Notes under the pieces: model-generated
The model's input: the letters and a program-made list of their open reading frames with translations, nothing else
What the model was told of the DNA's origin: nothing
The model's database searches: none
Shown here: piece by piece, positions 1 to 34,738 of the stretch
Position numbering within the stretch: position 1 is the stretch's first letter
Layout: every line of letters starts with the position of its first letter
Made by a program: the position numbers and the translations under genes
Virus record (IMG/VR): IMGVR_UViG_3300046529_001330
Span: 1-34,738 of that record
DNA length: 34,738 nucleotides
Origin: a virus
Reading direction: 5' to 3' (one strand)

Positions 1-1
1 C

Positions 2-49
2 CTCTTCGAGTTCTACTCGCAGCAGGTCCACACCAACTACAAAATCTGA
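2..49 (+). CDS. C-terminal end of a protein cut by the window edge
   Basis: The frame open from base 2 reads LFEFYSQQVHTNYKI and stops at TGA (47-49). The next gene starts 7 bases later, so this is probably the end of the preceding gene of the plus-strand operon. Too little is visible to assign a function. Confidence 0.5.
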   Translation, partial: LFEFYSQQVHTNYKI

Positions 50-56
50 GGCTCCC

Positions 57-233
57 ATGACCCGCAAGGCCATTCGCGACATCGTCATCGACGCCATCCA
101 GGACGTCAACATCGACGCCCTCACGCCCGAGGAGGAGGACGAGATCGCAGACCTCGTTCTCGAACGGCTCGTGGACGAGGTCCCATCGCTCGTCGAGGAC
201 GACGACGAAGAAGAGGGGAACGAGGAGGAATAG
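57..233 (+). CDS. Small acidic protein of unknown function (58 aa)
   Basis: ATG at 57, TAG at 231. The product is 58 residues and very acidic: a middle segment near residues 25-33 (PEEEDEIAD) and a C-terminal tail from about residue 48 made almost only of Asp and Glu. The middle, with its regular Leu/Ile/Val spacing, is probably helical. The gene sits 7 bases after the preceding stop and 3 bases before the next start, so it is part of the operon. I do not recognise a family. DNA mimicry is conceivable for so acidic a protein but is speculation. Confidence 0.7.
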   Translation: MTRKAIRDIVIDAIQDVNIDALTPEEEDEIADLVLERLVDEVPSLVEDDDEEEGNEEE

Positions 234-236
234 GCT

Positions 237-485
237 ATGAACAAGGTGGTCGACAAGCCGGTTCAGATCAGCGAGAAGCGCTTCCGGCACAGCTTCCGGT
301 TCTACTACGACCCGTCGAGCGCCGATGACGGCACCAAGGACCGGTCGCTCCACAAGCTCCTCCAGGAGTTCGTGGACCAGCCCGCGCTGCTTCGCTGCGG
401 CCCCGGCTTACCAGAGAAGATGGCCATCTACCACGACGGCGAGCGCTGGATTGTCGCGGCCGAGGCGGAACAGGAGAACCCATGA
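237..485 (+). CDS. Hypothetical protein (82 aa)
   Basis: ATG at 237, 3 bases after the preceding stop; the TGA stop overlaps the ATG of the nucleoside diphosphate kinase gene (ATGA). The protein is basic at the N-terminus (EKRFRHSFRFYYDP) and ends in the short patch MAIYHDGERWIVAAEAE, which looks like a small beta hairpin. No family recognised. The tight coupling suggests co-translation with ndk. Confidence 0.75.
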   Translation: MNKVVDKPVQISEKRFRHSFRFYYDPSSADDGTKDRSLHKLLQEFVDQPALLRCGPGLPEKMAIYHDGERWIVAAEAEQENP

Positions 486-973
486 GGACCCTCGCAATCA
501 TCAAGCCTGACGCCGTCGCCAAGAACGCCATCGGATTCTGTCTCCAGGTGGCCGAGATTCAGGGGCTCCGCATCGAGCGGCTGAAGTGGATCCACATGAC
601 GGAGGCGGTGGCCGGTGCGTTCTACATCGAGCACTTCGGCAAGCCCTTCTACGAGAAGCTCGTGAAGTTCATGTCGTCGGGCCCGTGCGTGGTGGCGGTG
701 CTCGCTGGCGCCGAGGAGAACACCTTCGAGGTGTGGCGCGAGGCCATGAAGGGCATCCGCTCGGTCGAGGCCGATCCGGACCGCTCGGAGCGCAATGCGG
801 TTCACGGCTCCGACTCGATCGCGAGCGCCATCCGCGAGATGAGCTTCTTCTTCAGCGAGCCCGAGCTGGACGAGATCGTCCAGGGCGCGTTGCCGGCCGA
901 AGAGATCGAGGACTACTGTCTCGACTGCGGCTCGCCGGTCGCGGGAGGCCACGGCGACTGCCAGAACACCTGA
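482..973 (+). CDS. ndk: Nucleoside diphosphate kinase with short Kpn loop and Cys/His tail
   Basis: Transfers the gamma phosphate of ATP to (d)NDPs, supplying (d)NTPs for phage replication. Seen: the N-terminal strand RTLAIIKPDAV, the LVKFMSSGP segment at about residues 60-67, and the active-site motif NAVHGSDS with the phosphate-accepting His108. Compared with the E. coli enzyme, the stretch between the SGP strand and NAVHG is about 6-8 residues shorter: WREAMK runs almost directly into GIR, without the usual GATNPEEAAPG, so the Kpn loop is reduced. The catalytic core normally ends near residue 140. Here it is followed by an extension, C146-x2-C149...H157-x2-C160, that could bind zinc. Its neighbours are unknown small proteins. 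Identification is secure; altered nucleotide preference is inference. Confidence 0.93.
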   Translation: MRTLAIIKPDAVAKNAIGFCLQVAEIQGLRIERLKWIHMTEAVAGAFYIEHFGKPFYEKLVKFMSSGPCVVAVLAGAEENTFEVWREAMKGIRSVEADPDRSERNAVHGSDSIASAIREMSFFFSEPELDEIVQGALPAEEIEDYCLDCGSPVAGGHGDCQNT

Positions 974-1011
974 TCTGTTTCCCAGTCTTCGCGACGGGAG
1001 GTAATCTAAAC

Positions 1012-1020
1012 AGAAGGAGG
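1012..1020 (+). promoter_or_regulatory. Strong ribosome binding site defining a TTG start
   Basis: AGAAGGAGG lies 6 bases before TTG at 1027. It is one of the best Shine-Dalgarno matches in the window and fixes the start of the zinc-ribbon gene, which has no suitable ATG or GTG nearby. Confidence 0.75.
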
Positions 1021-1026
1021 TTCTGC

Positions 1027-1227
1027 TTGCGCCAGTGCCCTGCCTGCTATCATGTCGGTCTCTACAGCACATTCGCCAACGGAACATGGGAGGAAGGGTA
1101 TTGTCAGAACTGCGGTTTCGAGTCTAAGGTGCCCACCACCAAGAAGGACCCGATCCCGATGATCCACATCGAGAGGCCCAAGTCGACCGGCTCCAACCCA
1201 CAGAACAGGATTCGACGCAACAAATGA
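1027..1227 (+). CDS. Small zinc-ribbon protein (66 aa, TTG start)
   Basis: Starts at TTG 1027 behind AGAAGGAGG; the stop TGA overlaps the next ATG (ATGA). The product has two CxxC knuckles, C4-x2-C7 and C26-x2-C29 (QCPACY...YCQNCG), 18 residues apart, the typical spacing of a rubredoxin-like zinc ribbon. A basic, Pro/Lys/Arg/Asn-rich tail follows (TTKKDPIP...RIRRNK). A nucleic-acid or protein adaptor role is plausible but not shown. The real coding frame is much shorter than the open frame around it, which runs antiparallel in phase with ndk. Confidence 0.75.
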   Translation: MRQCPACYHVGLYSTFANGTWEEGYCQNCGFESKVPTTKKDPIPMIHIERPKSTGSNPQNRIRRNK

Positions 1228-1439
1228 GTCAGACCGCCAGCGGCCTCTACAAGCTCACGATGTACTTGCGCCCCGACCAGTACTTGTGGCTTCGGGCGGA
1301 GGCGCTCAAGAGCGTCATGGACAAGGGCGGCGGGCGCCCCGACGTCAGCGTGATTCTGCGGGCGATGATCGACAAAATCAAGGCCGACGTGGACGCCGCT
1401 TCGACGGTGACCAAGGCCCCCAAACGGAGGCGCCGATGA
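1224..1439 (+). CDS. Small basic protein, possibly ribbon-helix-helix-like (71 aa)
   Basis: ATG at 1224 overlaps the previous stop, and its own stop overlaps the next ATG. The N-terminal strand YKLTMYLRPDQYLWLRAEA followed by helices (VSVILRAMIDKIKAD) resembles the layout of ribbon-helix-helix DNA-binding proteins, with an Arg/Lys tail (KAPKRRRR) at the end. I infer a possible DNA-binding regulator, but the match is only by layout and could be wrong. Confidence 0.65.
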   Translation: MSQTASGLYKLTMYLRPDQYLWLRAEALKSVMDKGGGRPDVSVILRAMIDKIKADVDAASTVTKAPKRRRR

Positions 1440-1630
1440 GCCTGAGGAAGATCGTCACGGTCAAGTCGGGCCCCAGCGCATGGCAAGGGCTCCGCGGGTG
1501 GCTGCTCCTGGAAGAGGGCGATTTCATTGTGGGGAAGTTCTGGGCCAAGGATGACGCCGGCACCGGCATCTACAACGTCCGAATGCCCCGGGCGTTCGTC
1601 ACGATCGAGGACGAGATTCCCAAGGCCTGA
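1436..1630 (+). CDS. Hypothetical small protein (64 aa)
   Basis: ATG at 1436 overlaps the previous stop codon (ATGA), which decides this start over the longer open frame upstream. The 64-residue product is rich in beta-prone segments (KIVTVKSGPSAW, WLLLEEGDFIVGKFW, GIYNVRMPRAFVTIED). No family recognised. It is the last gene before the promoter-like 17-mer at 1631. Confidence 0.7.
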   Translation: MSLRKIVTVKSGPSAWQGLRGWLLLEEGDFIVGKFWAKDDAGTGIYNVRMPRAFVTIEDEIPKA

Positions 1631-1647
1631 GATTCCGTAGAAGTAGG
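1631..1647 (+). promoter_or_regulatory. Recurrent 17-mer 5' element, copy 1 (before def)
   Basis: GATTCCGTAGAAGTAGG begins right after the preceding TGA and ends 2 bases before the ATG of the peptide deformylase gene. Near-identical copies occur at 29061 and 32286, giving the consensus GATTCMGTAGAARTWGG; the first 11 bases recur on the minus strand at 8959-8969. I infer a phage-specific promoter, RNA-processing or translation element. Confidence 0.55.
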
Positions 1648-1649
1648 GT

Positions 1650-2177
1650 ATGGCGCGTTTGCCCCTACTGCTCTACCCGAATGTGAAGCTCCGTGAGGTC
1701 TCGGAGCCCGTGGCCCTCGACATGGCCCGCTCGGAGGCCTTCAAGACGTTTCTGCGAGACCTGGGCGAGACCCTGGTCTGGTACCGCGGCGTCGGCATCT
1801 CGGCTATCCAGACAGGGAACGCCGACCGAGTGTTCTCGATGCGAACGAAGACCGGCGTCCAGCACTTCGTCAACCCCGAGATCGACTCCTACGACGGCGA
1901 CTATGTCGAGCTGGACGAAGGGTGCCTCTCCATCCCGGGATGGAGCGAGAAGGTCTCCCGCCGGACCGGCGTCATCGTCAGCGCGCTCGACATCGAGTCG
2001 GGCGAGCGCAAGCTCTGGGACCTGGACGGCATCGAGGCTCAGTGCGCCCAGCACGAGATGGACCACCTGGACGGGAAGATGTTCTCGGACGGCTGGGGCC
2101 CCGTGAAGAAGGACATCGTTCGCCGCAAGATCAAGAAGGCCCTACGCCACAACCCCATCTTCCAGGAGCTTCGATGA
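1650..2177 (+). CDS. def: Peptide deformylase
   Basis: Removes the formyl group from the N-terminal Met of nascent proteins at the ribosome. The three family motifs are present: motif I G47VGISAIQ54 (usual form GxGLAAxQ), motif II E90GCLS94 with metal-ligand Cys92, and motif III H135EMDH139 with the two His ligands and catalytic Glu136. At 175 residues it is full length, with a basic C-terminal helix (KKDIVRRKIKKALRH) that may contact the ribosome. Motif I departs from consensus (Ile for Leu, Ser for Ala). Its stop overlaps the start of the following membrane-protein gene. Phage-borne deformylases are known from cyanophages and other phages. Confidence 0.93.
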   Translation: MARLPLLLYPNVKLREVSEPVALDMARSEAFKTFLRDLGETLVWYRGVGISAIQTGNADRVFSMRTKTGVQHFVNPEIDSYDGDYVELDEGCLSIPGWSEKVSRRTGVIVSALDIESGERKLWDLDGIEAQCAQHEMDHLDGKMFSDGWGPVKKDIVRRKIKKALRHNPIFQELR

Positions 2178-2491
2178 GCTTTCTCAAGAACCCGCTTCAG
2201 CTGAAGTACCTGCCGGTCCTCATCTGCATGCTGCTGGGCGTGGCAGCGTTTGCGATCACGCACGGACCGATGGCTCTGGTCGTCATGGGCGTGATGGCGT
2301 TCTTCAACATCAAGACCGCGGACCAGCCGCTGAACGGGCTGTATCTCCATGGATACATTGCGCTCGCGACCATCACCTCCAGCCTCGCGATCTACGGGCT
2401 CTTCGTGCACGTGTTCGCGCTCGCCATCACCTCGGGGGCGGTCGCACTGCTGCCGCTCTCCATCGTCTTCACGCGAAAGGGAAAGGCATGA
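2174..2491 (+). CDS. Small integral membrane protein (105 aa)
   Basis: ATG at 2174 overlaps the def stop; its stop overlaps the next start at 2488. The protein contains three to four hydrophobic segments: about 13-29 (LPVLICMLLGVAAFAI), 32-45 (MALVVMGVMAFF), 58-75 (GYIALATITSSLAIYGLF) and 79-97 (FALAITSGAVALLPLSIVF), and a short basic end (TRKGKA). Function unknown. A holin is possible for a small multi-span phage membrane protein, but it is far from the CHAP lysin gene, so I do not call it one. Confidence 0.8.
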   Translation: MSFLKNPLQLKYLPVLICMLLGVAAFAITHGPMALVVMGVMAFFNIKTADQPLNGLYLHGYIALATITSSLAIYGLFVHVFALAITSGAVALLPLSIVFTRKGKA

Positions 2492-3243
2492 GCCTGTTCA
2501 CGAAAGAAGAGTACGAGGCGCTCCACGCGCTGGTGTTCGTCCCCGACTACTCCGGGTACAAGCCCGAGGTCAAGGAGATCCCGAACGGTGACGGCAAGGT
2601 CGACGCCGACAAGCGCTACGCGCACGTCGCACCGAAGTACTTCAAGACGGACGCCCAGCGCGAAGCTCTGACGCCGTACCTGGAGAAGGCCTTCAACCTC
2701 GCGCGCGCGGCAGCGGATTTGGCGAAGGTTCCGTCCGCGTACCTGCCGGACATCCGCTACGGCGCGCTCCGCATTCTCGACTACCCGCCGGGCGCCGTGA
2801 GCAACCTGCACGAGGACTTCGACCTGTTCACGCTCATGATCTACCGCGACCAGCCCGAACGGTTCGTCTCTCACGACGAGCCTCAGCTTGGCGGCAGCTC
2901 CCCGACGCGCTGGCCTCCGGGTTCTCTCGATCCGGGACACGTCGAGCCCAACCGCATCGTGGCGCTGCATCCGGACGGCAGCGTGTCCCGGACCAGGCCC
3001 GTGGGGGAGGCGATCAGGAAGATCCGACTGCTCAACGCGCAGGCGCACCTAGGCCAGCTCGGCGAGGCCATCGGTCTCGGCCCGGCCACGCCGCACGAGG
3101 TCCTCGCGTCCGAGACGGCGCAGCACTCGATCGTGTATTTCGCCATCCCCGACCACGAAGCGCCCCTGGGCGAGGGGAACGTCCGGGACTGGCTGAACGA
3201 GCGCATGGCCCGCAGCCGCACCGCCTTCGACAAGTACAAGTAG
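2488..3243 (+). CDS. 2-oxoglutarate/Fe(II) oxygenase-like protein (isopenicillin N synthase type)
   Basis: 251 residues. The central part YGALRILDYPPGAVSNLHEDFDLFTLMIY carries an iron-binding H108-x-D110 pair. The C-terminal part LGEAIGLGPATPHEVLASETAQHSIVYFAIP carries the distal His203 in the TPHEV context typical of isopenicillin N synthase-like dioxygenases. In that family an Arg-x-Ser pair follows and binds 2-oxoglutarate; here it reads Gln212-His-Ser214, so the Arg seems replaced. The enzyme may use another co-substrate, bind 2-oxoglutarate differently, or be inactive. The substrate is unknown. It overlaps the preceding gene by 4 bases. Confidence 0.7.
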   Translation: MSLFTKEEYEALHALVFVPDYSGYKPEVKEIPNGDGKVDADKRYAHVAPKYFKTDAQREALTPYLEKAFNLARAAADLAKVPSAYLPDIRYGALRILDYPPGAVSNLHEDFDLFTLMIYRDQPERFVSHDEPQLGGSSPTRWPPGSLDPGHVEPNRIVALHPDGSVSRTRPVGEAIRKIRLLNAQAHLGQLGEAIGLGPATPHEVLASETAQHSIVYFAIPDHEAPLGEGNVRDWLNERMARSRTAFDKYK

Positions 3244-3245
3244 CC

Positions 3246-3785
3246 GTGAAAAGCCCCGAAGAAATGCTCAATTCAGCGTGGGACGACCTCGACGTCTCTC
3301 GGAAGTGGGCGGGGGCCTGGAAGGCCTTCGCGCGCCGCTGCCGCGGCATGATCATCAAGGAGATGGTGGAGCTACAGCAGGCGTCCGCGCACGTCCAGGA
3401 CATGCTGGAGCGTGGCCGTAGCAACCCAGGCCTGCTCCTAGCTGCGTTGGTGCTGGAGGCCCACAAGGAGGGCCTGGAGGTCGGCGCGCGCGCGACTGAG
3501 TGCATGGGGTGGGCCTTTGCGCACTACCTCAGCAACCACCCCGAGGCACCCAACTACCTGGAGGTCACGCTAGAGGGCGGAGACAACAAGCCGATCTACG
3601 TCACCATCCAGCGCCCCGACGGCAAGACGCCGCACCAGCTCCGCATGAAGGCCGAGGGCGAGCTACACTTTTGCGAAGACGCCAACAAGGCAGCCCTGGT
3701 GCTGCGCAACGAGCTGCTCGCCGAGCGTGACCAGCTCCGCGCCGAGCTGGAGGACCTGAAGGCCCTCGGGGAGTGTCGGTCGTGA
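3246..3785 (+). CDS. Hypothetical protein with C-terminal coiled coil (179 aa)
   Basis: GTG start at 3246, 2 bases after the previous stop. The N-terminal two thirds is mostly helical (KWAGAWKAFARRCRGMIIKEMVELQQAS...). A beta-like patch follows (YLEVTLEGG..KPIYVTIQRPDG), then a charged heptad-like helix at the end (LVLRNELLAERDQLRAELEDLKAL). No family recognised. Its end overlaps the next gene by 13 bases, so the two are probably translated together. Confidence 0.7.
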   Translation: MKSPEEMLNSAWDDLDVSRKWAGAWKAFARRCRGMIIKEMVELQQASAHVQDMLERGRSNPGLLLAALVLEAHKEGLEVGARATECMGWAFAHYLSNHPEAPNYLEVTLEGGDNKPIYVTIQRPDGKTPHQLRMKAEGELHFCEDANKAALVLRNELLAERDQLRAELEDLKALGECRS

Positions 3786-4207
3786 TCCTGTTTCACATTT
3801 TTCTGTGCGTGGTGGTCTGCGTCTGGGGGTTCTTGCTCTACGAGAGCGCGTACTGGAAGGGCTACGACAAGGCTGACGCCCGCGGCTGGAAAAGGCTGAG
3901 GGAGGTAGACACGCGCTGGAGAGCCTTCCACGTCGAGCGCTGGAGCTGGCTCGTGGGCGCCAACGCGCGCCGCAAGAACATGGAGCGTGCCCTGCGAGCC
4001 CAGCAGCGCAAGAACGACGACCTCCACAAGAAGCTGTTCAAGGTCGGCTGGGAGCTGGGGAGCACGCTGATCCGGTCCTCCAAGCTCGTCGAAGAAAATG
4101 CGTCGCTGGAGAAGCGCAACCGCGCGCTCGCGGCCGAGCTGACTTCAGATCTACTCAGCGCCCAGGACCGTGAGGGCGTTATCAAAGGTTTGACCCGTAA
4201 GCTTTGA
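3773..4207 (+). CDS. Membrane-anchored coiled-coil protein (144 aa)
   Basis: GTG start at 3773, inside the end of the preceding gene. One N-terminal transmembrane segment (about residues 3-22, VVILFHIFLCVVVCVWGFLL) is followed by a long charged region with coiled-coil character (ARRKNMERALRAQQRKNDDLHKK, then KLVEENASLEKRNRALAAEL). The topology resembles an inner-membrane spanin, but no lipoprotein partner with a lipobox is visible next to it, so the function is left open. Confidence 0.7.
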   Translation: MSVVILFHIFLCVVVCVWGFLLYESAYWKGYDKADARGWKRLREVDTRWRAFHVERWSWLVGANARRKNMERALRAQQRKNDDLHKKLFKVGWELGSTLIRSSKLVEENASLEKRNRALAAELTSDLLSAQDREGVIKGLTRKL

Positions 4208-4220
4208 CAAGGAGGATTTC

Positions 4221-4493
4221 GTGAAAAAGATCGTGTTGTCCATTCTCGGCCTGATGCTCATCGTCAACGCAGGATTCGACTTCTCCCGATTCGTCAACCG
4301 ACGCATGACCGAGAACAAGATCCAGAGCGACTTCGACCTGATCACAGCCCAGTTCCCCGGCGCCACCATGCAGCTGCACGGCTGCGCCAACATCCCCAGC
4401 TACGGCTGGGCCTGCAACGTCGAGCTGGGCGCCCCGGACGGCCGCCACAAGAGCTTCATCCAGCCGTTCTCGTACGAGGACCTGAAGAACTAG
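4221..4493 (+). CDS. Small exported or membrane-anchored protein (90 aa)
   Basis: GTG start at 4221 with a clear ribosome binding site AAGGAGG 5 bases upstream. The N-terminus MKKIVLSILGLMLIVNAG is a signal peptide or signal anchor. There is no lipobox Cys. The mature part holds two cysteines (HGCANIPSYGWACNVELG) that could form a disulfide outside the cytoplasm. This is the last plus-strand gene before the convergent virion block; only 4 bases separate its stop from the stop of the opposite gene. Function unknown. Confidence 0.72.
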   Translation: MKKIVLSILGLMLIVNAGFDFSRFVNRRMTENKIQSDFDLITAQFPGATMQLHGCANIPSYGWACNVELGAPDGRHKSFIQPFSYEDLKN

Positions 4494-4497
4494 ATCC

Positions 4498-4860
4498 TTA
4501 CGGCAGGACGCGCTTGAGAAAGTGCGGGTCGACGGGCGCGGTCTGAGCTTCGACGGAGAGGTGGGCGGCGCCGCCGTCGAGGGCGGACATGTCGCTCAGG
4601 GCGTAGTTCGGAGGACCGAAGTTCTCCTGATCGTGCGAGGTGCCGTCCGGCTCCTTCTTGGTGTTGCAGCGGCGAACGAGAACCTGGTCCGTGCCGATGC
4701 AGGCGAGGATCCTCACGCGGTACTGGACGCTCTGGTCGTCCTTCACGGCCCACGCGTAGGTGCCCGGGTAGAGGTACCCGTTGCTCGTCACCGTCAGGCG
4801 CCCGGAGGCGTCTGCGGCGCTGATGGCGACCTTGGCTGCTTGAACGGCGATGGAGGGCAT
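4498..4860 (-). CDS. Small virion-associated protein (120 aa)
   Basis: Last gene of the minus-strand virion block. ATG at 4860, preceded at 4872-4877 by the AATCTT element. The sequence is beta-rich (KVAISAADASGRLTVTSNGYLYPGTYAWAV; VQYRVRILACIGTDQVLVRRC) with a flexible, polar second half. Position after fibre and lysin genes suggests a small fibre, cap or head-tail accessory protein. No family recognised. Confidence 0.65.
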   Translation of the reverse strand: MPSIAVQAAKVAISAADASGRLTVTSNGYLYPGTYAWAVKDDQSVQYRVRILACIGTDQVLVRRCNTKKEPDGTSHDQENFGPPNYALSDMSALDGGAAHLSVEAQTAPVDPHFLKRVLP

Positions 4861-4871
4861 GTTCTACCTCT

Positions 4872-4877
4872 AAGATT
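4872..4877 (-). promoter_or_regulatory. AATCTT 5' element (before 4498-4860 gene)
   Basis: AATCTT in the context CCCCAATCTTAGAGG, 11 bases before the ATG at 4860. One of seven copies placed 6-11 bases upstream of minus-strand starts in this window. Promoter core or 5'-UTR element by inference. Confidence 0.5.
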
Positions 4878-4882
4878 GGGGC

Positions 4883-5509
4883 TTATACGTCGAACCAGCC
4901 GTAGATGATCATGCTACCCGTGCAGTCGGTGAGGCCGACTCCTGCGACGGGGACAGTGATCTTGAACTGGTGGCAGTGGGGGTCTGTGACGACCTCCTTG
5001 ATGCCAGCCACGCGGGCGGTCGAGGCGAAGGTGGCGGGAGCCGTGAGAGTGTTGATGGTTGCGGCAGCCACAACCTGGGCGGCATCGATGATGCTCGTGC
5101 CATCCTGGGTGATGTCGTAGGTGAGGCCGGTGACGAGGGCGGCATCGCGGGTGAACACCTCGACGCGCGCGGCTAGCATGTGGAAGTACTTCCCGGAGAC
5201 CGCGGGCATGATAACGTCGGTGGTGCTCGTCGTCATGAGGTCGACCACGGGAGTCTTGTACGACTCAATGATGATTCCGTCGGCACGGATCTGAGCCGCG
5301 AGCTGGTCCAGCTGGGACGTCGTGAGGGCCGCCAGGGAGTCCAGTTGCGCCTGCGTGATGGCCGCGAGCTTGTCGTACTCGGCCGTCGACATCGCGCCCG
5401 ACGTGGTGTGCGTGGCGGCCTCGATGAGGGCCGTCAGCTCCGTCGCCGTGGTCGCCGTCGTGATCAGCGCCCCAGTGGTGTCGCCGTCGGTTCCTTGAAT
5501 CGTGGACAT
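4883..5509 (-). CDS. Tail fibre-like protein (208 aa)
   Basis: The N-terminal third is Thr/Ala-rich and contains the segment TTSGAMSTAEYDKLAAI, a form of the G-x-M-S-x-x-x-x-x-KL motif common in phage fibres and shared with the 13612-14334 product here. A short helical repeat follows (QAQLDSLAALTTSQLDQLAAQI) that could trimerise. The C-terminal half is beta-rich and ends in SMIIYGWFDV, like a compact receptor-binding or capping domain. The AATCTT element lies 6 bases before the ATG. Host recognition is inferred from context. Confidence 0.7.
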   Translation of the reverse strand: MSTIQGTDGDTTGALITTATTATELTALIEAATHTTSGAMSTAEYDKLAAITQAQLDSLAALTTSQLDQLAAQIRADGIIIESYKTPVVDLMTTSTTDVIMPAVSGKYFHMLAARVEVFTRDAALVTGLTYDITQDGTSIIDAAQVVAAATINTLTAPATFASTARVAGIKEVVTDPHCHQFKITVPVAGVGLTDCTGSMIIYGWFDV

Positions 5510-5515
5510 AGCGTA

Positions 5516-5521
5516 AAGATT
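5516..5521 (-). promoter_or_regulatory. AATCTT 5' element (before 4883-5509 gene)
   Basis: AATCTT in the context AGGCAATCTTTACGCT, 6 bases before the ATG at 5509. Member of the recurrent minus-strand set. Confidence 0.5.
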
Positions 5522-5527
5522 GCCTCC

Positions 5528-6016
5528 CTATTCGATCCTCAGATACCCGTACCCGCGGGCCATCTCGGCCGCCTCCCGGGACTTGTGGTAGCAGCCGTCG
5601 CCGTCGCGCGAGCCCGCGGCGTTGGTGTTGCCCTCCATCGTCTCCAGGCTGTCGTTGTTGGCCTGGAAGGGGCCGATGCAGAAGCCGGTGTGGCCGATGC
5701 GCGTGCCGAGCTTGGAGAGGCCGTGGTCGATCAGGAACAGGCCGTTGTAGACCGGCTGCGCCATCTGGAGGTCGGGGTTGCGAATCCAGAGCTTGTTGAC
5801 GGACCCGCCGTACTGAAACCTTGGAAGTACTCCAAGACGCTTGGCAGCCGACTTGATGCAGAAGCACACGAAGGCCGCGCACCAGGGGTCGCCCGGAGAC
5901 AGCCCCAGCGAGCGCTGGAAGGCCTCGACCTGGGGGCCGCGGTTGTTGCCTCCGATCTCGCGCACGCCGTCGTAGGACAGCGCGATTTCGATGGCGAGTT
6001 CAGCGAGTGTCGTCAC
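5528..6016 (-). CDS. CHAP-domain peptidoglycan hydrolase (endolysin or virion lysin)
   Basis: 162 residues, a single catalytic domain without a recognisable wall-binding domain. The CHAP-type Cys/His pair is visible: Cys46 in SPGDPWCAAFVCFCI, His109 in RIGHTGFCIG, and a polar residue in METMEGNTN-like context (seen as LETMEGNTN, about 125-131). It probably cuts the peptide part of the host wall. It overlaps the upstream adhesin gene by 4 bases and sits at the end of the fibre block, so either lysis or local wall cutting during infection is possible. No signal peptide is seen. Confidence 0.85.
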   Translation of the reverse strand: MTTLAELAIEIALSYDGVREIGGNNRGPQVEAFQRSLGLSPGDPWCAAFVCFCIKSAAKRLGVLPRFQYGGSVNKLWIRNPDLQMAQPVYNGLFLIDHGLSKLGTRIGHTGFCIGPFQANNDSLETMEGNTNAAGSRDGDGCYHKSREAAEMARGYGYLRIE

Positions 6017-6945
6017 GGGGTTCCGTCTGAACCGTCCGAACCGTTCTCGCGGAAGATCTGGTCGTCGGTTCCGCCGAAGTGGTAGATGCGCCCAGCCTTG
6101 CCCTTCTTGCCGCCGAACGCGGTTCCGTGGCCGGTACCACCGACGCCGCCGTCGACGTTGATGGTACCATCGACGATGAGCTGGCCGTAAATCAGGATGA
6201 TGACCCCACCCGCTCCGGCTCCACCGCCGCCAGCGCTGGCCGATCCGGCCTCCGCATCGCCGCCGTAGCCGCCGACAGCGTACAAGGCCCCGCCTCCTTG
6301 GATCTCGATGATGGGAGCTGCCAAAACGAACATTCCCCCACTGCCACCTCCACCGCCGCCTGCGCTGGTGCCGTCCGCAGATCCGCCACCACCACCACCT
6401 CCGGCCATGAACTTCTGGATGGCGCCGTTGATGATCGAGTGACCCTGGAACAGGTTGTTCCAGTCACCTTCCGTACCCATGAGGTCGTCGTTCGAGACGA
6501 GGCCCGCGGCACCGCCGACGCGGCCAAAGGATGCTCCTCCGGCGCCGCCTGATTGGCCGATGCTGCCGGTGCCGCCGCCGCCCGGGGCCCCCGTGTTGTT
6601 CTCGTTGCCGCCGTTGCCGCCAGCGTAACCGCCGGGGAGGACGCCCGGCACTGGAGCCGGGCCACCAGCTCCGCCCGTCGTGCCCACGCCGCCCGCGCCA
6701 TTTCGGCCGTTGGCGTGGACGAAAACGCCAGGTCCAACGATGATCTTTCGGGTCGCGATGAAGATGTTGCCGGACATGTTGACGGAGTAGTCTGGATCCC
6801 CACCGCTGGTCTTGACGAACTGGAGCGTCTTGTAGGTCGCCATGCCGATGCCAGACAGGTCCGCTTCGCTGCCGACTTGAAAGTCACCGTTCAGTCCCGC
6901 GCCGAAGAAGAACGGGTCAATGCCGCCGTATCCCCTGAGTGCCAT
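6013..6945 (-). CDS. Glycine-rich tail fibre/adhesin
   Basis: 310 residues. A conserved-looking N-terminus (about 1-75) is followed by long Gly-rich stretches at about 80-150 and 178-270 with runs of six to eight Gly separated by short beta strands (MFVLAAPIIEIQGGGALYAVGGYGG; GVIILIYGQLIVDGTINVDGG). Such patterns occur in phage adhesins that pack polyglycine helices, as in the tip adhesins of some T-even-like phages, and in other Gly-rich fibre proteins. It overlaps the lysin gene by 4 bases and follows the large fibre gene by 1 base. Receptor binding is inferred. Confidence 0.78.
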   Translation of the reverse strand: MALRGYGGIDPFFFGAGLNGDFQVGSEADLSGIGMATYKTLQFVKTSGGDPDYSVNMSGNIFIATRKIIVGPGVFVHANGRNGAGGVGTTGGAGGPAPVPGVLPGGYAGGNGGNENNTGAPGGGGTGSIGQSGGAGGASFGRVGGAAGLVSNDDLMGTEGDWNNLFQGHSIINGAIQKFMAGGGGGGGSADGTSAGGGGGGSGGMFVLAAPIIEIQGGGALYAVGGYGGDAEAGSASAGGGGAGAGGVIILIYGQLIVDGTINVDGGVGGTGHGTAFGGKKGKAGRIYHFGGTDDQIFRENGSDGSDGTP

Positions 6946-6946
6946 G

Positions 6947-8662
6947 TTAGTACGCCGGTCCTTCTGCGAGTACGGTCACGGTGCCGTCCTGCCATTGCAT
7001 GCAGTGCTGGTTGCGAGTGTTGGGGGTGGAGAGCTGGTTGGTGCGGTGGAATTCCTTCCCGACCATGGGGCTCGTCGTGGTGTTGACGGGAGCACTCGGG
7101 AACGCGGTCGGGTAGAGCTTCCACTGCTGCGATCCGCCCGTCTCGAAGAGCATGGCGTCTTCGAGGCGATCGGCGTCGCCGTTGTAGGCCCGAAGGCGCA
7201 GCATCAGGTGCCGGGGCTCGGTGGTGTACGACTTGTGCTGGACGATCGAGAGCGCCGAGACGCCGTTGATGAGGAAGTTGTTCTCAGCCTCGACGCGGGT
7301 CTCGTACTGGTCTTCCGTGGTGATGAGGAGGTTGTTGTGGTCGCTGGAGCTGCGTCCACCGATCTGGATGTCGCCCGCCCCGCCGAAGAAGTCTCCCGAT
7401 CGACTCAACCCCCCCGCGTATGCGAAGTAGTTGATGTCGTCGACGGTGGCAACTTGCGCGGGGAACGAGCTGGTTCCGTTCGTGGCCGAGAGCTTGACCA
7501 TACCGCCCGCCGCGGTGGTCGCATTCTTGAACGCAGAGTTGACCGCATACGACTGGTCGCGCGTGTAGATGTCGTTGCCGTGGCGCCACGCAATGACGTA
7601 GCGCGAGCCCGGGATCTCGGGAGACCCCAGTGTCGCCAGGGCGGCCTTGGCGGCGATGATCGTGGTGTCCTGCGTGCGGTCGACGTCGACGTAGATGCAC
7701 TCGCCGTCGACGAGATCGGTGAGTCCCGGCGAGTCGGAGGTCTGGTCCTGGACCGGGTTGACGACGCCAGTCGAGTTCGCGAAGATCCAGACCAGACCCT
7801 TCCAGTGGATGTTCGTTCCATCCCACTCGAAGTACTCACCGTTCGAGACGAACGGGGAGCCCGTGCGCGCGAGACGTTCGTTGATGGGGTTGGTGGGCGA
7901 GTACCAGTACTCGCCGCCGCCGACCTCCCACATACGCGACATGATCGCGTCCATCCAGTCCTTGAAGTTGGAGATGGCCTTGTCGGCGCCGACGAACGTG
8001 TCGCCCGTCAGATTCTCTGCGCGACCGGCAGGCCACGCGTAGGAGTTCTTGATGTTCGGGAGCGCGCCGCCCGTGCCGAGTCGGAATGCGAAGTGACGCG
8101 CATCCTCCAGCAGGGTGATGTTGTTGGTGTCGTCGAGCGTGACCTTCGCGACTGGGCAGATGCCGGGGTTGTTGTCGAAGTCCAGCGTCGTGATGACGAT
8201 GCGGTAGTCGAGCGTGCGCCCGAGCGGCACCTGGACCGGCGTCTCCAGCTCGGAGTCCGAGTCGATGAACTCGACGAGGTCGACCGTCGAGTCGTCAGCT
8301 TCGCGAACGAAGTCGAGGCCGATGTAGTTGACCATGCCCGCAGTGAAGCCGCCGATGATGCGCGGGTTGACCGAGTTCAGCTGCTCATCGGGGCGGTCGG
8401 ACGGCACGTGGAAGATCGAGCCGGACTCGGACGCGAGGAAGTGGATGAGGCTGCTGTCGGCGACGCGGATCTTGAGTCCGGTCGCGATGGTGATGCCCGT
8501 CGAGAGCACGTAGAAGCCCGCGGTGATGAGCGGAGCTTTGCCGGCGATCATGACGCCAGCGAGAAGGTCGATATCGCCTGCCACCGCCGACTCCAGGGCC
8601 CGAAGGTGGGGGATGTCGACGCGCTGATTGCCCAGGAGGTTAGCTTGGCGGAGAACGGCCAT
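6947..8662 (-). CDS. Large tail fibre or baseplate-associated protein (571 aa)
   Basis: The ATG at 8662 follows the AATCTT element by 10 bases; this is the first protein gene after the serine tRNA cassette. The sequence is a mosaic of beta-rich segments (GLKIRVADSSLIHFLASESGSIFHVPSDRP; DYRIVITTLDFDNNPGICPVAKVTLDD), a middle module with GEYFEWDGTNIHWKGLVWIFAN, and a C-terminal part ending MQWQDGTVTVLAEGPAY. The stop overlaps within one base of the adhesin start. No named family, but composition and position fit a distal fibre or receptor-binding protein. Confidence 0.75.
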   Translation of the reverse strand: MAVLRQANLLGNQRVDIPHLRALESAVAGDIDLLAGVMIAGKAPLITAGFYVLSTGITIATGLKIRVADSSLIHFLASESGSIFHVPSDRPDEQLNSVNPRIIGGFTAGMVNYIGLDFVREADDSTVDLVEFIDSDSELETPVQVPLGRTLDYRIVITTLDFDNNPGICPVAKVTLDDTNNITLLEDARHFAFRLGTGGALPNIKNSYAWPAGRAENLTGDTFVGADKAISNFKDWMDAIMSRMWEVGGGEYWYSPTNPINERLARTGSPFVSNGEYFEWDGTNIHWKGLVWIFANSTGVVNPVQDQTSDSPGLTDLVDGECIYVDVDRTQDTTIIAAKAALATLGSPEIPGSRYVIAWRHGNDIYTRDQSYAVNSAFKNATTAAGGMVKLSATNGTSSFPAQVATVDDINYFAYAGGLSRSGDFFGGAGDIQIGGRSSSDHNNLLITTEDQYETRVEAENNFLINGVSALSIVQHKSYTTEPRHLMLRLRAYNGDADRLEDAMLFETGGSQQWKLYPTAFPSAPVNTTTSPMVGKEFHRTNQLSTPNTRNQHCMQWQDGTVTVLAEGPAY

Positions 8663-8672
8663 GGTTACCCTT

Positions 8673-8678
8673 AAGATT
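8673..8678 (-). promoter_or_regulatory. AATCTT 5' element (before large fibre gene)
   Basis: AATCTT in the context CGCAATCTTAAGGG, 10 bases before the ATG at 8662 and 12 bases downstream of the tRNA-Ser(GCU) 3' end. Member of the recurrent minus-strand set. The fibre gene may thus have its own start signal independent of the tRNA transcript. Confidence 0.5.
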
Positions 8679-8690
8679 GCGTGTCGTCAG

Positions 8691-8782
8691 AGGAAACGGA
8701 GAGAGTCGAACTCTCGGGGCCCCTCGACGGGGCCCATCTACTTAGCAGGCAGACGTGACGAACCGACAGTCACCTCGTTTCC
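8691..8782 (-). tRNA. trnS-GCU: tRNA-Ser(GCU), class II with long variable arm
   Basis: Read on the minus strand: acceptor stem GGAAACG/CGTTTCC (7 bp); D stem GTGA/TCAC with GG in the loop; anticodon stem TCTGC/GTAGA with loop CTGCTAA, hence anticodon GCT (reads AGC and AGT); long variable arm GGGCCCC/GGGGCCC with a 5-base loop; T arm GAGAG/CTCTC with loop TTCGACT. The long arm is diagnostic of serine tRNAs. The discriminator base appears to be T, where bacterial tRNA-Ser usually has G, and CCA is not encoded. Bases 8-9 read AG rather than the usual T at 8. Confidence 0.88.
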
Positions 8783-8793
8783 AGATGGATTCG

Positions 8794-8883
8794 AGGAGGG
8801 ATGAGGAGTTGAACCCCCAGGGCTATAAACCACTGCTATCCCGGTGTTCGAGGCCGGTTGCCGTCCACACAGCAGATCCCTCC
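8794..8883 (-). tRNA. trnS-CGA: tRNA-Ser(CGA)
   Basis: Read on the minus strand: acceptor stem GGAGGGA/TCCCTCC (7 bp); D stem TGCT/GGCA with loop GTGTGGAC; anticodon stem CCGGC/ACCGG (four pairs and a C-A closing mismatch) with loop CTCGAAC, hence anticodon CGA, reading TCG. The anticodon arm closely resembles that of E. coli tRNA-Ser(UGA). The variable region is about 23 bases but its stem is weak (GGG/CCC with interruptions). The T arm is GGGGG, loop TTCAACT, CCTCA with a mismatch at its base. Discriminator T, no encoded CCA. It lies 11 bases upstream of tRNA-Ser(GCU) in the same transcript direction. Confidence 0.82.
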
Positions 8884-8884
8884 G

Positions 8885-8902
8885 AAGTCGCTTTAGCGAC
8901 TC
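8885..8902 (-). promoter_or_regulatory. Hairpin holding the stop codon of the serine ORF
   Basis: On the minus strand GAGTCGC-TAAA-GCGACTT folds into a 7-bp stem (one G-T pair) with a four-base loop. The loop contains the TAA stop of the poly-serine ORF, and the 3' side ends one base before the 5' end of tRNA-Ser(CGA). There is no T tract, so it is not a classical terminator. It could respond to ribosome position or shape tRNA 5' processing. Confidence 0.65.
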
Positions 8903-8940
8903 GACGAAGAAGAGCTACTGGACGATGACAGGTGCTTCAC
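8893..8940 (-). CDS. Poly-serine leader peptide MKHL-Ser10-Arg (15 aa)
   Basis: GTG at 8940, TAA at 8895-8893. The product is MKHLSSSSSSSSSSR. The ten consecutive Ser codons use all six serine codons: TCG three times, TCT and AGT twice, TCA, TCC and AGC once. Mixing TCN and AGY codons cannot come from simple slippage, so the run looks selected. The AATCTT element ends 9 bases before the GTG, as before other genes here; a Shine-Dalgarno match is weak (GAG). The two downstream tRNA-Ser genes read six of the ten codons. I infer a leader peptide whose translation senses charged tRNA-Ser. Alternative: the frame is continuous, through one TGA (8970-8968), with the upstream tail gene, so it could be a readthrough tail. 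Confidence 0.6.
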   Translation of the reverse strand: MKHLSSSSSSSSSSR

Positions 8941-8949
8941 GGTGATCTC

Positions 8950-8969
8950 AAGATTAAGTCTACTGAATC
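8950..8969 (-). promoter_or_regulatory. Composite 5' element before the serine cassette
   Basis: On the minus strand GATTCAGTAGA (8969-8959) matches the first 11 bases of the plus-strand 17-mer found at 1631, 29061 and 32286, and overlaps the TGA of the upstream gene just as copy 2 at 29061 overlaps its upstream TGA. Four bases... after it, AATCTT (8955-8950) matches the element found before other minus-strand genes. This is the only place in the window where both occur together. A promoter for the serine leader and tRNAs is inferred. Confidence 0.5.
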
Positions 8970-9393
8970 ATCCGAGCTTCCGCACCTCATTGTTGTACGA
9001 AAGTGCGGAAAAGCTCACCGAGCCCGAGGCCAGGCCCTTGGCCTCGAACGACCAGCTTTGGCTCTCGACCGAGCAGAAATCGGCTTGGAAAACCACGGTC
9101 TGCGAGACCAGGTCGATCAGCAGGATGTTGAAGTACTTCTCGCGCGGCAGCTCCTCCAGGGGTGCCACCATGCCCGGCCCCTCGACGGCTCCGTCCAGGT
9201 GGGTGCGGTAGAGCCCCATCGAGCCCGACACGTTGGTCACGCCCGTGGCCAGCTCGAACGGCAGCACCGAGTCGACGGTGTGGATCTTGCGGCGCGGGGT
9301 GTCGACGCTGTAGCTGAAACGGCTGACCCGACCGAACGGGTTGCCGTTGACAAACAGGACGACCTGTGCTGACGAAAGTAGGATCGAAGGCAT
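8968..9393 (-). CDS. Tail tube-like protein (141 aa)
   Basis: The sequence follows the layout of phage tail tube proteins of similar size: an N-terminal strand with VVLFVNGNPFGRVSRFSYSVDTPRR, a middle PFELATGVTNVSGSMGLYRT, a DGAVEGPGM loop, and YFNILLIDLVSQTVVFQADFCSVESQSWSFEAKGLASGSVSFSAL at the end. Members form stacked rings around the DNA channel. The ATG overlaps the stop of the kelch gene (TAATG). The stop TGA is in frame with the poly-serine ORF downstream. A tube initiator or completion ring rather than the main tube is possible, given that the neighbours are baseplate and fibre genes. Confidence 0.65.
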   Translation of the reverse strand: MPSILLSSAQVVLFVNGNPFGRVSRFSYSVDTPRRKIHTVDSVLPFELATGVTNVSGSMGLYRTHLDGAVEGPGMVAPLEELPREKYFNILLIDLVSQTVVFQADFCSVESQSWSFEAKGLASGSVSFSALSYNNEVRKLG

Positions 9394-11552
9394 TACGGAC
9401 CCTTCCTAGCTGCCGGAATCTCGGAATCCAGCTCGTCGCCGCCCCACACGCTGACCCTGTCGGAGAGCTTGTAGCTGCCGCCCTGCGGGAAGCCCTCGCC
9501 GCCCAGGCCTCGGTCGCCCGGGTAGAGCACGGTCACCAGAACCTGCTTGCCGGCGGCCACGATGTCGTTGATGATCTGGCGCGCGGCCTCGCGACCCGCG
9601 GCGGTGCCGGTGACGTAGAAGTTGCCCACCAGGTGGTCCGCCGCCGGCTCGAACGGGACACGTCCGGACAGCAGTCGCACGGCGGCGCCCGCGGGGAGGG
9701 TTGCGCTGAACGGTACGGCAGCATCGAGGATCAAATCCTCGTCGCTCAGGCGTCCCAGGTAGCGGATGGGACCGACCATGTTCTGGTATCCGAAGTTGAA
9801 CACCAGCCACCCCTCCTCGTCGGGGAAGTTGAGTGCCGGGTCGAAGCCAGTGAGGTGGACGGACGAATAGTGGACGCCACGATTGAAGGCCGTGTCGGTG
9901 GTGCCAGCGACCGCGGTGATCGCGAACCCGGTCTTGACGTCGTACGAGAATGGGCCAGGAACCGTTGAAGGCGCAGCCTCGGCGCGCATCGGGGTGACGC
10001 TAGCGCCTGCACTGGCGACGGTGTAGGAGTGGCCGTAGTCGTACTCGCGGGTGTGGACGATGATGTGAGTACCGTCCGGAACCTCGGCCACCCGGTGCGT
10101 GCCGTTGATGCCGGCACCTTCCCACACGCGGTCTTCGCCCGGGACGATGATCTGGTTGGTCTTCTCGGTGGCAATGGCGTGGTCCCATCCGCCAACCATG
10201 GCGAACACGTCGGTGCCCACCAAACCGCCCGTGGGGTCGAGGTGGGGGGTCTGGATTTGGGCCATGGACGTGCGCCAGCGCATGGTGTCCAAGTCCAAGA
10301 CCTCGACGCTGAACACGCCGTTCGAGCCGCCGGTCACGTACACGGCGTTCTCCGTCGGGAGGTACGCGATGGCCGGATGCTCGCGACCGGAGCGCATGGA
10401 AGTGATCGTGCTCCACAGTCCCGTTTTCGGGTCGTAGATCTCGCAGGAGCTGAGCGTGCCGGGCGAGTGCGCACGGCTCGGGTTGTAGCCGCGACCGCCC
10501 ACGACGAGCACGCGGCCGTCGGGGAGCTTCAGTACCCCGAACTCAGTGCGGGCGTACGTCATGTTGCCCGTCAGCTCCCAGGTGCTGCCGTTCCAGATCT
10601 CGCAGCGATTGATCATCACGGAGGCGGACTTCTGTCCTCCGATCGCGAGCACGTGGATGCCGTCGTCGAGCGCGACCAGCTCGTGGTGCATGCGGGAGAC
10701 CTTCATGACTGCGTCGCTGGCCCAGTTTTCGGTCGTCACGTCGAAACGCGCGGACGTGTCGAGCGGAGTGCCGGCGACCGCCCAGCCGCCGGAGACTAGC
10801 GCTCCGCCGTCAGCCAGCGAGCACTGACCGTGAGCGACGCGAGGGTCGAACGACCCCTGTTGCTGTGAGACGGAGTCCGGGGGCAGGAACGTGAGCATGT
10901 CCCAGCCTCCGACTGGGGTGCCGGTGAGATCATCGCCGACTGCTCCGCCCGTGCAAAGCACTCGCCCGTCAGTCAGGAGGGATACGCCGAATCCGCGGTA
11001 GCCGAAGTTCGGCAGGTTGAAGCCGTGTGTTCCGTCCGGTGCGATCTGAGTCCAGAGGTAGTCGACTGCACGTCCGCCGCTTCCGGACACGGTCTCACCG
11101 GTCACCTCCAGCACAGTGAAGTTGTCCTTCGGAGTGAAGGTGAGACCATCCGGAGTGGTGGCTCCGCCAAGAATGAGCAGTCGCCCCTCGGGGTTGCGGA
11201 TCGCGCGACTGAACACGCCTTCGTACGTGCCGGCTTGACTGTTGGTCGAGTGGATCGAGGCCACGGTGGTGCCGGCCTGAGAATCGTTCGGGCTCGCGAA
11301 GTTGCCACTCGGGGTCCCGGAGTCAGTGGCCGGTACTTCGCCCGTGGGCAACACGCCGTCGATGAAGATCTGGTCGCCAACCGAAAGACCGTGCGTCTCG
11401 TCGACGTCGACCGTGACGACGCCATCGCCCGTGCGGATCAGTGAGAAGTTCTCTCCCGCGAGCGCAGCGAGGCCCTTCAGGTACGCGGCGAGGCCCGGTC
11501 CGCGGCCGACAACTTCGGTAGTCGCCGGGATGACGATGTCTAGGAATTTCAT
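9393..11552 (-). CDS. Kelch-type beta-propeller virion protein (719 aa)
   Basis: ATG at 11552 overlaps the TGA of the upstream gene (ATGA), so the longer open frame to 11693 is rejected. After about 120 residues come seven regularly spaced blades ending in GG: RLLILGG, RVLCTGG, GALVSGG, HVLAIGG, RVLVVGG, AVYVTGG, VFAMVGG. This predicts a seven-bladed kelch propeller at about residues 120-520. The C-terminal part holds a small module (GYQNMVGPIRYLGRL...LILDAAV) similar to one near the N-terminus of the baseplate J protein, then an alpha/beta segment (GREAARQIINDIVAAGKQVLVTVLYPGDRG). Likely a baseplate or fibre protein used for attachment; glycan binding is inference. Confidence 0.82.
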   Translation of the reverse strand: MKFLDIVIPATTEVVGRGPGLAAYLKGLAALAGENFSLIRTGDGVVTVDVDETHGLSVGDQIFIDGVLPTGEVPATDSGTPSGNFASPNDSQAGTTVASIHSTNSQAGTYEGVFSRAIRNPEGRLLILGGATTPDGLTFTPKDNFTVLEVTGETVSGSGGRAVDYLWTQIAPDGTHGFNLPNFGYRGFGVSLLTDGRVLCTGGAVGDDLTGTPVGGWDMLTFLPPDSVSQQQGSFDPRVAHGQCSLADGGALVSGGWAVAGTPLDTSARFDVTTENWASDAVMKVSRMHHELVALDDGIHVLAIGGQKSASVMINRCEIWNGSTWELTGNMTYARTEFGVLKLPDGRVLVVGGRGYNPSRAHSPGTLSSCEIYDPKTGLWSTITSMRSGREHPAIAYLPTENAVYVTGGSNGVFSVEVLDLDTMRWRTSMAQIQTPHLDPTGGLVGTDVFAMVGGWDHAIATEKTNQIIVPGEDRVWEGAGINGTHRVAEVPDGTHIIVHTREYDYGHSYTVASAGASVTPMRAEAAPSTVPGPFSYDVKTGFAITAVAGTTDTAFNRGVHYSSVHLTGFDPALNFPDEEGWLVFNFGYQNMVGPIRYLGRLSDEDLILDAAVPFSATLPAGAAVRLLSGRVPFEPAADHLVGNFYVTGTAAGREAARQIINDIVAAGKQVLVTVLYPGDRGLGGEGFPQGGSYKLSDRVSVWGGDELDSEIPAARKGP

Positions 11553-12877
11553 TGTTCGTTCTCGCAGACGATGACGCGGCGGGGGTTGTCGTAGATGGTG
11601 CGGCGCTTCGGGCGGAAGAACATCAAATCCGTGAAGTTGATTTGTTCGACGCCGAGCATTTCGATGCCGAGAGGGTTCTCGATCTCGAACCACTTTTCCG
11701 AATCCGTGACGAAGACAACCTTGATTGTGAACGTGCCGTTGGTGTTCGTGGGCTGGAACTCGTCTCCGTAGATGTACACCAGATCGCCCTCGTGGACCAG
11801 GAACATGTCGAACGTGTCGCTGCTCACCAGAGTGAAGCGCAGGTTACCCTGGGTCGACGGGGACGGCTCGATGTCCCATGTTGCGATCAGTCGAGTGACG
11901 CTGACTGTCGTGTTCGCCACGTTGCCGAGCGAGTCGATCAGGTGAACCGTGTCGCTGACGCCGAAGGTCGGGCCGGCGGTGTACAAGCCCGTGCTGACGT
12001 TGATCGACCCACCGCTGTTGTTGACGGAGAGAGACCAGACGAGGCCGGTACCGCTGCCACCCACCCCGGTGAAGGCTTGGGTCGAGTCGAAGTGGACGCT
12101 CGGGCTGGCCGGAGAGATGCTGAGGTTGGCGCCGACGTTGACCGTAGTCGTTCCGGTGTTGCCGAGAGAGTCCGTGACCAACACCGTGTCGACCACGCTG
12201 CCCGAAGATCCGGCAGTGTAGAGGCCAGAGCTGGAGTTGATCGAGCCGCCGGAGTTGTTGACGCTCAGGGTGTAGACGAATCCGGTCCCCGATCCACCAC
12301 TCGCCACGAACGTCTGCGTGCCCAGTGGAGGAACCGTCGGAGTCGACGGGCTGACGCTGACGTGAGCCAGCACGGAGATGGTCGCGAGATCTTGGTTGTT
12401 CTGGACGTCGGTGGCGCGGACCGTGTCCGTGACGTTCGGCGTGGCTCCTGCGGTGTACAGACCGGTGGTGCCGTTGATCGAGCCGCCGGAGTTGTTGATG
12501 ACAAACTGGAAGGAGGGGCCACCGGGGTTGACGCCGCCGGTAGCGGTGAAGAGCTGGGTCTGACCGGTCAGCTTCGTCGCCGACGGGGGGCTGATGACGA
12601 TCACATCCTTGACGTCGACCGTGGCGTCGGAGGTGTTCGCGCCGCTGTCGGTCACTCGGATCGTATCGGTGACGTTCGGAGTGGCGCCCGCGACGTACGC
12701 TCCGGTGCCGGAGTTAATGGTGCCGCCGGAGTTGTTTGAGACGAAACTGTAGACGTACCCCGACCCCGTACCTCCTGAAGTGGAGAAGGTAAACCCGTGC
12801 CCGACCACTCGCTTGGACGTTGCCGGCGAGATGACCAAGGGGGACGAGGCTACGAATGGTCCGTCAAAGCCGAACAT
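11549..12877 (-). CDS. Virion protein with four Ig-like repeats (442 aa)
   Basis: ATG at 12877, 6 bases after the previous stop. Residues about 12-330 contain four tandem repeats of about 78-80 residues. Each has the pattern FTATGG.G....F...NNSGGSI...TGLYTAG......DTV.VTDSLGN, which is the pattern of bacterial Ig-like surface repeats. A non-repeat C-terminal domain follows (about 335-442: IEPSPSTQGNLRFTLVSSDTFDMFLVHEGDLVYIYGDEF...). At the DNA level the repeats share a GCCGCCGGAGTTGTTG core on the plus strand. Such domains decorate phage tails and capsids and bind weakly to cell-surface sugars. The repeats may have come from a host surface protein. Confidence 0.82.
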   Translation of the reverse strand: MFGFDGPFVASSPLVISPATSKRVVGHGFTFSTSGGTGSGYVYSFVSNNSGGTINSGTGAYVAGATPNVTDTIRVTDSGANTSDATVDVKDVIVISPPSATKLTGQTQLFTATGGVNPGGPSFQFVINNSGGSINGTTGLYTAGATPNVTDTVRATDVQNNQDLATISVLAHVSVSPSTPTVPPLGTQTFVASGGSGTGFVYTLSVNNSGGSINSSSGLYTAGSSGSVVDTVLVTDSLGNTGTTTVNVGANLSISPASPSVHFDSTQAFTGVGGSGTGLVWSLSVNNSGGSINVSTGLYTAGPTFGVSDTVHLIDSLGNVANTTVSVTRLIATWDIEPSPSTQGNLRFTLVSSDTFDMFLVHEGDLVYIYGDEFQPTNTNGTFTIKVVFVTDSEKWFEIENPLGIEMLGVEQINFTDLMFFRPKRRTIYDNPRRVIVCENEQ

Positions 12878-12883
12878 GGTGCC

Positions 12884-13612
12884 TTACGAGATGGCGTACT
12901 TCGTTTTGAGGAACTGCTCGACTGCCGCGATCTGGGCGGCGGTGAGGGTGACGTTGAACACGAGGATGCGGGCGATGTCACCGATGAGGAACACGCCAGG
13001 GACGCCAGGGACGCCTCCCGAGAACCAAACCCCCACGTGGTAATTGACCGGGCTGGCCGTGGGGAAACTGGTATCAGCAACCGTGTTGGTGATCCACGTG
13101 CCCGAGAGGTTCCAGTTGACCTTGTCGTAACTCGCAGTGCCACGATAGACGGTGGCGGTCGCCAACGTATTGCTCCCGAGGCCGATATTGGCGTTGGGCC
13201 CGCCCCAGCCTGCCTGGAAGATGTCGGCGCCGCTGCCGAGGGAGATGGCCCAGTCGGCGTGCGCGGGGTTCTCGGAGGCGTGAAGAACGGTCCCGTAGAG
13301 GTTGAGCGACCCTCCGGTCTTGGCCACGAAGAACACCGTCACGCCCGTGGAGCCCAACGCGTAGCTCCCGTTCATGTACTTGGTGCCATCGAAGCGGAGG
13401 ACGTTGTGTCCGTTGATCCCGTTGCTGGTCTTCTTCAAGATCGGCTGGCTGCCGCCCGTTCCCTGGGTAGCGTCGTTTCCGCTGCCCGTCGGCGCGGCGT
13501 TCGGCCACGTAGCGATGGAGTCGCCGTCGTTGCCGGACACGTTGTCGCCATCCAGGTCCAGGACCAGGTGGTCGAACATGTTCGGGCGGAAGCCGTGGCC
13601 GAGGCCGGGCAT
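12884..13612 (-). CDS. LamG/concanavalin A-like lectin fibre protein (242 aa)
   Basis: The sequence follows the familiar jelly-roll pattern: DHLVLDLDGDNVSGNDGDSIATWPNAAPTGSGNDATQ, then GINGHNVLRFDGTKYMNGSY, a central TVFFVAKTG, and near the end GVFLIGDIARILVFNVTLTAAQIAAVEQFLKTKYAI. These are the hallmarks of LamG/concanavalin A-like carbohydrate-binding domains attached to surface proteins. ATG at 13612 overlaps the upstream TAA (TAATG). Role: probably receptor or exopolysaccharide binding. Confidence 0.82.
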   Translation of the reverse strand: MPGLGHGFRPNMFDHLVLDLDGDNVSGNDGDSIATWPNAAPTGSGNDATQGTGGSQPILKKTSNGINGHNVLRFDGTKYMNGSYALGSTGVTVFFVAKTGGSLNLYGTVLHASENPAHADWAISLGSGADIFQAGWGGPNANIGLGSNTLATATVYRGTASYDKVNWNLSGTWITNTVADTSFPTASPVNYHVGVWFSGGVPGVPGVFLIGDIARILVFNVTLTAAQIAAVEQFLKTKYAIS

Positions 13613-14334
13613 TACGACACCGTCAGGTATTCGAAGCCGACGAGGACCCAGTCGGCCCCGTTGTAGTAGAACGTCGCGCCCTGCTTCTGTGAAGGGGCCG
13701 AGGCGAACGTGAACAGGGTTCCCGCAGCGCCGCCGCCGTTGACGATCACCATGGTGTGCGCCGCGGTGTCCGCGCGCACGATCCTGAGGAGCGTGCCGGT
13801 GACGACCGAGGTCGTGCCGAGGGTCTTGGTACGCGTGGCGCCGAGCGCGGTGGTCTGAACGTATTCGGAAACGGCGTCCGTACCGGGCTGGAGCGTCTGG
13901 TCGGCGTCCGTGAGCGCGGTGCCCTGGAGCGGACGGTAGATGTGATTGAGCTTGTCCTTGTCCGCGGCCGGCATGAGGCCGGGGGTCGTCGTGGTCGCGG
14001 AGTCGATCACGGAGGCGGCGTATGTGCTCAGCAGCAGGAAGAGGTTGGAGCTGACGTAGAACGAGGCAGTCTTGGGCGGTCCGCCTCCGGCGAGCGTGGC
14101 GAGCGTGGTGCCCGAGGTGTTCTTGACGATGAGGTTCCCGCTGGGGTTCCCGCTCTCCAAGATCACGCGAACGACGTACTTGTCGGCCAGGCTGGTGGCG
14201 TCGAGAGTGACGGTGCGGTTCGTGGACAAAGTCCCGCTGGGGCAGACGTACTCGCTAGCGACGTCTGCGTTCGGATCGACCGTGACGTCGGCATCTGCAA
14301 GTGGGGTGGCGGTGATTGGATTGTAGATGGACAT
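13612..14334 (-). CDS. Tail fibre-like protein with internal duplication (240 aa)
   Basis: Two similar halves: ATPLADADVTVDPNADVASEY...NRTVTL near residue 8-43 and GTALTDADQTLQPGTDAVSEY...TRTKTL near 138-172, each followed by a strand-rich part. Between them lies TTTPGLMPAADKDKLNHI, the G-x-M-x-A-D-K-x-KL motif frequent in phage fibres. Likely a trimeric fibre or shaft protein. The AATCTT element is 7 bases before the ATG. Confidence 0.75.
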   Translation of the reverse strand: MSIYNPITATPLADADVTVDPNADVASEYVCPSGTLSTNRTVTLDATSLADKYVVRVILESGNPSGNLIVKNTSGTTLATLAGGGPPKTASFYVSSNLFLLLSTYAASVIDSATTTTPGLMPAADKDKLNHIYRPLQGTALTDADQTLQPGTDAVSEYVQTTALGATRTKTLGTTSVVTGTLLRIVRADTAAHTMVIVNGGGAAGTLFTFASAPSQKQGATFYYNGADWVLVGFEYLTVS

Positions 14335-14341
14335 CGACTAG

Positions 14342-14347
14342 AAGATT
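14342..14347 (-). promoter_or_regulatory. AATCTT 5' element (before 13612-14334 gene)
   Basis: AATCTT in the context GCCACAATCTTCTAG, 7 bases before the ATG at 14334. It shares the longer form CACAATCTTCT with the copy at 24002. Confidence 0.5.
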
Positions 14348-14352
14348 GTGGC

Positions 14353-15363
14353 TTAGGGGGTGAAGATGGGGTCCGGGAAGATGAGTACCGTGTTGGCGCG
14401 ACCACCGATGATGCGAATGCTTGAAGTCAGTCCCAGCGTACCGGAGTAGATACGAACCAAGTTTCGGTACTCGATGGCGAACCCGGAATTGCCGGCATCG
14501 CGGCAGGCGCGGGTGATGGCGGCGGCGACCTCTTTGGCTAGAGCTACTCCGATGCGGGAGAAGTGTGCACGCTCGAAGGTGACGGTAACAGTGTTTCGCT
14601 CCTCGAAGAGGATGACCAGCTCGTCCCCATCCTGAAGCGGGTAGGGTTCGGACGCGCCGGTATCGGAGGAGGCGCGGACGGCGTCACGGCCGTAGAAGAT
14701 CTCCAGCACGTCGAGCAGAGACTTCTGAGTGAGCTTGCCGTTGCGCTCGGTCAGGGCGAGGCGACGGAACAGGTCGTCCGACATGTTCACGCCCCTGGGG
14801 CGGTTGATGCCCTCATCGCTAGCGCGGCGGTCGAGGTAGAGGCCGGAAGCCGAGGACAAGAACAGCTGGTCGAAGGCCAGTCGCGCGTTGTCCGCGTTGA
14901 TCTGGTCGCCCGCGGCGAGCGCAGCCACCATGCTGTTCCAGCCCTTGCCCTTGAGGGCCGGGTTCAGGAACTTGCGGATGATGTTCTCGTGCTCCTCGTT
15001 GACCGCGCCGTGGCCGAGCGGATCACTCGTCAGCGTGAACGCGACCTCGAACGGCAGGTCGGTTGGAGGCATGAGCGATTCCGAGGCGTCCTCGACGATG
15101 TTTTCGACCGACAGCGTCCAGGCGCCCAGGGCGAGTGGCGCGGCCAAGTACAGATCGATCGACTGGCGGTCACCGTCGACGGTCGCGCAGCTGATAACGT
15201 AGTTGGCGTCCGGCCCGATCAGCGTGTAGTTGCTGGGGTTGAGGGCGTCATCGGTGTTGCCAGCATCGAGCGCGCGGGGGTACTGCGTGAACGTCGCCCT
15301 CAGCGCGGCAACCGAAAGCTGCCGAACCGATTCGAGGGAGAATGTTGCTGCTGGGAACGACAT
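14353..15363 (-). CDS. Baseplate/tail protein (336 aa)
   Basis: The start ATG directly follows the TAA of the upstream gene. The N-terminal 110 residues form an SwmB/Ig-like strand pattern (LRATFTQYPRALDAG...DALNPSNYTLIG). The middle is helical (HENIIRKFLNPALKGKGWNSMVAALAAGD...). The end is VTVTFERAHFSRIGVALAKEVAAAITRA...IYSGTLGLTSSIRIIGGRANTVLIF, a module seen repeatedly in baseplate proteins, including the large J protein here. Position after gene J suggests a gpI-like connector between baseplate and fibres, but that is only by context. Confidence 0.65.
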   Translation of the reverse strand: MSFPAATFSLESVRQLSVAALRATFTQYPRALDAGNTDDALNPSNYTLIGPDANYVISCATVDGDRQSIDLYLAAPLALGAWTLSVENIVEDASESLMPPTDLPFEVAFTLTSDPLGHGAVNEEHENIIRKFLNPALKGKGWNSMVAALAAGDQINADNARLAFDQLFLSSASGLYLDRRASDEGINRPRGVNMSDDLFRRLALTERNGKLTQKSLLDVLEIFYGRDAVRASSDTGASEPYPLQDGDELVILFEERNTVTVTFERAHFSRIGVALAKEVAAAITRACRDAGNSGFAIEYRNLVRIYSGTLGLTSSIRIIGGRANTVLIFPDPIFTP

Positions 15364-17205
15364 TTACTTGGGTTCCACGTTTGAGACGACCAGGGTGTAG
15401 TTGGTGCCGTCGACCTGGCGCGGCTGGTTGGTGAGCTTGTACCAGAGGTCAGTGACCTTGGTGGCAGCAGTGACGGTGAGGCCGTTGTTGAGTGCGTAAT
15501 TGGCGGGGTCCGAGGCGGTGGTCTCGTCGACTGCAATGGAGAAGATTACGTCGATGTGGTGGGCATCGACGGCGCGGATCATCTGGACGCTGACCGGCGT
15601 GACCACGCCAGCGAAGTCGAGACTGTAGGCTCCGGTGAAGATCCCGAACGACGGGCTCGAAATCCCCAGCTGGGGGAGATGGAGCGTGTAGGTGGCGTCG
15701 AGGGTCTGGGGAGTCACTCCCAGGGTGACGGTGTTGCCGACGAAGGAAACCGATCCGACCTGGACGGTCCTGCCCGGTCCGTCGAGCGTGACGAACCAGC
15801 TTGCGACGTCCAGGGCGGGGCCCGAGAGTACGACGTCGTCGCTGAACTGGACCTCCAGGTGGTCAGCGAACGCGGTGACGGACGTGGTATGGATCGTGGG
15901 TGTGGTGGGACCGGTGAACCCGATGTTCCAGGTCGTGTTGCCGTCGACCGGGTTGACGGTCAGGTGGGGGTACACGGACCCGTCCCACGGCCACACAAGG
16001 TCTCCGAACTTGATGAACTGGGAGTCGCCCGTCGAGGGGAACGTACTGCCAACGGCGAGGTTCGCCAGTCCCGTCGACAGCCACGTGTCGATGAGGTTGC
16101 CGATCCACCCGACGAAGGTCGACCCGTTGTTCTCGATGGCGATCATCCCCATCGGCGTGAGCGGATAGCCACCGGGACCTGCGACGGCTTCGCTCACCAA
16201 CTGGGCCCCGAGCACGCGAGCGTCGGTGGATGCGATCACGTCGACTGGCTGACCACCGGTAACGGCGTTCGCATCGGCGAAGCGGTTGAAGCTGAAGAAG
16301 GAGAGCGTCGGTCCTGAGTTGCCTTGGTCGGGGATGAAAGTCACGACGAAGGGGTTGTCGTTCTGAGAACGAGCCAGCTCCTCCACCATCATCACGGACT
16401 TGCACAATCCCGCCGCGTCGTAGATGATCATTCTCGTGATCATCCCGTCGTCGCTGGCGAACACACGCGCGTGCAACTCGGGGAAGTTGGTGCCGCTCCA
16501 TCCGGCCTGATCGCTGGCCCAGAACGCGGCGCCAGCGATGGTCTGCTGGTCGGCAGCGGTCGGAGAGGAGCTGACGGTTCCTCCGGTGTACCTGCCGGCC
16601 GGAGACCAGGACCACGTGACTCGTCCGAAGTCGTTGAACACCCACAGCATGGAGACGCCAGTCGTGGGGTTGCGGAAAATGATCCACGGCTGGTTCGGCG
16701 CACCGGTCACGGGGATGTCGGACGCCGAGTTGATGTTGTCGCTGCTGTTCGCGACCACGCCGTTGGCGCTACCGTCCACCACCCAACCGTACGTCTTGAG
16801 CTGGTTCTTGATGAGGATGAACAGCTCGGGATAGCCGGCGTACGACCCGATGGTCGCGTTGGCCAAATCGTCAGAAATCAGCCAGGTCTTGGTGAGAGTG
16901 GGGAGGTTTGTGATGTCGGTGACGGTGAACGGAGCGCTCTCCGCGGCCTTCACGAGGGTGTCGTTGATGAACGCGCGCACGACGTAGGAGCCGGCCGTGA
17001 CAGGCGTAGTGACGTTAGGCGGGTTCGGGAGCACGAACAGGAAACTCCCGTCAGTCACGCCGACCATGTACCTCCACCCGTAGTAGGTGGAGTCCGCTGA
17101 AACAGCCGGCGCGATGGCGACCCAGTCCGTGGCGTTGCCGGGCATCCCGGTCCACGTGATCTTGAGGTATCCGCCGTCGACGAATTCCGTGGTGATAGTT
17201 GCCAC
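15364..17205 (-). CDS. Baseplate/tail protein with Ig-like C-terminal domains (613 aa)
   Basis: GTG start at 17205, 3 bases after the stop of the J gene. The first 95 residues form a beta-sandwich-like domain (YLKITWTGMPGNATDWVAIAPA...GSYVVRAFINDTLVKAAESAPFTV). The central part (about 105-420) contains WSWSPAGRYTGGT and other strand-rich segments. Two C-terminal repeats of the type SVTAFADHLEVQFSDDVVLSGPALDVASWFVTLDG and SVQMIRAVDAHHIDVIFSIAVDETTASDPANYAL resemble bacterial SwmB/Ig-like domains. No enzyme motif seen. Probably a structural part of the baseplate periphery. Confidence 0.68.
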   Translation of the reverse strand: MATITTEFVDGGYLKITWTGMPGNATDWVAIAPAVSADSTYYGWRYMVGVTDGSFLFVLPNPPNVTTPVTAGSYVVRAFINDTLVKAAESAPFTVTDITNLPTLTKTWLISDDLANATIGSYAGYPELFILIKNQLKTYGWVVDGSANGVVANSSDNINSASDIPVTGAPNQPWIIFRNPTTGVSMLWVFNDFGRVTWSWSPAGRYTGGTVSSSPTAADQQTIAGAAFWASDQAGWSGTNFPELHARVFASDDGMITRMIIYDAAGLCKSVMMVEELARSQNDNPFVVTFIPDQGNSGPTLSFFSFNRFADANAVTGGQPVDVIASTDARVLGAQLVSEAVAGPGGYPLTPMGMIAIENNGSTFVGWIGNLIDTWLSTGLANLAVGSTFPSTGDSQFIKFGDLVWPWDGSVYPHLTVNPVDGNTTWNIGFTGPTTPTIHTTSVTAFADHLEVQFSDDVVLSGPALDVASWFVTLDGPGRTVQVGSVSFVGNTVTLGVTPQTLDATYTLHLPQLGISSPSFGIFTGAYSLDFAGVVTPVSVQMIRAVDAHHIDVIFSIAVDETTASDPANYALNNGLTVTAATKVTDLWYKLTNQPRQVDGTNYTLVVSNVEPK

Positions 17206-17208
17206 GGA

Positions 17209-20200
17209 TTACACTCCCAAGAAGCTGACCTGGACGTCCTGGGCCAAGTCGAGGACGAAGGGCTTCTCGTACGGCTGGACCTTGATCTGGTCGTGCTCGA
17301 CCGAGAACAGCGGCGACACGATGGCCACCGAGACCACGCCCACGACCTCGCGCGCGGCGTCGATGATGTCGCTGAACGAGATGGACTTGCCGATGGCAGT
17401 CTGGTTGACGACCGTGGCGACTGCCGAGCGGACGCGGTTGGCGATGTCCTGGGTGTTGAGGCCCGTCTTCACGCGGATCGACAGACCCACCTGGATGCGC
17501 TTCACGAGCGGACCCTGGATGTTGATCTGCGAGTCAGCTGCGGCCACGCCCGGGTAGGTCACCGGGTTGCCCGGATCGCCGTACACGACCTTGTTGGCCT
17601 CGCGGAGCAGGCCCACGTCGTAGCGGTAGCCGTCCGAGCCCGCGGAGAAACCTTGCGGGAAGTTGAGCTTGTCGAGAACCGTGATGACCGAGCCAGCCGA
17701 CTCCGAGATCGAAGACGAGTCGATGCCATGGTCCCAGCGGATGTTGACGAAGTTCCCGTCGTCCTGGTTGGGGGAGATACCGTCTGCACGCATGACGAAC
17801 ACGCCAGGGACACCTTCGCGAAGGTAGATGACCCCCGTGGACGTGAGAGCTGCCGAGGCGCCCTGCGGAACTGGGGTGCGCGCGGAGACGTCGACGGTGA
17901 CGGTGGTGCTGTCGTTGAACACGTCTCCGTCTCCAGCCACGGTTTCTCCGACTGCCTTCACGGTCCAGATGCCCATGTTGTTCACGCCCCAGGTGGGGTC
18001 GAGCACGGCAAGCTGGTCTCCCGGCATGACGGAGTCGGGGATGAAGACAGTGATCAGGCACTCCGAGGTCTCCTCGACGCAGATCGGGTTCTCGATGTAG
18101 ATCGTGCCCGAGGTTCCGCCGACGCCCCCCGTGGAGCGGAGGACGCGGAAGATGCCCTGGTTCGCGGCCTGGACCTGGCCGATGGTCGGGGCCGTCGCCG
18201 GAGAGACGCGCAGCCAGGAACCGTTGGGAATGGATCCGAAGAAAGCGTCATCCGTCGAGCCGGTGTCGGCGATGGCCACGAACTGACCCTGGCGCTCGAA
18301 CTGAACGCGGAGCTGGGTGGGCGAAACGTTTTCGACAAAGATGGGAGTGCTGAAGACCATCAGGCCCGCGGAGTCCCAGGAGTTGAGAATGAGACCGGGA
18401 GCGACGATGGTCGGCTTCGGGAGCTGGTTCTCGTTCTGGATGCGGAACCACATACCGCTCGTGAAGCCGTCAGCGTCGAGCAGTGAAACGGTCGAGACAG
18501 CCGACGATCCGCCCGTCGAGACGGGCGATCCCACGACTGGAGCGGTGACGCTGTTCGCGAGCCCACCCTGAACCTGGACGCCGCCGTCCGAGCCTGCGGT
18601 CAAGGTCGAGAGCTGGACGTGGTGTCCCGCGCCGGCAGCTTCGATGTCGGCCACGGTCCACAGTCCCGTCACCGTCGGCGTGTTCAGCCACTCCACGATG
18701 TTCTTGGTCGTGATCGGGACGATGCGGACTTCTTCGTTCTCCCAGTCGGAATTGGTGGACAGCGCTCCCGTGACGGGAGCCTTGAACTCCAGAGTGTAGT
18801 CGTCCGAGATGAGCAGCGGCAGGGTGGTGGTCTTGACCCAGTTCACGCCGTCGTGCAGGATGTACCAGAACTCGGAGGCATCCAGCTCGTCGCAGGTGTT
18901 CTGAGAGATGTTGTTGAGGCCCGTGCCCGTTTCCTTCGCCGAGATCGGGTTGGTCGAGGGAACCGCGGTGCGCAGGGCTTGGATGGCGGTGGCGATGGCC
19001 CCGGCCGTTTGCGGGCTGTTCGCGAACACCTGGAGGTAGGCGGTGCTGACGATGGGCACCCACGTGAGCGCGGTGTCTACGAACTGGCTGGCGCCGTCGA
19101 TCTGGTCGCCTGAGAGGACGAAGATGTGGTGCCCGCCCGCGGGGACCGAGCTGACCTGGAACGTGGCGTTCCCGTAAGAGACGAGGTTCGTCGGGTCGTT
19201 GAGGCGGTAGAAGTCCAGCGCGACCGTGCCCGAGCCCGTGAACGAGGACTCGCCCTGGCTGTCGTACGAGACGGTGCCGATGTTGGAGGTGATGCCCTGG
19301 TCGGCGGCGCTCTCGGCGTAGCCGATGGTGCCCGCGGTTGCGGCGGTGAGCGTCTTGAGGCCCGACGAGAAGTTGATGTCGGTCGACTGAACCCAGACGC
19401 GGTCGCCGATGTTGAAGCCGTTGTTCGTGATCCCGGCCGGCAGGGCCGTGAACGCGGTGACGAAGCCACCCGTGCGCGACGCCGACGAGATGGCGAGGTT
19501 CAACACTTCGACGAACGTGGCCGTGCCGCCGCCCGTGATCGAGGGGATGCCGCGACCGACGCGGGTGGTATTGTGGATCGTGGGAGTACGGGGTGCCCCG
19601 GACTTCAGCTTGATCGTGACGTTGGTCAGATTGCTGTTGTCCAGAACGGTGACGACCTTCAGATTGGTGCTGGGGGCGTCGGGGTTGCCGAAGCGCAGGC
19701 GCACACCATCGCCGTCGGGGCCGAGGCGGAAGTAGCGGAGGACCATGCGGCGGGCGGCGTCGGCCGGGAAGGCTACCACGCGCGACGCCATGTAGATGGC
19801 CATGTCGTTGAAGTCGTAGTCGAGACCGAAAGTGGCGGCCAGGCTCAAGCCTGCGTCGTCGCCGTCGCGGAAGACGTTCGATGAACCGTACGTGGACCCG
19901 ACGGTCTGGAGCGTGCGCCATAGATTGATCGGGTAGCGCTTGTCGTTGTCGTTGTCGACGAGGACCTCCAGGTTCCCGTTCGGGCTGATAGCGAACGGAG
20001 CCGCAGCGACAACGCGGTCCCACGGTCCCCAGACCTGGGGCGGGGCGTCGCGGGTTTCGAGGGTGGAGACGAGGTCTCCGTCGACCACGCGAGTCTTCAG
20101 GCGGGTGGCGAACTTGAAGTTGCTGTTGGCGCGCAGGTTCGTGAAGGGAACGCCCAGGCTGTACGGGCTGCCGCCGTCCGTGCCGCGGGCCAAGTTCTTG

Positions 20201-23200
20201 AGGCCGACGATGGCGTAGTCGTGTCCGATGACCGTGCTGGTGACGACCGGCTTGGAGTGCGGGTCACCGTCTTCTTGACTGACCACGCGCACGTCCTCGA
20301 AGGACGGGGTGCCGAGATCACTGCCGGCGCTCATGACCGCGCCGAGGTGGGGGACCAGGTTCTTGGTGGCCGATGCTGGGTCGAGCAAGATCGCTTCGGC
20401 GGTCACGTCGCGAGTGACGAAGGCGATGTCGCCCGTATCGTCGAAGGTGTTGGTGTTGACCCGGAGCTTGGTGGTTTTGTAAACGGATGCCGTGGCGCCG
20501 ATCAGTTCGGCATTGAACACGTCTGCGAGCGAGTTGGCGGTGTAGCTGCCACCGCTCGGGATCAGGGTGTCCTGCACGAACGCGTCCGAACGGACGAAGG
20601 CAATGCCAACGTCGGTGAGGAACATGTTGGTCACCGTAGCCGGCTCGGGGGCACTCCAAGTGTTGTCGGGCTCGTCGTAGACGTTCAGCACCGACGTTGC
20701 CTGGTAGCCGAACGATCCGCCCAGGACGAAGGAGCCGCCGATGCTGGCGACGAGGTTCGCGACGGTCGTGCCGTCACCTGAGAGCAGCTCGACGTACTCG
20801 CTGTCCCAGCGCGGGTTGTTCTGATCGATGCACGACGGAGGAATTGGCGTGTGCAGCTCGGTGAACGTGGTGCCGTCGTAGGTGAACGCGGCGTACTCCG
20901 TGGGGGTGTCGCTGGTGTAGGCGTTGAGGCCGACGACGTGGCCGTTCTTGAGCTTGACGAGAGGCTTGTGCTCGAAGTTGACGTTCATCACGCCACCGCC
21001 GCCCCAAGTTCCTGCGCCGATGGTATACAGCTCCCAGCTGTCTGCGCCGATGCCGCCCAGCTTGCCGCCGGCAGCGATCACCTTCGTCGGGGTCACCTCG
21101 ACGTCGGACATGCCGAAGCACGAGCGGGCGACGCTCATGCTGCCCGTGGCGACGGTGGTGTCGGGACCCGGAGTGAAGCGCTCGGCGTCCACGAGGTCGG
21201 TCACGGTGTCGTCGAAGCCGCCCGCGATCAGCACCGTGTCGTCCGGCAGCTTCACTGCGCAGTGGTGCGAGCGGTGCTTCACCATCGTACCCTCGGAGGT
21301 GATGGTGTCGCCCGAAGGATCGTAGATCTGGAACTTGTTGTTCGCGGCGCCGCCGTTGTCTCCGCCAGCGATCAAAATGCGACCGTCGGTGAGCAGCGTG
21401 GCCGTGTGGTTCTTGCGCTGGGTCGTGGTGGACACGGCCGAGGTCGTCCAGGTGTCGGCGACCGGATCGTAAGTCTCGATGGTGCCCGTGTGGACGCCGA
21501 AGCCGTTCACGCCTCCGACCACGACCACCTTGCCGTTCGCCAGCACCGTCGCCGTGTGGAAGGCGCGGGGCATGTTCATCGGGGCGGCCGGGGTGGTGAT
21601 CTGGGTGTTGTGGTCGTACAGCTCGGCGGTGCCGACGACGCCGTCGGGGACGTCGGTCAAAGCGATGGTGTTGCGCGGCTTGATGGCGCCGCCGCAAGTG
21701 AAGATCTGGCCGATGGCAGTTCCGATGCCCGGGATGCGGACCGAGCGGTGACCGTGACGCGAGGTGAGTGAGGTGTGACGCTCGATGGTGATCGAGGTCG
21801 AGCTGGCGTCGGCCACGCGATGCACGCCGCGGAGAGTGGTGGGGACAACGCTGTCCCAGAGAACCATCCAGTCCTGGGGCTGGACGTTCGCGAACACGGC
21901 CGAGCCGGCAGCGATGGTCACCAAGTTCCCGAAGTCCTCGGTCTTTGCGACCGCGATGTCCAGGCTGGTGGTGGGGGTCACTCCGTGCTCGATGATGTTG
22001 GCGGACCCATCGACCAGCCACCAGAGGTGGGCGTCGCTGGCAAGAGAAACCGTCGTCATGTCCTCGGACTCGACGAAAGCGCGGGTCGCGAACGAGCCGG
22101 CCGTGAGGCGGTCGCCCGCCTCCAAGATCTGGCTGAGAACGACCTGGGCCTCGTTGCGGTCGAGGGTGTAGTCACGGTGCGCGCCGAGGGCGACACCGAT
22201 CTCGAAGAAGTGCGCCGCCACCAAGGAACCACCCGAGATCTCCACCGCAGCCCGTGACACGGGGCCGGCGTTGGAGGTTAGCACGAGCTTGCCCGCGTTC
22301 ACCGTTGCGGTGATACCCGGGATCTTGGCATTAACCACCGCAGCCCAAGCCGCGAGTGAGTTCCGGCCAAGAGTCGCGTAGCCGGTGTTGGCATCGATGA
22401 AATCTTGATCCTCGAACGTGTACGTGAGCGAGGGAGTGCCGTCGATAGCGACGGCGAAAGTCTGCGGTCCCGAGACGTTGTTCCACGTGGCGAACGGCTG
22501 GCTGCGGAGCACGGCGATGACGCCGTCTTTCACCAGCAGGCGGTCGTTCTTGTAGAGGCGCATCGTGTAGTTCACGCCGGCCGGGAACGCGAGACCGGCG
22601 TTGGCGTTGGTCCCATCCTGGTTCTCGACGATCTCGATGTCCTCGTTGGTGTCCGCGTTTGCGAACACGATGACCTTGGATCCTTGTTCCGCGGTGCGGG
22701 CGACGAAGGCGATGTCCGGATTCGAGTTGATCGATGCCACGACCTCGAACGCGCTGGCGTTGGAGATCGAGTGGAAGTCGTCCGCGTTGAACGAGTGCGT
22801 GTAGGTCGTGCCGCCGACCTTGACCGAGAGCTGGTCGGTCGAGCGGAGCACGAACGGGGCGACATTGGTGGTGATGGCGAACGCACGAGCGATCGGGCGC
22901 TGGGTGGTCTCGAAGTGGGTTTCGCCGCCGACCGCATCGTCCATGAGCGACTCGACCGAGACGTTGGCGGTGCGCTCCTCGTAGCCGGTGCCATCGTCGA
23001 TGTAGAGCGTGGCTGGGAAGCCGAAGCGCTTCACGAGGCTGGCGGAGTTGATGCGCTTGTTCTCGTCGAAGGCGGTGATGCCGGTGACCGCGGTCGTGAT
23101 CGCCAGCGTGGTCGCCAGCTGACGGCTCGCGCGCACGTTGCGGATGCGCTCGCGGTAGTCGTCGTCCGACTCCGTCTCGCGGCCGTTGGTGAACGGACGC

Positions 23201-23991
23201 GGGTTGGTCACCTTCGCCCCGTTGAAGGGCGAGGTCGAGAACTCACTGATGGCGCCCGCGATGACGTTTCCGATCTGACCGCCGAGCTGGGCCACGACCT
23301 GGATGTTCGAGACCTCGGTCTCGCCGTCGGGCAGGGTCACCGAGTACAGCGTGCGGAAGTCGATGGCGCTCGCCACGCTCGCCTGCGGCGTGCGCACGAC
23401 CGTGTTGGGACCGATGGTGCGGTTGTCGCCCTGAGCGAGGATGACCGTCTCAGACGTGTTGTGGAACCTGGTCGTCGCGGTGGCGAGCGTGATCTCCCAG
23501 TGGTTGCCGACGTTGACGAGGGCCGTGTAGCGGATGGGGCCTTCGTAGTTGTTCGTGCCACGGCCGATGTAGATCTTGGTGGTCGGGCCAGGCGCCGGGA
23601 AGGAGCTGGCGTCGACGACGTTGATGGGGGTCACGACGCCGGTTCCCACGATGGGAGCAGGCGCGCCCTGGAACAGCCTCGTCGCCTTCTTGGTGAAGCT
23701 CGTGTCCGAAAGGGTCACGACGCCCGCGGACGGCGTGATCTCCAGCTTGGGGATGCCCTCACCGCGACCGATGCGCGAGAGCGCGAGGCCGGTGGCGTTG
23801 TCGAGGTCGGCGCTCGTCAGCAGGTTGAAGATGTCCTGCGCGTTCCGCATGTCGCTCTGGGCCGCAGCTTCGAGCAAGGACACGATCGGACCACCGACAC
23901 GCAGCGAACGGATGCCCTGCTTCGACAGGAAGGCATCGAACATGTCACCGAGGGTCTGCGGGTACGAGCGCGGAGTGGGCGTGTCAGCCAT
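17209..23991 (-). CDS. Giant baseplate J-like protein with inserted kelch propeller (2260 aa)
   Basis: The N-terminus (about 1-310) matches the baseplate J/gp6 layout: QTLGDMFDAFLSKQGI..L..GGPIVSLLEAAAQSDMRNAQDIFNLL, a GPIRYTAL module, then GGQIGNVIAGAISEFSTSPFNGAKVTNPRPFTNGRETESDDDYRERIR. The C-terminus (about 2150-2260) has the closing fold of J proteins (LVKRIQVGLSIRVKTGLNTQDIANRVRSAVATVVNQTAIGKSISFSDIIDAAREV). Usual J proteins are 300-500 residues. Here about 1800 residues are inserted, including a kelch propeller at about 750-1120 (QIFTCGG, KVVVVGG, RILIAGG, TVLIAGG, KVIAAGG, a degenerate blade, SFVLGGS) and many Ig/beta modules. It forms the baseplate wedge ring; the inserts probably point outward. 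Confidence 0.85.
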   Translation of the reverse strand: MADTPTPRSYPQTLGDMFDAFLSKQGIRSLRVGGPIVSLLEAAAQSDMRNAQDIFNLLTSADLDNATGLALSRIGRGEGIPKLEITPSAGVVTLSDTSFTKKATRLFQGAPAPIVGTGVVTPINVVDASSFPAPGPTTKIYIGRGTNNYEGPIRYTALVNVGNHWEITLATATTRFHNTSETVILAQGDNRTIGPNTVVRTPQASVASAIDFRTLYSVTLPDGETEVSNIQVVAQLGGQIGNVIAGAISEFSTSPFNGAKVTNPRPFTNGRETESDDDYRERIRNVRASRQLATTLAITTAVTGITAFDENKRINSASLVKRFGFPATLYIDDGTGYEERTANVSVESLMDDAVGGETHFETTQRPIARAFAITTNVAPFVLRSTDQLSVKVGGTTYTHSFNADDFHSISNASAFEVVASINSNPDIAFVARTAEQGSKVIVFANADTNEDIEIVENQDGTNANAGLAFPAGVNYTMRLYKNDRLLVKDGVIAVLRSQPFATWNNVSGPQTFAVAIDGTPSLTYTFEDQDFIDANTGYATLGRNSLAAWAAVVNAKIPGITATVNAGKLVLTSNAGPVSRAAVEISGGSLVAAHFFEIGVALGAHRDYTLDRNEAQVVLSQILEAGDRLTAGSFATRAFVESEDMTTVSLASDAHLWWLVDGSANIIEHGVTPTTSLDIAVAKTEDFGNLVTIAAGSAVFANVQPQDWMVLWDSVVPTTLRGVHRVADASSTSITIERHTSLTSRHGHRSVRIPGIGTAIGQIFTCGGAIKPRNTIALTDVPDGVVGTAELYDHNTQITTPAAPMNMPRAFHTATVLANGKVVVVGGVNGFGVHTGTIETYDPVADTWTTSAVSTTTQRKNHTATLLTDGRILIAGGDNGGAANNKFQIYDPSGDTITSEGTMVKHRSHHCAVKLPDDTVLIAGGFDDTVTDLVDAERFTPGPDTTVATGSMSVARSCFGMSDVEVTPTKVIAAGGKLGGIGADSWELYTIGAGTWGGGGVMNVNFEHKPLVKLKNGHVVGLNAYTSDTPTEYAAFTYDGTTFTELHTPIPPSCIDQNNPRWDSEYVELLSGDGTTVANLVASIGGSFVLGGSFGYQATSVLNVYDEPDNTWSAPEPATVTNMFLTDVGIAFVRSDAFVQDTLIPSGGSYTANSLADVFNAELIGATASVYKTTKLRVNTNTFDDTGDIAFVTRDVTAEAILLDPASATKNLVPHLGAVMSAGSDLGTPSFEDVRVVSQEDGDPHSKPVVTSTVIGHDYAIVGLKNLARGTDGGSPYSLGVPFTNLRANSNFKFATRLKTRVVDGDLVSTLETRDAPPQVWGPWDRVVAAAPFAISPNGNLEVLVDNDNDKRYPINLWRTLQTVGSTYGSSNVFRDGDDAGLSLAATFGLDYDFNDMAIYMASRVVAFPADAARRMVLRYFRLGPDGDGVRLRFGNPDAPSTNLKVVTVLDNSNLTNVTIKLKSGAPRTPTIHNTTRVGRGIPSITGGGTATFVEVLNLAISSASRTGGFVTAFTALPAGITNNGFNIGDRVWVQSTDINFSSGLKTLTAATAGTIGYAESAADQGITSNIGTVSYDSQGESSFTGSGTVALDFYRLNDPTNLVSYGNATFQVSSVPAGGHHIFVLSGDQIDGASQFVDTALTWVPIVSTAYLQVFANSPQTAGAIATAIQALRTAVPSTNPISAKETGTGLNNISQNTCDELDASEFWYILHDGVNWVKTTTLPLLISDDYTLEFKAPVTGALSTNSDWENEEVRIVPITTKNIVEWLNTPTVTGLWTVADIEAAGAGHHVQLSTLTAGSDGGVQVQGGLANSVTAPVVGSPVSTGGSSAVSTVSLLDADGFTSGMWFRIQNENQLPKPTIVAPGLILNSWDSAGLMVFSTPIFVENVSPTQLRVQFERQGQFVAIADTGSTDDAFFGSIPNGSWLRVSPATAPTIGQVQAANQGIFRVLRSTGGVGGTSGTIYIENPICVEETSECLITVFIPDSVMPGDQLAVLDPTWGVNNMGIWTVKAVGETVAGDGDVFNDSTTVTVDVSARTPVPQGASAALTSTGVIYLREGVPGVFVMRADGISPNQDDGNFVNIRWDHGIDSSSISESAGSVITVLDKLNFPQGFSAGSDGYRYDVGLLREANKVVYGDPGNPVTYPGVAAADSQINIQGPLVKRIQVGLSIRVKTGLNTQDIANRVRSAVATVVNQTAIGKSISFSDIIDAAREVVGVVSVAIVSPLFSVEHDQIKVQPYEKPFVLDLAQDVQVSFLGV

Positions 23992-24001
23992 GGTCCCCCA
24001 G

Positions 24002-24007
24002 AAGATT
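24002..24007 (-). promoter_or_regulatory. AATCTT 5' element (before baseplate J gene)
   Basis: AATCTT in the context ACCACAATCTTCTGG, 10 bases before the ATG at 23991. Shares CACAATCTTCT with the 14342 copy. Confidence 0.5.
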
Positions 24008-24024
24008 GTGGTCGTAAGTGCTTG

Positions 24025-26538
24025 TTACGGCGCGACTTGCGCCGAAATCGGGATGATCTGACTGATGCCGGCCACCTCGATGGCGATGTTCATCGCAGCG
24101 ATCGGACCGGTGACGTCAATGTGCGCGGCCTTGATGTCCGTGAACGTCGGGTCACCAGCGAACATGCCCTCGACCGCGCGCACGACCTGCGCCGCGTTCA
24201 AGTCCGCGAGACTCATGCCGACCTCGATGGGGAGACCGTAGTCCGGGTGGCGGCTGAGCGTGCCCTGGACGGTCGACATCGCGAGCCGAACCTTCTGGAT
24301 GATGTTGGTCAACCCCACCGACCAGCGACTGTCGCCGTCCGGGGTGATGATGAGGTCGTTGGCGGGGGTCAGAAGCAGGTCGACGCCACCGACAGCGATG
24401 AAGCTGTCGTACTCGTTGATGCCCGGGATGCTCTTGGTGGTGAAGTCCCGGTCCTTCGGAGTCAGGTCGGATGGGATGTAGATGACCATCTGGCTGTTGA
24501 CGGTGTTCGGGAGGAAGGCCTCCAGCTTCGCGTGCGCCAGGGTGATGTACTGGTCCATGTTCGCCTCGCCATCCACGGTGACGAGAACTTGGTTGGACGC
24601 CAAGATGTCGATCTTGGTGACGGTGCGGGAACTGCGAACCACGGTGTCGGAGCTGATGAACACCGGCTGTCCGACGTACAGATGGTCTGCGGACGACACG
24701 AAGACGGTGTTGTTCGCGCCGTTGACGAGCAGCGTGAGCTGGAAACCCACCTCGTCGACGTAGGGCGTCTGGAGGCCGTTGAGTGACGCGATCTCCAGCC
24801 AGCGGTCGGGGTCCTTGAGGTACTGGAACGCGAGCTGCTCCAGCGATCCGCCGTACGGGAACGGCACCGCGAACTTCGAGCGCGGCTGGGTGAAGGCGAT
24901 GCCCGAGCGCGTGGCGAGGCCAGCGACTGCCGCCAAGGAGGTGAGCTTCGCGTCGTCTGCGTTCACGACCGCGAACCTACGCATCTCCAGTGCCAGCTGG
25001 TTCAGGTAGAAGAGCGTGTTGAAATCGTCGTCCGTGGGGTTGTCGATGATCGTGGTCGCGGGAGCCTGGAGTCCGTAGATGGCGTTGTACGTCGGGTGAC
25101 CGGCGCCGATGGCGGCAGCGTACGCATCCGCCGACGACTGGATCCCGTCCGCCATGTTCTGGTAGTCGAGGCGGGTGAGGTTGTGCACGCGGCGACGCTC
25201 AGCCGCGATGGCGTTCTGCATCGACGGCGAGAGCTTCAAGTCTCCGACGGGGACGTTGGAGAAGTAGTCGTAGTTGTCGCTGGGCTTGTCGAACGCTGAG
25301 TTGGCCGGGTGCGAGTCGATGAGACCCTGCGAGATCGCGCTGACGTCTGTGTTGTCGGCCTTCTCGGTGCCGAGGGACTTGATGGCGTCGTGGATGGCCT
25401 GGGCGTTGGCAGAGACGTGGCGGCCCACGCGCTTCACGTTCTGCAACCAGTCGTCCTTGTCCTTGCGGACCGATACGATCTGAAGGACTGCGGTCTTCGT
25501 GTTCTGCGCGATGGAGTCCGAGAGGTCGGAGACAGACAGCGGCAGCGACAGCGTGTCCTTGCAAAGTAGGGTGAGCTGGCGGATCGGCTCGAAGATGGTG
25601 CGGTCCACGTCGCCGCCGACCGCCTGGATCGTCCTCTTCGCGCCCTGGAGGACGAGGCGCGCGGCCGTGAGGGTGTTGAGGGTCTTCGACAACGCCCCGG
25701 GGCTGACATCGATGGGGCGGTACGGCTTCACCTTGTCGGCGAGACCGCGGTCGAGCTTCACGCGCTTGTACGCCTTGAAGGTGAGGTTGTAGTGGTACTC
25801 CAGCGGCGACCCGGCGTTCTTGTCGACGTTGAACTGCATCGGCGAGACGAGGTACACCGCCTCGTCCTTCCACGTCGCGAGAGCGAGGCGGACGTTACGC
25901 TTCTCCTTGTTCTTCTTCATCTCGACGTACGACTCGAAGAAGAGCTGGAGCAAGCGGAACTGGTACCAGCCCGTCAAAGCCCCGGCGCCATCGGTCGTGC
26001 CGGTGAAATCACTCTGCGGGACCGTGTTGTCAACGAACTTCGGGCTGACGATGTTCTGGGCGGACGTGGCGGTAGCCCGCGCGGCGGTGAGGGTGCCGGC
26101 GAACACGGCGTCGCGCCACTGGAAGGCCTGCGGCTGGATCGCTTGCCCGCGGCCGGCGAACACACCCGTGGTGCCGGACATCGAGATCATGCGCGTCGGC
26201 GCACCGTTGTGCTCTTCGATGTGGCCACCGAGCGTCACCGAGTTGTTGATGGCGAACGGCATCGAGATCTGAAATGACTCCGGCGGCATCGGCAGCGTGT
26301 ACTGGAACGCGGACTGCCCGCCCAGCGTGAGGCCCGGCTGGGGGCGCGTGTAGCGGCCGTCACCGGTCTGCTCGACGATGATCAGCTGGTACGGGAAGAG
26401 CTGGTTCCAGTTCCCGCCCGTGATGGCCTCGTTGCGGAACCAGGTCTTGTCGGTGGTCTGCGCGGGCGCGGGTTTGTTGGCGAGGGCCCAGTCCCCCGCG
26501 GAGAGCGCGGATGAAAGGACCCCTGGCTCGAACGGCAT
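24025..26538 (-). CDS. Baseplate protein: tail-assembly, LysM and gp25-like domains fused (837 aa)
   Basis: Three regions. About 1-290: beta-rich domain (YTLPMPPESFQISMPFAINNSVTLGGHIEEH... and FESYVEMKKNKEKRNVRLALATWKDEAVYLVSPMQFNVDKNAGSPLEYHYNLTFKAYK), like the LysM-associated tail assembly proteins of myophages. About 555-600: a LysM-like module (GGSLEQLAFQYLKDPDRWLEIASLNGL). About 715-837: a gp25/gpW-like domain (LIITPDGDSRWSVGLTNIIQKVRLAMSTVQGTLSRHPDYGLP...NIAIEVAG). In T4, gp53 (LysM) and gp25 are separate wedge proteins bridging baseplate and sheath; here they seem to share one chain. AATCTT is 6 bases before the ATG. Confidence 0.75.
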   Translation of the reverse strand: MPFEPGVLSSALSAGDWALANKPAPAQTTDKTWFRNEAITGGNWNQLFPYQLIIVEQTGDGRYTRPQPGLTLGGQSAFQYTLPMPPESFQISMPFAINNSVTLGGHIEEHNGAPTRMISMSGTTGVFAGRGQAIQPQAFQWRDAVFAGTLTAARATATSAQNIVSPKFVDNTVPQSDFTGTTDGAGALTGWYQFRLLQLFFESYVEMKKNKEKRNVRLALATWKDEAVYLVSPMQFNVDKNAGSPLEYHYNLTFKAYKRVKLDRGLADKVKPYRPIDVSPGALSKTLNTLTAARLVLQGAKRTIQAVGGDVDRTIFEPIRQLTLLCKDTLSLPLSVSDLSDSIAQNTKTAVLQIVSVRKDKDDWLQNVKRVGRHVSANAQAIHDAIKSLGTEKADNTDVSAISQGLIDSHPANSAFDKPSDNYDYFSNVPVGDLKLSPSMQNAIAAERRRVHNLTRLDYQNMADGIQSSADAYAAAIGAGHPTYNAIYGLQAPATTIIDNPTDDDFNTLFYLNQLALEMRRFAVVNADDAKLTSLAAVAGLATRSGIAFTQPRSKFAVPFPYGGSLEQLAFQYLKDPDRWLEIASLNGLQTPYVDEVGFQLTLLVNGANNTVFVSSADHLYVGQPVFISSDTVVRSSRTVTKIDILASNQVLVTVDGEANMDQYITLAHAKLEAFLPNTVNSQMVIYIPSDLTPKDRDFTTKSIPGINEYDSFIAVGGVDLLLTPANDLIITPDGDSRWSVGLTNIIQKVRLAMSTVQGTLSRHPDYGLPIEVGMSLADLNAAQVVRAVEGMFAGDPTFTDIKAAHIDVTGPIAAMNIAIEVAGISQIIPISAQVAP

Positions 26539-26544
26539 GCTTCA

Positions 26545-26550
26545 AAGATT
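26545..26550 (-). promoter_or_regulatory. AATCTT 5' element (before LysM-gp25 gene)
   Basis: AATCTT in the context GGCAATCTTTGAAGC, 6 bases before the ATG at 26538 and 10 bases downstream of the strong hairpin at 26561-26604. Confidence 0.5.
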
Positions 26551-26560
26551 GCCGCCAGAT

Positions 26561-26604
26561 ACACGAAAGGCCCGCGACCCTTCTGGGGTGCAGGCCTTTC
26601 GCGT
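26561..26604 (-). terminator. Strong intergenic hairpin, candidate terminator
   Basis: The arms ACGCGAAAGGCC and GGCCTTTCGTGT pair over 12 positions (11 Watson-Crick pairs and one G-T) around a 20-base loop in which CCCC and GGG can pair again. It lies between the stop of the 26622-27191 gene and the AATCTT element of the next gene. No T tract follows on the minus strand, so it could be a factor-assisted terminator, a processing site or an mRNA-stabilising hairpin. The strand is assigned from gene direction. Confidence 0.6.
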
Positions 26605-26621
26605 AAGCTAAGGAAGCTGGC

Positions 26622-27191
26622 TTAGCTGTGGAGCATCACGAGGATGTGCGTCACGGCCGACAGGTCCGTGTCGTTCTGCACGATCTTGTCGGTCACCGAG
26701 ATGGTGGTCTCGAAGTGGGACGAGACGTCGGCGTCGTTGTTCAGGTCGATGACGGCCACGACCTTGCTGCCGATGACAGCGCCCGTGAAGGCGGTCTGGA
26801 CTGCACCGCCCGAGGCGTCGGCGCCAGCGACGATCTTGGTCTTGACCGTGCCCACGGGAGCGTGGATGGCGCCCGTGAAGGTCGAAACGCCGGTCACCGC
26901 GAGGGTGGTTCCGACAGCGACCGCAGCGTCGAACGTAGCAGCGCCGTCGACGCCGAGGGTGCCGCCGACGTCAGCGTTGCCGCCCGTTGCGAGGGTGCCC
27001 GAGATGGCGACGTTGCCCGTGATGTTCTGATCGCCGTCCATCACCTTGCCGTTGACGGTCACGACGCCGGTCGCGTCATCGACCTTGAAGACGACGCGCG
27101 AGCGACCACGGAACTTGCGGTCCAGGTACTCGATTTGGAAGGGCTCACCCTTCGAGACGATCCATTGCTTCCAGTTCTTTGAAAATGCCAT
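26622..27191 (-). CDS. Virion protein with short beta repeats (189 aa)
   Basis: First gene of the minus-strand virion block in this window. About residues 45-110 form a run of short repeats (NVAISGTLATGGNADVGGTLGVDGAATFDAAVAVGTTLAVTGVSTFTGAI) of the kind found in beta-helical fibre and decoration proteins. The C-terminal part (about 115-189) looks like a small beta domain (KIVAGADASGGAVQTAFTGAVIGSKVVAVIDLNND...). GGAAGGAA-type ribosome binding sequence lies about 9 bases before the ATG. Likely a decoration, whisker or fibre-neck protein. Confidence 0.7.
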   Translation of the reverse strand: MAFSKNWKQWIVSKGEPFQIEYLDRKFRGRSRVVFKVDDATGVVTVNGKVMDGDQNITGNVAISGTLATGGNADVGGTLGVDGAATFDAAVAVGTTLAVTGVSTFTGAIHAPVGTVKTKIVAGADASGGAVQTAFTGAVIGSKVVAVIDLNNDADVSSHFETTISVTDKIVQNDTDLSAVTHILVMLHS

Positions 27192-27247
27192 GATGAGGTT
27201 CCTTCCGATCTAGGGTGCGGTCCCAGAAAATCCGGGTTGCTACCCCG

Positions 27248-27253
27248 AAGATT
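27248..27253 (-). promoter_or_regulatory. AATCTT inside a small inverted repeat in the divergent region
   Basis: On the minus strand CCCGAA-TC-TTCGGG contains AATCTT, 56 bases upstream of the ATG at 27191. The distance differs from the other copies, so this may be the same element with a longer leader, or an operator in the divergent region between integrase and virion genes. The rest of 27192-27314 shows no gene. Confidence 0.35.
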
Positions 27254-27276
27254 CGGGTCCGAACGAAACAAAAGGC

Positions 27277-27305
27277 TGGACAATCGGGGTTTCCCATGTT
27301 ACCGT
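27277..27305 (+). promoter_or_regulatory. Sigma70-like promoter of the integrase gene
   Basis: TGGACA (27277-27282), a 17-base spacer, then TACCGT (27300-27305). The predicted transcription start is about 6-7 bases downstream, 2-3 bases before the ATG at 27315, so the mRNA would be nearly leaderless. The same architecture occurs at 29274-29302. Confidence 0.45.
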
Positions 27306-27314
27306 CTTGGAGTC

Positions 27315-28454
27315 ATGCCAAGAAAGAAGCGCAAGCGGCCCCACGGGACGGGCTCGGTCCGCCTACGGGCCGGGCGCGCCCAGGTCCAGTGGACCAACCC
27401 GAACGGCACCCGCGGCACCAAGACCGTCGACTTGGCGGAGGTCCAAGCCTTCCTCGCCCGCGCCAACGCCGGTTTGGAGGTACCCCAAGAAAAGAAGGCC
27501 TCGAACTCGCTCGGGGAGCTGGCCCAGACCTGGCTCGACTCCCGGGCCGGGATGGCCTCCAACTACGACGAGCGCAGCCGGTGGAAGAACCACCTCGCGC
27601 CCGCGGTCGCCCACCTGACCCCGGACGAGGTGACCGTCCCCGTGCTCAAGCGCCTCATCCAGGACCTCCGCGCCAAGGGGCTGGCCCCTGGTACCGTCGG
27701 ACTCCAGATCGCCCTGCTGTCGTCGTTCTACGGCGATCTGGTGGAGGATGGCGTGGCGGTCGTCAACCCGGTCCGCATGCTGTCGCGGAAGACCCGCCGG
27801 AACGAGCTGACCCCCAACACAGACTGGAAGAAGACCCCGTTCCTGCGGGACCCGCGGGACATCGCCCGCATCCACGACAAGCTCGCCACCTACGACGGCT
27901 GGGTCGCCCTCGGCTACATCATCGGGGCCCTGGCCGGGCTCCGCACGGGCGAGGCCCGGGCGCTGCGCTGGGCGGACGTCGATCTGGACGGCCGACTCAT
28001 CCACGTCCGCCAGCAGACCGCGCGCCACGGGACCGGCTTCCGAAAGCTGAAGAGCGGCGAGTCCCGGCTGGTCCCGATCTCGGACTCGCTCTACTGGTTC
28101 CTGCGCGGTAAGATGCCGGTCTTCTACCCGGACGTGCGCGACGGTTTGGTCTGCTCGTTCGACGGCAAGATCGTGCTCAGCGACCACCGCATGGGCGAGC
28201 TGTACGCGCAGGCGCTGACGGAGCTGGAGCTACCCGAGATGCGCTGGTACGAGGGCACCCGCCACACGTTCGCTTCGCAGTGGGTGCTCAACGGCGGTAC
28301 TTTGGAGACCCTGCGCGAGATGATGGGCCACTCCTCGGTCACGGTGACCGAGCGGTACGCCCACTTGATCCCCGGCAACTACTCGGACGCTGACCGCGCC
28401 CGCGTCCAGATCGAGTTGGTGCCGGACGTCCACATCGCGGACTACGTGAACTGA
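27315..28454 (+). CDS. int: Tyrosine recombinase (phage integrase family)
   Basis: 379 residues. The N-terminus is basic (PRKKRKRPHGTGSVRLRAGRAQVQWTNPNGTRGTKT), an arm-binding-like segment; a helical core-binding domain follows at about 65-155 (LGELAQTWLDSRAGMASNYDERSRWKNHL). Catalytic residues: Arg210 (AGLRTGEARALRW), Lys245 or Lys247 (KLKSGESR), Arg316-His317 (EGTRHTFAS), His339 (MGHSS), nucleophile Tyr348 (VTERYAHL). The first His of HxxR is Glu313; the YEGTRH form is a known natural variant. The start at 27315 is chosen over 27237 because the upstream segment overlaps the predicted promoter. No attachment site is recognised. It suggests a temperate lifestyle or recombination role. Confidence 0.88.
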   Translation: MPRKKRKRPHGTGSVRLRAGRAQVQWTNPNGTRGTKTVDLAEVQAFLARANAGLEVPQEKKASNSLGELAQTWLDSRAGMASNYDERSRWKNHLAPAVAHLTPDEVTVPVLKRLIQDLRAKGLAPGTVGLQIALLSSFYGDLVEDGVAVVNPVRMLSRKTRRNELTPNTDWKKTPFLRDPRDIARIHDKLATYDGWVALGYIIGALAGLRTGEARALRWADVDLDGRLIHVRQQTARHGTGFRKLKSGESRLVPISDSLYWFLRGKMPVFYPDVRDGLVCSFDGKIVLSDHRMGELYAQALTELELPEMRWYEGTRHTFASQWVLNGGTLETLREMMGHSSVTVTERYAHLIPGNYSDADRARVQIELVPDVHIADYVN

Positions 28455-29062
28455 TGCCCACCGCAGAATGCACGAATCTCGACCACAGCGACTACAAGGT
28501 GGCCTGCAACCACTGGGGCCTGGAGCGCGTCGAGCGCAGGTACGACTGCAAGGTGTGCGGCCGGCCCGAGTTCGGCGAGTGGTTCCGCAACCTGTATTGG
28601 CACCAGACCAACGCGCAGTACTGGAAGGGGATCTTCAAGGACGCCACCGAGCAACGCGTGTTCTTCTTCAAAGCGGAGCCCCGCGGGCAACGGTCCCAGC
28701 ACTTCGTGTTCGTGGACCCAGACATCAACGACCCGACCTCGATCCTCATTCCCACGCGCCCAGACTGGGCCCAGGGCGACCTCTCGGTGGTCATCAAGCA
28801 GGAGCGCTACCGGCGCCGGATGAAGCCCGCGCAGGAGAACGACTACGGCGAACTCCAGCCGTATTTGACCGGCAAGCTGGAGCAGCTCATCGCGGAGAAC
28901 GACCTGGAGTACGTCGACAACTACCGCTTCGCCGACGTCAAGATCCGCAAGGACGTCCGGCGGTTCCGCAAGCAGGCCGAGACGGGGTGCTGCGGCTCGT
29001 TCGAGACCGAGGTGAGGGTCGGCGGCCGGCGGTTCCTGGTGGGCTGCAACTACGGGCACTGA
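28454..29062 (+). CDS. Hypothetical protein with Cys clusters (202 aa)
   Basis: ATG at 28454 overlaps the integrase stop (TGATG). The N-terminus holds C6, C18 and a knuckle C32-x2-C35 (YDCKVCGRPEFGEW); the C-terminus holds GCCGSF and GCNYGH. The middle part has FFFKAEPRGQRSQHFVFVDPDINDPTSILIPTRPDWAQGDLSVVIKQERY. Not recognised as a family. A zinc-stabilised fold is plausible. Its TGA overlaps the second copy of the 17-mer 5' element. Confidence 0.7.
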   Translation: MPTAECTNLDHSDYKVACNHWGLERVERRYDCKVCGRPEFGEWFRNLYWHQTNAQYWKGIFKDATEQRVFFFKAEPRGQRSQHFVFVDPDINDPTSILIPTRPDWAQGDLSVVIKQERYRRRMKPAQENDYGELQPYLTGKLEQLIAENDLEYVDNYRFADVKIRKDVRRFRKQAETGCCGSFETEVRVGGRRFLVGCNYGH

Positions 29063-29077
29063 TTCAGTAGAAATAGG
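29061..29077 (+). promoter_or_regulatory. Recurrent 17-mer 5' element, copy 2
   Basis: GATTCAGTAGAAATAGG overlaps the upstream TGA and ends 3 bases before the ATG of the first micro-membrane protein, the same geometry as copy 1 at 1631. Confidence 0.55.
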
Positions 29078-29080
29078 TCG

Positions 29081-29152
29081 ATGAAGCAAAGACTCATCGC
29101 CTGGGCACTGGGAATCGTCCTGGGGCTGGTAATCTACTTCTTGATAGGATGA
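29081..29152 (+). CDS. Micro-membrane peptide (23 aa)
   Basis: ATG at 29081, TGA at 29150. Product MKQRLIAWALGIVLGLVIYF followed by LIG: a basic start and one hydrophobic helix spanning almost the whole peptide. The 17-mer element lies 3 bases upstream, and the stop overlaps the next ATG (ATGA), which supports real translation. Function unknown; small phage membrane peptides include antiholins and exclusion factors. Confidence 0.6.
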   Translation: MKQRLIAWALGIVLGLVIYFLIG

Positions 29153-29277
29153 CCTGCCCTCCGAACCTGACGATCTGGTCCATCTACCTGCTCTGGGGAT
29201 TCAACATCTTCCAGGCGGTCGTCGTCGTGTTGTTGTGGGAGCTGGTCAAGTGGCTCTGGCGACGAATGAGGGCTTGA
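29149..29277 (+). CDS. Small membrane protein (42 aa)
   Basis: ATG at 29149 overlaps the preceding stop. The product has a polar start (MTCPPNLTIW), one or two hydrophobic stretches (SIYLLWGFNIFQAVVVVLLW) and a basic Trp/Arg-rich end (KWLWRRMRA). The stop TGA lies inside the TTGACA -35 box of the following gene. Function unknown. Confidence 0.6.
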   Translation: MTCPPNLTIWSIYLLWGFNIFQAVVVVLLWELVKWLWRRMRA

Positions 29278-29302
29278 CAATGACCGCCACTTGGGGTACC
29301 TT
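29274..29302 (+). promoter_or_regulatory. Sigma70-like promoter of the SprT-like gene
   Basis: A perfect TTGACA (29274-29279), a 17-base spacer, then TACCTT (29297-29302). The predicted start of transcription coincides with or just precedes the ATG at 29309, so the mRNA would be leaderless. Confidence 0.6.
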
Positions 29303-29308
29303 CAAAGC

Positions 29309-29944
29309 ATGCCCACACTTCAGCCCACCAAAGAGCAGTTCGACGCCTACCAGTCCTCGTTCAGGTACTTCAACGAGAAGCTGTTCGGGAGCCGTCTTCC
29401 CGAGATCATCCTGAACTTCAGCCGGCGCGCGAAGGCCTACGGGTTCTTCGCTCCCGAGCGCTGGAAGACGCAGGGCGACAGCCCGGTCGTCACGCACGAG
29501 ATCAGCCTCAACCCCATGATGATGGAGCGCGACGCCAAGGAGCTGTACTCGACGCTGGTCCACGAGATGTGCCACCTCGATCATCACGAGAACGGCGAGC
29601 ACCTCTCCAAGAAAGGCTACCACAACAAGGAGTGGGGCGGCCTCATGAAGGCCGTGGGCCTCTTCCCCAGCTCGACCGGCGAGAAGGGCGGGCCGGAAAC
29701 CGGCTTCCGCATGACCCACTACATCGTGGAGGACGGGGCGTTCGATCGCTCGTTCAAGGACATGCCGCAGGAATTCCTTCTGCCCTGGAAGGGCAGCCTC
29801 GAAGGGGCGACTCCCGTCACCATCGCCAAGAAGCGCTCGAAGTACCACTGCGCCGCGTGTGATTTCAACGTCTTCAGCTCGAAGGACGGGCTGTCGATCA
29901 ACTGCGGCACCTGCAACAACGCGCTCCTGGAGGACGAGAAGTGA
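29309..29944 (+). CDS. SprT-like zinc metalloprotein
   Basis: 211 residues. The metal site is H85EMCH89 (TLVHEMCHLDHH) with the third ligand H105 in GYHNKEWGGLMKAVGLFPSSTG, the classic SprT layout. A C-terminal zinc ribbon follows: C181-x2-C184 and C199-x2-C202. SprT/Spartan proteins include DNA-protein crosslink proteases; phage homologues are common but mostly unstudied. The start at 29309 fits the promoter; the open frame upstream to 29291 lies inside it. The stop overlaps the next GTG. Confidence 0.87.
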   Translation: MPTLQPTKEQFDAYQSSFRYFNEKLFGSRLPEIILNFSRRAKAYGFFAPERWKTQGDSPVVTHEISLNPMMMERDAKELYSTLVHEMCHLDHHENGEHLSKKGYHNKEWGGLMKAVGLFPSSTGEKGGPETGFRMTHYIVEDGAFDRSFKDMPQEFLLPWKGSLEGATPVTIAKKRSKYHCAACDFNVFSSKDGLSINCGTCNNALLEDEK

Positions 29945-30297
29945 GCCTGAACGAGCAGAACGACCGGGTCCGTGCGAAGCTGCTCGAAGGCCAGCTCCGG
30001 GGCAAGGTCGGGGTCTGGAAGATCTTGGGCGAAGACCCCAACTGCGACCTCGGCGGGTCCCACCACCAGCCTACGCTGGCCACGGTGCAAGGTAAGTACG
30101 AGGACGCCGTGGAGTACGCTCTGGGGTTGTCGGGCTTCTTCACCTGGGGCGGGGGCGGGAACGTCGAGGAGGTCAACATCCTCAAGGTCGACGGCGCGGC
30201 TCTGAAGCAGCGCGCGATCTTGAGCAGCCGCCGCACGACGCTCAAGGCCGAGCTGGCCGAGGTCGAAGCGGAACTCAAGGCTCTCGGGGGCAAGTAG
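29941..30297 (+). CDS. Hypothetical protein (118 aa)
   Basis: GTG start at 29941 overlaps the stop of the SprT-like gene. The N-terminal two thirds is mixed (VRAKLLEGQLRGKVGVWKILGEDPNCDLGGSHHQPTLATVQGKYEDAVEYALGLSGFFTWGGGGNVEEVNI). The end is a short coiled coil (RRTTLKAELAEVEAELKALG). The glycine and aromatic patch FFTWGGGGNVEEV is distinctive. No family recognised. It is 2 bases from the IMPDH-like gene. Confidence 0.7.
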   Translation: MSLNEQNDRVRAKLLEGQLRGKVGVWKILGEDPNCDLGGSHHQPTLATVQGKYEDAVEYALGLSGFFTWGGGGNVEEVNILKVDGAALKQRAILSSRRTTLKAELAEVEAELKALGGK

Positions 30298-30299
30298 CC

Positions 30300-31307
30300 A
30301 TGGCCCACATTCGAGAAGGATTGGCTTTTGACGACGTACTCATCGAGCCGGTGTACAACTCCGACGTGGAAAGCCGCGAGGAGGACGTCGACCTGCGCGT
30401 CGGGTTTGAGGATATCGTCTTCGAGCACCCGATCATCCCGGCCAACATGGAGGATGTCGCCGGCTTGAAGCTGCTCGCCGCGCAGAACCACTCCGGCGGC
30501 CTGGGGCTCATCCACCGCTTCCAGTCGGTCGAGGACCAGATCGCGCAGTTCGTGGCGCTCGGCGAGCCCACCTACCACGTCGGCGCCTCGGTCGGCGTCA
30601 AGAACGACTTCGACCGGGCCAAGGCGTTGATCGCGGCCGGGGTCACGATCATTTGCGTGGACGTGGCGCACGGAGACTCCCACCTCGCCGCGCGCATGGT
30701 TCAGTTCCTGCGCATGCAGGGCATCACCATCATCGCGGGCAACGTGGCGACCCGCAGCGGCGCGCGGCGTTTGTGGGAGGCCGGGGCGGACATCGTCAAG
30801 GTCGGGATCGGACCGGGCAGCCTTTGCACGACTCGCATCGAGACCGGCTGTGGCGTTCCCCAGCTCACCGCCATCATGGACGTCGCCGAGCTGCGCAACG
30901 AGGCTTTCATCGGCCGCAAGATCATCGCGGACGGTGGCATCAAGAACGCCGGGGACTGCGTGAAGGCGTTGTGTTTCGCGGACATGGTCATGATCGGCAA
31001 CCTCTTCGCCGGCTGCGACGAAGCTCCGGGCCTTGCCCCGGGCGGGAACAGCAGCTACAAGCTCTACCGCGGATCATCGACCCACAAAACCAGCCACGTT
31101 GAGGGCGTCCAGGCGCGAGTCCCGCGCACGGGCACCTTCCACTCCGTCCTGAACCGCCTGCTGGAGGGCATCCGCTCAGGCTGCTCGTACCAGAACGCCA
31201 CGCAGCTTTGGAAGCTCCAGGAGGACCCGCGGCTGATCCGCATCACCTCCGCGGGCCTCCGCGAGTCCTACCCCCACGATGTCGTCGTGGTGCCACATGA
31301 AGGGTAA
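30300..31307 (+). CDS. IMP dehydrogenase/GMP reductase family enzyme, without CBS domains
   Basis: 335-residue barrel of the IMPDH/GMPR family. Seen: N-terminal [16 protein letters not shown], the substrate loop [22 protein letters not shown] with catalytic Cys176, the phosphate-binding [15 protein letters not shown] (210-224), FAGCDEAPG, and a C-terminus [15 protein letters not shown] like IMPDH. It lacks the CBS pair usual in bacterial IMPDH. Between YRG (257) and EGVQARVP (268) there are only 8 residues instead of the roughly 25-residue flap that in IMPDH carries the Arg-Tyr dyad. Oxidation of IMP to XMP or reduction of GMP are both possible. It fits the phage's purine supply, with NDK and dCMP deaminase. 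Confidence 0.85.
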
Positions 31308-31311
31308 CAAA

Positions 31312-31464
31312 GTGAAACTCATCTCGTTCTGGTTCCCGATCGCCTGCGTGACCACCATGCTCGGAGCATGCGTGGTCTGCGCGCTGATGGGCCAACGGAA
31401 CAAGGCCGTGTTCTGGTTCCTGGACGCCGCCATCACTGCGTGGTCGGCCTTCATGCTGATCTGA
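31312..31464 (+). CDS. Small membrane protein (50 aa)
   Basis: GTG start at 31312, chosen because GAAGGG lies 7 bases upstream. Two hydrophobic segments (SFWFPIACVTTMLGACVVCAL and KAVFWFLDAAITAWSAFML) separated by a short basic loop (MGQRN). Function unknown. Confidence 0.6.
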   Translation: MKLISFWFPIACVTTMLGACVVCALMGQRNKAVFWFLDAAITAWSAFMLI

Positions 31465-31466
31465 CG

Positions 31467-31904
31467 ATGAAACTCCAGAAGGAGCCCTACGACTGCGGCG
31501 TCTACTCCATCCTGAATGGAGCGCGGGCGCTCGGGCTCTCGATCCCCGTCGCCCGCATCCGCAAGCACGCGGACACGGACGAGTCGGGGACCAACGAGCA
31601 CGGCATCATGAACGCGTTGGAGAAGCTTGGCTTCGACCACGAGGAGTTCAAGCTTCCCAAGGTACCGGCGTTCGCCCAGCTCTTCTCCGGGGACCCGGTC
31701 ATCTTGAACGTCGAGGACGGGCGGCACTGGGTGACCTTGATCGGGACCATGGGGAAGCGCGTGGTCATCTTCGACTCCTGGATGGCGAAGTGGAACGCCC
31801 AGGAGAACGGTGTGTCGGTGATGTCCAAGCACCAGCTGATGCACTGGTGGACAGCGGACGGCGACGGCCGGCGCTACGGCATCCGGATGTGGAGGAAGAG
31901 GTGA
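31467..31904 (+). CDS. C39-like cysteine peptidase (145 aa)
   Basis: ATG at 31467, 2 bases after the preceding stop; the longer open frame upstream overlaps the membrane gene and is rejected. The catalytic pattern of C39/papain-like peptidases is visible: Cys10 in YDCGVYSILNGARALG, His87 in DGRHWVTLIGTMG, Asp103 in VVIFDSW. The preceding Gln4 or Glu6 could form the oxyanion hole. There is no ABC transporter as in bacteriocin-processing C39 proteins, so it may act on a phage or host protein. The substrate is unknown. Confidence 0.75.
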   Translation: MKLQKEPYDCGVYSILNGARALGLSIPVARIRKHADTDESGTNEHGIMNALEKLGFDHEEFKLPKVPAFAQLFSGDPVILNVEDGRHWVTLIGTMGKRVVIFDSWMAKWNAQENGVSVMSKHQLMHWWTADGDGRRYGIRMWRKR

Positions 31905-32119
31905 GCGAGTGTAGGTTCTGTGGCGTGGGCGAGAACTCGGCCCGCAAGAGACCCTGCACGGTCGCTGGCGACGGACTTCACTCTCTCGTCTCTCGCCTTC
32001 CGATCGCAGTCCTCCCCGACAAGCGGAAGGAGTGCTGCTGCACGCCCGCTACCTGCATCTGCGCCCCGAAGAAAAAGGTTGACAAACCCCGCGAACCTGG
32101 TAAGGTACCCGCCAAATGA
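31901..32119 (+). CDS. Cys-rich small protein (72 aa)
   Basis: GTG start at 31901 overlaps the preceding stop. Cysteines at 4 and 7 (CRFC), 19, and a cluster at 45-47, 52 and 54 (KECCCTPATCICAP) suggest one or two zinc sites. The tail is basic and Pro/Lys-rich. The end of this frame overlaps the next start by 4 bases and contains its -35 box. No family recognised. Confidence 0.65.
   Translation: MSECRFCGVGENSARKRPCTVAGDGLHSLVSRLPIAVLPDKRKECCCTPATCICAPKKKVDKPREPGKVPAK
32079..32106 (+). promoter_or_regulatory. Possible sigma70-like promoter
   Basis: A perfect TTGACA (32079-32084); with a 16-base spacer the -10 is TAAGGT (32101-32106), 9 bases before the ATG at 32116. The TACC seen in the other two promoters occurs here 21 bases after TTGACA, so the -10 is uncertain. 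Confidence 0.35.
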
Positions 32120-32295
32120 GCAGCATCCCAGGCAGACTCGCAGCGTTTCTGTGCGGCCAGAAGGACCCGTGCACCAACCACGTGAAGGAGGCGCAGGAGG
32201 TCTACGACGAGATGTTGGTCATCCAGAAGAACGAGCGCGAAGAAGAAGCGAAAAAAGCTCTCGAACGCCTCGCCGCGGGGCACAAGATTCCGTAG
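32116..32295 (+). CDS. Small helical protein (59 aa)
   Basis: ATG at 32116, TAG at 32293. After a short start (SSIPGRLAAFLCGQKDPCTNH) comes one long charged helix with repeated Glu, Lys and Leu (VKEAQEVYDEMLVIQKNER; EEEAKKALERLAAG), probably a coiled coil. The stop codon lies inside the third copy of the 17-mer 5' element. Function unknown. Confidence 0.65.
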   Translation: MSSIPGRLAAFLCGQKDPCTNHVKEAQEVYDEMLVIQKNEREEEAKKALERLAAGHKIP

Positions 32296-32302
32296 AAATT
32301 GG
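32286..32302 (+). promoter_or_regulatory. Recurrent 17-mer 5' element, copy 3
   Basis: GATTCCGTAGAAATTGG overlaps the upstream TAG. It lies 34 bases before the ATG of the vWA gene, farther than in copies 1 and 2, which leaves room for the ribosome binding site GGGAGAA at about 32323-32329. Confidence 0.5.
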
Positions 32303-32336
32303 TTTTCGATTCACGCACACACGGGAGAACACACGC

Positions 32337-33629
32337 ATGGCAACGAAAGATGACGTCCTCACCATCCTCGCTCGGTCGGCCTTCATGTCGACCGAAGATC
32401 TGATCGCGCTCCTCGGCAAGTCCTACGCCGCGGTCCACACCAGCCTCCGCCGGCTGTCCCGCAGGGGCACGGTCGTGGAGAACGCGAACGGCACCTGGTC
32501 GCTGGCCTCGAAGGCAGCCGTCCCCAGGCCATCGTTCACGCCTCCGGCCCCGACTCTCACGCCGGCTCCCGCCGCCCCGGGCAGCTACAAGCAGGCCGTC
32601 GCCCTGGCGCAGCCCGCCCGCAAGCTCCGCACGAGGGCGATCTTGGTGGTCGACGACTCGACCTCCGTCCAGGCGTACCGCCACGAGATGGCCGAGTCGA
32701 TCAACAAGACCATCGCCGACCTCAAGGCCGAGGCGTATCGCTCGGGTCAGGCCATCGACATGAGCCTGTACTACTTCGCCAACTGGCGCTCGAAGGTGGA
32801 GTTCCGGAACCTCGACGTCAAGGAGGTCAAGAACCAGCCCGTCCGCTATCCGTCGGGTGGCACCCCGCTCTTCTCGGCGGTCGAGGACGCGATCACGGAC
32901 CACCTCCAGCCCGAGCGCGCAGACGAGGACGTGGCCTATCTCCTCATGGTCATCACGGACGGCGAGGACAACGAGTCCCGTGACAGCTCCGGCAACACGA
33001 TGAAGCGGCTGTTCGACCGCGTCGTCCCGACGGACCGCTGGACGATCACGTTCCAGATGCCCCCGGGCAAGAAGTTCGCGTTCTGCAACCGCTACGGCAT
33101 CTCGCCGGGCAACTGCGTGGAGTGGGAGCTGTCGGCCCGCGGCCTTCGCGAGACGACCGTCCTCCGCACCAGCGCCATCCAGAACTACACGACGAGCCGC
33201 GCGAAGGGCGTCCACTCGCTCAACACGTTCTACACGGACCTGTCGGGTCTCGACACCACCGATCTGCGGAAGAACCTCGTCGACATCCAGGGCAAGGTGA
33301 AGCACTTCACCGTCAACGCCGAGACCGAGATCCGTCCGTTCGTCGAGTCGCAGACGGGCCTGCCCTACGAGGCCGGCTCGGTCTTCTACGCGCTGACGAA
33401 GCCGGAGCTGGTCCAGGACACCAAGAAGCTGCTCATCCAGGAGAAGAGCACCCGTGCGATCTTCGCCGGCAACCAGGCACGCACCCTCCTCGGGCTGCCG
33501 TCGGGCGTCGACTGCAAGGTCAAGCCCGGCAACCACGGCAACTTCGACCTGTACGTCCAGAGCACCTCGGTCAACCGCAAGCTCGTCCGCGGCACCCGGG
33601 TGGTTCACTGGCCCCTGTCGCTCCAGTAA
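32337..33629 (+). CDS. Winged-helix plus von Willebrand A domain protein (430 aa)
   Basis: Residues about 1-55 look like a winged helix (KDDVLTILARSAFMSTEDLIALLGKSYAAVHTSLRRLSRRGTVVENANGTWSL). A Pro/Ala-rich linker spans about 62-85. A vWA domain starts near 98 with a complete metal-ion adhesion site: D106-x-S108-x-S110 (VVDDSTS), T176 (GGTPLFSAVEDAI) and D208 (VITDGED). The C-terminal 150 residues are a further domain (GLPYEAGSVFYALTKPELVQDTKKLLI...). A protein-binding platform with a DNA-binding arm is inferred; the ligand is unknown. GGGAGAA lies 7-8 bases before the ATG. Confidence 0.82.
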   Translation: MATKDDVLTILARSAFMSTEDLIALLGKSYAAVHTSLRRLSRRGTVVENANGTWSLASKAAVPRPSFTPPAPTLTPAPAAPGSYKQAVALAQPARKLRTRAILVVDDSTSVQAYRHEMAESINKTIADLKAEAYRSGQAIDMSLYYFANWRSKVEFRNLDVKEVKNQPVRYPSGGTPLFSAVEDAITDHLQPERADEDVAYLLMVITDGEDNESRDSSGNTMKRLFDRVVPTDRWTITFQMPPGKKFAFCNRYGISPGNCVEWELSARGLRETTVLRTSAIQNYTTSRAKGVHSLNTFYTDLSGLDTTDLRKNLVDIQGKVKHFTVNAETEIRPFVESQTGLPYEAGSVFYALTKPELVQDTKKLLIQEKSTRAIFAGNQARTLLGLPSGVDCKVKPGNHGNFDLYVQSTSVNRKLVRGTRVVHWPLSLQ

Positions 33630-33632
33630 GCG

Positions 33633-34187
33633 ATGTCCCTGTCTTGGGACAAGAAGCACCTTGGGCTAGCCCGTCACGTCTCGGGCTGGTCCAAGGATCC
33701 TTCCACGCAGGTAGCTTGTGTGATCGTCGGGCCGGACCATGAGATCCGGTCGACGGGTTACAACGGGCTGCCGCGTGGAACGGACGATGAGAACCCCGCG
33801 CGACTGGTCCGCCCTCAGAAGTACTTCTACTGGGAGCACTCGGAGCGGAACGCGATCTACAACGCCGCGCGGGTCGGCATTCCGCTCAAGGGATGCACGA
33901 TCTACATCATCACGACGCCAGAGTGGATCGGTCCCTGCGCGGACTGCTGCCGGGCCATCATCCAGTCAGGCATCGTTCGCGTGGTCCAGGACAGGCCCTT
34001 GGCCAGCGTAGCAGCGCGGTGGGGCGAGTCGACCGAGGCTGGGTTGGCGATGCTGAAGGAGGCCGGGATCGTAGTCGACCAGGTCAACCTCTGCGAGCAC
34101 CCCGAAGTGTTCGACGAGGCCGCGCCGACGGACGGCAGGGATCACGTCATTTGGCGTTGCAGTTCTTGTTCGGAAGAGGTAGCGTAG
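33633..34187 (+). CDS. dCMP deaminase family enzyme
   Basis: Converts dCMP to dUMP for dTTP synthesis. The zinc site is visible: H69SE71 (EHSERNAIYNAAR) and P101CADC105 (IGPCADCCRAIIQSGI), with Glu71 as proton shuttle. The N-terminal DPSTQVACVIVGPDHEIRSTGYNGLPRG is typical of dCMP deaminases. At 184 residues it is of usual size, with an additional C-terminal CxxC at 176-179. The start is 3 bases after the vWA stop. The Glu next to the zinc His is preceded by Ser rather than Ala (HSE for HAE), a common variant. Together with NDK and the IMPDH-like enzyme it supplies dNTPs. Confidence 0.9.
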   Translation: MSLSWDKKHLGLARHVSGWSKDPSTQVACVIVGPDHEIRSTGYNGLPRGTDDENPARLVRPQKYFYWEHSERNAIYNAARVGIPLKGCTIYIITTPEWIGPCADCCRAIIQSGIVRVVQDRPLASVAARWGESTEAGLAMLKEAGIVVDQVNLCEHPEVFDEAAPTDGRDHVIWRCSSCSEEVA

Positions 34188-34191
34188 GAAC

Positions 34192-34728
34192 ATGAGCTGG
34201 TTCATGGTGGACGTCGAGGCGAACGGGCCGATCCCGGGCGACTACTCGATGACCGAGGTCGGCATCATCCGGATGGACAAAGACCTGGAGCACGCGCCGT
34301 GGTTCCACGGCAAGTTCCAGCCGCTCCCGGGCGCCAACTGGGACCCGAACGCGTACCTGGTCGTCAAGTACGACCACGCGCACGCCATGACCTTCCGCGA
34401 CCCGCTGGGCGAGATGGAACAGCTCGATCGGTTCATCAAGGAGAACAACCGCGGGAACAACCCGATGCTGGTCTCCGACAACAACGGCTTCGATGCGATG
34501 TTCGTGGCTTGGTACTTCCACCACTTCCTCGGCCGCAACCCCTTCGGCCACAGCTCGATGAACCTGGGGAGCCTCTACAAGGGCCTCGTGCGGACGACCC
34601 GCGAGAACTTCAAGCACCTGCGGGTCACCCGCCACACGCACAACCCGGTGGACGACGCCCGCGGCAACGCCGAGGCTTTGCTCACGATGGTCAACGAGAT
34701 GAAGCTGAAGATGGGAGGCATCGAGTAA
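34192..34728 (+). CDS. DnaQ-like 3'-5' exonuclease (DEDDh)
   Basis: 178 residues, full-length DEDDh domain. Motif I D7-x-E9 (MVDVEANGP), motif II Asp101 (SDNNGFDAMFVAWYF), motif III His150 with Asp155 (HTHNPVDDARGNAEAL). It probably trims or proofreads DNA or RNA. ATG at 34192 follows the dCMP deaminase stop by 4 bases; the stop TAA overlaps the next ATG (TAATG). Confidence 0.87.
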   Translation: MSWFMVDVEANGPIPGDYSMTEVGIIRMDKDLEHAPWFHGKFQPLPGANWDPNAYLVVKYDHAHAMTFRDPLGEMEQLDRFIKENNRGNNPMLVSDNNGFDAMFVAWYFHHFLGRNPFGHSSMNLGSLYKGLVRTTRENFKHLRVTRHTHNPVDDARGNAEALLTMVNEMKLKMGGIE

Positions 34729-34738
34729 TGGGCTGGAT
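34728..34738 (+). CDS. Start of the next gene, cut by the window edge
   Basis: ATG at 34728 overlaps the exonuclease stop and reads MGW before the window ends. Its existence is inferred from the overlap pattern typical of this operon. Confidence 0.4.

Follow-up and report, generated by a model that had tools for sequence, protein, structure and literature searches.

The window, i.e. the whole stretch of DNA analysed here, is a virus contig of 34.7 kb (34,738 nucleotides). On its minus strand, an upstream gene is followed, after a 27-nt gap, by a very short leader open reading frame (ORF), then by a tRNA-Ser(CGA) gene located 9 nt behind the leader, a tRNA-Ser(GCU) gene and a downstream gene. 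The features of this locus are the following:

8968..9393, minus strand: upstream gene, 141 aa; in phage Mx1 it adjoins the counterpart of the downstream gene
8951..8956, minus strand: promoter-like TAATCT, separated by 10 nt from the start of the leader; conserved in the related contigs L002 and L004
8893..8940, minus strand: leader ORF, MKHL-Ser10-Arg, with a GTG start and a TAA stop; read from the sequence, conserved in frame in L002, L003 and L004
8899..8928, minus strand: ten consecutive Ser codons, the proposed sensing codons; read from the sequence, with a run length beyond that of 200 simulations
8885..8902, minus strand: hairpin GAGTCGC-TAAA-GCGACTT, whose loop contains the stop codon of the leader; predicted in the window, L002 and L004
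8793..8883, minus strand: tRNA-Ser(CGA), called by ARAGORN; counterparts in L002 and L004
8690..8782, minus strand: tRNA-Ser(GCU), called by ARAGORN; counterparts in L002 and L004
6947..8662, minus strand: downstream gene, 571 aa, with a hypothetical protein of Myxococcus phage Mx1 as a relative

Among named phages, Mx1 alone has relatives of both flanking genes, and in this phage these counterparts lie 26 nt apart with no tRNAs between them. Scanning 84,980 species genomes of bacteria and archaea for the upstream gene yielded no match. In bacteria, the discriminator base of tRNA-Ser is usually G73. The tRNA-Ser genes of the window, likewise those of L002 and L004, apparently have a T discriminator (8794; the base after the second acceptor stem) and no encoded CCA. 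The efficiency of tRNA-Ser charging or the repair of the 3' end may be unusual.

The leader codons read GTG AAG CAC CTG TCA TCG TCC AGT AGC TCT TCT TCG TCG AGT CGC TAA. The serine codons comprise TCG three times, TCT and AGT twice each, and TCA, TCC and AGC once each, i.e. all six kinds. Serine accounts for 10/14 of the leader, which is thus rich in the amino acid linked to the downstream genes, as in an attenuator, and its run of ten is the longest over the six frames of the window. By standard pairing, the two tRNA-Ser together can read 6/10 of these codons (TCG, AGC and AGT), the remaining 4/10 being outside the reach of both; over ten window ORFs, 66% of the Ser codons are within reach of the same two tRNAs. 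An earlier note on this DNA had described a 15-codon minus-strand ORF with ten serines and all six codon kinds, had judged such a run very unlikely to occur by chance and had placed two tRNA-Ser genes reading six of the ten codons right behind it. The sequence agrees exactly with this description, no Ser run exceeds seven in 200 windows simulated by a Markov model with matched dinucleotide content, and the ARAGORN calls and pairing rules concur on the tRNAs.

The leader and both tRNAs are present in all three related contigs found (L002, L003 and L004), and both tRNA-Ser genes are found wherever the leader occurs. The leader of L002 and L003 is identical to that of the window, though the tRNAs behind it have diverged. 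The most diverged relative of the cassette, L004, is contig G001 (182 kb). Its leader (ATG AAG CGC ACG TCA TCT AGC AGT CCG TCT TCG TCG AGT CGC TAA) encodes MKRTSSSSPSSSSR (MKRT-SSSSPSSSS-R) and differs from that of the window by an ATG instead of a GTG start, the loss of one in-frame codon, synonymous Ser exchanges and one Ser to Pro replacement, with the same stop. The family sample therefore consists of just two distinct leader sequences (window/L002/L003 versus L004). Relatives keeping the tRNAs and devoid of the Ser run had been named as the finding that would speak against the proposed leader; the opposite was seen, the run being kept in all three tRNA-bearing contigs.

Upstream of the ORF, the TAATCT element sits within the conserved GACTTAATCTTGAGATC (8944-8960), and the downstream gene has an AATCTT of its own at 8673-8678. 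This hexamer occurs 64 times in G001, and in 34 of these cases an ORF starts right after it; nine control hexamers (3-10 occurrences each in G001) lie before ORF starts in about 30% of cases. Because of this frequency before ORF starts in G001, AATCTT is probably a phage promoter element, and the conserved copy upstream of the leader may be the leader's own promoter. A scan for the GACTTAATCTTGAGATC motif returned two extra matches (L014 and L015), which were dismissed as chance matches in AT-rich sequence. At the other end of the leader, the predicted stop-codon hairpin (7 bp, one G-U pair in L004) is located directly 5' of the tRNA in all variants. In the window, the U-tract (T-run) characteristic of an intrinsic terminator does not follow the hairpin at 8885-8902, and Rfam gives no amino-acid leader or T-box match.

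Sensing of the downstream tRNA's amino acid by the leader would imply that different leaders stand before other arrays. In G001, the Leu, Phe-to-Gln and Asn-to-Arg arrays are indeed also led by ORFs of their own amino acids, the leader being taken as the first ORF after the shared TAATCT element, independently of its composition. Three tRNA-Leu genes follow the leader MFTRLLSRLSLLLA, the end of which overlaps a hairpin that resembles a terminator and has a T5 tract. The leader MLTATTYTTIRTGITTGGRIVRYPRHQQHQRPAQGALDRFDPSGIK precedes a Phe-Asp-Pro-His-Tyr-Thr-Thr-Gln-Ile-Arg-Arg-Gln array, with a match in 9/9 residue kinds, and MLTNTNVNVMIAEANKAEANVCAAGMGWAGGAKVEATLK precedes an Asn-Val-Val-Ala-Lys-Met-Gly-Gly-Lys-Trp-Glu-Arg-Arg array, with a match in 8/9. 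Each of the four G001 leaders shows enrichment for the amino acids of its own array and of none of the others, and their own assignment is the best of 24. No leader was found for the tRNA-Cys or for the Arg pair of this contig, and scans for neighbours of its other arrays and for TTAATCTACTGAGNGTTCCA returned only G001 itself or leaderless protease loci.

Several other elements were observed in G001. GATTCGATAG, usually followed by AA or AG, is found at 26 intergenic sites on both strands (e.g. c15135, c76192 and c104978) and also ahead of the TAATCT of 3/4 leaders; the window, G004 and G005 have almost no copies of it. HNH-like homing-endonuclease genes are apparently inserted beside or inside the tRNA arrays (L004, about 5720-6192; L026, about 13,540-13,990). 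tmRNA genes are called by ARAGORN near large tRNA sets, both in G001 (C1, 97012-97394, minus strand) and in Mx1 (46646-47022, plus strand).

Leaders of the same kind were looked for in 120 IMG/VR stretches with tRNA arrays, plus the contigs behind some of them. They are not universal, a terminator being present just upstream of the array in 13/267 surveyed arrays. G017 has three paralogous leaders, all starting with MRTI: MRTINKHKHFSKSSKWFSNKS... before Lys/His/Phe/Trp tRNAs, MRTILNILVSSSRSSSG... before Arg/Ser and MRTINLNMINVNNTLN... before Asn. In G019, MRLLSLSSSPSLSSYYLSLP.. precedes {Tyr, Leu, Ser}, MRQHKQWQRNQHA.. precedes {Arg, Met, Trp, Gln, His, Asn, Lys}, MKSMVEFVGAVATVVAAEAAEGVD.. 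precedes {Val, Gly, Asp, Ala, Glu} and MRMRPTFRFRPQP.. precedes {Pro, Phe}. The four leader-bearing groups of this 187-kb phage (L183-L186) have almost no amino acid in common, a sorting that suggests functional grouping. G018 has two leaders of the same design. The four IMG/VR leaders compared have no DNA similarity to named phages, and on L168, L184, L185 and L186 Rfam returned nothing but tRNA matches. Three related leaders (..CRYWHIEGTPLFADMERHM type; L067, L110 and L178) precede long mixed arrays; these leaders have nearly all amino acids in them and are possibly general translation sensors.

Cultivated phages are concerned as well. Cellulophaga phi4:1 has three leaders, MKIQRLHLQELEQP.., ..KKIKVQLTKTGITVIDKTKGARA.. 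(the start of which is uncertain) and MKTNYCTYNNSNWSFSY.., within the regions 87,065-87,200, 88,000-88,170 and 89,771-89,925 (approximate positions in NC_021788); Caulobacter CcrBL9 has two, MTRIHTTLPTAKPASTGALTLASWPASSKPLLRHSAVLA and MYRQFVRQIQSVRVNR..; and Mycobacterium Phabba has one, MFALLSLSSSLRLS, before Ser, Leu, Leu and Leu. Phabba resembles the window: its tRNA-Ser is immediately preceded by a GC-rich hairpin that lacks a U-tract, and a 9-bp leader-tRNA pairing is possible. In Reindeer, the GTG ORF MIGKAENTEDEDWDF, located ahead of a Lys/Ile/Gly/Val/Thr/Ala/Asp/Glu array, is no more than suggestive (p = 0.006). An Asn-rich match in Smoothie looks like the end of an HNH gene and was discarded, and no convincing leader was found in the tRNA-bearing phages Mx1, Stenotrophomonas RAS14, Aegeus and Phosso.

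In these apparently unrelated phages, most leaders are followed by an intrinsic terminator, and in many the ORF itself contains an antiterminator arm. The terminator begins 19-34 nt past the leader stop in 13 leaders, and in 8 of the 13 the antiterminator arm reaches the 2% level of shuffles, with one more at 3.3%. In many leaders, the ORF end is complementary to the 5' arm of the terminator, as in CTGTCCTTGGT:ACCAAGGACAG of G019 and TGAGGGTTTT:AAAACCCTCA of G017, and the full set of alternative stems is predicted for array 2 of CcrBL9: 1:2 (-11.1 kcal/mol), 2:3 (12 bp, -25.4) and 3:4 (-27.5, then TTTTCTTTT). These predicted folds have the textbook geometry of ribosome-mediated attenuators, in which a stall on the control codons would favour the antiterminator, and the predicted output in several of these phages is evidently transcription termination versus antitermination. 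For a statistical evaluation of composition, every array with an upstream terminator was considered and its leader ORF picked by position alone, which gave 18 leaders. The amino-acid set of the array behind the leader ranked first of 18 in 13/18 cases and never below fourth, with a mean rank fraction of 0.059 (KS p = 2e-13; the effective n is somewhat below 18, because a few of the leaders are related). Composition had served to select some of the leaders behind the combined Fisher value, which is inflated for this reason; the position-only test should be relied on instead.

Taken from sequence comparison, the poly-Ser ORF of the window can be read, with a probability of about 0.8, as the sensing part of a ribosome-mediated, attenuator-like switch controlling the two downstream tRNA-Ser genes. 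For the sensing half, analogy and conservation provide good support: the earlier proposal that the leader senses charged tRNA-Ser gains from the conservation of the run and from the match between composition and tRNAs across arrays and phages. A ribosome would translate the short leader and, with Ser-tRNA for its codons plentiful, would reach the stop codon and be released, the RNA then taking an OFF fold. With Ser-tRNA scarce, it would stall in the Ser run and block the pairing of that stretch, and tRNA-Ser would be made. Leader translation, stalling and the rise of output at low charging are the steps that we infer.

The output half is a different matter. The same earlier note had likened the arrangement to an amino-acid-operon attenuator; the leader rich in cognate codons fits this comparison, and the U-tract terminator is missing from the window. 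As there is no U-tract, the OFF step would be one of two events, either a non-intrinsic termination at the stop-codon hairpin, or a misfolding of the tRNA 5' half against the leader, from which a stalled ribosome would free the tRNA for maturation. With no more than 20-60 nt of tRNA included in the fold, the leader of each of the three variants is predicted to pair with the tRNA 5' half. This pairing is no better than in synonymous shuffles (198, 35 and 344 of 1000) and was rejected as a selected structure; in the window, it is the only candidate found in place of an antiterminator. Because its output half has neither a U-tract, nor an Rfam match, nor a significant pairing, the window is filed as working like an attenuator rather than as a proven member of the class.

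The hairpin conserved in all variants, the extended pairing with the tRNA 5' half in all three of them and the similar 9-bp pairing in Phabba could also belong to an RNA element for tRNA maturation, in which a processing hairpin would be combined with a pyrimidine-rich tract pairing with the G-rich 5' end of tRNA-Ser, and the Ser reading would be a by-product. Such an element is unlikely: besides the result of the synonymous shuffles, the mixture of TCN and AGY codons and the in-frame deletion favour coding, and it would remain unexplained why arrays for Leu, Asn, Gln, Lys or Ala have matching leaders.

Two further explanations are very improbable. In the window and in L002, the leader shares the reading frame of the upstream gene, and this frame is open from TGA 8968 to TAA 8893, so that the Ser stretch as a C-terminal extension of the upstream protein, produced by TGA readthrough and unrelated to the tRNAs, had to be excluded. 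In L004, however, the upstream frame is shifted and readthrough meets a second TGA (FDRLNLEIVP*), whereas the Ser ORF keeps its own ATG; the open frame is thus not conserved, and independent translation is the better reading. That the leader is a chance low-complexity ORF or a tRNA-gene remnant without function would suit a small family sample with two distinct sequences, as well as the existence of arrays without any leader, but it hardly agrees with a run longer than any simulated one, with the frame kept in L004 and with the same logic in independent arrays and phages.

The attenuator-like switch has its closest relatives in the amino-acid operon attenuators of the trp, his, leu, thr and phe type, with which it shares a short leader ORF, a run of control codons and the proposed sensing by ribosome stalling; G017, G018, G019, phi4:1 and CcrBL9 also share the terminator and antiterminator geometry. 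In contrast to these attenuators, the phage leaders sit before tRNA genes rather than biosynthetic genes, one leader often covers many amino acids at once, and the window has no U-tract terminator. T-box riboswitches respond to tRNA charging upstream of amino-acid-related genes. Unlike the phage leaders, however, they bind tRNA directly, without a leader peptide, and the phage leaders checked have no Rfam match. With phage tRNA arrays in general, the downstream product, phage tRNA genes, is the same, and the proposed leader-peptide control is the difference. The earlier note knew of no described phage tRNA cassette with such a leader, and the open-access full texts that the search covered likewise yielded no description of leader-peptide control of phage tRNA operons; within this scope, novelty is likely rather than proven.

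The leaders bear on the question of when and why phages express their tRNAs. By listing the amino acids of the downstream tRNAs, they suggest that phages gauge charged tRNA and produce tRNAs of their own only when it is short; judged from these sequences, phages probably switch on their own tRNAs when those of the host run short. A more tentative generalization is that phages of several bacterial groups split their tRNAs into arrays and place each array under a leader that reads the shortage of these very tRNAs, so that production would follow demand, as when tRNAs are cut by host defences, and that the switch of the window family acts on tRNA folding or maturation and not on transcription. 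The leaders also reveal how a phage groups its tRNAs for regulation, and the supply-versus-defence debate becomes directly testable in the cultivated phi4:1, CcrBL9 and Phabba. If true, the control of folding or maturation in the window family would be a new output for leader-peptide attenuation.
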